Below, in pieces: positions 1 to 64,000 of a stretch of DNA of 64,000 nucleotides. Source of the stretch: Hericium rajendrae. Taxonomy: Eukaryota > Basidiomycota > Agaricomycetes > Russulales > Hericiaceae. The stretch's first letter is position 1. The number at the start of each line of letters is the position of its first letter. Made by a program: the position numbers and the translations under genes. The stretch is taken from positions 2,542,001-2,606,000 of the forward strand of contig CM065885.1 in assembly GCA_033439255.1 (NCBI GenBank), written 5' to 3'. Below the pieces are notes generated by a model. That model was not told the origin of the DNA. It was given only the letters and a program-made list of their open reading frames with translations, and searched no databases.

Positions 1-396
1 TGGCCCTGGCTCCGGCCATCCTTCAACATCAACATGATACCGATCTACAACCTCATCTCCGTAACGTGCCCAAGACATCTTCGCTTCCGGATCCCCGGTC
101 ACACGCACTGGAAAGGAATGGTGAGAATTCAAATCAAATTTGACTGCAACAAGATGAAGTCAATCTCGTACCCAAGTCGGCCTGGATCAGTGCACGGAGC
201 TTCCCGCGGAGCTTATTTACCGGACGTGGCCGGGGCTTTGCCGCTAAGAACCATTCCAATCTGTTAGTTAGCCGATGATGCTGATGCACGACAGACAGGA
301 TGACTTACGGCGACATCTTTGCTTGGTCCGTTTGTGACCTCGAAGATCATTGGATGACTCTTGAAGCATACTGACTGAATGCTCTGTCCGTCTCAT
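1..396 (-). CDS. GWP-motif protein of unknown function, copy A (3' part outside window)
   Basis: This is the first copy of the gene seen complete at 14187-14900. Exon 1 is 309-396, exon 2 is 172-243 and exon 3 runs from 107 off the left edge; the introns (244-308 and 108-171) are 65 and 64 nt, the same lengths as in the second copy. The acceptor of intron 2 is CAG here and TAG in copy B. Visible protein includes GHKRTKQRCR and DPEAKMSWARYG, then the GWP tripeptide typical of a large mushroom-specific family whose function I do not know. Changes between copies are few and include silent ones (for example AAT/AAC in VNK), which fits a retained reading frame. The start is the ATG of MRRTEHS; an upstream in-frame start is possible. 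The downstream half lies outside the window, so intactness cannot be judged. Confidence 0.6.
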
Positions 397-2390
397 GCTG
401 CTGCCTCTTAAATACTGCAAGGCCGACTTAAGATATTCCTCAAAACTCAAATTCAACTCAACTCAACTGTCTGTCACATTCACCGGTATACAACCCGATC
501 ATAATTTAAGTGTCTGATGAATAAGTGATTCACACGATTATTTCCGCATCTGTTGCCTGGAGACACAGCCGATGCAAGAGGACTTCGAATTCTTATGGCA
601 TCATAGAGTTCAGATTCTGCTGCGGTGGATGATCTCAGATGGCATGTTGAGCAAGAAACATAACAGGGCATGCAAGGGTCTTGTTTCAGGGTAAATTGTT
701 TCAACAGATCACGCAACGGACTCAGATAGAATGCTTGTGGCCACCGAATCACACGACGGCTCCAAATGTGCTAAGCGCTGCTGCGCGTTATGTTCTATGA
801 GCGGGTTTCAGTTTGCGGGCTAACAGATTGGCAGAATAAGCAACCGTTCACCTTCACGTAAATGGAAGAAGCGGAAGGACTTACCGAGTCGAGCACCATG
901 TAGATTCGTAGGTGGTCAGACTTCGCATGATCCGCGAGCGAGATTGGCCACAGCGATACGATGAGGCTCACTGTCTGCTACCCTGTTCTGTTGAGTCAGC
1001 TTACAAGCCAAGCCCGAGGCTCGATTCTTATCACACCACCTTTGCGATCATAGCTACGGCACAACGGCCGCTAAACAGAATCCAGCAGCTCCGAAATGAG
1101 GGAATGAATGGCCTTAAATTTTTGCCGGGTAAGTATGCCGTCCCTGCTCCAAAGTCGGTACATACAGTGCAAATTAGCGACAAGATCTTGTGGTCGCTCA
1201 GGATGGTGCGGTGAGATCGGACGGGCCGCCCACTAGTGTCCAGATGGGCTTAGCGGCAGATATATTAGTTCTCCCATGCATACCTGATCTGTTGGCGATA
1301 CGAAGATGCCTTATGCGACGCAGCGACTTACGAGATGTTCATGCATTGCGTCGTCGTGAAGGGAGGTAGGTAGGTTTGTTGTGTGGGATCTGGCTGGCGA
1401 AAGTACATTCTAGCGAGAATGTGCATCAGAATCCGTAGCTACTGAGACACGAGATTCCTAAACATACGTGCTCGCGCTCATGTCAGAGCTCTTGTTCCGC
1501 TTCTTGGTATCGTTCTGAGCACAGCTCTGATTGTACCGGGCTGGATCGAAAGCCTGATCAGCTGAGAGATAACGATGCAATCCATTTACCATCGGGATTG
1601 CTAGGGAACTGGGCACGCATGCTTGCGATGACAGTGTACATACACAATGGGATGAGATGATGAGATGATGTGCGGGACTTTAGAGATGTCATGCATAGGT
1701 GTGAGCGGGGCGCAAGGTTGAGTGTGACTGTGTGCCGCGGCGATCAGCAAGTCGAGCAATGCGCGTCTACATACACGAACAAATGACAATCCGTCAATCC
1801 ATTTCGAATGTCAAGTTCACTCGCAACAAATCGGAAAATCAACTTGATATTGTCAAAGTGTGCATGATACGAAATCTACTCTGTCTACAGGTAAAGTTGT
1901 ACAAAATTACTCTAAATTAGCTATAGCTACAGTACTAATCAGTCACGACGCCGCTCGATTGTCTTCGCATCCTCGTCGATAAATTCTCAAACCCATCAGC
2001 CAGGTCAAGCGCATCAACGGGGCTTCACTTGCTGTGCCCAGAACCGATGGAGAAATTGCAAGGAAGGGCGCTCGCGTGCTGGTGGATGAGTTCACGCGCA
2101 GCAGCAGTGCACGTACGTGAGGACGGTGAGATCTCAGAGTGCACGGTAGTTAATGGGGATCGCGCCGGCTGAAGATGTGCGGGCTTTGACATACGTACGT
2201 TTTTCCCGTCATTTGCACCCTCTCGCGGTCCTTGTTCTAGCGCCAGAAGTGATACCCTCCGAGATTCACCCTCCTGTCGCATTGGCCGTGTGCGCCGCTA
2301 CGTGAGGACAGTCAGGACCCAGACTGTGAGACGGCACGGACCACATTGCTGCTGAGCGAGTTTCGTATGGTCAACCCCCCGTTGTCTTGC
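397..2390. other. Duplicon interior without a recognisable gene
   Basis: Only short overlapping open frames are present. The best of them, at 912-1214 on the + strand, keeps its last 40 codons in the other copy (15448-15705) but not its beginning, and has no recognisable domain. No transposon ends, tRNA or known RNA were seen. Confidence 0.5.
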
Positions 2391-2394
2391 GGTT

Positions 2395-2830
2395 CACGTG
2401 GGGCACGGCGCAGTCGACTCGAGGCAATGGAAACGGTGGTGTGACAAGCGCTGCGGCCGCGAAAGCAGACACAAATTTGCGAACGGGCCCCGAGGTAGCG
2501 GTATCCATTTTGCCTTCCGTACGAGACCCACGGAATGGTATTCCCGCCCTCTCCGTGTCCGACACACTGTGCTTGTCACAGTCCCTCGGAAACAACAAGG
2601 CAGACGGGAACTTGTTTTATGAGAATTTCTCGCAGCGCCATCCGTGTGAAGCCAAAGGGGAAATGGTGCGACGACCGCTGGAGCCGCGAGAGCAAGCGCA
2701 AAACGGGGAGCGAGAGCCGACATATCGAAGCCCGTTTCGCCGTCTGCCAGACCCGCGTGGTTGCATTCTGGCCTTTTCTGTGTCCGATCCACTGTGCTGG
2801 CCATGATGCCTTGGAAACAGGGGGCCAGGT
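2395..2830. repeat. Diverged tandem dimer, unit about 220 bp
   Basis: Two adjacent units (about 2395-2620 and 2650-2830) share an ordered set of blocks: GGAAANGGTG near the start, a GCCGCGAAAGCA / GCCGCGAGAGCA block, a TTCGCCNTCYG-like block, a TCCGTGTCCGA / TCTGTGTCCGA block, and a CCTYGGAAACA block at the end. They are perhaps 65 percent identical by eye. The same dimer is present in duplicon copy B (16890-17315), so it predates the segmental duplication. No function is evident. Confidence 0.55.
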
Positions 2831-2940
2831 GCGATGCGCTTGAATTTGCGACGTCCCTTGCACCGAATCGCACGGAGGCAGGAACGGGAGAACGGCGGAT
2901 GTGCACCGCGAATACGCGCTAGGTTTGTTCAAGCAGCCGA

Positions 2941-2986
2941 GTGAATACGTACGTTCTTGCACGCCGCGAGAATGCAACGCACTTAC
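2941..2986. other. Intron-like element with donor signals on both strands (copy A)
   Basis: The segment starts GTGAAT and ends ACTTAC (GTAAGT on the - strand), 46 nt. On the - strand GTAAGT at 2986 is followed by a CTAG acceptor near 2923, giving a plausible intron of about 65 nt. Copy B (17424-17469) has the better GTGAGT at the + end with the same spacing. It resembles the array at 7.0-11.65 kb. Confidence 0.4.
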
Positions 2987-4110
2987 CGTGAGCCGATGAT
3001 CCCCATCGCGTCCACTCCGCGTTCGGAAACTTGCGAGCGCGCTTGTGTGCAATGCATATAAAAGGCGAGAGATGGTGCCCATCGTCTCTGCGTGGCCGTG
3101 TCTTGGTCGCTACTCGGGGATGGTGAAGTCGGTGGATGAGCAGCGCGGTCGAGGACGGGGGGTGGGCTACGCGAGGAGCGCAGCAGGCCGCGGCAGTTCG
3201 TCGAAGGGCGGAGGCGGAGGCACGTTTGCGTAGCTGAGAGTTGGCGCGGGGATGGCACGAGCAGCGCTCTGGAGCGGAATGAGCTCCGTGTCGTCCGAGC
3301 GGTATTTCGGTGGGCGGCAATGGAGGCGGAGAGCAGTAAGTGTGGCCGCGGATTTCCGTTCGTGCTGTCTGCAAGATAATTCGCAAACCGCTTGCGCACG
3401 CTGCAGGCCATAATCGGGGGCGTCAGTCGCTCAGGACGTGGCCTGCAGGAGCGCCAACCAAAGCGCCCTCGCAGACCAGTCAGGGCGATGTCGCAGCGCC
3501 CGTACTGCACGTCCACAGGAGCCAGACGCCGGTCCACGCGCGAATCGACATCGCAGCGCAGGCCTTCGATCTCGACCGTAGCGACCCGCACGAGCATCCC
3601 GAGCAGAGTCGTGATGTCCGCGAATGCGGCGACCTGGCGCGTCCACCAGTCCATGCAGCCGAGCCCAAGCAGGCAGTGCAGGCGCGGTTTGCGTCGCCGC
3701 CGTCGTGGTTGAAGGCGCGGATCGGCGGCGCGGACAGAAGCCGGTCGCTCGCAATTAGTAAACTTGAGGTGTTAAGCACGCGGCGCACCTTCGGACACAA
3801 ATTGCGGGACAGGCGATGAGAGTCGAGTATCGCATGCTGCGCGGCCGAGTTGCTGATGTCGCGCACCATCGGGTTCGAGAAACGAGGCGGATATCTTGCT
3901 TGTCCGCATTGGGGAGCAGGGAGCATCGGCGCAAGACGAGAAGGGCACGACTCTGCCTCGCAGCGACCGTCGAACACGTATCGCCGTTGCTGTAGAGCCC
4001 GACTGCGACGTTGTGTTGTTCGTCGTCGGTGATGAGTGTCGATGCGAAAGACGCGTCGACGGACGGCGACTTCAACTCGGCCGCGTCAAGCACTGTATCG
4101 AGCTTCAAGC
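2983..4110 (-). pseudogene. Decayed multi-exon gene candidate, copy A, family not recognised
   Basis: Several - strand stretches look protein-like but lie in different frames: ELKSPSVDASFASTLITDD near 4090, LSRNLCPKVRRVLNTSSLLI near 3800, a VAAFADITTLLGMLVRVATV segment near 3620, IPLQSAARAIPAPTLSYAN near 3260, and RARKFPNAEWTRWGSS near 3010. Copy B preserves the same segments with different frame relations (for example one base inserted near 18300). This fits a host gene that has lost its frame, or exons I failed to join. I could not assign a family. Confidence 0.3.
3057..3065 (+). promoter_or_regulatory. TATA box, conserved in both duplicon copies
   Basis: TATAAAAGG stands in a GC-rich setting and is repeated at 17540-17548 in copy B. 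It points to + strand transcription starting near 3090, but no conserved reading frame follows: the ATG at 3120 is ACG in copy B. It could serve a noncoding transcript or a lost gene. Confidence 0.45.
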
Positions 4111-4124
4111 TTCAAGCTTCAAGC
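4101..4124. repeat. AGCTTCA heptamer repeat, 3 units
   Basis: Three perfect AGCTTCA units plus AGC. Copy B of the duplicon has only two units at 18587-18603, so the array changed length after duplication. Confidence 0.8.
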
Positions 4125-4690
4125 CTCAAAAGTTCAATTTCAAAAGACGCAAGATCTCGTTATTGGAATGCTATGTACATGGTCATGTACTCTACACTAT
4201 CTAATCTTTGTATCCCAGCCTTCCACTTTCGCGAGAACCGCTCACTACATGCTACATAAAGACCACGCGACGGCGACGGCGGGCGGCTCGGGCATGTTCT
4301 GAGTGGTTCCGCATCCGTAAGCGGGCGCTGCCGCTCACGGGCGGCGCGGGAAGCGAGTCGAGCATCATCTAGGAGGGTTAGTTATTTCAAACGGGCACCG
4401 CAATGAAAAGCCAAACCTGCAGTCAACCGAAGCAATGCGCAGCAGATGAAGGCAGACTCACACGAGAACACGCTTGCTGCGCGACGTGGACAGACATGAG
4501 AACGCGCGGATATGCGTCGAGGTTCTCTCTCCAGAACAGCAACGCCCGCGAGGACGAGCTGCTTGCAGCAACCCGCTGCTCGACCGCGGGCTGCTGCGCA
4601 CCGTCCTCCCAGCGCAGCATTCCAAGGAAAGCGCGGGGACAACAGAGGGTACAGTGCGAGAAACGATCCGGGATCTAGGAGGGGGCACGA

Positions 4691-6114
4691 CTACGAGCCG
4701 CTCGCGGCGACGCCCTCCTCGGCCGCGGGCTGCTGTACGGGACTCCTCGCCCCTTCCGCCGCGGCCTCAGCGCCTGCGATGGCGGGCGACGCGACTTGCA
4801 TTGGGTATCCGGTATACGGCGGCCAATAGGGCGGATATCCTGGCGGCGCCGCGTAGTATGGATAATACGCCGCCTGTGCCGCCTGTGCCTCAGGGCTGGG
4901 ATACGCCGCGTAGGCTTGTGGCGGCGGCGAGGCCGGCGACTGCGGGGACGCAGCGGCTGCCGGCGAGGAGGCGTCTTCCGCGGGCGCGGGGGTGGTGGGC
5001 GCGATTGCTGCGACGGGAGGCGGAGAGGCGATGTACGGCGCGGGGGCGTATGGGTGCGGCGGCATTGCGTAGGGCATCTGGTAGTAGCTGTGTGGGCTCA
5101 TGCCCATCTGCATGCCGTACGCGGCGGCGTAGTGCGCGTGCTGCATCATCGCCATATTGGGGTCGGCGTACGCGCCCTCCGCGGTCGGGGATGGTACGTC
5201 AGCCTGCGCGGTCTTCGTTTTCCGCGAGCGCTTCGGCGCGCTGTAGGGGTCAAAGCGCTTGCTAGCGCGCTTGGTCTCGGCGGCATCGGTCGGCTCGCTG
5301 AGGAGCGGGATTGCAAGTGTCGGGTTGAGAACATGTGGTGAAGGCTCGACGTCGTCGGCCTCGCCGCGGTAGCGTGGGACGCCGTCCATGCCGATCTCAA
5401 CTTTGGGGGGATTGCGGAATTGTGTTTTCTCGAGGTATTCGGGGGAGATGTCGAGGGAGGCGAGTTCGGGGTAGGACGATGGGGAGCGTAGACGGCCTTG
5501 TTCGACATCTTCGATCTTGTAATAAGAGATCAGGTGTTGTGAGACGCCGCCGATCGTGAGCGAAAACGTCTATCACGAAGTGTCAGTCTTCAGGTGAGAA
5601 TGCATATTCAAGGAAGGGGAGTTACCTTCTTCATCATGCCGCCGGTTTTGAACTTGTAACTGTTCGTTAAGCTGCCGACGAGGCTGCGCTCTCGATGTCG
5701 ATCGATACCCAATCGGCTCGCTTCTCCTCTTGGTCGGCTGAGCGTCTGGCCATCCTTGCCTATGTCCTGCGCTTCCTCCGCCACGACCTCCGTTCTTGCA
5801 CCGCGATGGCCCGCGCCTCTCTTCTCCGTCTCTCGATAGAGCAGAAAATTGCCCAATATGCGACTTGGACTCCAAAAAAATCCGTCTGTCCATCGCTTGA
5901 TGCCGCTCTCATCTTCGTCAAACACGAAGACCGATCCAGAGGTGATCATCTTGCGTTCAGAGTCGACGAGGCGACGCGTCACGCGGGGTATTAGGCCGCG
6001 TCGGGCGGCTTCAAGGATAAGCAGTGCGTCGCCGGTGGTCTCTATCCATCCCGACCATGGTGGTTCCGACCAGGTATTTCCTGACGATGAGGCTTGCTCC
6101 GGCGGTGATGACAT
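4691..6114 (-). CDS. WOPR-domain (Gti1/Pac2 family) transcription factor, copy A
   Basis: Two exons, 5626-6114 and 4691-5569, with a 56-nt intron (5570-5625; GTAACT donor, ATAG acceptor), encode 455 aa. The intron splits the two lobes of the WOPR DNA-binding domain. Lobe 1 (about residues 18-100) contains LIPRVTRRL, SGSVFVFDE and RWTDGFFWSPSR; lobe 2 (about 152-185) contains KTGGMMKKTFSLTIGG and HLISYYK. The C-terminal third is rich in Pro, Ala and Tyr with a basic FDPYSAPKRSRK stretch, possibly nuclear targeting. Members such as Wor1, Ryp1 and Gti1/Pac2 are nuclear regulators of morphological switching, conjugation or development; the targets of this one are unknown. The start ATG directly follows an in-frame TAG, so no longer N-terminus is possible without a further exon. 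Exon 1 encodes exactly the same 163 residues as copy B. Confidence 0.88.
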
Positions 6115-6370
6115 CTACATGGTCAAGCATTGCATGTGATTTATTGCAAAATCGGTGATGGTTCACGACAAGATTGAGTAGATGGGATCGTCAGCCACCA
6201 TCAAAAGTAAAGTTTGAAACAAAGTTGGCTCACCGAGCAGCAAGATTTGGGTGGAGGATGAAATGCGTTGAAGCCTAATTAGGATTCAAAATCCGCTTTC
6301 TCCGCTTTGTCGTGGCGTCTTTGAGTCTCTAGGGCGGCAAATCTGCGCTTGTTTCGCTCAAATTTCACGA
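6115..6370 (-). promoter_or_regulatory. Upstream region of WOPR gene, near-identical in both copies
   Basis: These 255 bases upstream of the WOPR start differ from 20620-20873 at only a few positions, although they are noncoding, while the 3' exon differs at about one base in ten. The match ends sharply after GCTCAAATTTC. This fits a shared promoter or 5' leader, or a gene conversion tract. Confidence 0.5.
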
Positions 6371-6589
6371 GTCGTCTCTCTGAGATTATCAGAGAGAGAT
6401 GACGAGCAGGGGGGATGTGGTATATCGTATTCAGAGCAATAATAGGATAGCCAGCACCAGTCATCGTGTGTTCAACCACAACGCATGCCACAGACAAACA
6501 TGTACAAAGGTGGCAGGTCGCGGTTGGACAGCAAGAGAGCATCGGGTCATGGCCCTTGCCAGGGCTTGTCTCTCGAGCGAGTCTCCGTG

Positions 6590-6900
6590 CTGAAATGTGA
6601 AACTCAGTCGTTCTTCTAGTTACTACAGCACACCGCAGCTCCCCTTGGTAAGTGCGACTTGGTCGTTTTCGCTCTCTCCCCTTTGTGCGCTCGACTTGGT
6701 CGTTTCCGCGCGCGCCGGCGCCTCTATGCGCCCGGCTCGCTCCACTCTCCCGTTTCTATTCCCCTTGGTACGGTCGATTTTTTCTATCTACTGCACACTC
6801 CGCGTCCCGCCCGCCCTTTTTTCCTCTGTTACGCTGACTTTTCCAGTCTTCTCGAACGCGCAAAATCCGTCCATTCCACGTCCCGCACGATCCCGGCGAC
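6590..6900. other. Pyrimidine-rich gene-free stretch with short direct repeats
   Basis: CT-rich + strand sequence. CGACTTGGTCGTTTYCGC occurs at about 6655 and 6691, and CCCCTTGGTA occurs near 6641 and 6761. CT-rich tracts are common at fungal transcription starts, so this could be a promoter reading into the array to its right. No gene was seen. Confidence 0.35.
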
Positions 6901-7365
6901 GCAATCCGCTCGGAAATCCGCTTTCGGGAAGAGGAGAGTGAGCGCGCTGCACACCACGCCATGTCCACGGGATCGCTGGCCGTGCTCCAGGCGCAGTTAC
7001 AGTGAGTGATTCCGGTGTCGGAGACGGCATTTACACTTACCACGGATACTGCAGAACCCGGCGACGTGTTCTTCGCTACCTCCCCACGACGCTCCTTGGC
7101 GATGATTCCCTCCGGCGGGACTCGGCGCGCTGGTCCGGACGGCGAGGGCGGGGAGCAGCCGGCAGGGAGATCGACTACGACGCATGATGCGCGTCGGTCG
7201 CGTTCAGCGCACGACGTCGTCCGCGAGGCCGCGCTGAAAATCATGGTGAGTTGCTGCACGCATGAAGAGCGCCGTATGACTTACGACGGATGCTCTTTTT
7301 GAAGACCGTGACGAGCGGATGGACGGCGACGCGAACGACGCCCGCGAGCAACCCTGCTTGATGCC

Positions 7366-10193
7366 GGCGTCATCGTCAAGTTACATGCGCCGGACGTAAA
7401 CGCCTTGCACAAGCGCCGGCGGTGTCGGCGCTCCCCCGTCGAGTCGCTGCGAGAAGTGGGAAACGTAGGCGGGGAAGGCGCGTAAGGGCACGGGGGCGGA
7501 GGAGCGACGGCCGGGAAGCGGCGTCGGGCACAGTCGACTGGAAGATGGGCTGCGCGTTGTCCGAGACGCGGCTGAAAATCAACGTGAGTAGCTGTATCTT
7601 CAGAGATGGCAGCAGCACTTACCGTATATCCTTAGGACTCGTTCTCCGTGCCTCCAGTCCCCATCTCGTGCATCAGACCGCCCCGACATCAGCACCCGAA
7701 CGTGCTAGATGGCCTCGCGCTGCGCGACCGACGCCCCCGTTCGACGCTGGCGTCATCGTCAAGTTATGCGCGCCGGATGGAGGCCGCTCATCTCAGCGCG
7801 GATGCGCCTCTAGCGAGTCGCCGTGAGAGGTGGGCAATGTCGGCGGGAAGGGCGCGGGACATTCGTCTACTTGACGATGGCCCCTTGCAGGCGCTGGGGG
7901 GATGATGGCCGGGACCTGGCGCCGGGGTAGAGTCGGCGGGAAGCTGGGCTGCGGTGGAGTTGCACGGGAGTCGATCTGCGCGAGACACGGGCGAGATCCA
8001 ACGTGAGTTGCTATGTCTTCGAAGATAGCACTATCACTCACCATCGACCCCGCACATCTCACTGTCCGTGCCTCCAGTCCCCGTCCCGCGACTCCATCGA
8101 TCTCAGCGTCTGCACGCGCGGCGCGACCAGTGCCCTGACGCGGATTTGCACAACGCCGACGAACGGTACGACAGCCGCAAGAGCAGCCTGCTCGATGCGG
8201 GCGTCATCGTCAAGTTAGACGCGCCGGACGCAAACACCTCGCACAAGCGCCGGCGGTTTCGCCGCCCCCAGAGCGTCCCAAATCGGCCCGCACACGTCTC
8301 GACGCGAACACAAGTCAGGCGACACGCGCCCCGAGGTGCTACGAGCCCAGCGACGTCGATGCATCAAGGCCATCCGCGCGTTCACGAACGTCGACGGTAA
8401 GCGCGGATGTCCGCGAGATCAGGCTGAAATTCGAGGTGAGTGGCTGTATCTTTGAAGATAGCCGTAGCACTCACCATAGATCCACAGAACTCGTTCTCCG
8501 TGCCCATCTCGCGCCTCGCCCCGCTCCGATCTCGGCGCCCGAACGCACTAGACAGCCCTCGCGCTGCGCGACCGACGAACGGCACGACGCCCAGAAGAGC
8601 AGCCTGCTCGACGCGGACGTCACCGTCAAGCTAGACGCGCCCTGGGCGCAGGCTCTCCGTCGCAGCGACGAAGCACCCAACAGATCGCCTTGAGGTGGGA
8701 ACGTCGGCGGAAACGGCGCGTGCAATCGTCTACTTGACGATGACGCCCTTGGCGCGATCAGGAGGCCGGACGCCGGGACAGAGGGAAAATCGGCGCGGCG
8801 CGGCGCTGGGGCGTCGTCGACGGGAGCGCTGCGACTCTCGGCGTCGTCGGCGTCGTTCATACGATGCGCCGACGGGATATCTTACTGCGTGCGAGGCCAG
8901 GCTGCATGTCAACGTGAGTTGCTGCGCTTTCGAAAACGCCAGTACCACTTACCACAGACTCCGCAGAATTCTCTTTCTCCATGCCTCGAATCCCTTCCAC
9001 CTCAGCTCTCGAACGCGCTATGCCTTATCCCGAGGTACGGGCGATCGGGCAGTGTTACGCCGACCCGAGGCGTCATCGTCAAGTTAGCCCGCGCCGCACG
9101 ACACGCTTGCAATGTCGGCGCGGACGGGACGGAGACGAGAGGACTGCGCGACGTCCTGTCCGTCTCGCTGAGCCGTATCGACAGGGCAGGGGAGGCAGGG
9201 CGCGAGGTGACGGCGAATCGGGACGGACCACGAGCTAGCCTGCGCGACACCGGCGTCATCGTCAAGTTAGATGCACCGGACGCAGGTCTGTCTTGTCTCG
9301 GCGACGCCGCTTCCCAACGTCCGGCGAACGAGCAAAGTCGGCATGTGCGGGACGAACACGAGAGGATCGCGGGACGGGCAACGCGGACGACGCCGTCTGC
9401 CTGACGACGAGACGCTTCGCGTGGCAGCAGGACGCAGGACGCAGGGCGGTGGATCCCTGGTAGCGCGGACGGACCGACGACAAGTGAGCCAGCACGACGC
9501 TGGCGTCATCGTCAAGTTAGACTCGCCGGACGCAAACCTCTTGGTGTCTCAGTCCCCGCCGGTCGCCGTGCGTCCTCGTGAGCCCGGTCGACGTACTTGA
9601 CGATGACGCCCTCGTGTCGCAATCGAAGTTTCTGCGAAACGAGCAGACCGGCGGCCAACAAAAGCGCGGGTGGCCCAGGGAGCTGGCAGAACGGCGCCTC
9701 GCCGACAATTCATCTACTTGACGATGAAGCCCTTGCGTCGCGATTGTATGTTGAGGTCCTGAAAGTGGCGGGACGGGCGGTCAAAGCATGTAGCAGGGAA
9801 GGAGGATAACTATGAAAACATGCATGGTAAGCACGTTGCGATATCGTTAATGGCAGCGCAACTCACCGGCCGCACAAGCCAGCGACACTCACGGTCGCAT
9901 CGCGTCTACTTGACGATGACGTCCTCGGGTCGTAATGGAGGCGTTAGGGATAGTATGGGAAGCAGCCCAATAGCAATGTAGGCGGGCTTCGACGGACGAC
10001 GCGTCCGAGTCCGTCCCGCGAGATACGGCTGAAAATAAAATTGAGTCCGTAACCTTCTGAAGTCAACGGGAACACATACCAGCCTCCACACCCGAGAGCC
10101 GGACGCGACGCCTCGCAGCTTGGGCACTGAACGCGGATTTGGGTGCCGCAGATCGACCAGAGGCGACAGAATCGTCTACTTGACGATGACGCC
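7366..10193. repeat. Dispersed 16-nt motif GGCGTCATCGTCAAGT, 13 copies in both orientations
   Basis: Forward copies (continued by TTAGA and often CGCGCCGGACGC) start at 7366, 7749, 8200, 8615 (degenerate), 9069, 9252 and 9502. Inverted copies (ACTTGACGATGACGCC, usually preceded by TCT) start at 7869, 8732, 9595, 9716, 9908 and 10178. Forward copies at 7749, 8615 and 9502 are followed 75-125 nt later by an inverted copy, so transcripts could fold into stems of about 14-16 bp; the pair 9502/9595 is perfect. The forward copies sit in a longer conserved unit around GAGCAGCCTGCTCGAYGCG. Confidence 0.75.
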
Positions 10194-10398
10194 CTTGGGT
10201 CGCGATGGCGTCGTGAGATCGTAGAACGCGCGGGCTCGGAGGCTCGAAGCAGACAGGACCCAGCGCGCGCAGTCGACGTCAGGGGAGTCCCGCTGATGGC
10301 ACCGTGTACATCACGTTGCGAGCCTGCTGGCGGCTGAGCATTCTGATTGACATGGTGAGTACTTCTTCACCTCGGCCAGTGTTGCTCTAGAGACTCAC

Positions 10399-11610
10399 TT
10401 TGCGATGCAGGACAGCTCGCGCAGGGCTGCGCCCTGCGCTCGCAGGCAACGTCAGCGGAAGCCCGCTGACATAGACTTCGTAGGCTTGTCGTTCGAGCAC
10501 GCTCGCCGCTCGGCGCGGGCCTTGAAACCTCAGAAATTTAGCCGAAAATTCCTGCTTTCTGAGAACCTCGGTGAGTCCGAATTCGTCTCGGCTAATCGTA
10601 AGTCGGAACGACTTACCAGGACACGAAGCTGCGGCACACACGTCTGAAGGGGACTCCGCCCCCTCCAAGCGGGAGGCGAGCGTCGGTCGGATGCTGAAGA
10701 CGAAGTCTTCGTCCTCCGGGCGTGAATGCCGCTCGCCGCGGGGCGTCAACTTCTGGAAAAGCGCAATGAATGGCAGGTAAGCTTGAGTAATTCTCGAGCA
10801 AACCAGCTATAGAGACATACCTACCTCAAGAGCCTTTGACTGTGTACCTCGACGACCTGAGAGCGCAACGTAGAAGGCAAAAAGTGTCGCCGGGCTGCGC
10901 CCGGCTCCAGCGCGCAGCGTCAGCATCGACGAATGGTCGATGCTGACTTCGAGTCCTTGTTCTATAGATGCGGTCGCCGCTGCCGCGGGGTACTGGATCC
11001 TGGAAAAATGGTGCCTCAAAATGAACATCTTGAGGGCTTGGTGAGTCTTAATTTTGCTTGGATAATTTAGCAGCAGAGAACTCACTAAATAACTATGCGC
11101 GGATCGCAGAGCACATTTGGAGCGCGACGGACATTACTTCAAAAGCGCCAGGCAGAAAGCGAAAGCTGTCGCCGGGCTGCGCCCGGCTCCAGCGCGCGGC
11201 GTCAGCATTGACGAACCCTCAATGTTGACTTCGAAGTCTTGCTCTACGGGAGTGCTCGCCGCTGTCGCGGGGCTCTGGATCTTGGGAAATTGGCGTTCAA
11301 AAACGAGCATCTTGAGGGTCTGCTGAGTGTGAGTGTCAATCTCGTTCGGTGAGTCTCAGTGACAGCTCACCCGATGACTTCGTGCGGGCCATACAACGCA
11401 TCAGCGACGCAGCGCAGACTGTCGCTCGGCTGCGCCGCTGCAACTTCCGCACGATTCGGCACCCAAGTGATTTGATTGCCGTGCCTACGACAACACCGAC
11501 AGATTGCCATCGTCTCCGCATTCCCCGTTCCCCGCTCGCCGCGGGGCTGAAATCCCAGGACTTCGGGACGAAGAAAGCTGCAACTCGGCCTTCAACCCTG
11601 TCCCACTGAT
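10399..11610 (-). pseudogene. Five related exon-like modules with matching hairpins; possible decayed coding repeat
   Basis: Modules lie at about 10411-10570, 10629-10776, 10831-11040, 11110-11328 and 11371-11610, each bounded by a two-faced intron. On the - strand two modules encode alignable peptides: one has SSMLTLRAGAGRSPATLFAF (10831-11030) and the other SSMLTPRAGAGRSPATAFAF (11140-11320); the module at 10411-10570 has LPASAGRSPAR. The 10831 and 10629 modules join in frame across their intron, but the next junction is out of frame and the 11110 module ends in a stop, so no long protein survives. At RNA level the same modules hold hairpins: GCCGGGC-TGC-GCCCGGC at 10889 and 11171, GCAGGGC-TGC-GCCCTGC at 10421, and GTCAGC-led stems at 10451, 10919 and 11201. 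Family unknown. Confidence 0.4.
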
Positions 11611-11659
11611 GTAAGTCTATCGTGCTCAATCCAGTCTAATGAGAATGCATACCAGGTAA

Positions 11660-12573
11660 ATCCTCTATCCATCTATCCCCACCCGACCTTCGTACAGCTA
11701 TCTGTGCTGCGGCGGGCCACGACATCTCGCAACAGCACCGAAATCTTTGAATCGGGCCATCAGGCTTTGGAGATGGACTAACCGCAGCAGTCAAATAAGC
11801 GTGCAAGGCCGCGGAAATTAAAACGAGGACATACGGTAACCAAGCGAGGACCACACGTGCGCGACCAGTAAGGCCACAACCCGTCGTGATCCACTACGAC
11901 GTCTCCGACAGCGCGCAGCGCCTGCCCATTGATCGGCGACATTCTGCTCGCCGCTCGCTGCAGCGCCGGGTCCAGTGGGGCCGGGAACTAAAGCGCGAGC
12001 GGCTGGGGATTGTCACGATCGGAGGCAGGCACATCTGGAAAAAGAAGGAGGGCTACTTCGCGTTACATAGTGCACATAGCCCCGGTAGTCGTGTAGACTA
12101 CCCCCTTGTTTGTAGCACTCTGTAGTGCGCTGCATGACCTATACAGTGCCACGTAGCTTGATATAGCTCACGGTCATCCTAGCATACCTTGTATAGCAAC
12201 AGGCTACTGGAGCTATATAAACATTATAATGTCCCATAATCACACTAGCCTATCAGTCGCATGGCTGGGACAGTTTGAACAGCAAGACAATTATATTTCG
12301 TCTGCTACTATACATATGTAATACACAGCTGTACAGCCATGGCACAATGCACAACCCCAGGTCAAGGCACTAATGTAATTCGAATGAGAACTCAATCAGA
12401 ACACTGGGCAGCAGGCAGTAGACTTACCATGTAATAATATACGAAGCATCACCCACCTGGCATGACCACAAGACCCACTCACAGATTCAACAGCACAGCT
12501 GCTCTCGACAATCCCCTTGTGCATGTCGCCAAGAGTATGCACACCTCTTGAAACCTTTTTACGTCTCTGAAAC
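11660..12573. other. Gene-free stretch right of the array
   Basis: A - strand open stretch at 11636-11854 encodes a hydrophobic start (VLAWLPYVLVLISAALHAYL) that could be a lost first exon of the array, and 11940-11960 contains a weak match to the module motif GCTCGCCGC. From 12060 the sequence is AT-richer, with TATATAAA at about 12213. Nothing else was recognised. Confidence 0.35.
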
Positions 12574-13110
12574 ATGGACACACGCACCACCGCACACATG
12601 CACCGATACTGTCCCACATCATTCGCACGGAACAAGGACCTCAAGCGGCACATGCGGCTGCACGGCGGGTGCACATAGAAGTATGGGTGGAGCAACAAGA
12701 TCTTCTCGCGGTGCAATGTGATCACGGAGCACAAGAATAGCAGCGCGCAAGGGCGGGAAGGGTGGCGGCGTGCGTCGACACGGAAATCGTGGAGGTGCAG
12801 ATCGACCGCCCAGACGACGAGACATGGATGCGCAGCTGTGGAGCGGCGTCATGAGGCATGCTGCCGAACACGCACAGCCTGGCGCAAATGGGCCCGGAGG
12901 GGATGGAAGAGGGCGAGATTTGACCAGAGGTGCTAAGGGCGGCGCAGCTTGCGGTGCTGGCGCTGCATCCGCTACCGCAAATCTGCATGTCGCACTCATC
13001 GGGCATGGCGCCAGGGCCGGTGTCCACATGCGCGAGCGCCGCACAGCGGGCAGGCGACGCTCTCCCAAGCCGACCCGTTGAAAAACACCAATAGCGGCAG
13101 AAATAGCTGT
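12574..13110 (+). pseudogene. Broken C2H2 zinc-finger transcription factor gene
   Basis: From the ATG at 12574 the frame gives CPTSFARNKDLKRHMRLHGG, a C2H2 finger with the normal loop and both histidines but only part of the cysteine pair, then an in-frame TAG. The next segment, KIFSRCNVITEHKNSS, resembles the second half of another finger. Further on, VEVQIDRPDDETWMRS and LAQMGPEGMEEGEI look like the acidic tail of such a factor and are broken by two more in-frame stops. A basidiomycete C2H2 regulator is the likely ancestor; the copy appears dead. Confidence 0.6.
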
Positions 13111-14186
13111 ACTCACCTGCACAGTCGAAAAGGGCCTGGAAACAATGCATTATCAGTCAGCTTGTAAACATTCGAAAAGAAAACGAGACATTGGTGGCGG
13201 CAATCGCAGAGGTGGTGCAGTTTCACGGAAGGAGCGTGTTGCGCTCGGTTGCGCGTCGTTATTGTTGAACACATCATCAACCAATCAGAGAACGTCACGC
13301 AGAGGCATTTCGAACTCCGAATTTAGGGCCGGCTCTGCTTGTGTTCGGGAATATACGTACTCTGCATTAACGACTCGGACGTTCAGTTCTAAATTGCCTC
13401 GAGCTTGACGTTTTGTTGACGACCGACGTAGGCGACCCATATCGTCGACGAACCTGCGGGAGTACCGTCGCCCTCGTGAAGCCACCAAACAACTTTCGCC
13501 TGATTGTCGACGACCGCTGGAGCGTGATGCGGGATGGAAAAGCTGAGCTCGTAGAGAAGATTGAAGGCTTGTTACAAAGTAGAACAGAATAAATAAAACT
13601 CTGCATAGTGCATATGGCTTCACAGTCGAGATCTAATAAGAATGAATGGAAAGCCTTATACAGGGCGGTACTGGTATGCTAATCACAGCATGCCAATTCG
13701 TGACGACGACTTCGCATGCATAGCCTCTGAGCCGTATGGCAGATTCAATAGAGAGATACATAGTCTATGGAGTTTGCAACTTCATCTATCTATACATTGT
13801 AGCTCTCCCTCAATGCAATAGTCACTACAGAGTCCCCATACCGAACCATGTACCTACTGAGAGCTACATGGGCTCTAGACAGCTACGTAGTCTAGACCGC
13901 AGCTACGGTCAGGATGCCTTTTCCAGATGTTGAGCATGTTCAGACGAGCAAGAATACCGAAGCAAGTGGCAAGGGGAAGGGGAAGGGAAAAAGGAAGGGA
14001 TATTCATAGAAATGCAAGCAGCCTTTATGCAATCGCGAGGACGGGCAAATGCCACCTTCCCTCTGTGTCCAATCTTCCGGTGCTCCGTGAGTTTATCCTT
14101 GTGCCTCTTACGTTCTGCACGACACCTCTCCTGTCACACGGCATTAGCACAGCAGCAGTAATATTTGAACCGGTCTGTCCATGTAT
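13111..14186. other. Gene-free stretch between zinc-finger relic and GWP gene
   Basis: AT-richer sequence with short purine tracts (around 13970-14000). Only small overlapping open frames without recognisable domains are present. Confidence 0.4.
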
Positions 14187-14900
14187 CTAATCCATGTCGT
14201 CTGAATCCTCCACCAATCGGTCAGATTTTGAATACCGTATCCGTTTCCTGCGGCGTCCGGCCTGCCCCTTCTGCAGGTAAGGCCGCAGCTCTCCTGCATC
14301 GATGCGCTGTGGTTTTGGTTGTGACGGTTGCCCGTTAGTGCTGCCCGACGTCTGATATCGATCTCGCCGCTCAAGTACCTCGGTTTCCGAGAGCGGACGG
14401 AAGTACGTGTGACCGAGCTCCCAAGCCTGGATGACACGCTCGAGAGACTTCTTACGGAGACTTTTCTGCTTGCTGAGATCCCCGAAAAGCACGCCGTCAC
14501 CATCTGGCCCTGGCTCCGGCCATCCTTCAACATCGACATGATACCGTTCTACAACCTCATCTCCGTAACGTGCCCAAGACATTTTCGCTTCCGGATCCCC
14601 GGTCACACGCACTAGAAAGGAATGGTGAGAATTCAGATCAAATTTGACGGCAACAAGATGAAGTCAATCTCGTACCCAAGTCGGCCTGGATCAGTGCACG
14701 GAGCTTCCCGCGGAGCTTGTTTACCGGACGTGGCCGGGGCTTTGCCGCTAAGAACCATTCCAATCTGTTAGTTAGCCGATGATGCTGATGCGCGACAGAC
14801 AGGATGACTTACGGCGGCATCTCTGCTTGGTCCGTTTGTGACCTTGAAGATCATTGGATGATTCTTGAAGCATACCGACTGAATGCTCTGTCCGTCTCAT
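14187..14900 (-). CDS. GWP-motif protein of unknown function, copy B
   Basis: Three exons (14813-14900, 14676-14747, 14187-14611) with introns of 65 nt (GTAAGT, CTAAC branch, TTCTTAG) and 64 nt (GTACGA, CTCAC branch, TTTCTAG) encode 194 aa. The N-terminus is basic (HKRTKQRC, then KPRPRPVNK), followed by KLRALIQADLVRVTGDPEAK, MSWARYGDEVVERYHVDVEG, then GWP at residues 83-85, LERVIQAWELG, and a basic C-terminus with RRRKRIRYSK. The layout K-W-x-x-Y, GWP, L-x(n)-W/G recurs in a large mushroom-only family that I recognise but cannot assign a role. The two basic stretches suggest nuclear or nucleic-acid contact, which is inference. The model is supported by the partial copy A, which keeps all visible splice sites and phases. 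Start chosen at MRRTEHS; an in-frame ATT/ATG region upstream to 14987 leaves a longer start possible. Confidence 0.6.
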
Positions 14901-16885
14901 GCTGCTGCCTCTTAAATACTGCAAGGCTGACTTAAGATATTCCTCAAAACTCAAACTCAAGTAAACTTGACTGTCTGTCACATTCACCGGTATACAACCT
15001 GATCATAATTTAAGTGTCTGATGAATAAGTGATTCACACAATTATTTCCGCATCTGTTGCCTGGAGACACAGCCGGTGCAAGAGGCCTTCGAGTTCTTAT
15101 GGCATATAAAGTTCAGATTCTGCTGCGGTGGATGATCTCTGATAGTATGTTAAGCGAGAAATGTAACAGGGCATGCATGGGTCTTGTTTCAGGGTCAATT
15201 GCTCAACAGATCATGCAACGGACTCAGATAGAATGCTGGTGGCCATCAAATCATAGGATGGCTCCAAATGTGCTACGCGCTGCTGTGCATCATGTTCTAT
15301 GAGCGGATTTAGTTTGCGGGCTAACAGATTGGCAGAATAACCAACCGTTCACCTTCACGTAAATAAGGACTTACCGAGTCGAGCACCATGTAAATTCATA
15401 AGTGGTCAGACTTCGCATGATCCGCGAGCGAGATTGGACACAGCGATATGACGAGGCTCACTGTCCGCTACCCTGTTCTGTTGCAGTCAGCTTACATGCC
15501 AAGCCTGAGGCTTGGTTCTTGTCACACCACCTTTGCGATCATAGCTATGGCGCAACGGCCGGTAAACAGAATCCAGCAGCTCCAAAATGAGGGAATGAAT
15601 GGCCTTAAATTTTTGCTGGGTAAGTACGCTGTCCCTGTTCCAAAATCAGTACATACAGTGCAAATTAGCGACAAGCTCTTGTGGTCGCTCAAGATGGTGC
15701 GGTGAGATCGGACGGGCCACCCACTAGCGTCCAGACAGGCTTAGCGGCAGATATATCTGTTCTCCCATGCATATCTGATCGCTGGTGACGATACGAAGAT
15801 GCCTTATGCGACTTACGAGATGTTCATTCATTGCATCATCATGAAGGGGGGCCGGTAGGTTTGTTGCGTGGGATCTGGCTGGCGAAAGTACATTCTAGCG
15901 AGAATGCACATCAGAATCCGTAGCTACTGAGACACAAGATTCCTAAACATACGTGCTCGCGCTCATGTCAGAGCTCTTGTTCCACTTCTATCGTTCGGAG
16001 CGCAGCTCTGATTGCACCGGGCTGGATCGAAAGCCTGATCAGCTGAGAGATATTGATGCAATCCATGTTACCATCGGGACTGCCAGGGAACTGGGCACGC
16101 ATGCTTGTGACCACAGTGTACATATGCAATGGGATGCTCTGATGAGATGATGTGCAGGACTTTAGAGATGTCGTGCATGGGTGTGAGTGGAGCGCAAGGT
16201 CGAGTGTGACTGTCTGCCGCGGCGATCAGCAAGTCGAGCAACGCGCATCTACATACACGAACGAATGACAGTGCGTCAATCCATTTTGAACATCAAGTTC
16301 ACTCGCAACAAATCGAAAAATTGACATTGTCAAAGTGTGCATGATACGAAATCTACTCAGTCTACAAGTAAAGATGTACAAAATTACTCTAAACTAGCTA
16401 GCTACGGTACTAATCAGTCACGATGCCGCTTGATTGTCTTCGCGTCCTCGTCAATAGATTCTCAAACGCGTCAGCGAGGTCAAGCGCATCGACGGGGATT
16501 CACTTGCCGTGCCCAGAATCGATGGAAAAATTGCAAGGAAGGGCATTCGCATGCTGGTGGATGGGTTCAGGCGCAGCAGCAGTGCGTGTACGTGAGGACA
16601 GTGAGATCCCAGAGTGCACGGTAGTCAGTGGGGATCGCGCCGGCTGAAGATGTGTGGGCTTTGACATACGTATGTTTTTCTCATCATTTGCACCCTCTCG
16701 CGGTCCTTGTTCTAGCGCCAGAGGTGATACTCTCCGAGATTCACCCTCCTGTCGCATCAGTCGTGTGCGCCGCTACGTGAGAACGGTCAGAAACCAGACT
16801 GTGAGACAGCGCGGACCACATTGCTGGCGCGCTGAGTGGGCCTGATGGAGCGAGTTCCGTATGGTCAAATCCTATTCTCTGGCAG
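14901..16885. other. Duplicon interior without a recognisable gene (copy B of 397-2390)
   Basis: Aligns with copy A with scattered substitutions and small indels. Nothing beyond short open frames was seen. Confidence 0.5.
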
Positions 16886-16889
16886 TTCA

Positions 16890-17315
16890 TGCAGGGCATG
16901 GTGCGATCGACTCGAGGCAACGGAGATGGTGGTCTGACAAGCGCTGCGGCCGCGACAGCAGATGCAAATCTGCTCGCGGGCCCCGAGGTAGCGGTATCCA
17001 TTTCGCCTTCTGTACGAGACCCACGGAACGGTATTCCCGCCCTCTCCGTGTCCGACGCGCCGTGCTTGTCACAGTGCCTCGGAAACAACAAGGCAGACGG
17101 GAACTTGTTTTACGAGAGTGTCCTGCGGCGCCGTTAGCACGAAGCAGAAGAGGAAACGGCGTGACAACCCCGGCAGCCGCGAGAGCAAGCGCAAAACGGG
17201 GAGCACCGAAGCCCGTTTCGCCGTCTGTGCCAGACTCGTGTGGTAGCATTCTGGCCTTTTCCGTGTTCGATCCACCGTACTGGCCACGATGTCTTGGAAA
17301 CAGGGGGCCAGGTGC
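16890..17315. repeat. Diverged tandem dimer, copy B
   Basis: Same two-unit structure as 2395-2830, with an additional small deletion in the second unit. Confidence 0.5.
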
Positions 17316-17423
17316 GATGCGCTTGAATTTTCAACGTCCCTTGCACCGAATTGCACGGAGGCTGGAACGGGAGAACGGCGGATGTGCACCGCGAATACGC
17401 GCTAGGTTTGTTCAAGCAGCCGA

Positions 17424-17469
17424 GTGAGTACGTACGTTCTTGCGCGCCGCGAGAATGCAACGCACTTAC
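17424..17469. other. Intron-like element with donors on both strands (copy B)
   Basis: GTGAGT at the left end and ACTTAC (GTAAGT on the - strand) at the right end, 46 nt apart. Copy A at 2941-2986 has the same spacing. Confidence 0.4.
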
Positions 17470-17539
17470 CAAGAGCCGATGATCCCCATCGCGTCCACTC
17501 CGCGTTCGGAAACTTGCGAGCGCGCTTGTATTCAATGCG

Positions 17540-17548
17540 TATAAAAGG
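17540..17548 (+). promoter_or_regulatory. TATA box, copy B
   Basis: TATAAAAGG, same context as 3057-3065 in copy A. Confidence 0.45.
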
Positions 17549-19210
17549 CGAGAGATGGTGCCCATCGTCTCTGCGTGGCCGTGTCTTGGGGGACGGTGAG
17601 GTCGGTGGATGAGCGGCGCGGTCGAGGGTGGAGATGGGTCGCACGAGGAGCGCGGCAGATCGTGGCAGCTCGTCGAAGGGCGGAGGCGGAGGCGCGTTTG
17701 CGCAGGTGAGAGTTGGCACGGGGATGGCGCGAGCGGCGCTCTGGAGCGGGATGAGCCCCATGTCGTCCGAGTGGCATTTCGGTGGGCGGCAATGGAGGCG
17801 GTGAGTGGTAGCTACGGCCGCAGGGTTTCGTTCTTGCTGTCTGCAAGATGCTTTGTGCTCTGCTTGCGCACGCCAAATGCCGTAGTCGTGGGCATCAGCC
17901 ACTCAGGATGTGGCCTGCAGGAGTGCCAACCAAAGCGCACTCGCAGACCAGTCAGAGCGATGTCGCAGCGCCGTACTGCACGTCCAAAGGAGCCAGACGC
18001 CGGTCCGGACGCGAATCGACATCGCGGCGCAGGCCCTCGACCTCAACCGTAGCGACACGCGCATCCCGAGCAGAGTCGCGATGTGCAGGAATGCGGAGAC
18101 CTGGCGCATCCAGGGGTCCGTGTAGCCGAGCCCAAGCAGGCAGCGCAGGCGCGGTTTGCGTCGCCGTCGTCGTGATTGAAGGCGAGGATCGGCGGCGTGG
18201 ACAAAAACTGATCGTTCGCAATCAGTAAACTTGAGGTGTTAAGCACACGGCGCACCTTCGGACACAAATTGCGGGACAGGCGGTGAGAGTCGAGTATCGC
18301 CATGCTGCGCGGCCGAGTTGCTGACGCCGTGCACCATCGGGTTCGAAAAACGAGGCGGATATCTCGTTTGTCCGCATTGGGGAGCAGGGAGCATCGGCGC
18401 AAGATGAGAAGGGCACGAGATCTGCCTCGCAGCGACCGTCGATCACGTATCGCCGCTGCTGTAGAGCCCGACCGCGACGTCGGTTGTTTGTCGTCGGTGC
18501 AGATGGGTGTCGATGCGAAAGACGCGTCGACGGGCGGCGACTTCAGTTCACTCAACCGCGTCAAGCACTGCATCTATGCATAAAGCAGCTTCAAGCTTCA
18601 AGCCTCGAAATTCAATTTCTACAAGATCTCGTTATTAAGATGCTATGTACATGACAATGTACTCTACAATATCTACATAAAATCTAAGTTTCCTATCTCA
18701 GCCTTCCATTTTTGCGAGAACCGCTCACTGCAAATATGCTACGCAAAGACAACGCGACCGCGACGGCGGGCGGCTCAGGCATGTGCTGAGTGATTTCGCG
18801 TCGCTGCCGCTCACGGGCGACGCAGGAAGTGATTCGAGCATCGTCTAGGAATGTTAGTTATTTCAAGCGGGCACCATAACGAAACGCCAAGTCTGCAGTC
18901 AACCATAGCAACGTGCAGCAGATGAAGCCAGACTCACACGAGAACACGCTACTGCGCGACGTGGGTGGATGCGTGGATGGACGTGCCGCGGACACGCAGG
19001 TATGTGTCGAGGTTCACTCGAGATCCAGAACAGCGACGCCCGCAAGAACGAGCTGCTCGCAGCAACCCGCTGCTCGACCGCGGGCTGCTGTGCACAGTCC
19101 TTCCAGCGCAGGATTCCAAGGAAACCGCGCGAAAGCGAAAGCGATGCACGACAGACAGGACGTGTCATACCGCACCGAGAAATGATCCGGGATCTAGGAG
19201 GGGTGCACGA

Positions 19211-20619
19211 CTACGAGCCGCTGGCCGCGACGCCCTCCTCGGCCGCAGGCTGCTGCGGGCTCTTCGCCCCGTCCGCCTCCGCAACCGCGATGGCGGGCGA
19301 CGCAACCTGCATCGGGTATCCAGTGTACGGCGGCCAATAGGGCGGATATCCTGGCGGCGCCGCGTAGTACGGATAATACGCCGCCTGCGCGGCCTGGGCC
19401 TCGGGACTGGGGTACGCCGCGTACGCCTGTGGCGGCGGCGACGTCGGCGACTGTGGGGACGCAGCGGCTGCCGGCGACGAGGCGTCTTCGGCGGGTGCTG
19501 GCGCTGGCGATGGAGCAGCGGCGATCGGAGGCGGAGAGGCGATGTACGGTGCGGGGGCGTATGGATGCGGGGGCATCGCGTATGGCATCTGGTAATAGCT
19601 GTGTGGGCTCATGCCCATCTGCATACCGTACGCGGCGGCGTAGTGCGCGTGCTGCATCATGGCCATGTTCGGGTCGGCATACGCGCCTTCAGCGGTGGGC
19701 GATGGCGCTTCGCTCTGCGCGGTCTTCGCCTTGCGGGAGCGTTTTGGCGCGCTGTAGGGATCGAAGCGCTTACTGGCGCGCTTGCTCTCGGCGGCGTCGG
19801 TCGGCTCGCTCAGCAGTGGGATCGCGAGCGTGGGATTGAGAACGTGCGGGGAGGGCTCGACGTCGTCTGCTTCGCCTCGGTAGCGGGGGACGCCGTCCAT
19901 GCCGATTTCGACCTTGGGGGGATTGCGAAATTGCGTCTTTTCAAGGTATTCGGGGGAGATGTCGAGGGAAGCGAGTTCGGGGTAGGAGGAAGGGGAGCGT
20001 AGACGGCCTTGTTCGACGTCTTCGATCTTGTAGTAAGAGATAAGGTGTTGGGAGACGCCGCCGATCGTGAGCGAAAACGTCTATCATGACGGGTGAGTCT
20101 TCGGCGACGGGAGTATGGAAGGGGAATTACCTTCTTCATCATGCCGCCGGTTTTGAACTTGTAGCTGTTGGTTAAACTGCCGACGAGGCTGCGCTCTCGA
20201 TGTCGATCGATGCCCAATCGGCTCGCTTCTCCTCTTGGTCGGCTGAGCGTCTGGCCGTCCTTGCCTATGTCCTGCGCTTCCTCCGCCACGACCTCCGTTC
20301 TTGCGCCGCGATGGCCTGCTCCCCTCTTCTCCGTCTCTCGATAGAGCAGAAAATTGCCCAATATGCGACTTGGGCTCCAAAAAAATCCGTCTGTCCATCG
20401 CTTGATGCCGCTCTCGTCTTCGTCAAACACGAACACCGATCCAGAGGTGATCATCTTGCGTTCAGAGTCGACGAGGCGACGCGTCACACGGGGTATGAGG
20501 CCGCGTCGGGCGGCTTCAAGGATAAGCAGTGCGTCGCCGGTGGTCTCTATCCATCCCGACCATGGTGGTTCCGACCACGTATTGCCTGACGATGAGGCTT
20601 GCTCCGGCGGTGATGACAT
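19211..20619 (-). CDS. WOPR-domain (Gti1/Pac2 family) transcription factor, copy B
   Basis: Exons 20131-20619 and 19211-20080 with a 50-nt intron (20081-20130; GTAATT donor, ATAG acceptor) encode 452 aa. Domain layout is as in copy A: LIPRVTRRL, RWTDGFFWSPSR, MMKKTFSLTIGG and HLISYYKIEDVEQG. Exon 1 protein is identical to copy A. Exon 2 differs at many bases but mostly at third positions or by small in-frame indels in the Pro/Ala-rich tail, which indicates that both copies have been kept under selection for protein sequence. The tail keeps FDPYSAPKRSRK and repeated Y-P-Y and P-Y-A patterns. The intron is 6 nt shorter than in copy A. Two intact copies of a developmental switch regulator so close together raise the chance of dosage or subfunction change, which is inference. 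Confidence 0.88.
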
Positions 20620-21030
20620 CTACATGGTCAAGCATTGCATGTGATTTATTGCAAAATCGGTGATGGTTCACGACAAGATTGAGTAGATGGGATTGTCAGC
20701 CACCATCAAAAGTAAAGTTTGAAACAAAGTTGGCTCACCGAGCAGCAAGATTTGGGTGGAGGATGAAATGCGTTGAAGCCTAATTAGGATTCAAAATCCG
20801 CTTTCTCCGCTTTGTCGTGGCGTCTTTGAGTCTCTTGGGCGGCAAATCTGCCCTTGTTTCGCTCAAATTTCGTGTAGGATGCCGTTTGTCTCTCTAGGAT
20901 AGTCGGGGAGAGTGGTATCTCGTATTCGGGGCAATACTACCAGTTGTTGTTGAGTTGTAATGCGAAGACCAGGTTCGACCACATTGCATGCCACAGACAA
21001 ACATGTACAAAGGTGGCGCACCGACTGTGG

Positions 21031-23226
21031 CGCGCCACCGGCCCTCCTTGTACTTTGACAATTCTGATGGCAAGCATTCGGTATGCGCATGCCAGCGGTC
21101 TGGGAACGAGGCTGTCTTCGTGGATCGTAATGGTATGCCATTTTGATCATAACAATTCTGGACGAATGAAGTTTTTAGCTTTGCAGACGTCCAGCTGACC
21201 GCTGGGACCAGCGGCACATTCTTAGGTTGAGCCTCTCTTCCTCCATGGGCGGCTTTCTCGTCATCATACACACCCTTTGCCTCCCGTTGTGGTTCCTTTC
21301 GGGGGGCCTTGTGAATGAAACACGAGGCACGCACTCGCGCGTCCCGTCTCTCATGCTGCTCATTCAGGACCGGAGCAGAACATTTGTTCTGCCGACCGCC
21401 GCTCTTGGTCCCTGCTGAACTCAGGCGCGTAGGCTGGTGAGAAAACACACGACGGGAGAATTTTTGTCAGGGCTGACAATCGCCCGCACCGATGGTTCCA
21501 GCCAAGCCTCGTTTTGGTCGAGCTCAGCTCCTGCTGCCATCCATTGTGCCACGAGCCGCAGTACCTTCGACGTTGGTCGGTTACTGTGTCCCCCGTACTT
21601 ATCGCGCTTGTCATATAGTAGGTTTGTCTCGCACACGTTTTGCGATCATCGGACGGCGTCTCGACTCTCTTCGACAGGGGTGTGAGGTCTTCATGTCTCT
21701 TCATGTCTGTATCCGCCGACGTCCCTCATGCTAGGATGGTGCATGAAGAAATTGCGGAAGAGTCTGGTGTTTAGGGACATACGGTGCGCCTGCTTCGCCG
21801 ATTTAGTGGATGGGCTTTTTTTCCTGATTTACACGCTCCCTCTATCGTGCGGGTCCGGACTATATTGGCAAATTCTTTGACAATGCAGTATTTAATTTTA
21901 CAACGTTCTTCGATAGGCTTGGTCAGCCCCTTCTCTACCTCACGCATGGGGTCTTGGTATGAGACTACGTTCTTCGATATCGGGGGCCACTTCCTCGGAT
22001 TCCATCGCCGAGCCATATCTTTGAGTAGCGAGCAATTATGGCCTGGAAGGGCAGGATGTTCTATCCTTCACAAGCTCGTCAGCAGGTCGCAGATAATCTT
22101 AGAACATTCGGATCCGCAGAGCACGCATACATTCCACCTTTTGGTTTCTCGCGACTATGTGCTGTGTCTCAAAATAACTTACCACGATGCTCTCAGCGTT
22201 GCCCGAAAGAGGATCTGATGGACGTGAGTCCCTGAATGCGGAACAGGGCCGTCCCCTTGTTCGAAGTTATTCAATGACCTCGACCCCAGCCAGACTTTTA
22301 TCAAATGCGTATCCGCTTCTGGACATACGTGGTCGGCCATCTTTTGTTCCAGATGAAACGCCCTGCTCACTGTTGATCAGCTTTCACAATTTCGGTGGGG
22401 TTAGAGAGGGAGATATCCGTAAGCGCCCATGAGATGCTCCCCGGAACGCACATCCCCCGTCTTCCTGATCGTCAGCGTTGGCTTTCCCATGCCCAATTGC
22501 ATGAGCGTTACTAGCCCCGCAGGCCGGTTGTGCTTCGAAAGGTAATGGCATTCCGTAAATTCATTGACCAATCCCGCTGTTTTTCTGACGAGTTCTTTCC
22601 AGAGCAATGTCCTTTAATTCCTCGGAATCGCAACGTACGTCTTCTATCCGTCGACCTGCTGATTTACACTCATTTCAACAAGCATGTCTGACAATTGACG
22701 TATCATTCATACTGTCGATACCATCAACGTGTCGGTTTCTGCCACACAAAGCTTGTGTCGTACCATGTTATATAAAGTTTCAAGTAAGTAAGTTCATTCT
22801 GAAGCCCGGGACGACCGTCTGATGTTTCTCAAGGCATATCCCAGGGGTATTCATGCGTGTCCGTATCGCGATCTGCGCTCGGAAAGCGTCCGTATCATCG
22901 CAGATGCACTCCAGTCAGGGCGGCGAATGCTGTGTCCGCCCATCCTGAATGTCGGGGGCGCGTGCTTCCAGTGCCTTGCTCGAGCGTGCACGACGTCTTC
23001 GTCCCTTGAACTGAGGTTTCTATGTGTCAGCTCTGCGCATCCAATGCATCGAGGTGCCTCAGTGAGGCCCGCTCACCGCGTCTTACTCCATCCGCGCCTT
23101 CCTGCACGTCTTCCATCCCTGAATAGATTTCTCATGTCCCGATAGACATCAGCAGATCCCGTCCGACGGTCCCCTCGACTGTAGCGCGGACATAATGCGA
23201 AAATAATCTTCACGGCGCATGTGGCA
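21031..23226. other. Gene-free stretch left of the glyoxal oxidase gene
   Basis: Several open stretches of 60-145 codons occur on both strands (for example 21784-22218 +, 22401-22607 -), but none has a domain, a convincing splice set or a homologue I recognise. A decayed gene cannot be excluded. Confidence 0.4.
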
Positions 23227-23234
23227 TATAAAAG
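23227..23234 (+). promoter_or_regulatory. TATA box of the glyoxal oxidase gene
   Basis: TATAAAAG lies 67 bases before the start codon at 23301, so the 5' leader would be about 40 nt. Confidence 0.6.
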
Positions 23235-23300
23235 CGGTCTGTCTCGCGCTGAGGATCTCCAGCGCCCTGCCGCATCGTGCACACACGAACCACGTGGAGG

Positions 23301-26300
23301 ATGGTGTCCTTAACATTATTTCAGGTGTCTCTCGCCCTGACCGTCATTCCTGTGCGTTACCTGTCAGCACCGCTCCCCGTTGACTCGTTCGCTGATCATC
23401 GTGCTCGTCGCTTCTAGTTATTAACACAAGCTTTTCCGGGCCATGTCCCGCACAACCACTTCCGTCACCGGCGCCAAGTCGGCGCCACGCCCACTGACCT
23501 GCCTGGCAATTGGACTTCCCTCGGATGCTACACGTGTGTACTTCTGCACTTCTAGCTCTGCGTTTTTCTTCAACTTACGTCCCGGCTGCCAGCGACAATC
23601 CCGGAGCGCGCACGCTCGGCGCGTCGAGTTTTACCGACACGGCGAACATGACTGTCGAGGCCTGCGTCAACTTCTGCAACGACGCGAGCTTCATCTTCGC
23701 CGGCGTCGAGTTCGCGCAGGAATGCTGTGAGACGCGTCGTCATGTGCTTCTGCGCTTCCATTCCGGGCTTACCCCTGTGCTATCCATAGACTGCGGCGAC
23801 AACCTCCAGAATGGCGCCACCAACGCGACCGCATCCGACTGCAACACGCCCTGCGTCGGCAACGCGAGCGAAACGTGCGGCGCTGGTGGGCGGCTGAACC
23901 TGTACTGGAGCGGTGCGCAGCCTCCCCCGCCCCCCATTACCGCGCCAAGCAGCGGCCTCTGGGAGTCGCTCGGATGCTACAAGTAGGTTGCGTCAGCTTC
24001 TGAGCCGCCTCGAGGCTGATCGGGGTGTGCTTTCGTCCAGCGACTCCGCGGCTACCCGGGCCCTAGGCGTCGGCATGAATGTCGCGAACAACAGCGTCCA
24101 AACTTGTACAGATGCGTGCTTCCATGCCGGCTATCCGTTCTCGGGCATGGAGTACGCGGATGAGTGCTGTGAGTGGCGTCTGTCTGTCTGTCAGCGATGT
24201 GTACATCTGTCACGTCGGTGATAACTTCTTTGCGGATGGCGCTGACGGGTTCTCGACGGTGCAGATTGCGGTCTAACCATCGCGAACGGCGCTGTCCCTG
24301 AGCCAGCGACAGATTGCAACATGGTCTGCTCCGGAAATAGCTCAGAATTTTGTGGTGGACCCAACAGGCTCAACGTATACAACTATACCGGAACTGATCT
24401 TCCGCCCGTCAGTAATCCAGGGGGCGGAGGTGGTGGTGGCGGAGGCGGCACACCTGTCTTCCCTGTCACTTCTGGACTTCCAGGGACATGGAACTACTCG
24501 GCGTGCTATATGTGAGTATTTGTCTTCTGGAATCAGGGGTTGTGCTGAGTTTTGTCACAGTGACAATGCGAACGGCCGCGTCTTTTCCGACGAGTTGCCA
24601 GACAATGCGAACACCACCGTCGAAAGCTGTGTCAATGCTTGCATTGGGCTCAACTTCACCGTAGCGGGCATCGAATTCGCCGACCAGTGCTGTACGTCTA
24701 GAAGTGTCGATGCCTCTGGGAAATCAAAGTACTAACATCGGCTTCTTAGTCTGCGGAAATGATTTGATACAAGGGGCCGTCACGGCACCAGATTCCGACT
24801 GTAATATGGGATGTGCAGGGAACACGACGTCAGTTTGGCTTCATTGTGCATGTTCCGCACGTTGACAGATAGGTTGTGACAGCGAAGCATGTGGTGGTCC
24901 CAACCGGCTATCTGTCTACTCATCCAGCTCAAACGTCACTGTCTTCCCCGTGCCAACTCCCCAGAAGACAGGTCTTCCGGGTCAATGGGCATACCAAGGA
25001 TGTCTAGCGTAAGTTTTCTCGTTGACTCGCCTGCTGTGCTTCCTTGAGTTTCGTCCGACAGTGAACCCGTCCCCAACCGCGTCTTCCCCAATCAGCTCTT
25101 CCTTGTCAACAACAATTCGGCCGAAGCGTGTCTGAATCAATGCGCTGCGTTTGGCTTCGGGGCTGCGGGTATGGAGTTCGGTGACGAGTGTTGTAAGTGC
25201 GCATGCCCTCGCGTCGCGTGAGCAGAAACTGAAAACTGGCACAGATTGCGGTGATGTATCTGATATTCAGACCAATAACGCAAGTTTTGCGGCAGAGAGC
25301 GATTGCAATATCGCCTGCTCTGGCGATCCGATCCACCTCTGCGGTGGTGGATCACGCTTGTCGACCTACTTCTGGAACGGCACCTTGAATGTCTGGCACA
25401 CGCCTGAGAACACCGGCTACTATGAGGTGAGACTGGACCTTCCCGTGCCCTAAAGGTCGTCGTAGCTCATGTCTGTTAACCAGTTCCTGATTGGCGGTCT
25501 CATCCCACCCCTCCTGGCCACAGTCGGCATCAACAACAAGGTCTCCTTCCTCGAGAAGGGAGGCACCTCCGAGTTCGCGAACTCGACGGGCGCATACGAA
25601 CTCGATCTCTCTCTTGTCGATGACTTCTCGCATGCATGGCGCGAGATGCACGTCAAGACTGACGTATTCTGCTCCGGCGCGGTTGTCCTCCCCGACAAGG
25701 CTGCGCGCATCCTCAACGTCGGTGGCTGGTCTTTGGACTCCACGTTCGGCGTGCGTCTCTACGCGCCGGATGGGTCTCCCGGAGTGAATGGCACGAATGA
25801 CTGGGAGGAGAATGGGGACGAGTTGATGCTGCAAGTATGTAAAGCGTCGACCTCAATGCAGGATAGATACTCATCATATCTTGGTCTAGAACGGACGGTG
25901 GTATCCGTCGGCCTTGGTTTTGACTAATGGTAGTGTTCTCGTCATGGGAGGCGAGTCGGGCTCTAATGCCCCGGCCGTCCCGACTCTGGAGATTCTGCCC
26001 AGACCGCCCGGCGGAGACACTACCGTTTTCTTGGATTTCCTCAACCGGACGGATCCCAACAACCTCTATCCTTACCTCTTCAATTTGCCAAGTGGAAACA
26101 TCTTCGTTGGTATGACATCTGGTGTTCAGTGAGAGTCACGTCTCATTTCTTTCCAGGGTACTATAACGAGGCGAGGATCCTCGATCCTGTCACGTTCGAT
26201 ACCGTGACCGTGCTACCCAATATGCCAGGCTCCGTGGAGAGCTTCCTCGCTGGTCGTACCTATCCCTTGGAAGGCTCCGCAGTTCTCTTCCCGCAATATG

Positions 26301-27210
26301 CTCCGTATACCGATCCCGTCACTGTGCTCGTATGCGGTGGCTCGAATTTCGGTCTTGCTGTAGACAACTGTGTGTCTATTTCTCCTGAAGTTGAAAATGC
26401 GACCTGGACGCTGGAGCGTATGGTACGTTTCCGAATCGAATTGATACTTCCATGATTTAATCCCTACCTGCAGCCCTCGAGGCGCGTCATGCCCTGCTTC
26501 GCCGCGCTGCCTGACGGTACCTTCCTCATCGTCAACGGCGCGCAGCAGGGTGTCGCGGGCTTTGGCCTTGCCTCGGACCCCAATCTCTCGGCCCTCCTTT
26601 ACGACCCCTCGCAACCCGCTCGCGAGCGCATCTCCATCCTGAACAACACGATCGTCGCGCGGCTGTATCACTCAGAGGCTACGCTCTTGCCTGACGGCCG
26701 CGTACTCATCTCGGGCTCGGATCCCCAGACGCCCGGATTCCCCGAGGAGCTGCGAATCGAGGTTTACATTCCCCCGTACTTAAACGAGGGGCGCACGCAG
26801 CCCTCGTTCAACACCACTGAGACGGATTGGGACTATGGAGGTTCATATCAGATCACCGACGTGCACCTCGCGCACGGAACGACGTCCGACATGCGGGTCT
26901 CCCTCATCGCCGGTAAGTCCACGACTATTCGCACCAACTGCGGTCTGTTTGATTCGTCCCTCCAGCGACGTCGAGCACGCACGGCAACATGATGGGCGGC
27001 CGCACCATCTTCCCCGCATTCACGTGCGCCGGCACAACGTGCACTATCACCGCGCCGCCCGACGTAAAGATCTCCCCGCCCGGCTGGCACCAGCTCTTCA
27101 TCCTCGATGGCCCGACGCCCTCGCACTCCTCCTGGGTGCGCATCGGAGGTGATCCTGCGGAGCTGGGGAACTGGCCTGATTTCCCTGATTTCACAAGACC
27201 GGGTGTCTAA
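23301..27210 (+). CDS. Secreted copper-radical (glyoxal) oxidase with four WSC domains
   Basis: Sixteen exons: 23301-23351, 23418-23533, 23593-23726, 23790-23982, 24041-24168, 24265-24511, 24561-24691, 24750-24828, 24883-25008, 25062-25192, 25245-25426, 25484-25834, 25890-26109, 26157-26422, 26474-26912, 26966-27210; 1012 aa. A hydrophobic start ([16 protein letters not shown]) is a signal peptide. Four Cys-rich WSC domains follow, each with a G-C-Y/C-L start, an EC(Y/F)CG centre and a C-G-G/A-G end; introns fall at matching places in each. The second and third are parted by a Gly-rich linker. The oxidase part begins near residue 507 and has the radical Cys569 ([10 protein letters not shown]), Tyr628 (RWYPS), Tyr850-His851 ([16 protein letters not shown]) and His937 (STHGNMMGG), matching the Cys-Tyr cofactor and copper ligands of the AA5_1 family. 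Such enzymes oxidise small aldehydes to acids and release H2O2 used by lignin peroxidases; WSC domains probably anchor it to wall glucan. Confidence 0.93.
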
Positions 27211-27603
27211 GACACCCTATAGGTGCTACGGCATTCTGGCGTCCGTTCATTTTCCTCGCCTTGTTTTTCTCATATCTATCCTCTATTGGTTGAAAGCGCC
27301 ACGCGTGCGGACTACCCTAATCATTCGTTCTTGCTTCTCTGTTTACTTTCGGGTTTAGGTTTCTTCCTTGTGTTTCGGCTCAAATGTATGTTCGAAAACG
27401 AAGTTCTGGTTGCTTTGATTGAAAACTTGAGGAGGTTGACCTATGCACCCGTTCATTGTGACAGATGATGACTACACTATCTCTCCTGCAATAAATCTCC
27501 TTTTGTATAACACCAGAGGAGATGCTGGGTAGAAACATGGCTTTGTTTCACGAGATCCTATCAATGCCAAGGAACAAAAACAAAAACAAAAGGGGCTGGA
27601 TAT

Positions 27604-27674
27604 TGCATCAGCCGGGAGTCGAACCCGGAGCTAGGCCATGGGAAGACCCAATGTTACCGCTACACCACTAATGC
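27604..27674 (-). tRNA. tRNA-Gly (anticodon CCC)
   Basis: Read on the - strand: acceptor stem GCATTAG pairs with CTGATGC (one G-U), followed by discriminator A. The D arm GTGT/ACAT has a 7-nt loop AGCGGTA; the anticodon stem GGGTC/GGCCT contains G-U pairs; the loop TTCCCAT gives anticodon CCC; the T arm CCGGG-TTCGACT-CCCGG is perfect. Length is 71 nt with no intron and no encoded CCA. Confidence 0.9.
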
Positions 27675-28434
27675 TCGACAATAACTTTCAATGGGATACC
27701 CAAGTATAGAATGATATATCCTCTACCCGAAGGCTCCTGCCTGACGTCAAATCAAGAGCATGTTCACATCGTAACGATACGATATCTCCGTATATCGCAT
27801 CCCGTCCCGTGGCTGGATGTCCTGGTTGCCATTACAGTATCGCGAGCCTTGCGTGTGATCAATTTGGAACCATGAAGATTCAAGAAATCGAGCATGTGTC
27901 TCGATTATACACCCCTCCTGGACCATAAAACCTTCAGATGAAGTGCTTGAGCATGTCACCATACGCACAAAGCTGAAGCGGAAAAAAGAACCGCCCGAGG
28001 TGATCTGCGGTGATACAGTCGCGCGGTTACGGCCGCTACGCGTTCAATTGGCAATTGATGGTCTTCGGTGGTCATCCAACGGGGAAAGATGTAAAAAATT
28101 TAGTCAGCTGTAATTTAGAGGCTGTCATGCACGCCGCTGGGCGACAAATCCCGTTTTTATCGCCTCTCACTGAACCATCTTGATGTTGTGCTGAGGTAGG
28201 TCCACAGTGATCAAGTATCGAGCGTGGCCAGAAGGAAGGACGAAAGTATATTGCGCAGAGGCTTTCCCCCTGTTTTTTCGTGAGTCTTGTTTTGCTGCCG
28301 TCCCGCAGTTGGCCCACGCAGTACTGACACGCCGATTGCGTACAGACAATTGGGATAACGTCAGTTTTGCATGACGACCACCAGCTACACCTACTGGTAT
28401 CTGTCAGGATACACTACCTCGTACCGAGATCGGG
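27675..28434. other. Gene-free stretch between tRNA and Cys-rich gene
   Basis: Likely promoter and leader of the gene starting at 28435. No open frame of note and no clear TATA box. Confidence 0.5.
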
Positions 28435-31400
28435 ATGTCTGTGAATTATACGCAAGCCATCGCCAGCAGCAGCGCAAACGTCGTTGAGCGCGTGTCGTCA
28501 AGTTCGACATCGACAAGCGATTCGTATTCTGGCACGAACATTTTCGACAGAAGATGCCCTCGGAATCAATGTCGACATGCTCCATTACTTCCTCAGTGGG
28601 AATGGAAGCTATGTGCCGGCTGCCTGGATCAAACTCGCAAGGCGCAGAAAAAGACACGAGAAAAACGCGAGGAGAGAGCCCCGCCCCTTGGGCATGCCTC
28701 CAACAAAGATAACCATCAGGAGGTGGGTTTTCCTCGTCTTTGTCTTTGAACGCGCGTTCATTCTCTTTTCGACTGCGATCTTTCATGATGAATTGCCCGT
28801 ACTTGCTCGCGTTCGCGTATGATCAGGGACGCGCGACCTGCTACTTCTGCACGGCACCCATCATCGTCCCTCCAGGTCACACGTCTGGCCCTCTCGTCTG
28901 CGAAGCATGCTACCGACGTGCGTTAGCGGCGAAGGAGAAGCAAGCAGCGCGACAGGCCCAGGTGCAGAACATTCCGTATCAAGCGGGCGCGCCCATGTTT
29001 GCGCCTCCTATTCCTCCGCAACTACCGCGCCTTCCCGCGTCATATACCACGCTCAACCTCCAGGGGCCTTCGCCAGGCCCTCCACCAGGCCCTCCACCGA
29101 TGATAGTGCCTTCGCAGGCTAGACCCACCTATCCGCCTGTTGGGTCTCGCTATGTAGCAGGCAAGACTCGAATATCCGAGGTTCGTTCATGTGCTTCTGA
29201 TCGCCTGCGATGAAACTACATGACTCTGATTTCTAGCCTCCACCGCGACCCAAAAATCGGGAAACTCGGCCGCCGCAGATGGACGTCTCAAAATCTCTAG
29301 ATCGCGGGTCGACGGGCACAGGTGTTGGCTTGTCTGTCCCCGGCGACAGCGCGTCTCCTGGTGAACAGCAAGGGCCAAGCCCGATGGACCTGCCACATTC
29401 TGATCATTCTGAACCACTGCCAAAGGCCGAAGAGCCCGATCTTGAGTTGGATGACCTGGATGACCTGGAGCTCGCGTATCCCGAGGTAAGAGCCAATATC
29501 AAGTCGCATTTAAGTTTATGAAAATGACTGGCATTCGTCGACAGGACGACGAAGTCGCGTCACAATCCGAAACTGTGCCTGCAACTGCTGAAGCACAGCC
29601 AATATCCCCGCCTCGGCCTCCACCCGCAGATCTGCATCAGGACGTACACATGTACGAGCTGCAGCCTCAGCACGAGGAGAGCACGTCAGCCACTGGCCCG
29701 CGGAGCGTGTTCGACCTCCCCGACGGCTGGGACAGCGAGGTGTCAGACCTGACAGATCTGTTAGACGACGACTTGGGCGAGTCCGAGATCGATCCAGACG
29801 GCGTGCGTCCGTCTACCCACCCCGCACACCTACCATCTGACTGATTGACGCCATTCAAGCCGCCCTCAAAGCGGAGGCGCACCAATTCCGGACTGAAAAT
29901 CCGCATCAAGATTCCGCCCGGGTACATGCGCAAGCTGTCCGAGAGGAAACAGCGCCCCTGCGTCATCGGGGGGTGCGAGCGGATGCTCGATCCTGGGTAC
30001 AAGTGGAAGTTGTGCGAGCCGTGCCGCACGAAGTTCCGCGAGTATAGTCGCAAGCGGGTGAACATCCAGAATTCGCGCACGTACATAGACGGCGCGCCCC
30101 AGGTACGTCTGACTGACTGCGTGTCATATCACTTGCTGATCTTCTGCTATGATGGCAGTCCAAGGTTGACAATGGCCAGACGATGCCGGACACCCCCAGC
30201 GAGGTCAGGGCTCACGAACAGGAAGTGTTACTGTATTGACCTTCTCGCATACAGATCCCCGACCCTGCTCTTGGCACCGACCTGCGACTATGCACGATCC
30301 GCCACTGTCGGCGCCCCCTCCCGCCTGCAGAATCCTACAAATATCGTATGTGCGAGCCTTGTCGCATCCGCTCGCGCTTCACGTCCAAGAAGCATCGCGC
30401 GATGTGGTACCTCTTCGGCGACCCCAATGAGAACGGCCAGAAGCCGATTGGAGGCCTGTCGCATTATATCATACACGAGTATGAAAAGCAGCAGGCGGAG
30501 AGATTGCGTTATGAGGCTAAGGAGTGCCGCCCGAGAGAGGTGAGTCCTGACTTGCGACTGTTTGGCTTGGCCAGCTCTGAATGTTTTTGACAGGCTACGT
30601 CTGATATCACTGAGACTCCACAGCCGATGCTCGTGGATAAGCATGCGTCGGCGGTCGCAGCGAACGTGCAAGCCGCATCTAGAGTATGCAATATCCTCCG
30701 TCCAATCAATGAGACGATATACTCACCTATGATGGTCCGGGCAGCCACGGACAGCATTTCAGCATCTCGGAGAACTTCTGCAGACCCTCCGAGCTTATCT
30801 CGCAAGCTTCCTGCATGCGCTGGCCGAGCACACTCGTATCAAAATGAAGCTGAACACGCCCCCGACCTCCATGGAGCCCGTTCTCTTCATCTTCAACGGC
30901 GAGTATTCCATCGTGACCGAGGCGGACCTGGAAAATAATGCGACGCTGGTGGACGTGGTGGCTATGAAACGCTGCATCGAAGAGGCTCTTGGTCTTTCGT
31001 TCAAGTACGTGTAACCTCAATTCGAAATGCGGGAGAGTGCTCACGTGTGCTGCAGAATCATGGGCACGCCGATTAGGCAGGGCCATGAATTGCTTCTGCG
31101 ATTCACTTGCTTGCATACCTTCGCGTTGCCGATGTCCGGTCCCATCCACCCTCAGCAGACCGCCGTCTCCACGAACTTCGACAAAGAGCAGCCCATCTCT
31201 AGATCCATCACTGCGCGATCATCAGCATTAGCTCAAGGTGCAAATGTGGACGCTGTTCCCTCAGCGTCATCATGCGATGTCGTGCCCTCGTTAGACCTTC
31301 AAACGGGCTCTCTTCCTGCACCTACGCCTGCATCAGCAATAAAGGCGGAACCGTCATCGCCTGGCCACCTTCTTCCGGCAGTGAACTCCTTCCTTCCATC

Positions 31401-31533
31401 TGCGCCACCCGCAAAGCCCGTCATTGCGCTGCGTAACATGGCAGGCGAGGTTGAGATTCGCGTATCCATGGACAAGCGACATCCAATGCTCAGTGGGCAG
31501 CGGAGGATCATGCGTTTCCGGCTCGTCGGCTGA
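28435..31533 (+). CDS. Large protein with four Cys-x4-Cys / WK-x-C-x2-C motifs
   Basis: Ten exons: 28435-28722, 28827-29180, 29237-29485, 29545-29802, 29860-30102, 30159-30203, 30255-30539, 30594-30683, 30745-31004, 31056-31533; 849 aa. A zinc-ribbon-like motif occurs four times: CPRNQC...WEWKLCAGC near residue 40, a diverged CYFCTAPIIVPP...CEAC near 100, CVIGGC...YKWKLCEPC near 370, and CTIRHC...YKYRMCEPC near 450. The consensus is C-x4-C-x3-LPP-x3-Y-x-W/Y-K/R-x-C-x2-C, followed by a basic Arg/Lys-rich helix. Between them lie Pro-rich and acidic linkers (DLELDDLDDLEL) and a basic PPSKRRR stretch, probably a nuclear signal. The C-terminal 280 residues have no motif I recognise. Proteins with this motif are frequent in mushrooms and unassigned; metal binding and a nuclear role are inference from the Cys spacing and basic tracts. 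Frame is kept across all nine introns. Confidence 0.75.
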
Positions 31534-31920
31534 AGCATTCTCCATCTACTTGCCAACCCCCATCATCATTACTAGTTTACAGGTTCATTGGACTGTTACG
31601 CTTTCCTTCACCCGTCGCTTGCATTTGCTTTACATCCACATCGTACGCAAGTCCTTGTACCGATCTCTCGTTATTTTATTCCTTTATATTTCATATACGA
31701 TTCTTCACTTACCTTATTCGCATTTGCTTCATTAACACCGACATAGAATACCCTTTCCGACAACTACGGTCGCTTCATATTTGCTTCCCAACCGACCCAT
31801 TACCTCTTGTAAGTAGTGTATCGCCCGAATATACGAAAGTGTATATATCTTCATCATCGTTTCTTAATGAAAGGATCCCGCTCGATATGCAAGTTACTCA
31901 CAAGATGTATGTTCCTCGTC

Positions 31921-33314
31921 TCAGCCCTTTCTGCGCTTTCTATCTGGCTCCATCTCCGCTTGTCGCAGCGCCTCCTCGACCTCTTCATCGTTGAGATCAA
32001 GTTCAATATCCCACACCGGGCTCGCCGCGCGCTTCTTCCCATCCCCATTCGTGGCGGGAGGCATAGGCACGGGCGCGGGCGCGGGTGCGGGTGCGGGCTC
32101 AGGCGAATTGAGATCGAGCTCGATGTCCCAGATAGGGCTCGGCTCGCGGGCGCGCGCAGGCGGCGACGGCGGCGGCGGGCCCTCAGCAGCCCGCTCCTCC
32201 GCATCGTCGTCGCCCGCCTCACGCGGCGTCTCCTTCTCCTTGCCCTTCGCCGGGGCGCGCTCCTGCGAGCGCGGGAGGACGGGGAAGTCGAGCGCGCTGG
32301 TTGCGTAGTTCCGGAACGGGCGCTCGAACGCGTCTTTCATGCGCGCGACCTTCTTCGGGCCGAAGCCGGGCAGCTGCAAGAGCTGGTCTGTGGATGCGCG
32401 CGCGATGGCCGCCATGCTCTGTGCGGTGGGTTAGGTGGTGGAAGGGAAGGGTAGGGCGGAGAGGGCATACGCCGAAGGAGGTGCGGAGGGTCTCGACGTC
32501 GGTCTTGTTGACTTTGCTGATGCTCGTAAGCGCGTTGCGCATGAGCGCGGCGGGCGCGCGCTCGACGCGTTCGCGGATGAGGTTGGGTGGTTTGTGTTCG
32601 AATTGTTTGTAGGTGGTGAGGTATTGGCCTGCTTCGTCGGGCCTAAGAAGGCGGTGAGATGAGAAGGTAGGAGCGGAGACAGGTAGAACACATACGACCA
32701 GGCGACCACGATTGTTATATTATTGATGATGCAGATCTGTGAGGGGAATTCATATCCACATTTTCCATCGCGCTTGTTGATAGCAAATGTACAACGCACC
32801 TTCGTCAGCTCGCGAATATGCTCTTGATGTTCCGTCTGGAAAATTCGATGACTGTGAGGGAGCCACATGGAGTCAGATAAAATCCGACATACAATATCAC
32901 ACATCAACAGAAGGACTCGAAGATTGTACGAATGTCCAAGAGCTTCTATCCGCTGGTGGATATACTCTGGGTGAAGTCGGTGATATCGCAGACTAAAGGT
33001 TTCCAGTCTGTCTCGGGTTCATTGTACACGCGTCAAATCATTCATACCTAAGGAAAAGTACACCCGTCGTGCGCCCGACCTGGAAATCAGCCTTGATCTC
33101 GCCAAACTCCTTCCCCACGTTCCGTACTGCCTCGAGTACGGGGTTAAGCCTCTACGTGACTGTCAGGAGAAACACGGTGGCACATAAGAGACAGACCTAC
33201 CTGGCACGGATTGATGATGATATTATTGCCTGACCCAGGTTGAACAACTGGTGGTTTCGATGGCCGCTTGTTGCTGGAACCTGCAATAGGTGCGGAAGGA
33301 CGGATACTTGACAT
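31921..33314 (-). CDS. ERCC1/Rad10/Swi10 DNA excision repair protein
   Basis: Seven exons (33201-33314, 33048-33151, 32992... to 32893, 32800-32835, 32696-32736, 32471-32642, 31921-32418) encode 354 aa. The central domain carries NIIINPCQRLNPVLEAVRNV, FGEIKADFQVGRTTGVLFLS, RYHRLHPEYI and IVVAWSPDEAGQYLTTYKQ, the classic ERCC1 XPA-binding/nuclease-like core. The helix-hairpin-helix region follows, ending in LLQLPGFGPKKVARMKDAF at about 200-218. It pairs with XPF/Rad1 as the 5' nuclease of nucleotide excision repair and also acts in crosslink repair. The C-terminal 120 residues are an extension not found in yeast Rad10. It carries the undecapeptide SPxWDIELDLN twice (283-293 and 322-332) around a Pro-Ala linker, then an acidic and basic end (DRKRRKG). 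It is divergently arranged with OMA1. Confidence 0.93.
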
Positions 33315-34015
33315 ATTTAGCCTCCTGTAATGACCAAAAACTCTATAAGTCTCGTGCATTGACATTCAACAAAGAACTCACAGGGTATAAGGAAACTCCT
33401 ATTCAAAGCACAACAAAGTAATGAGCAGAAAGTTTGCAGGAGCAACGAAAGCAAGATGAAAGGTGTTGGCGAAGGCCTTCACGTGTCCAAAAAGGGGACG
33501 CGCCCAGTCACGTGACGACAGATGCGAGGCTTCCCGCCAACTTCCCGCCGCCGACCGTCCACGCGTTTCGGGGCAACCACCACGCACGACGAAGTGAATG
33601 TCACTTGTATTCGAACCTGCTGCTCTGTTTGACCTCCATACCTCGATTAACCAGGTATAGAACTATCCATATAACCAAAGTCACCAAGTTAACTTGAACG
33701 GGGACTGATTCTGCCTTGCAGGAAGGTCTGCATTACAGCGCAGTTCTGTCGCAGAAATCGGGAAGTTCGTCCACCGAAAGGGGACTGCTCCTTAGGTGGG
33801 TATTGTCTATTTCACCATCTTCATTCATAATTATTCCCAAATTCTTGATTTATAGAGTTACTTGGCTGCACACGCGTCATAAATTCGCCTTGCAGACGTT
33901 CTCCGTGGTGATACACGCGCACGGTGAGTTCTGATCGCTGTTCGCTATCCGATTTGTGCTCTCAGCCATGCGATGTCCTGAACTATTCAGCTATAGATTT
34001 CGCTCACAAGGAGAA
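33315..34015. promoter_or_regulatory. Shared upstream region of ERCC1 (-) and OMA1 (+)
   Basis: 700 bases between two divergent start codons. No clear TATA box. Pyrimidine-rich patches lie near 33550-33650. Part may be 5' leader of either gene. Confidence 0.4.
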
Positions 34016-35671
34016 ATGGCTTCTATATTCCGTAGACCATTCGTGTCACTGCCTATCCATAAACCGTGGGGCCATAGCACCATCCCTTCCCCGCTCTTCC
34101 TCGCCCGATGTTGGCGAAATTCATCACCTGCCAGTAGTGCATCTGTATTACACTTGGCATTACATTCACATCGACCATTCACGTCATCTCAACCCCTCGG
34201 GATTCGATACGTCCGCTTCCCCCCGCCTCCACCTCCAGAAGCTTTCCCCCCGCCTGCGGAAGGAGAACAACGACAGAAACGGCGAAAACACCCACCCTCT
34301 CCACGTGCTGCACGGATCATTTTCATCGTAGTTTGCCTGGGATCGATTTACTACGTCGTGCAGTAAGCATGCTTCGATATCTGTCCGGATACTTGCATAT
34401 CATTCACGGCCCGTCCAGCCTCGAACAGGTCCCAGAGACAGGACGATGGCGCTTCATTGACATCAGCCCGAGAACAGAAGCAGCAGTATATCTTCTTCCA
34501 TGCTCCGATATCTACGTTGCACTGACCATCCTGATCGAATCCAGATCGCAGAAGAGGCGTACAAACAGCTAGTCAAGGAATACGGCGGTCGCACTCTCCC
34601 GCCCTCGCATCCCGTAACGCGCTACGTCCAGCGCGTGGCCGGGCAAATCCTCGAATCGAACAACCTCGGCACCCTGCGCGGCGCGGGCCTGCGCACCCCC
34701 ACCTCCGCCCGAGCCGTGTTCAGCGGGACGGCGGGCGACAACTGGGACTGGGACTCCGAGTCCCATGGCACCGCCCCTGGCACCGGACAGCGGGAGTGGA
34801 ACTTGCTGCTGGTGGACGATCCGAAGATGGTCAACGCGATGGCGGTACCGGGTTTGTGATTTCGGTTTGTTGGTGTGTCGTGCAGACCGGCTGAGCGCAA
34901 AGCGAGCAGGCACGATCGTGGTATTCACTGGCATCTTGCCGATATGTGAGAATGAAGAAGGGCTTGCTGCCGTCCTTGGTCATGGTACGTTCACAGATTA
35001 TAATATCATCGAGGACTTGATGCCAATCCTGGTCTAGAAATCGGCCATGTCGGTGCGTGCAGCCATACCCTCCAGTGGATTGCACTGATACCGCCTTTGA
35101 CCGGCAGTCGCGCGGCACACCGCAGAGCGCTATTCCGTAGCGAAGATCCTGCTCGCCGTTACTCTCATCTTTCAGACCTTTATCGACAATCTCGGCGTAT
35201 CGGGGCTGCTGACAAGTCTTTTGTTCGAGCTTCCGAATTCGCGCAAGCAAGAGCTCGAGGGTGCGTCCCCTCTCTCTCTTACCCCTCAACTCGCGGTTCG
35301 ACTAACGAGCCATGACTGCAGCGGATACGATCGGCATCAGACTTACAGCCAGAGCATGCTACGACCCGCGTGGCGCCCCAGAGTACGCCCTCTTCAGAAG
35401 TTCACTTGTCACAGACTTAGATCTCTGTTGATAGGATGTTCGCACGCTTAGCCCAAGCCGAAGGCAGCTCCGGCTTTGACTTCATAAGGACACATCCCTC
35501 CTCCGACAGGCGGGTCGCCGTACGTACCGCCTTCTTCTCTCATCGGGTTTGTGCTCACACCGGTGTTTTCAGCGGCTAATTGAGCAGCTGCCCGAAGCAT
35601 ATGCAATCCGTGCGGAGAGTGCAGAATGTGCTGGGCTTGCGGACGAGTTTTCAGCGTTCAAGAGGTGGTAG
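34016..35671 (+). CDS. OMA1: Mitochondrial inner-membrane metalloprotease OMA1 (M48 family)
   Basis: Nine exons: 34016-34362, 34419-34485, 34545-34851, 34910-34984, 35038-35052, 35108-35260, 35322-35382, 35435-35519, 35573-35671; 402 aa. The N-terminus is Arg-rich and Ser-rich (FLARCWRNSSPASS), fitting a mitochondrial presequence. One membrane helix follows (ARIIFIVVCLGSIYYVV, about 99-115), then GRWRFIDISPRTEAA. The zinc site HEIGH is at 265-269, split by the 15-nt exon, and the third ligand is Glu321 in EADTIG. WxLLLVDDPKMVNAMAVPG and TIVVFTGILP are typical M48C blocks. OMA1 is a stress-activated inner-membrane protease that cleaves proteins such as OPA1/Mgm1-type substrates in animals and takes part in quality control in yeast. 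An in-frame ATG at 33968 could lengthen the N-terminus by 16 residues. Confidence 0.93.
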
Positions 35672-36364
35672 CGGCTGGTGTCCCATTGATATCACGGGCT
35701 GCGTGTTCGTTAGAGCTTTACAATACAGCGCATAATCTTTTTACGGATTGAATGTCATATAGAAAGAGCGACTGAAGTACAGTAGGCGCCTAAGCTGAAC
35801 TCGACTACCTCGTCTCTTCTGACATTTTTGGAGGGTGATTAGCTCGGGATTCACGCACGAATCATCTGCAGAAAAGTTATATATAATCGCTTTCCACCAT
35901 AGAGATTGCAGTTAATGATTTCTTATCTACTGCTGCTCGAAATGTTATGGCTTTGTTTGGCTCATACTTGCGGCTAAGTAATTGTATGCGAAGCGGCCTT
36001 GAAGTTCACGCGTGCTTCAACGTTTTCACGTCAGCCAGCCTCCTTCAATGTCCCCCGGAACGTTCATTACTAGTTTCTACTGCATTCGTTGAAAACGCTT
36101 CAAGTATGTTCTCTGATATCATTGCAGATTTCTTATTAACGTGTCTGCGGTTTGTTTAGTCTGCTTCGCTTACACGTCGCGCTGGCGCACACGCACCTAG
36201 TTTGTTGCGAACTTTTTGCCTTTTCTTGTCACAGCTCCAGGCGTGAGTAGGCGCGAGTAGGCGTGAGTAGTTTATCATCATCTCTCTGTCTGACATCATC
36301 TAAATGTGGAGCTCGACAGTTATAAGTCGTCGCGTACAACCGAGGGGTTCAACCCCAAATCGCG
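35672..36364. other. Intergenic stretch with a perfect 10-mer repeat
   Basis: No gene. At 36241-36270 three 10-mers GCGTGAGTAG / GCGCGAGTAG / GCGTGAGTAG stand 95 bases before the next start codon and could be a short regulatory repeat. Confidence 0.6.
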
Positions 36365-38561
36365 ATGTCTTTCCTCCATCGCCGTCGGTCAAACCGTTCG
36401 CGACCATCTCTCTCCCCCTCCGCCTCTCCTTCTCCCCAACCGTCCTCGTACGGTAGCGCTTTCGACCTCTCCACCAACGACACGAGACCAGCTCAGCCGT
36501 CATTTCGAAAGCGCTTTTCCACCCTCGCTGCGCGTCTGGCGCCGACCTTCGCGCCACGATCTAAGCCTCTCTCATATACGCGCTCGTCAGTATTCGATCG
36601 ACACTCGAGCCGCTCTTCGTCCCCAACCTCGCCTGACATCCGTCCCCCAAGTGGTCTTGGCCGACGCGCGAGTTCGCTGTCTCTTGAGTTCGCAGACGCG
36701 GAAGCCAAGAAGGCAAAAGGCACAGGAATGCCTAACAAGACTCCACTTTCGATCACCGTGGAGGGTCCGCGCGAGTCGCGCTTGCGGTGCGCGAGCTCGC
36801 CCGACTTGCTGGGCCGCATGGGGAACCCTGGTGTGCGCACCGGCGCAAGCTCGCCCAGTAATCCCAAGGCGACGATAGTACGCACCGGGAGCGAGAAGAT
36901 CCGCGTCAAGCGTAAACCGCTCCCTCCGCTGGATCTGGAGCTTCACAACGAGCTGGCACAGCAGTCACCTAGGTCGGCTCAGCGTCCGCCGACGCCCAAC
37001 AGACCTCCCCAGCGCCCCGTACCAACGTCGGCGCCTCCTCTTCCCCCTACGCCCTCACAAGATCCTCTTCCTTCGCCGGGCTTCACGCCAAAATCACCCG
37101 ACAAGCCAGCACAGAGTCTAACCCCTGTGTTGAGGACCGCTCGACCTACGCGTGCGCGCTCTCCGCCTTTCCCTATCCCGCTTGGTCTTCTCCTTCCGCA
37201 TCTCCCCCGCAGCGCTCTCCCTACCCTCGCACTCATCTCAAAACGATTCCGTACGGCTGCTCGTGCAGCACTTTTTTACTCACTGGATCTATCACCTTCC
37301 ACCTCGGATTCAGACGACGATGCCGAGCCGCGCTGGCAACAGCAAGTCGACGCCTGCATTGCGCTTCTCGCGTCTGATGCTTCCCTTGCTGGGCTTGTCC
37401 ACGTCTTTGTTTGCCCGGTCTTTCCTTTCGACCCACCCCCGCCGACCTTCCTTCTCGCGCTCACCGTAGCTCTGCGTAACATGCCGCACCTCACATCCCT
37501 CACGCTGCCATCATTGCCTCCCCTTCTGCTCACCCCACCCTCTCCGCCCTTCTCTCTGCAGAGCCTGACCCTTCTCCAATCATCGATCACCCCGCCCGCC
37601 GCGCAGTCGCTCTTCACCGCCTTCCTCCCCACGCAGTCCGCCCTGCACGCGCTTGCCCTCCCTCACCTCGATCTCCCATCCTCATCCCCCCTCACCGACG
37701 GACTGGAGCTCTCCCCCGCCGCACTCGCGCTGCCCAAGCTGGCCTCGCTCTCCGCGCCTCCCACGCTCGCCGTCGCCCTCGCACCCGGCCGCGCACTGCG
37801 CGCCGTGACGCTGCACGTCGCAAGCTCCCTGTACGACGGGCTGCGGCCCGCGCACGTGATGGGCGCGCTCGCGCGGGCCGGCCCCGTGCGGCGCCTCGGG
37901 ATCGTGCCCGAGGCAGACGGCGCGGGGATGGACGTGCGCACGCTCGTGAAGCTGTGTCTCGCGGCAGGCGCGGAGCTCGGCGAGACCATCGAGGAGCTCC
38001 AGCTGGGATGGACACTCGACGACGAGGTCAGCGCCCGCTCATCCCGTCGTGTCGTTTGCTGACGTGTCATTGTCGTCGCAGGTGCTATACAGGCAGATCC
38101 CGACCATCCTGCCGCGCTTCCGCAGCCTGCGCGCCCTGCGCCTGACACGCCCCCTGGTCGCGCCCGTCGATTCCACGCCCGAGCCCGCGTCGCCCGCCCG
38201 CAGCCGCGCGACGCCGCCGCACCTCGCGCTCGACCTCCCGTCCAGCCCGCCGCTCAGCGCATTTCTCACGCCGTCCCCGGAAAGCAGCACCTTCTTCACG
38301 TCATCTGACCTGCCAGTCGAACCCGAGCTGGACAGCGTGCCCTTCCCGAGCGTGTCGCCGAAGCCGGCGCGGCGGCCGCGGCGCGGGAGCGTGGACGTGT
38401 GCGGCGCGCTGGACGCGGCGATCGATATGAGCGAGGCGGACCGCGAGCGCATGCATATTGCGACGTGGGCGAAGGCGGGGCCTGCGCTCAGGGAGGTCGT
38501 GTTTCTCTCGGGCGCGCGGTGGCGCGTGCGGGATGGCGGGAGGTTCGAGCGCGTCGGGTGA
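36365..38561 (+). CDS. F-box-like, leucine-rich protein
   Basis: Two exons, 36365-38026 and 38082-38561, with a 55-nt intron (GTCAGC donor, CGCAG acceptor), encode 713 aa. Residues 1-260 are low-complexity: Ser/Arg-rich, then Pro-rich (PPLPPTPSQDPLPSP), and probably unstructured. Near 272, GLLLPHLPRSALPTLALISK followed by RFRTAARAALFYSLDL fits an F-box-like helix set. After it come repeated L-x-x-L-x-L stretches (for example HLTSLTLPSLPPLLL, LQSLTLLQSSITPPAAQSLF), suggesting leucine-rich repeats. F-box proteins link SKP1-cullin ligases to substrates, and mushrooms have many. Substrate unknown. The C-terminal exon continues Ser/Pro-rich and ends with LREVVFLSGARWRVRDGGRF. Confidence 0.75.
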
Positions 38562-39510
38562 AGAATCGCCTGCGGACGCCAGTGTGGCCGTCAAGGATGA
38601 AAAATGCGGCGCTGCCCGCTATCTAGCTTATTTCTCGATGCTAATCTTTGTTGGATGTGCGTTCGTTGATCTTTGTCTCTTGCTTAGCAGCCGCGCGCAG
38701 GCGGTCGGTCCTGCGCAATGCTCTATATCCAAAATTTCACTATTCTACTTTGTCTTTAGTTACGGTGACAGTTTCGCCGATCTTATACCTTGCACATCTA
38801 CACTACTTATACCTCTGCACGTCTTTAAACCTTTCCAAGCTTACTTCTGATATGCTTGATTTCAGTAGACGTATCTATAATTGACGCGCGGGGCTGGGTG
38901 GATAAGTGGAGGGATGGAGGCTTGTTGTACTGTAGCATACTTCTAGCTTACGCCTTGATTTGGGACACTACATACTAGTACAGTCCAAAATACACGGAAC
39001 ATCGTCCTGACTGCTGTCTGACATGTCGACGAGGGTAAGGTGTCCGGGGCCCGTCGACGCGTCTGTGGCTGAAGGGGCGCGTCGCGTCGGGAGCCGATCG
39101 AGCCGACGCGTCTCATAATTTGTCCGTAAGTTTTCCGTTGCTTACTGGAGATGATCAAGCATTTCAGCAAACGCACCACGAAAAGTAACGTGCCATCGAT
39201 AATCTTGTGCTTCCCCGCACTGTCTAGCGATGCGTCCGAGTTTCCGATAGGCCTGCCTGATAGAAGTGACGCGATTTTAGCTCGCCTTTTACTCAGAATG
39301 TTCCGGAGCATCGGTTACTCCCCATTATCTAGCCGTGAACGCGACAAAGTCGAGGCCCGTTGATGACAAGGTGTGTAAGCGCCCCGTGCATCGTGTCACA
39401 TAAATGAGCCGACCTGGCGCTGCGACGCTTGTCTCTTTATCTTGTGCTTGAACCGCGACGCAGCAGCTACCCCGTCATCTTGAGCCTTTCTTCAATTTCA
39501 TACCGATATC
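38562..39510. other. Gene-free stretch upstream of peroxiredoxin
   Basis: 3' flank of the F-box-like gene and promoter of the peroxiredoxin gene; a CT-rich patch lies just before the start (39420-39500). No other gene was seen. Confidence 0.5.
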
Positions 39511-40408
39511 ATGTCTGCCCCTGCTGCCGCCCCTGCCACCGCGCGTGTCCGCCACGCCGCGCCGACGTTCACCAATGTCAAGGCCATTGAACAGGGCCAG
39601 TTCAAGGACATCTCGCTGTCCGACTATGCTGGCAAATGGTGCGTGAATTCCAGCACATCTCGGTGAAACATACCTTGATTTTATGACGCAGGGTCATCCT
39701 CCTCTTCTACCCCATGTGAGCGTCTATGACACGTCGCGTCATTTTATGTCATGCTAAATGGTGTGGCACCACGCAGGGACTTCACCTTCGTCTGCCCGAC
39801 CGAGATCCTCGCGTTCAACGACGCCCTCCCCGAATTCGAGGCCCTGAACACCGTCGTCCTCGGTACGCCCTCCCCCTTCTCCCCTCCTCCCCTCCCCGCT
39901 CACCCCGCACAGGCGTCTCCTCCGACAGCGAGTACACGCACTTCGCGTGGTCGACGACGCCGCGCAAGCAGGGCGGCCTCGGGCCGAACCTGCGCCTCCC
40001 GCTGCTGGCGGACCAGACCGGCGCGCTCGCGCGCGCGTACGGCGTGTACATCGAGGAGGACGGGCACCCGCTGCGCGGCTCGTTCCTCATCGACCCGCAG
40101 GGCGTGCTGCGCCAGGCGACGATCAACGACAAGCCCGTCGGGCGCTCCGTCGAGGAGGCCCTCCGCCTCGTCAAGGCGTTCCAGTTCACCGTGCGTTTCT
40201 CTTTTCTCGCCTGGGGTGTGGGGCGCGTGCTGATGCGTGGGGGTTGTAGGACAAGCATGGTGAAGTGTGCCCTGCGAACTGGCACGAGGGTTCGCGCACG
40301 ATTAAGCCGGACGCGGTTGCCAAGCTGGAGTACTTCGAGGGTGCCAATGGCAATGGGGACGTCGAGATGACCGCCGAGGCCAAGCTCAAGCGCCCACGCG
40401 TTGCTTAG
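39511..40408 (+). CDS. Typical 2-Cys peroxiredoxin
   Basis: Five exons (39511-39638, 39692-39715, 39777-39862, 39913-40190, 40250-40408) encode 224 aa. The peroxidatic Cys57 lies in FTFVCPTE and the resolving Cys179 in [21 protein letters not shown], the GGLG loop (before [10 protein letters not shown]) and a C-terminal YF pair (KLEYF) are present; GGLG plus YF are the features linked to sensitivity to over-oxidation in eukaryotic Prx. The enzyme reduces H2O2 and alkyl peroxides with thioredoxin in the cytosol and can signal oxidative stress. No targeting peptide is evident; the Ala-rich N-terminus ([15 protein letters not shown]) is slightly longer than in yeast Tsa1, and the tail [10 protein letters not shown] is extra. 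One exon is only 24 nt. Confidence 0.95.
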
Positions 40409-40636
40409 AGTGGCCGCGCGATGGGGCGATCTTTTAGAGGCCTGCAATAGATCAGAGTGTCCTGTAGAATAGAAGAAGGGCCTTAAACCTTACATTATCT
40501 TCCTCGTACCGTACATACCTATGCACCCAGAATCTCTCATGGTAGCGTTCTGTCAGATCATTCGTCAGTTAAAGCAGCAGTGGACCATCTTCACATGATC
40601 GCATTCCCAAGAAAGTAACACGAAGCCCAAGAAGTC

Positions 40637-42490
40637 TCAATTATTGATCCCATGCACAACCTCCAGCCCAAGCTCCTCCAGCGCCTCCCGCCCCTTCGCA
40701 GCCCAATACTGAACCACCTCCGCCCGCTCAAACCACAGCGGCGCCGCCCTCTCCGCCGGCTCCTCGCCCTCCTCCCCAACCTCCGCCCCCCCGGCCTCCT
40801 CGAGCGCACCGCCGCTCTGGGCGTCGTTCCCCGCCTTGATTTCGCCCGTCCGAGTAGAAGCGCCGTGCGGGCCCCACAGCGCCCCGCCGAATATCCACCC
40901 CGCGACGTTGCTCTCCCAGCGCACAGCGTGCAGAATGCCGATCACCGCGAGCAGCGTCTCGTCAAGCTCGGGCTCCGGCTCCGGTAGCGCCTCCTCCACG
41001 TCCACGTCCACTCCTACCGCAGCCTCCACGTCCACGTCCACGTCCACCGCAGCCTGCATCTGCACCTGCACCCCCGCCGCCTCAGCAGCCGCGCGCCGCT
41101 CCGCCATCCTGCGCACCTTCCTCTCCTTACGGCGGCGCTTGCGCTCGTCCTCCTCTTCCCCTTCCACGGCCCCGACTTCGATGTCGCCGCGCGCGGGCAG
41201 CGCCACAGCGGCGAGGGAGCGCAGGTCCGCGTTGCGCACGGTCTGCGTGTACTCCCGGATGCAGACGTGGTTGTAGGGCTGCAGCGCCGCCTTGCGGACC
41301 GAATCGTCGAGCAGGAGCGTCGTCTCTGCGGAGTGCACCTGCGCGACGGACGTTCGGGCCAGCGGTGAGGGTGCTGGAGACGACGGCCGGGACGAGGGTG
41401 GGGACGAGAGGCGCGCGAGCTCGAGCCAGGGCTTCGCGAGGTCTTTGATCGTCTGCACTTTGCGATCTACAGTCTCACATTACATCAGTAGGTTCGAGAG
41501 GGGAGGATGGAGGGAGAAGGGGAACGCACGGTACCGATCGGGCGCGAGCCCGAGCGTGTCGCGCGCCCAGACCGCGAGGAGGTGCTCCTCCGCGCCCTCG
41601 CCGAACGCGTGGCGCACCATGTCCGCGACGTTGTGCGGCTGCGCGGACGACCAGACCATGACGTCGAGCCACGCGCGCGTGTGCGCGTGGACGAGGTACG
41701 CGCGGAGCGAGGGGAGGTATGGGCGCGGGTGCACTCTGCGCGGGGGCGGGGGCGCGTCGCGCGGGGCGGGGCGGCGCGCGGAGCGCAGGAGAAGCGTGCC
41801 GTTGAGGTCGAGGACGAGGAGACGGCGGAGGGCGGTGGGGCCCGCGAGGCGCGTCGAGGGAGTGTGGGCTGTGGTGAGGTAGGCCGGCGTCGGCGTCGGC
41901 GAGGGGGAGGGGGGAGAGGTAGAACGGCGCGGGCGGTCTTCAGAGGTTGACTTTGGGTGTGTTGGAGGACGAAGGAAGGGTTTGGCGGTGAAGAGATCCG
42001 GTTGAGAGGAGGGCGGAGAGCTTGACGGTGGTTCAGATGGCGCGCGACGGGCGTAAGACTGGGAATGTGAATGTGTGTATCTCGCTGTGGACGCTGAGTG
42101 AGGGCGATGCGGCTGGCGATGCGAAAGCGACTGAGCGAATGCAGAGGTCATAGGACGATAGGGTGCGTGGTGGGCAGAAGACGACGATGCGTACGCCGTA
42201 TTCGAGTAGGCAGAAGATGTCCAGTCCACTTGCGGTGTTTGATAGTACTGATCTTGGTAGCCAGACCCATAATACGCTGACTCATATTCGCTTTGTGATT
42301 GGCCATGCCCGCAGTACTGGTTGTCCTGAGCGCCTTGATAAGAATAGGGCTCAGGGTGACCGTAGTATCCATTATTCGGATTATACGAGGCGTCATAATC
42401 GCCATGATATGTATCGGTGGGATATGGCTGATGTCGATGTCTTGCTCGCGATCCCGATCGACTGGAGCTCTGCGAAGGTGGATTAGACAT
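40637..42490 (-). CDS. FCP1-like (NIF) domain protein with altered catalytic motif
   Basis: Exons 41530-42490 and 40637-41466 (intron 41467-41529, GTGCGT to TGTAG) encode 596 aa. Residues 1-215 are Ser, Tyr, Pro and Gln-rich and probably unstructured. The FCP1/SCP-type haloacid-dehalogenase fold starts at LLVLDLNGTLLLRS, then RPYLPSLRAYLVHA, DVMVWSSAQPHNVADMV, LLAVWARDTLGL, DRYHRKVQTIKDLAKPW and TLLLDDSVRKAALQPYN. Motif I is D228-L-N230-G-T, where the family rule is DxDxT; the second Asp, which acts as acid/base, is Asn. Motifs II-IV look retained. The protein is therefore either a weak or dead phosphatase. The C-terminal half has a highly charged helix (ERKRRRKERKVRRMAERR) and an expanded VDVDVDVEA repeat. 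It is divergent from TRM112. Confidence 0.85.
40994..41050. repeat. Coding minisatellite (Val-Asp repeats)
   Basis: Two runs of CCACGT hexamers separated by a CCGCAGCCT spacer, inside the FCP1-like gene, encode VDVDVDVEA and VDVDVEEA on the - strand. Confidence 0.75.
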
Positions 42491-42981
42491 AAGAGAGACG
42501 GTCCGGATGGCTCGAAAGCCGAGGAACAGGTGTGGGCGAGAGCAAATCAGTTTGACGCTGCTGTAGACGTCGCTGAGATGGTATCGCGGGCATACGGGTA
42601 TTACTTACATAGTATTTGGGCTGCTCTCCGAAACACGGGGTGTTTAGATGTATGGATCAAGTACCAGCACCCCTCCGAGAGAAACTGGAAACCCTAGCTG
42701 CCTAAATCTAGAAAGCACAGTTGGTTTGATCAGTTCTTCGAGACATCATGGCTACTCACAGACCCCGTGATGAAGCAGATACTGACAGACAATGTTGTTG
42801 GTGTTGGCGACGTAGGAGATAGAGAAGGAGGAGGCAGCGGTGACCTCGAGATGGTGGCGGGCGTCAAGGAATTATATTTGATTTCCCGTCAATTTCTCGA
42901 CGCGTCAATTTGCTCTGCGCGCCGCGTCCGTCTTGACCATCTCCTCATCGACATCGTCACGACGAAACGCGAATCGCAGCC
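42491..42981. promoter_or_regulatory. Shared upstream region of FCP1-like gene (-) and TRM112 (+)
   Basis: 491 bases between divergent start codons. No TATA box and no repeat were seen. Confidence 0.4.
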
Positions 42982-43530
42982 ATGGTCAGGCTAATCACCC
43001 ACAACCTCCTCGCCTGCCACGCCAAAAACTGCAACACGAACAACTTCCCGCTGCAGCTCAAGGATGTGCAGGTCGTGCAGCGCGAGGCCGAGTTCAACCC
43101 CGACTTCCTGCGTGGCTTCATGCCGAGGATAGAATGGAAGGCGCTCGTCGAGGCTGCTAAGCAGGTGAGGACATAATCTCATAGAACGCAAGGAGCGCGA
43201 GAATGCTGATTGTATCGGACGGCAGGTGGGCGATACATCGCTGCCCCCCGAGCAGCCGGAAATGCTGGACGATGAGTTTCTGAAGCAGCTGCACCACGTC
43301 CTGCTCGAGGTACACCTTCCGCACGTGTCTTTTTTTGATACTAGATCTCTGATATGTTTCTTGTAGATCCATATTGACGAAGGCGCGCTGGTATGTCCCA
43401 ACTGCGGCCATGTCTACCCCATCATGAACGGTATTCCAAATATGGTGAGATCCTGAGCCTCGTTGTGTTTTCCATTGAATGATTGACTATTTTGCCTGCA
43501 TAGCTCCTCGCGGAGAACGAGATCGGCTGA
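42982..43530 (+). CDS. TRM112: TRM112, activator subunit of methyltransferases
   Basis: Four exons (42982-43164, 43226-43309, 43367-43444, 43504-43530) encode 123 aa, the normal length for the family. MVRLITHNLLACHAKNC opens the zinc-binding part and CPNCGHVYPIMNGIPNMLL closes it; FPLQLKDVQVVQREAEFNPD and FLRGFMPRIEWKALVEAA form the helical insert. TRM112 binds and stabilises several SAM-dependent methyltransferases, for tRNA (Trm9, Trm11), rRNA (Bud23) and release factor eRF1 (Mtq2), so it sits at the heart of translation. All four zinc-site cysteines (about residues 12, 17, 97 and 100) are present. Confidence 0.96.
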
Positions 43531-45059
43531 GAGACTTTGGAAATGGTTTTTTCTTCGGGCGAGAGGTGTAGGCTGGCTACCCAGGGCTCAGGTGGTGCTT
43601 ACCCGTCGGGGTGTGCATGCGAAGTCCTATTGCAGGACCAAAAAAGACTGCCAATCCAGCACAGACGGTGTGGTAATGGTGCGCAGAAGTCATCTTCGAG
43701 TTCATTGTATTCTATTGTATGATATACATCTAGTGCCATTCCACCAATGTCTAGTGATGTGAAACAGATGCCTTGACAGGGCATCAGGATTTCATGATGA
43801 GGAGCCCGTAAGGCTCCTAGGTTACCTATGCACAAAGTCCCGACACTGCATGGATGCTGTGCTGTATCCACAGGCGGACAAAGATCGTCATCATGCTTGA
43901 TCATGATGCGTTTCCATACAGACTGGTAATAACGTTGACTTAAGCTTCCCCATTCTCATGCAGAAACCAGCCATGTCCGTGCGCATTGTCATATCTTCCT
44001 GTGAAATTGCACTTACAGACCGCGCCTTGTGAATGGTAGTTGCACGATATATCGCAGACGCCGGTCCAGAGCCAAGGTCCCATTCTACATCACTGCGCTT
44101 TCGTAAAGCGTCCTCGAAGTGTCAGTATGCCGGGGCTGCTAATGCATTGCTTATCTGAGCCTCTTCATTTACTCAGATGCCCGAGAGAGTGCTATCTTTC
44201 TACATTCAGTCTGCTGTTGGGCTGCTATTGACTGTAGCAGTTGGCTGCATTGATAGTGCGACCGCCCTGAGACTTGCAGATATGCATCTATACCACGACC
44301 TGTGCTAGAGTTCGTCGAATAATTCTCCACTGACTTTCTCACATTGTTATTAACTTTCGGCCCCAGAGACCCTTTTCTAACATATTCTATTGTCAGTTAC
44401 TAACATATCAGCACAATTATGATGCATTTTTAAGGTGAAAAATCGAGTTTCGAGATGAAAGAGGATCTTCCAGGCTCGATTGGACGTACACTGGAGCCCT
44501 GGTAATAATTGTCCGTGAAATTCAATCACTGAAATTCTCGAGCGACCGGTGAGAAATGGAGGACTCGACGTCGATGATGCTGCATCTCGCATCGCGAAAA
44601 GCTGTTAAATGAATGCTTCAGCCTAAGGGTTACGAAAGAAAGCGAATAAATCATGTAAACAGCTTCAGAATGGTCGGACAAACAAGCAAAGGTCGTGTTG
44701 CTGTAGCATTTCACGACCAATGCACTATGCTTCGAGTCAAGAATGGGCACTTACACGAGGGTGGGCAGGCGGAGGTTTGCACGACAACAGCCTGAGTGCT
44801 TAGCGCTGACCAGTTGAACCCGCCCGCCTCCTACACCATGGCTGGGCCGACCTCATGCACGCACAGATTTATTCGGCATACTCTAACCTGAGAGGGAGTC
44901 CTTGTCAATTTGTATTTCATCCCGTTCACTAGTAAAGTTTGAGGTAATCTTCAAAACTAGGGATAAGTGTGAACCAGTCTATACAGACTTGAATAACCGA
45001 GGAATAAAGATCAGTAGGAAGCTTCTCCGATAGTGATAAGTGACCCACAACTGCACCTG
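43531..45059. other. Gene-free stretch between TRM112 and the transporter gene
   Basis: About 1.5 kb with only short open frames on both strands (for example 43599-43904 -), none with a domain. No tRNA or repeat was recognised. Confidence 0.5.
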
Positions 45060-47222
45060 TCACAAGGTGTACTCAAACCGCGGATGCCGATCCCCCAACC
45101 GTACCCTCTCCGCCTTCGAATCCCATCCCCCAGGCTCCGTCCCCATCCCCTTCTCGCCGATCAACCGCACAACCTCAGCGCGCTTAGCGGTGTTGCGCGT
45201 GCTAAAGTAGACCATAGCAGCGGCAGAGGACACAGCCATCACACACGAGAAGGAGAGGTCGATGATGGATGCAGTGCGGAAGCGCGGCGGGTCGACGAAG
45301 ATCCAGGTTGAGACAATGGCTGTGCGTAGATTGCGATGAGATAATGGAAGGTGAGATGATGCAGATGATTGTACCTCCGACGTTACTGCTCATAAAGCCC
45401 ATAGCCACGGCAGTAGCGCGCCTGTAATGCGGCTGCAGGTTATTTGACTGCCATGTACTGAGCGCTGGCGGAACAGAGTATGTTCCGATGATTTGCAGGA
45501 AGAGGGCGCCATAATCCGTATGCTTGCTCGAACTGCCTGCGAGAAGTCCTGCTGTAAGAGTCCATCTCGAAATGCATTGAGGAGAATCTGGTACCAAGGA
45601 ACATCGCATAGCCAACTATTGCGATGAGGCTGGTGATGATAGCCATGGTGCCACGTTGCTTGTATTTGTCGCAAAACCAGGAGGCAGTGATACTGAAGGC
45701 AAACGAGCACGCATAAGGAGGAACCTAGACTCCAGCGTTAGATAAAGGTATCGTTAACTAATGACACACGCACGGATAGTAGCTGGGTTCGCGTCGGGGA
45801 CTGGCCAAGAGCATGGACGATGGTGGGGGTGCTTATCATTTCCTCAATAATAGATGGACAGGCGCGAGATTGCTGATTACATACAAGTTTGCCAGTCCGA
45901 ATAGCTGTTTCGAGGTTCAGTCAGCAACAATTCCATCCATGTACACGTTGAGGTACTTACCGTTAGTCCACTAGCAAACAGTGGCAGGCAAAGCAGCAGG
46001 GCTTGTGGAGCACATAAAGCGCTCCAGACCTCGCTCCATGAGAATTTCTCCTTTCCGTCATCGCCGCTCCAGTCGTCAGCCAGGGCCTGGGTGTAGACTT
46101 CTCGTTCTTGAGGGTTGAGGAAACGCGCCGTAGAAGGCGACGCGGGGAACACAAGGAATGACAGAAGACCGAACACTGTTGTGAAGACACCTTCCTGAAA
46201 TACGGGTTGACCATGGTCACGCAAGAACAGAAAAATATCCGGGAAGTACAAACCAGAATGAAGATCCACTGCCACCCCGAGTGGCCGCGCAAACCGTCCA
46301 TGTTTTGAATTGCAGCTGCAAGCAGTCCAGAAAAAGCTCCCGCAAGGGACGTCACGCTGAACATAATGGCACAGCGCAGCTGCATCGCATGGCGCTTGTA
46401 AAACGACGAGAGATACAGGACTATTCCTGGGAACAGACCACCTTCCAACGCGCCGATGAAGAATCTGCAAGCGAGAAGTCCTTCGTAGGAGCTTACGGCG
46501 CCTGTGTAAATGATCACATCGAAGTCGTATTCATGGGCACGACAGCGCTAAGGCAAACAGACACCAACCTTGGCAGGCGCAAACCATGCCCCAAAGCGTC
46601 ACCATTAACGGAAGGGTGACATTTGCACCCAGACGCTTCATCAGTAGGTTCATGGGCAGTTCTGCCACAATATATGGCACACTGATTTGAACAAATCAGC
46701 AGTCGGATCGAGGATAGCTTTGCGTCCGAAGACAGCTCGAGCGCAGGACTCCGTGGCGGGAGCATAACTTACTAGGTTACCGTGAGGGCCGTAAAATACT
46801 GGTGATCGGTCATTTTCAGATCCTTTTCTAAGCCTGCGATACGGGCATTGCCAATGTTTCTGTTCAAGTGATAGTCATGCTCGATACTAGGACGCAAGGA
46901 GCACTACGTACGATCGATCCTAATGCGTGATCCATATTTTTTTTATTAAGGCAACTTGGAAAACAATGATAATAGAACGCACCAGGAACGACAACAGGAC
47001 TACATGGTAATCGCGCCGTCAGTATCGCAATGCCCTTGAGCACAAAAAATGTAACTCACAGTACATGCCCACAATCGGGACAACGACAAGGTCCATCTTC
47101 GCCGTCGCCATACGCTCGACATGCTTGTCCGTGTGCACTATGCTTGAGGACTCCTTGTCAAGTCCATCCTCTTCATCCGAGGTTTTGAGGATGTGGTGCA
47201 GATCAATGTCAGCGTCCTGCAT
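45060..47222 (-). CDS. MFS transporter, anion:cation symporter (Dal5/allantoate-like) family
   Basis: Twelve exons from 47222 down to 45060 (47060-47222, 46983-46999, 46912-46919, 46773-46859, 46569-46681, 46254-46501, 45961-46194, 45885-45904, 45774-45831, 45595-45724, 45374-45538, 45060-45319) encode 500 aa. Motifs in order: LVVVPIVGMYFLLSFLDRSN then IGNARIAGLEKDLKMTDHQ, VPYIVAELPMNLLMKR, FFIGALEGGLFPGIVLYLS, GHSGWQWIFILEG, PTIVHALGQSPTRTQLLSVP, and HYRRATAVAMGF, all signatures of the ACS family that takes up allantoate, nicotinate, pantothenate or related organic anions. About 12 membrane helices are expected. The substrate cannot be read from sequence. An exon of only 8 nt (46912-46919, GATCGATC) supplies the DRS of the conserved FLDRSNIGNAR block, so it is required for the family motif. 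Confidence 0.9.
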
Positions 47223-47909
47223 CGCGTCTGGAAATTCTGCCAGCTATCTGAGGGTGCAATGTCAAAGAGCACGGGGAGAAGGGCGCAACAAGGAGACAGC
47301 TGCCGACAGACGCCAACGCACGATTTGGCAGAGAAGTCGAACCCACCTAGAACTTAGTGCATAGCGTTCACGTGTCGAACCCCTTCCATCAGTGACTGTG
47401 TTGTATTCTGGAGAAGCAAGGCGCTGTCATAAGATAGAAACCTTTTCGACGTGTCAGTTGTCAACATATTGGCGCAAGCCCTGTCACGGCATGCGTCGAG
47501 GAGCTGGAGAATATAAGCAATCGGAGGTCCACCAAGCTCTTGGGCCGTAACAAAATCACGAGTTTGGATTCCGAATGTACAGCCATAACATAGGCGGCGG
47601 TTCTCGCTTTACAAGTGTTTGGAAAGTGGAACGAGAGCTCAAGGTAGATGTGACAGTGAATGCTCGAGGTTGACAAGAGCACAATTGTTACCTGCGAGTC
47701 GGGAACTTGTCGGATTTGACGGTACATCCGGCCCGCATCACTCCGCATGCTCGGTCACTGAGCTCATCATAAGTACAACCAGGCTGCCTGTTCGTGGGTC
47801 GTAGAATACTTAGAGAAGGGTGTACAGTAAGTAAATAACGCATAGTCAAAAGAGAAACGGATATGTATACACAGTTGAGACACCTTCCAAACCCCAGATT
47901 GAATCGTAA
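47223..47909. other. Intergenic stretch
   Basis: Promoter side of the transporter gene and 3' flank of the membrane protein gene. No additional gene was seen. Confidence 0.5.
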
Positions 47910-49174
47910 CTACGCGTCGAGCCCCTCCTTGCCGTCCCCCGACGACGGAAAGTCCACCTCCGTCTCTCGCGAGATATGAACAGTAAATGGCCGCATGGGA
48001 ACGGCAGCATTGCTTCCGACAGAGCCGTGCATGTGTGGAGCGGCATACGATCGCGTCCGCGATCCATTTAATCCCAGTACTCTTGTTGGGTCCAAGCGGA
48101 AATGTATCTGCAGAGCAATGAGCAGGTATGTGATACCCTGCGAAGAGAGCAATGAGTAACATAAATACAAACAGGAGCGAAGTGATGCATACAGCAAGAG
48201 GTGTTATTGCGTCGTTTGCTGCGTACTGCCCGTTTGATCCTTTGAGGTAGGCAATCAGTAGGCTGATGACGCCGCAGCTGTATATCGTGCCGCTTTCGAC
48301 AATGGCGGTGACCACTGGCATGAGGTTTGGCGCGCCGCCAGCAAAGCGACCTATTCGGCAGATGCGCCAGACGATGGCGGCTGCGACCCGGTGAGGAAGA
48401 TAATGGGCGAAAGGCGTCTAGGTCACTTACCAGTGCAGAAAACGTTGATGCACACCGTCAGCACGAAAAATGAGGTGATATAATGGGTCGCGGTCTCGAA
48501 CACAGTGGAGTCTCTGGAAGAGCACGAGAATTGGTAACATATAAACATGCCAGTGCCTAGATTGTGGCGACTCATTAGCGAAAGGGCAGAAGGGAAGTCG
48601 TGATAACCTACCTGTGTTCGCCAACAGTGCCAGACTGGGAACAAGGATGATGGGCCATCTATTACCGACTGTCACGTAACATCTCCAGATCTAGTAGCGA
48701 TTCAGTATACTGAGCCGGAGTAGATGATAGAAGCGCACCAGAACACCGTCACCAATCAAAGTCTGAATCGTGTACAAAACACTCTTCGCGACGTATAGAG
48801 GGTCTGCTGCATTCCTGAAGTACGCAACGGGATCAGGAGCAAAGACGAAGCCTTGAAAAAGTTGGGTAAGGCTGAGAGCAATATGCTGAAGACAGGACAG
48901 TTTCAGCGTGATTTGAAAGAGAGGACACTGGAGACGCACAGAGGTCCCTACGCAGAAAAGGATGGTCGCGACTGGTAGCAAGGCCCGCTGCTGTGTTCGA
49001 CCGTCCTTCCCTCGACGGATCAGCACCGTCCACAATGTCCCAAAGAGCAGGACGAAGATGCCTTCATTCCGTGCAGCGCGGTATCAGTCGCGGTATTGGC
49101 ACGGAAACGTCTGACGTACCAAACAGAAAGCTCTCCAAGAATATAGATAGCAGCTCTGCCTGGAGGAGTTGCAT
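47910..49174 (-). CDS. Seven-helix membrane protein, mushroom-expanded family
   Basis: Seven exons (49120-49174, 48940-49061, 48739-48885, 48612-48690, 48431-48556, 48193-48380, 47910-48137) encode 314 aa. Hydrophobic segments in order: ELLSIFLESFLFGIFVLLFG, ATILFCVGTSHIALSLTQL, VLYTIQTLIGDGVLIWRCYV, WPIILVPSLALLANTG, HYITSFFVLTVCINVFC, MPVVTAIVESGTIYSCGVIS, and NDAITPLAGITYLLIALQI. LYTIQTLIGDGVLIWRCYV is the hallmark of a large Agaricomycete family of integral membrane proteins with GPCR-like topology and no established function. The cytosolic tail ends in an acidic EVDFPSSGDGKEG. No ligand or partner can be proposed from the sequence. Introns are 47-64 nt and all phases agree. Confidence 0.8.
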
Positions 49175-50967
49175 GTTGGGAATGGAAGAGCAGGGCTGAC
49201 ATCTTCGTACACATGTTCATGTGTCCCCGGAAACTTATACCCTCTGCATCATCTCGGAGTTGACATTTCTGCACAGCTGCTGCCAATCTAGTGCCAGGAT
49301 CCGTGGTCCGTACAGCTTCCGAGATCCACAATCCAGCATCAAGCGTGATGGCTGGACCAGCAAAGGAAGTTGCTGGGTTAAAGACGCTGTGACAGACGAG
49401 TATAAGTAGCTCCCCGACGACACATCCGCGTGCCGCGCCTTGCTGCGATCAAGGACGTATCCACCGCATGACTTCGGGAGTTGAACTGTTTCCTATTCCT
49501 GAGTAACGGCCTGTCGACGGACTGTACGGAAGCTTATCAGCACAACTTAAATGAGCTAGCACTATCAACTGCAATGCAAGTCACATCATAGCTTCATCGC
49601 ATCGCTGCATCAAATCAAAACGAACCAGGAACAGGCGGCATACTCGCAGAGCTTGATATCAGCCAGCGTCCTCGGTTCCACTGCGACATGCGCAAGTGTA
49701 CGTGTCGTGGGTGCTAAAGAGGGATCAAGAGACGTCAGTGGACCGGCGATTCGCCCGATCCCGTACTGATGCAGCAGTGATACACCCTCCGACAGCGACC
49801 CGCCACCATGAGGTGATATCTATCCGTGCTAGAAGCTTATCTAACAGCTGTAGGGAAGATGTTCAGATCGAGAAGCCCCATTAAAACTGACGCTATGGGG
49901 CCCCTGTTAATCAGGGTATAAGTAGACGCACGGAGCACTACATCCATCACTGCAACGTGGTTACTCGTGAGAGTTCCAAGCACCGTTAGCAGCATCAGGC
50001 TTGCGCCAGCCTTTGGCGCCAGTTTTCAGACCGCGAAAAAAAGGACTGCTAACGGTTTCATCACTGAACATGCGCAGCCTCAGTGTTGCAAATTCTCACC
50101 GGTCGCTGTTGTAGGGCGTCCAAAGGGACACGTTGCGCACACGATGTCTTGCACGATGTTTGAGTGATTGGTTGATGATGTCGGGGAGTCGCCCATTGAA
50201 ATCATCGATATTGCAGTCCGCATCGTGCCAATAAATGCTAGCATCCTCTGATACGGTCGACTTGTCCGTCGTTGTCTACGGGAGATGGTCACCAGTCACC
50301 ACTAGCTAAGCAACTTCGTGACGTTTTGCATGTAAAATTTGACAACGTCTCCTGATAACTGTCAGTAAATATCAATGAAGTTACTGATGTCTGATCGCTT
50401 ACCGACATGTCCTTCCAAACCTTGATACGTTGTTGTCAGTTGCAGCGAGAGTTGAGAAATGCGACGCGCCGAACGTGGCCCATTCCCGATCAGATCTGCT
50501 TCCACCTCGTCGACAACGCAGCATTCGTGCAGACATCCTCACTGTCAACACGCAGTTCAACTTGTAAGGGAGTATAACAGTCCGCCACAGACGAGCGGAC
50601 ACTCCCATTCCGGTCCACATACATACACTGACAGTAAGTACGTACATTTAGTCCGCCCCAAGAACCCAAAAAAGCCACAAAATACTGTACGCGAATCGAG
50701 GCCGAAGCTTCAGTGATAGAATAGATATCGAGTAACATGTAATGTAACGGGGTGGTGCCGAAAAGAGTCTATGGCATAGTAAAGTGTCTAGTCGGGATGC
50801 TGATGGTGGTGAAGGTGGTGGCGAAAGTGCAGTCCAGGGAATCCTACTTCGCAAAATAGGCAGTCTATGGGCTCGCGTCTAGTGTGGCTCATCATCCAGG
50901 CTTCCATCCTGGCAAAACCGAGATGAAGATATAAGAGAGGCAGACATGGTGAGATCCACAATACCAT
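49175..50967. other. Gene-free stretch
   Basis: About 1.8 kb with only short frames. It includes the upstream region of the membrane protein gene and the 3' flank of the GT2 gene. No repeat, RNA gene or TATA box was recognised with confidence. Confidence 0.5.
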
Positions 50968-53900
50968 TTAGTACGAGAAGATCATCAACCAGGGATTGAG
51001 CACAATCTAGAGGAGAGAAATATAAATGAGGACAGCTTATATGGCCAAACCGTAGAAAACGCACTGGGAAAAGAATGTGGCTTCCGGCAGAGATACTGCA
51101 AGACACATGTGGTTTCAGCGAAGGAGCGTTCGGGACATGGAGTGAATACTCACGAGATGGGGAGGATGACGGCCCAGTCCCACCCGGGTATCCGCCATGT
51201 CTCAGGGACGGCGGAGCTGGCTAGGACAGCTATGGCAATAAATACCGCAAAACAGAGAACGAGGGAGATCCAGAAGCGCTTGAGGATGCGCGGGACTTCG
51301 ATGAAGAAGTTCGAGCGCTCGACTTCTTTCTTGGTGGCACCCCAGGTGATGTCGTAGGAGAAGACGTGTGCGAGGATCGCTTGCGACAAATGAATAGAGA
51401 GGCCACCAAAGAAGAAGAAGCTGGGAAAGTCACAGCCATCAGCGAGAGAAGAGCATGCGGCCGGGAGCAAGGACTCACAAGAAAGGAATCCACGTAAGAT
51501 TCTCGAGCATGCTGTCGAAGATACTGCGATGGCCGAGGCGATATTCCAGGAAGGTGAATCCAAAATTGCCGAGGCCAGGGAAGACGACTGTACAGGCCAA
51601 CCAGATCTCGAAGGAGTGTTCGTAGTACCCGTCGATGTTGAGCGCCCAGCCGAGGACGAGGTAATTAACAAGAGACAACGTTCCACCAGCCGCCAGACCG
51701 TCTGCAGACAAAAGCGATCAGCAGAAGTTCTTGCTAAGGGGAGATGAGCCAAACTTACAATATGAGAACATGTCTGTTCATAAAGTAGTCGGCCTATTAG
51801 TATGCATTTAGTGGAAGCTGCGGAGGACTTACAGGACATCATGCCGATCTTGTAATGGATGGGAGCCTCGGACCACACGAATATGCGCAGCTGCTTGGTG
51901 ATGGGACCCATGCGCCACCAGTCTTTCAGAGGGTTGAAAAGGAGTTCATTGCATCCTAAGGTGACATGAGTGAGCACAAATTTGACGCAAAGTAGTTGGG
52001 AGGTCGCACCGTAGGAATACTTCTGCCACCGGTTGAGCTCATCGTCGACTGTCAATGAGACACCTTCCTTGAACCCGCCCTCGGAATATGTGGCCCAACG
52101 GATTGTGTATCCCTTCAACTATATGATGTACAGATCACGATCAGTAACCATATAACTCTGAGGTTCTCTTGACTTACCTGCAAGCGCAATGCCATGTCGA
52201 AGTCCTCGCTAACATTGGACTCAGACCAAATCTTGCTCTTGTTGTCATCACCGGGGTCCAGGAACGCAGCGTCTTGGATGGCAGACCACCGCAGGAAGGC
52301 ATTGTGTCCGACGAAGGGAGCGACCTCGCCGTTGGCGCAGCCCATGGAGATGCACTTGTTGATGCGGCGCGTGAAGTGGGCGATGCCGTTCTCGAAGTAA
52401 TGATGCGCGACCTGCATAACGTCTAAACACGAGTTGGGGAGGGTCAGCAGGAAGAGATTGTGTAAATGGACAGTGTCGTACCGGACTCGTGCTGGATGAT
52501 TGCGATATCCGGACATTCACCGAGCTCGCGTGCAGCATCGCGGAAGCAATCCTAAAGCAAATCGATCAGACTCACAAGAGTCCAGGATCAACGACACACA
52601 TACCTCAGGGACGATGGTATCCGAGTCCACGATGAGAATGATCTCCCCAACCCGCAATGCTTTCGCATTGCAGGCCCACGGCTTAAACCGCTTCCCGCTC
52701 TCCTCGAAGATCTCCTCAATCGCCAGTTGTAGCGCCCGCTCCTCGATATCATCATCCGCATCCTCATCGACGATCTCCCCGCGCGCCATGCGCTCCTCCC
52801 GGTCCGCCTCCAGCTTCTTGATGTGCGTCTCCATCTTCAAGCTCAGCGCCAGCCCGTAGTTCATGTTGCTGGCCTTCTTGAACCGCCCGCGGCGCTTGAA
52901 CCCGCCCTCGGCGGAGTCATGCTTCGGGCGCGCGACCCACCCGATGCCGTTGTCTGCATAGAACGCGACGCGGATCGCGCGCTCTTCCTCGGACAGGAGC
53001 TGCAGCCCGTCGTCGTGGACAAAGATCGAGGATGTCCCGCCCTGCCGTGCGTATGTCTGCATCGCCTTCTTGAGCGACTGGACTGACGGTGCACTGTGGA
53101 ATGAATGGGTGGCGTCAGCGGCGTTCGGCTTTAGATTGGATTCTCGAGGCACAGAAAGCCAAAAAGCCAAATTACGCTGCAGGGTGCTATGTAACGCCGT
53201 CTTGGCGCAACAGCCTCGGTTCGAGCCAATGGCCGCCATGATCCCGTTATAGCAACATCGAAACTTACATTGTCTGGTCTAGGCTCTCCTTGTAGACCGG
53301 CATCTCGATGGTGATGTGCGGCAGGTGCGAGTCGACCTCTTTGTTAGGATTGGGTTTGATCGCAGAGTAGTACTTCGAGTTCTCATGGTACTGCGCAACC
53401 GGTCCGAGGCTATTTACGGAACGAAGGCATGAGTAGATGACGTGCGGCGCAAGATGAAATCGACTCACATATACGAAAGGTTGCCAATGAGCTGCATGGC
53501 GAAAAACTGCGTATCATGGAGATGAATCCGGGGTTTCCGGAAGAGCGGGCAAAAATATGCTTACGAGCGACACGCAGAACAAGAACGGCATCGTTACTAT
53601 GAGGCCAAAGCGCCCGTACTGGTGATCCAAGCGCCACTCCGTAAGGAGCACGTTCAAACCACTGCCCATGAAGACTGGAGTCGCAACATGTCAGATTCGA
53701 GACCGAGCAGTAAAAGGAATGCAGTGTGCTTACAGAGGGACAATGCACATCCGAATCCGCTGTAGAATGGAGTGAACAGGCGCATCGGGCGTGCGCTCGC
53801 GCCAGTCGCCTTCTCGGGATCCTGCGCGTCCGCGTCAGGCTTCGTCGAGGAGAGCCGCCAACCCCATAGCGTTCCCATTTTCTTGGCCTTCTTGGTATTG

Positions 53901-54690
53901 CGCGCGACCTCGGGCGACACTGCGGACACCTCGACCTTCGCGGCAGCCTGCTTTTCGTTCAGCTGCACATCGGACGACGAATTAACGGCCGATCCCGGGG
54001 ACGATGCGCTGCTGGTCGATGGGGTGGCAAAGTTCGCGGCGGACAGCCGCTGCGACCACACGAGCTTGATGAGCTTCTCGTCAAAGTCGCGGCAGATCGG
54101 AATGATGGTGTCGATGCTGTCCGACCAGACGATGAGGACGCGTTCGTCGCGCTAATTAAGATGACGTAATGATTAATTAGGGAAACGGATGACGAGGACG
54201 GAAGACCGACGATGAAGGCACCACACTGCTCTTTGTCGGCGTACGGCAGATACGCCATACTTTCCAGAATCTGGATGCGCGTGTTGTCGTCGACGTAAAT
54301 CGCCGAGCCGTCTTCGCCGCTGCTTGCACGTCAGCGGACGGCGGGAAAAGGACGTGAAGGAGACTTACGCGGTGCTCAGAGCAACGTGCACGGCGGCGCT
54401 GCGCACCTTGACCGCCACGACGGCATTCATGAGGCGCACGGCCGCCTCGAAAGGCTCCAGGTACGGATTCTCATAGGGAAAGACACGGAACTGGCCAGGG
54501 TTAATGCGCAGGCAGACACCGGCATGGACGTTTTCGCCCGAAGGCTTGAACCATGCGTCACCTTGCGTCTATTTACGAGTCGGTGTTAGGCATACGGTGG
54601 CCACTGCAGGACACCGTGATAACGCACCTGCCTGAAGATATGATGCAGGAGTGCATCATACGCATCGTAATCCATAGCGGTCAGACTCAT
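50968..54690 (-). CDS. Fungal family 2 glycosyltransferase, multi-pass membrane (GT2/cellulose-synthase-like)
   Basis: Seventeen exons from 54690 down to 50968 (54628-54690, 54369-54568, 54211-54319, 53734-54151, 53565-53674, 53469-53506, 53269-53409, 52604-53093, 52482-52551, 52178-52422, 52010-52118, 51833-51955, 51759-51773, 51479-51701, 51154-51420, 51065-51095, 50968-51006) encode 896 aa. The catalytic part has ITIEMPVYKESL, ILIVDSDTIVPED (DxD), GHNAFLRWSAIQD, WSESNVSEDFDMALRLQ (ED) and DDELNRWQKYSYG (xxRW), as in processive GT2 synthases. Several helices flank it (for example GRFGLIVTMPFLFCVSLFFA), and the end reads VLNPWLMIFSY. This deeply conserved fungal protein resembles the GT2 reported as needed for hyphal growth on surfaces in plant pathogens; its polysaccharide is unknown. 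One donor (GTCGGT at 54210) is atypical. The first exon may begin further upstream, since the sequence before ATG 54690 (SPVFK) also looks coding. Confidence 0.9.
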
Positions 54691-57002
54691 CTTGAACACA
54701 GGCGACTCGCAAGGGAAAGAGCGAGGAAGAAAAAAGAGAGGAAGGGACTGGAAGTAGCAGCTCGACGAAGGGACGGCGGAGCGCTGGTCAGACGGGAGCC
54801 CTCACGTCCCCTGGAGTCTTAAGAGAGATCCCAGCCTGTCGCCCTCCCTATCTCAGCTCTGAATCGACGCGCCATGGATTGGAAGGCTTGAGTGCGGATG
54901 AATGATGCCCAGAAAGGCAGATGTTCCATGTTGGCATCTGCCTCGCAAGGGCTGTGCATAAGTTTGGAGCCAGGGTCATGACAATCTTCTGTCCCAGCAC
55001 GCACGGACGCCCGATATGCGCACGCCATGGACAAGGTTGCGCTCCCGTATTGCGAAGAACGAGGCCCAGGGTCCGTTGCGGCGCTTGCCCTTGAAGTTCT
55101 CCAGTTCCTCTAGACGGACGTCGACGTGGACGTGATCGGGGTCGACAGTACAAGGGCGATAGCCCTCGCCGAGGGCACTGCCGCACAGCAGTCCGAGACC
55201 ACTGTTGAGACATGCATACCATAACTAGCCGTGATTCGTTAAGTAGCGTACATGACACGCTGCATCAAGATGCCCTGGCGCCGACCGAGCCGACCCAGAC
55301 AAGGAGCGTTTTCCCATACACAATTAATTGGCTCGGGATGCAGGACCACGTTTTTGGTTCCTGGTCCGATGCTTCGAATTCTGGATCTCGTCCGCCCTGA
55401 GCCGCAACCGTGCCGCATCTCAATGAATCACAGAATGCGCTCTGCCTCCTCTCCATGGTCCTCGGGGCGCGCAAGCGCTGCTCCCCCGCAGGCCAAATTG
55501 TCCGGTGAGACAGATTCCCCGCGACATGTGTTCGACTTGGGCTGCGGATGGAAACGCGTTCCATAGACTAGAATCACAATCAGACAACCTATTCAGAGGA
55601 GACGAACCAATTCGGGTCGTACCACTGTCAGCGTTAGGCGGCGGTATCCCCTTTTCCGTCGGACACAACGGAGATCCCATCTGTCTATCAATACGCACGC
55701 CTACAGGTGACAAGCGCGTGCGTGCGCCGCGCAGATAGAGATGGAGATGGATAGGTGATGTCGGCGATACATCGTGCAGAGGATAGAGCGGCCGCAGGTA
55801 TTCCGGGCGTCAGGGCGCACACGAACAACACACGAAGGCCGTGCAGAAATACACGGAACCGCACACCACGTGAGACGACACCAAGGCCCCTGGTTATGTA
55901 TACATGTGCATGTCGTGTACGCGCACGAGCCGCGATCGTCTGGAGTGAGGATCGGCGGGGGCGGGACTCGGGATTCAGAGACGTCAGGTCCAGGGGCCAG
56001 CTCCTGCGAGCGCGCGCACGCCAGGGAAAAAGGTCGGAAGGGTAAAGGAAGCGTCCTCGGGTGGGTCGATGGGAAGAACGCAGCGTGTCAACAGAAGCTG
56101 ATGATCTATGGCGTTTCGGGAGAACGTGGGTGGGAATTTGGTGGAAGTAGTCCACGAGTAGTCGGCGCCTAGGTTATCCATTGAAATTTAGTGACTTCAA
56201 GGTCGAGATGGCGTAGCCGCTAGCATCGGCCTCTGTAGACAATGCTCAATGTCTGGATGCAAAGGGCTGGTGGCGGCCTGACCAGAACCTCTCGCTGACT
56301 TGAAAAGCAGCTCGACGCGAAAAGTTTCAAACTCCGCGACCCGGACACAAATTGATGTCTAAATCGGAGCATGTTGCCCGGCGGTAGATTGTCGACAGGC
56401 GTCAGATACAAGGAAAAAGAAGAAAACGGAACAACGGCGAGGAGAATGAAACGTTCCATTATGTCCGTTCAACGGAAGAACAGTCTTACGGGCAAGCCGG
56501 ACTTGACAAATAGATTAAACGAAAGCATGCACTGTTCCGGTATCGCGTTCGATGACTGCGAGTCCGTTCGGCAGGTTGGCATTACATTCGCATGGTCTGA
56601 AGATCGTGGCACAGCCGAGTAGCCCAGGATATTTGATGACGTCCGAGGGCGCCTTCATAGCCTGAATCTTGGATAGCGCACCCAACTGTGCCAAGCAGGG
56701 CATAGCGTCAAGAAGACAAATCGACAGACCGCTAGACCGAGAAAAGAAACTTCCAAGCTACTATGTGGTGGGCTTGCGTCATGACGTGCGTCTCGAGGCA
56801 GGAAGGCGGATTGGCATATATGGAACATTTCGTTATCGCTGCACTGGAGTGGACGATTGCTGATCACTTTAATTAGCCGCCGCAAGATGCACCGCCGGGA
56901 TGGAGGCGGAACTGATATGGTTTGAACGGAAAAGAAGGGTGGAATAATCGAGAAACGAAGGTCCTCAGCACGTATCAATTGTCAGGCTTCGTAAGACATG
57001 AC
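54691..57002. other. Gene-free stretch upstream of the GT2 gene
   Basis: About 2.3 kb; the first 150 bases are pyrimidine-rich on the - strand and are probably the GT2 leader or a missed first exon. Beyond that only short frames were seen. Confidence 0.45.
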
Positions 57003-57782
57003 TTACACGAGACGATCTATTAGCGTGCGTGAATGCAAGCACGAACGGAGTCCAGAATCTTGCGATACAGATAAGTTAGGTGCAATAGGAGAAAGAACCC
57101 TGCGAGTCACAACGTGGACATGTTCAGGAGAGGTATTCTTGTCTGGGTTCGTGAAGTGGTCCGCCCAAACTTCGTAAAGTGTAGATCCGCCCACGAGTTC
57201 GAGCAATTGATCAGCATGGCCAAGCTGGATGCGATTAAGCACCTAGGTTAACGTAACGAGCAAATTGACTCGTGAGTTGACTGGCGCGCAGGACTTCCGA
57301 TTTATGAATCGATGATGATGGTGACTGCAGAGCGTCGAGGCTAAGATTGAATCGGGTGAAGGCGATGGACAACAGGACCAAACAACCATTTTCCCACCCT
57401 TGTTCAATGTTCGCCACATTCGCTGTCCTCTGTCGAACTTGTAAGTAACTTGTAAGTAACAAGTTGTAGAAGCTCGTATACTGTCTATACAGAACATCCG
57501 AAGATATATTCGAACCAGGGCTCGTTCTCAAGTCAAACAAGGTTATCGGATCCAACCCTTGGTGCCTTCGTTCTCGAGGTCCAGGGCCATCGACTTTTCA
57601 TCAAATTTAGCGACACCTCCTGGAAAAAGTCTGACAGTCGACGGTGCGCATGCATTTCCGACCTGTGCCTGCGGAAAAATGGTGCGTGCACTCCCCCTGT
57701 GGATCTTCTGTTGCAGAGGACTGTAATAGCACCGGCAGATGTCGCACGCCCATCTTGCTTTTGAGAGAATGTAAATAAACAC
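57003..57782 (-). pseudogene. Possible gene remnant, not recognised
   Basis: A - strand stretch at 57003-57240 reads VLNRIQLGHADQLLELVGG, then STLYEVWADHFTNPDKNTS, preceded by a plausible acceptor (AACCTAG) and by coding-like sequence at 57260-57555 (LLSIAFTRFNLSLDALQSP). Further upstream, 57543-57782 reads GGVAKFDEKSMALDLENEGT in another frame. No start and no clean splice set join these. It could be a decayed gene or a real gene I could not model. Confidence 0.25.
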
Positions 57783-58139
57783 ATTGGCTTATGATTTCCC
57801 TTTCTGCTCACCTTGTAACGTTTTAGGCTACGAGGTTTGACTTGATGCATGCACGCTGTATGCAGACACGCTATGCTAGGGACATCGACGCGTGCCTGCA
57901 TTCCACGGCCCGCCAGCGGCCTTTGAGGGCTTCTATCTGCCCCCAGCAAGACCGCTCTAACTCGCAGGTATTGTCCCATACCTGCCGGATCGACATCAGT
58001 GTTTCTTGTCAGACTTGGCAGTGTACAGAGCTGTCATCGTGCTGTTCGGGGGTTTGGGGCTAGCCGCCCAACCGCCCTGCCCATCCATCCTCATAAACCA
58101 TGCGCGTCTTTGAACGCAGCTGTATCGTTACTCCCCACG

Positions 58140-60209
58140 ATGGCACCACCGACGACGTCCTCAGCCGCGAGCACGAGCTCCATGCACGAGGTTTTGGACT
58201 CCGACACGGCCCTGGTCCCACCACGCCCGTCCTTCCTCGCCCCCAACAATCGCCGTTCGTCGGACGGTCCCGAAGAGCCCCCCTCCTCGTCTCCCCGCTC
58301 AGGTAAGGAGAAGGAGAAGGAGCCAGCCAGTCCGACTATCCCACGGCGTCCCACGACGGGCACCACTGCCTCGCGTCCCACGACCGGCAGCGTCAGCGTC
58401 GAGGGATCGAACACGGGTGACCCATTCGCAACGCCCACCGCAGAGCAGACCAACCCATTCTCGCCGCCCGCGAGCGTTCTCAGCTTCAGCATGGGCGACA
58501 CGCCCGTAGGCAATGCCGGGCCGGGCGGCTACCCGTTCCCCGCGAACAGCGCCCTCAGCTCGATGCGCAACAGCGCCGTCGACCTCGCGCCGCAGATGCA
58601 CTCGCGCCGCACCAGCCGCGCCGCGCTCGCCTCGCCCCCGCGCCGCCCGCTGACGATCATCCAGCCGTCCATCGCGGCCGCGTCGTCGGGCACGGGCGTC
58701 GGCAGCGGCCCGCGCGTGCGCCCTTCCAAGAAGCCGCGCCCTGCGAGCACCATGCTCACCGGCGAGATCTACAAGCCATGGGCCGAGAAGAAAGACAGCA
58801 CGATGCGTGTCGCGTACTGGCTCTTCTACGGCGTCATGCTCCTCGGCGTCGCCGGCTCCGTCCTCCGCTGCTACTTTGGCTGGAAGGGCGTCCAGCTGCT
58901 CGGCAATCTGTGTCTCGTCATGGACGACGAGTTCAATTCGGGCGAGCTCGATACGGAAAATACGTGGTCGCGCGAGGCCGACATGAGCGGCTTTGGGTAG
59001 GTCGATGCCTGTCGCGCGTTGCGTGCTGCCAACACTCACCATTCCGCGCAGGAATGGCGAGTTCGAGATGACGACCGTGTCCTCGAACAATTCGTTCATC
59101 CGCAACAACCAGCTCTACATCCTCCCGACGCTGACGTCCGACGTCATCGGGAACGACGCGATCTACGACGGCCACACGTTCAACCTCACCGGCTGCACCA
59201 ACACCAATCTGACCGCATGCGGCGCGGTCAGCAACCGCACGGCGGGGACGATCATCAACCCCGTGATGAGCGCGCGCCTGACCACCAAGGGCAAGAAGAG
59301 CATCCGCTACGGCCGCGTCGAAGTCCGCGCGAAGCTTCCCAGGGGGTATGTACATCTGCCGCATGCCGATCTGCGCCCGCTCACCGCGCATCATCGGACA
59401 GCGACTGGATGTGGCCCGCGATCTGGATGCTGCCGGAGGACAACAAGTACGGTCCATGGCCGCTCAGCGGCGAGATCGACATCATGGAGTCCCGCGGCAA
59501 CGGCATCAGCTACCCTGCGCAGTAAGCCCCGTCCCTGCGCCCCGCGGCGATCCGACGAATGCTAATGCTAACCACCCTGCAGGGGCGTGAACTACGTCCG
59601 CGGCTCGCTGAACTGGGGCCCGCTCACGTGGCTCAACGCGGTGAGCAAGACGTTCGGCTGGTGGACGCTGCGCCGCACGTCGTACGACAAGGCGTTCCAC
59701 ACGTACGCGCTCGAGTGGAGCCCCGACTTCCTGCGCATCTACGTCGACAGCCGCCTGTCGCACATGCTCGAGCTCAAGTTCAACATCCCGTTCTTCCAGC
59801 GCGGCGACTTCCCCGCGGCCGTCTCGAACGCGTCGCAGGAGATCATCCTCGAGAACCCGTGGGCGGGCTCGGGCAATTCGGCGCCGTTCGACCAGCGTCA
59901 GTCTCACTCGGTTCTGATTTCCGCGGGGAGCCCGGCTGATGGCCTGTGTAGCGTTCTTCCTTATCTTGAATGTGGCCATTGGCGGCACGAATGGCTGGTG
60001 GCCCGATAACGTCGGCAAGAAGCCCTGGCTCAATGGCGCGCTCAGTACGTTCTTGCTTGCTTCTTGTTGATATGCTCGCGCTAACACGCCGCACAGATGC
60101 GATGGAGCAGTTCGCGCTTGCGCAGGACCAGTGGTATCCAACATGGGCCCAGAGCGACGAGGATCGCGCGATGGTTGTGGACTATGTTAAGATGTGGGAG
60201 CTATGCTGA
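58140..60209 (+). CDS. GH16 family membrane-anchored glucanase / transglycosylase-like protein
   Basis: Six exons (58140-58996, 59052-59345, 59402-59521, 59583-59896, 59952-60044, 60097-60209) encode 596 aa. Residues 1-225 are Ser/Pro/Thr-rich and cytosolic; one membrane helix follows (RVAYWLFYGVMLLGVAGSVL, about 227-247), giving a type II topology. The GH16 domain then has FELNGEF-like start FGNGEFEMTTVSSNN, ARLTTKGKKSIRYGRVEVRA, DWMWPAIWMLPEDNKYGPWP and the catalytic Glu408-x-Asp410-x-x-Glu413 in SGEIDIMESRGNG, and ends with VAIGGTNGWWPDN and MVVDYVKMWEL. The subgroup resembles laminarinase and Kre6/Skn1-type enzymes that act on beta-1,3/1,6-glucan in the secretory path or at the wall. All catalytic acids are present. 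The exact glucan activity cannot be told from sequence. Confidence 0.92.
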
Positions 60210-60744
60210 TTCGCAAGATGCGGACGCTGGTCATCCCGCCCTCGGTACTATTAGAGATTGTCCTGCTTTTCCACAGTCGTTCGTTACCTCGTTATCACTC
60301 TCTACACATGCATATTCTCCATCCGCCACGCCTATGGCACGAACATCTGGTGTTGACTGAGTAGTATGTCACATAGTTGTTCTCTCTTGGCTTGTTCTGG
60401 GCCTAAGTATCGTATTATTCTGCTTATAGACATTTATTGCACCTCTGGGATAACTAAGGTCATGGTCGGAACGTGCTGACGGATCTCAACGCTTGCCCGA
60501 CGGTTGTCTACTAATGTGCTGAGCCGCCCGGCCGCATGGTATGGGGATCACTGCCGTCGAAGTGCAGAGCCGCGGGAGGACATGTGCACGCGATATCCTA
60601 GAATTTCTCCAAATCCCCTCGATTGAACAGTCCGATATGCCAACTCTCACTATGTCTGCATATATACATTACATCAAGAGTAAAAAAATGCACCGAGCCG
60701 AAGAAATATGCAATAACATCACAGCATTGACACCACTATTCAGA
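60210..60744. other. Convergent intergenic stretch
   Basis: Between the 3' ends of the GH16 gene (+) and the SAC3-like gene (-). No feature beyond probable terminators was seen. Confidence 0.5.
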
Positions 60745-63700
60745 TCACCTTCTCCCACGAAGAGCATTCCTCGTCAGCGCGCGTAGCATCGCGACAGTGA
60801 CCTTCGGCGGGCTCTCCTCCGCCGCGGTAAACGCAGACACAGACGGCGAAGCGCTAGGGGACGGCGTAGGCCTGCCATTGGTGGGCGCGGCTTCTTCAAA
60901 TGTAGGAGATAACGCGCTGTCCTCTGAGCCCTGGCTGGACGTGGACGTCTTCAGCCGCTTCGACGAGGGCACGGGGCTGCAATGCTGCTCAGTAGATGTA
61001 ATAAGACGCGCGCGTAAGAAGCGTACCTAGTCTCGGCAGTCTCGTCATGCAGTGCGCGTCGCTTTGGCCGGACATGGAATGCAGATGTGCGGCGCAGCCT
61101 GTCGGCATATTTCGTCACGATCCTCGCCATGTCGTCCTTCATGTTCTGCAGGTCGGGCTTTGCCACTGGATAGGTGGCGGACTTGTCCGCGTGGACCCGG
61201 GACTCGATGGCTACGACAGCCAGCTCACGTATGTGGTCGATGAAGGCATAAATAGGGAATACTGCGATACTCAGTTAGATCCACCCCGCTTGACCCAATG
61301 GCGAGGACATACCTGCATCGAGAGCTCTGTGCGACTCCAAGTCTGAGGATCCTACACTTCCGTGTGGTTGCAATTCCGGTTTCTGTAGCCATGCAATTGC
61401 ATTGTCGTATAAAGCTCTGACGATAGAAATCAGCAGGCTGACGAAGGAGGCTGAAGAATGACCTACTCAGAACTCGGCGGACCCTCAGGACTCCAAGCCG
61501 GGAGGACGGCATGAGCGGAAGGGGAAGGTAGCCTCGCTTCCAGTCGACGCAACAAGGCGTTCATAAGTTCGATGGACGCCTTCACCACTTCGCTATACAG
61601 AGGCCACTCCACTGCATGATTTGTATGAGACGACGTTTCACCAGAAAAATAAGTCCACTGACCTTCCCCATCCACCAAACATCGCGATATCCAGTCACTC
61701 ACGACTTCTCTCCAGGGTGTTATAGCTAGCTTGAGCAAATCTGCCGAGACGCCATCAGTGACAAACAAGAACAGCATGTCGAACGACTGACCTTCCCAAG
61801 AAAGCGCTTCAACAAGCTCGCCCGCCACATCCAACGAGGTAGTCTGCAGAACTTGGAGGAACTTGCTGTCTAAGTCTGTAGTTGACGAAGACACCGAAAA
61901 TGTGCTGAAGCCCTTCAAGAGACCTTCATTGATGAAGGCCTTCGTCTACAGGAATATTGTCATCAGAAGCTGTACCACAACATTGTCTGCCAACGTACCC
62001 GTTGGAGCAGCTCCTCCGCCGCCGTCGACCGATCACCTTCTCCCCAGACAATGAAAAGAATCGACGGGCGGAAATGTCGATCCTCCGGGAGCGCCTCCAC
62101 GATATCCCGCAACCGCGCACAATCCTCCAAAACACGGAATTTTCTACAGTCGACCTCAGCAGATAACCCTATCACACATCCCAAACTGAAACTCACGTCT
62201 CGATATCATCCGTGATCCCCTCCAGCGGCGTACACTCAAACACAATCAACCCAGGCGAGTTCAAATGGCCCTCACTCGGCGCAAGCGGCATGGAGAATAC
62301 GCGCTCGCTCGCCCACTGCCCCGAATGCGGCACGTCGAATTTGCGCTCGACCCAGATAGCAGTGCCGTCACTCTCGGGGTTCATCGACACCCATATCCGC
62401 CAGTCCGGCGGCGGCGCGGGCGCGAGCGCCTGCACATGCGTGCGGACGGCCTGCAGGAATGTGCCCGGTGCCCAGCGTCGCTCCTGCTGTTCTTTATTCT
62501 GCAGTACAAAGGGGGGTGAATGAGCACGCCGCGCTCGACGACAAGGAGTGTATCGACCGCACCTCTTTCAGCCGCGCCGCGAGTTCCTCGTCCGTTCGCG
62601 GCGGCACATAATGCGACGACCGCCGCCGCGTGCGCTTCGCCGGCGCCGCCTCCACAACCGGCGCCGGCACCTCGCGCCGCTTCCTGCCACCCGCCAGCCG
62701 CTCGCGCTCGCGGTACGCGTCGCTGCGCCGCACGGCCTCTTTGTACGCGACGCGCTCCTTGCTGCGCTTGCTCCACTTTCGGAAGGACTCCTTCACGAGG
62801 AGACTCGCGCGTACGAAGGCCGTCGCCTTTTCGTTGAGGTCTTCGGCCTCGACGGCACGTTCTTTGCCCTTGCTGATCTTGCGGGGTATGCCGTTGACTG
62901 GAGGAACGATCTTCTCCTGAGGTGCTGACGGACCTGCAGGCGCGGGCGCGGGTGCAGGCGTCGGCAACTCCGGCAGAGAAATCGACGGTCGCTTGGTCAC
63001 AAGAGAGGGGATGGACGGCCGCGCTGACAGCGGCGGTGTCGTCAGCGACAGGGGGCTCAGGACCTCTGGGCCTGTATCGCCAGCTAGCGACTGCAAGCTC
63101 GGAAAGCCGAAAAGAGATTTGCTCGTTGTCTTGACCGGGGATGGGAAGCTCGTCACTGTCGGAGTCGGGGGTAACGAGATGGGCTGGATTTTAACAGGCG
63201 GTGGTGCCGCCACTGGTGAAGGTAGGCCCGCACTTGGTTCCTCTAGAACGCTGGGTCTTGCGGCTTCTGCGGGAGCCGTGGGTTCGCTTGGCTTAGGCCA
63301 TGTAAATGGTGAAGGCGCTTGTTCTGGTTTCGTGATCGGAGGTTCTGCAGGGCGCGGAAAGGATATCTGAGGAAGGGTAGTAGGAAATGATACAGGAGGC
63401 GTTGTGGTTATTGGTGTCAAGATTGGTCGTGATGGTGTTGATGGGGTCGGCCATGGCGCGGATGGAGGTATTGCTGCAGCAGGCGCGGCAGGGACGGATG
63501 GAGGTGATACAGCTTTAAGAGGGCCTTCAGGGAGGTTAATGGGGCTGAATGGCGACGCTTTCGGATTAAGCGATGCCGCGCCAAAAATCATTGAGGATGA
63601 CTGAGCAGCAAAGACTGCTGGCGGGGTGGCGGGGACTGCTGTAATCGGAAAACCACTGAAGATGGACGTTGGAGGGGCAGGTTGCGGTGTGGGGGGAGCT

Positions 63701-64000
63701 TGGCCAAAAGGAGCCGGTGTTGCGAAGGCAGACGGCCCAGCACCGGTGGCCTCAATCGTTGATGGCTTAGCTGCGGTCTCGAATATGGATGACGTGCTTC
63801 CAAATACGCTCGTACTCGTCGACGCTCCGAAAGGAGACGTAGAGGTGGTCTTGGTCGAAGCGCCACCAAACATCGTAGTGCCGAATACATTCGGAGTGGA
63901 CTTAAGCCCAGCAAAGGCAGAAGCGACGGGTGCTTCCTGGGTAGGAGGGACGGAGGTTGACGGAGGCGGCGCACTGGGAGCCGGCATCGAAGATACACCG
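60745..64000 (-). CDS. SAC3/GANP-like mRNA export factor, C-terminal part (start beyond right edge)
   Basis: Exons visible: 62563 to beyond 64000, 62197-62498, 61999-62143, 61467-61945, 61313-61416, 61027-61261, 60745-60976; about 970 codons open through the right edge. The upstream part is Ser/Pro/Thr-rich with FG-type repeats (NVFGTTMFGG, SPFGAST, SVFGSTS), like nucleoporins and GANP. It is followed by a basic region (KRTRRRSSHYVPPRTDEELA), then a folded part with NKEQQERRWAPGTFLQAV, DWRIWVSMNPESDGTAIWVE, RDIVEALPEDRHFRPSILFI, VWGEGDRSTAAEELLQR and LYDNAIAWLQKPELQ. This resembles the C-terminal half of fungal SAC3, scaffold of the TREX-2 complex at nuclear pores. The diagnostic SAC3/GANP helical domain would lie to the right of the window, so the name is an inference. 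Confidence 0.6.

Follow-up and report, generated by a model that had tools for sequence, protein, structure and literature searches.

Symmetric introns have been described in the Hypoxylaceae. In the part of that account considered here, the symmetry of the symmetrical stwintrons and of their cropped sister introns consists of an inverted repeat of 45-55 nt, and the integrated sequences are, according to the authors, functional on the coding strand only (PMC8469720). Introns spliceable from both strands were not found in the literature searched, which comprised open-licence papers only. The window (the whole 64-kb stretch of DNA analysed here) contains an array of short elements with mirrored splice signals as ends. 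These ends are real and lie far above chance. The array family is widespread, non-coding and repeated.

Mirrored splice-signal ends

An earlier note had claimed an array of 14 elements between 7002 and 11652. A scan for GTRAGY..RCTYAC/RCATAC, leaving aside overlapping alternatives, recovered 13 elements whose left end is a donor and whose right end is a donor reversed, in addition to the decayed element at 10041 (Table 1). The claimed lengths were reproduced, the first six elements being exactly 39 nt and the other eight 39-46 nt. With a strict pattern (GTRAGY, 36-47 nt, RCTYAC), 11 elements were seen in 7001-11700 against a mean of 0.05 and a maximum of 1 in 200 dinucleotide shuffles, as expected from the claim of symmetry beyond chance. 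The remainder of the window gave one (at 17424) against a mean of 0.6 and a maximum of 3 in 30 shuffles.

Table 1. Positions of features in the window (scan: search for GTRAGY..RCTYAC/RCATAC)
Feature	Position	Strand	Description	Basis
Mirrored element 1	7002..7040	.	39 nt	scan
Mirrored element 2	7246..7284	.	39 nt	scan
Mirrored element 3	7584..7622	.	39 nt	scan
Mirrored element 4	8003..8041	.	39 nt	scan
Mirrored element 5	8436..8474	.	39 nt	scan
Mirrored element 6	8914..8952	.	39 nt	scan
Mirrored element 7	9827..9866	.	40 nt	scan
Element 8	10041..10079	.	39 nt; TTGAGT replaces left donor; right end ACATAC	sequence
Mirrored element 9	10355..10398	.	44 nt	scan
Mirrored element 10	10571..10616	.	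46 nt	scan
Element 11	10777..10820	.	44 nt; right end ACATAC	scan
Mirrored element 12	11041..11085	.	45 nt	scan
Mirrored element 13	11329..11370	.	42 nt	scan
Element 14	11611..11652	.	42 nt; right end GCATAC	scan
Spacer hairpin module	10417..10525	+	paralog L056 in training set	model R1, 92 bits, E 1.5e-14
Diverged spacer hairpin module	10644..10748	+		model R1, 42.7 bits, E 5.4e-06
Spacer hairpin module	10885..10995	+	paralog in training set	model R1, 101.3 bits
Spacer hairpin module	11167..11277	+	paralog in training set	model R1, 102.6 bits
Outer array part	7366..10193	.	13 copies of ACTTGACGATGACGCC	<=3 mismatches
ACTTGACGATGACGCC copies, plus (6)	7869, 8732, 9595, 9716, 9908, 10178	+		<=3 mismatches
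ACTTGACGATGACGCC copies, minus (7)	7366, 7749, 8200, 8616, 9069, 9252, 9502	-		<=3 mismatches
158-aa ORF near array	14190..14663	-	common to clusters A and B	

Array-related sequence was found on 11 contigs of the 46.8-Mb genome, partly as tandem units of approximately 12-13.5 kb, and loci on 8 of the 11 contigs showed mirrored elements. One locus scan took in 18 of 54 loci. A total of 105 distinct elements was gathered, with lengths of 36 to 47 nt and peaks at 39 and 45 nt; these counts are not of independent events, because elements of one stretch have common descent.

Both ends vary in donor fashion. Opposite 151 right ends, which come from paralogous stretches and are partly redundant, the left ends read GTGAG (87), GTAAG (18), GTCAG (7) and GTTAG (2). 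Position +3 is R, the donor form, where a branch site alone would tolerate any base. G was present at -1 in 68% of left and 71% of right ends, and T at +6 in 84% and 86%, respectively.

Ordinary introns had been said to be without mirrored ends, and control introns, defined by motifs and not by transcripts, agreed. RCTYAC lay 28-50 nt past the donor at 0 of 153 donors in 90.8 kb of control sequence, against 175 of 285 array donors (every element enters the latter count from both strands). At 21-64 kb of the window, on both strands, it lay 20-74 nt past the donor in 0 of 82 GTRAGY and at 75-79 nt in two. One element of the laxer type, ending GCATAC, was present in the control (stretch L068). 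A CTRAY branch site accompanied 19 of 285 array donors vs 24 of 153 control donors. Control donors with a CTNAC branch site had CTRAC in 10 cases and CTYAC in 3, with a donor-to-branch distance of 35-49 nt for most CTRAC sites. The array elements resemble ordinary introns in being short, with a GT donor and an AG acceptor, but do not share their branch site, which is mainly CTRAY and on one strand only.

The claimed AG beyond each end on either strand was mostly present: a YAG lay within 40 nt in 96 of 104 cases on the minus strand and 80 of 104 on the plus strand (absent in 8 and 24, respectively). Acceptors were less regular on the plus strand, the first YAG lying at 10-17 nt in 56/104, compared with 11-12 nt in 49/104 on the minus strand. 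Acceptor AGs had changed at 15% and 14%, not very different from the 25% and 24% of wrong-strand controls, at 42 to 60 sites. A strand call from acceptor conservation was dropped, this being equal on either side. Right ends of the form RCATAC make a minus-strand donor (fitting GTATGY) but a poor plus-strand branch site. On the plus strand, the 11611 element also has an ordinary branch site ahead of a CAG (CTAAT; CTGAC in cluster B).

The end motifs are complementary, but variation at one end is independent of variation at the other. Left base 3 and the right base were combined as G/C in 47, G/T in 36, A/C in 17 and A/T in 5 of the 105 elements (Fisher p 0.09, in the direction away from pairing). 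The inner-arm pairing claimed earlier was not upheld: 64.8% of cells paired in the 25 left-type 39-nt elements and 64.8% after shuffling (546/1000 shuffles as high). For all 27 39-nt elements the values were 63.7% vs 59.4% (79/1000 as high). The compensated change at 8436, previously read as arm pairing, is no general feature, because inner arms pair at the shuffled level. RNA pairing of the ends or inner arms was dropped.

Conservation of the ends and organization of the arrays

Persistence of the elements through diverged flanks had been claimed, and mirrored ends were retained across diverged paralogs. In paired paralogs, both members of which had been picked by the pattern search, change rates were 2.4% (5/210) for left ends, 7.6% for right ends and approximately 27% for interiors and flanks. 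In a spacer-anchored test of 31 gaps not beside a training module, both ends were perfect in 16 and matched at >=11/12 positions in 27; the same test on the 31 reversed gaps gave 0 and 1. With B1 added, 35 independent gaps gave 17 and 30 (reversed, 0 and 1). Gaps beside training modules, 18/21 with both ends perfect, were counted apart because those modules had been picked via flanking elements. At first, 71 of 89 spacer matches were used. The 18 excluded comprised 4 copies in the window that are the same as cluster A1, 5 near-copies lying in B1, 6 matches in antisense and 3 others, the last 3 being restored in the final test. The C4 training spacer of L035 was stood in for by its L030 paralog.

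In the inner array part, the spacers are hairpin modules that do not code for protein and that covary strongly. Of 33 modules, 27 were prepared and 18 of these 27 aligned; double changes were present in 13/23 pairs, and 0/500 shuffles were as high. Rfam 15 at curated score gave 0 matches within the window. Protein-coding spacers were rejected, as spliced spacers from five loci have stops in all frames of both strands. A coding outer part was also rejected: between the window and cluster copy A1, compared in the outer part only, substitutions showed no codon phase and 10/29 indels were multiples of 3. The outer-part 16-mer occurs 255 times genome-wide.

The earlier proposal of a copying mechanism stood for module amplification, spacer and element having been doubled together and the tandem units being present, and not for introner-like spread of single introns. 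Clean empty sites were not met in the A/B comparisons, which were not a systematic search; elements that were lost show decayed ends. The four A/B comparisons excluded 5, 4, 5 and 4 elements for which the flanks gave no usable alignment.

At C4, two inverted arms of 976 bp are 88.3% identical and 3.2 kb apart. Inverted arms were read directly at C4 only, and the window has one arm. A recently dispersed repeat bears a few mirrored elements, and a 3-kb piece has 11 more full-length matches. C2:292908 was rejected as its left end, as another repeat abuts there in the C2 copy. The 158-aa ORF is 87% identical in amino acids between clusters A and B and has 11 matches in the genome; it gave no Pfam family above its cut-off. 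That the array serves the adjacent WOPR (Gti1/Pac2) gene as its 5' leader was rejected, since cluster B has the array and none of the 11 WOPR matches.

Readings of the mirrored elements

We tentatively favour, as a reading that falls a little short of probable, short introns of the U2 type, or failing that intron signals, in structured non-coding repeats, kept spliceable from both strands. In the inner part, each module would comprise a structured spacer and one mirrored intron, and modules would have multiplied first in tandem, then as the larger units and around the genome. Because GTRAGY complements RCTYAC, the branch site of one strand would be the donor of the other in every intron. With an AG farther out on each side, RNA of either strand would be spliceable at about the same place. 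The mirror may be retained because the arrays are read both ways (inverted arms, copies in either orientation), and any transcript through them would thus stay spliceable, or at least U1-bound. Transcription, splicing, the use of both strands and this reason for the mirror are predicted from sequence.

One-strand introns are a serious rival. For introns of a non-coding transcript of the window minus strand, the right end would be the donor and RCTYAC at the left end the branch site, followed by an AG after 11-12 nt; the donor on the plus strand would be incidental to the inheritance of a branch site. We consider this somewhat unlikely. It would account for the sharper acceptor spacing on the minus strand, for RCATAC ends that suit a GTATGY donor and for left ends retained at least as well as right. 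The earlier note had argued for the minus strand from the element at 10041. In a tally by hand of 13 single-decayed-end elements among 30 module gaps (donor kept if GT was kept, branch site if yUnAy was kept), 9/13 were usable on the minus strand, but 6/13 on the plus strand, some on both, so the argument is weak. Folding of spacers, which was dropped as a guide to the strand, was more stable for the plus strand in 4 of the 12 modules (of 33) handled by anchoring. The control preference for CTRAC over CTYAC argues against minus-only splicing, as do array left ends that are nearly all of the R form of GTNAG and donor-like at -1 and +6, and plus-side YAGs enriched at 10-17 nt.

Paired inverted DNA or RNA binding sites that merely resemble donors are an improbable reading. 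The adjoining 16-mer also occurs in both orientations, which is often so for binding sites, but element lengths and their peaks fall within the control donor-to-branch distances, AGs are enriched beyond both ends, and the ends do not pair. Introns of the plus strand only are distinctly improbable: left hexamers vary least, as donors should, and the 11611 element has its ordinary branch site, but right ends keep the minus donor form, with G at -1 in 71%, and minus acceptors are more regular. G-U pairs judged by eye in spacers have some hairpins favouring plus and others minus. Singly inserted, introner-like mobile introns are highly improbable and disfavoured, for although the elements are short, repeated and symmetric, and symmetric proliferating introns are described in the part of the Hypoxylaceae paper considered (PMC8469720), they lie between homologous spacers within duplicated modules, their strict form is absent from the control sequence, their interiors are diverged and lost elements left decayed ends.

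Significance and comparison with described systems

Returning to introns usable from both strands, it is possible rather than probable that the elements are spliceosomal introns of an either-strand class, housed in non-coding arrays that are inverted, mobile and structured, and spliced in whichever direction the array is read. Should splicing take place on both strands, an intron would need no direction, and the opposite strand's donor could dictate the branch site. This would account for the escape from intron retention of RNA that runs through repeats in inverted or random orientation, and would provide natural material to test how the spliceosome sets polarity. Regardless of splicing, the arrays make up a non-coding family of repeats that is widespread, has covarying hairpins and gave no match to Rfam within the window.

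As described in the parts of the sources considered, foldback-type elements (Galileo) have long, internally repetitive inverted arms, comparable to the C4 locus, where alone such arms were found (PMC3573991). No transposase was found here among 8 ORFs scanned, and the Galileo arms carry no description as introns in that part of the source (PMC3573991). Introners are likewise introns present in repeated copies, and terminal inverted repeats occur in some of them; they insert into genes one at a time, whereas the introns here multiply along with spacers (PMC9860276, in part). Near-identical introns in unrelated genes were not present in the stretches read (0/153 control donors). Hypoxylaceae stwintrons are also fungal and proliferated, and the best cases are symmetric around a central palindrome, but here the splice signals alone are mirrored, interiors are unpaired and elements lie in non-coding modules (PMC8469720, in part). 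A long inverted repeat was not found, the arms of the 25 left-type elements pairing as shuffled. The siRNA-producing repeats of fission yeast, in the part of the report considered, have several introns in non-coding repeat transcripts and are transcribed from both strands; most of their cryptic introns lie on a single strand, whereas the arrays described here have signals on both strands at the same place (PMC11696164).

Mirrored elements and their ends

Between positions 7002 and 11652 of the window, 13 mirrored elements (splice donor GTRAGY on the left, reversed donor RCTYAC or RCATAC on the right) were located, together with one whose left end, at 10041, had decayed. The array described in the earlier note was borne out: the strict pattern (GTRAGY, 36-47 nt, RCTYAC) identified 11 elements in 7001-11700, against a mean of 0.05 and a maximum of 1 in 200 dinucleotide shuffles. 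In the rest of the window 1 was observed against 0.6 in shuffles. The fixed length reported for the first six elements also held, each being exactly 39 nt and the remainder 39-46 nt. At least one mirrored element was present in 18/18 paralogous loci scanned (C2, C3, C4, C6, C7, C8, C9 and C10, contigs of the same genome; the same queries also matched loci on C1, C11 and C13). A total of 105 distinct elements was gathered from 24 stretches, with length peaks at 39 nt (27 elements) and 45 nt (31 elements).

As general background, basidiomycete introns have a branch-site consensus, and U1 pairing plays a role in transcript elongation. In control sequence (90.8 kb), RCTYAC lay 28-50 nt downstream of 0/153 donors and CTRAY of 24/153, in agreement with the claim that ordinary introns lack mirrored ends; in the arrays (52 kb) the counts were 175/285 and 19/285. 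Because these counts differ, viewing the ordinary branch site from the opposite strand does not account for the mirror.

Both ends of an element resemble donors. For 151 right ends, the partner on the left was GTGAG in 87 cases, GTAAG in 18, GTCAG in 7 and GTTAG in 2; G occupied position -1 in 68% of left and 71% of right ends, and T position +6 in 84% and 86%. G+C content was 48% in element interiors and 54% and 60% in the outer flanks. The inner-arm pairing previously proposed did not exceed that of shuffled sequence and the two ends varied independently of each other, so the mirror is not explained by a hairpin.

In 35 disjoint element pairs with members from different stretches, drawn from elements that the pattern itself had found, 5/210 left-hexamer and 16/210 right-hexamer positions were changed, compared with approximately 27% in interiors and flanks. 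A second comparison started from window elements and read whatever aligned, pattern or not, in two copies of cluster B, a further cluster on C8. In copy B3, left ends fitted in 7/9 and right ends in 8/9 at an interior identity of 67%; in copy B1 the figures were 6/8 and 7/8. Of 13 window elements, 4 (B3) and 5 (B1) were unalignable.

Spacer modules

Inner-array spacers comprise a module of approximately 95-120 nt with three hairpins. In 18 aligned spacers, the same sequences from which the structure was drawn, 91.8% of cells paired versus 83.8% when shuffled, falling to 35-46% when the partner was slid by 1-3 columns. Two-sided changes occurred in 13/23 pairs, and 34 cells were changed on both sides versus 10.8 in shuffles (0/500 as high); the 'further pair types' measure was reached in 11/500 shuffles. 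With a covariance model of the spacer, 89 matches (E ≤ 0.01) were obtained across the 23 stretches searched. Gaps between adjacent spacers were then read, the starting point being spacers, not elements. Away from training modules (n = 31), both ends were perfect in 16/31 and at least 11/12 positions fitted in 27/31, versus 0 and 1 for the same gaps reversed; adjoining a training module (n = 21), the counts were 18/21 and 21/21. Coding tests on spliced spacers of five loci, and on the outer part of the window array versus copy A1, were negative, and Rfam gave 0 matches within the 64-kb window.

Genomic setting

The window (G000:C8:2542001-2606000) belongs to a 46.8 Mb genome of 19 contigs. Its array is part of a unit repeated at approximately 12.75 kb spacing on C8 (cluster A). 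Cluster B has three copies at 13.5 kb spacing, C4 four at about 12.8-13.0 kb and C11 two at 12.4 kb; with further matches on C1, C2, C3, C6, C7, C9, C10 and C13, at least 11 contigs are involved. A 158-aa ORF (window 14190-14663, minus), with 11 genome matches and no Pfam family above its cut-off, is common to clusters A and B (87% identity). It adjoins an array on C2, C7 and C10 in the same relative orientation as in the window, and on C11 in the opposite one. WOPR transcription-factor genes are present in cluster A and absent from cluster B; most WOPR matches elsewhere are single. Window 12033-13929 (approximately 1.9 kb) is replaced by 130 bases in the neighbouring cluster A unit. Directly left of the array, 6594-6938 is conserved between both clusters and pyrimidine-rich on the plus strand; it could be a candidate promoter for a plus-strand transcript.

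WOPR (Gti1/Pac2) genes of the cluster A tandem units
Feature	Position	Strand
WOPR gene	window 5608-6114	minus
WOPR gene	window ~20113-20562	minus
WOPR gene	C8:2534864-2535298	

On C4, two facing inverted arms (976 bp, 88.3% identity, 3.2 kb apart) both carry mirrored elements, and C8 at ~2.34-2.35 Mb gave matches in both orientations. The 16-mer ACTTGACGATGACGCC, two consecutive TGACG half-sites, has 13 window copies (7366-10193) in both orientations at up to 3 mismatches. Its exact genome copies, likewise in both orientations, number 255 (126 + 129), against 0 for the word read backwards, and among the matches listed its orientation switches in blocks along C1:4.93-5.00 Mb.

A dispersed repeat spanning 17.8 kb or more (C2:292908-310738; stretches L062, L065, L066 and L068) has many copies at 98-99% identity. 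It contains three copies of the 16-mer, three mirrored elements of the strict form and a further one that ends GCATAC. A 3-kb piece of it has 11 further full-length matches at 98-99% identity; element-bearing DNA has thus probably moved recently. The repeat also carries an ORF of 635 aa whose F-box-like match fell slightly below the Pfam cut-off. Adjoining the repeat is a second repeat family (L068:1-2407, C2:290501-292907) with many copies (74-93% identity) ending at its base 2407-2408.

Possible direction of splicing and known systems

Taking all these observations together, we tentatively regard the elements as introns of structured repeat arrays without coding function. The arrays would be transcribed in either direction, and their introns would have stayed spliceable from both strands. 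One-way introns of the minus strand are a serious though less likely rival. Acceptors are more regular on that strand, the first YAG lying 11-12 nt out in 49/104 elements with none within 40 nt in 8/104; on the plus side it lay 10-17 nt out in 56/104 and was absent in 24/104. By hand tally, 13 single decayed ends kept minus signals in 9 and plus signals in 6.

No either-strand intron family was found in a search of open-licence papers. Symmetric introns of Hypoxylaceae are long inverted repeats and are described by the authors as functional on the coding strand only (PMC8469720). Introners (PMC9860276) and the cryptic introns required for siRNAs (PMC11696164) each show some of the features described here.
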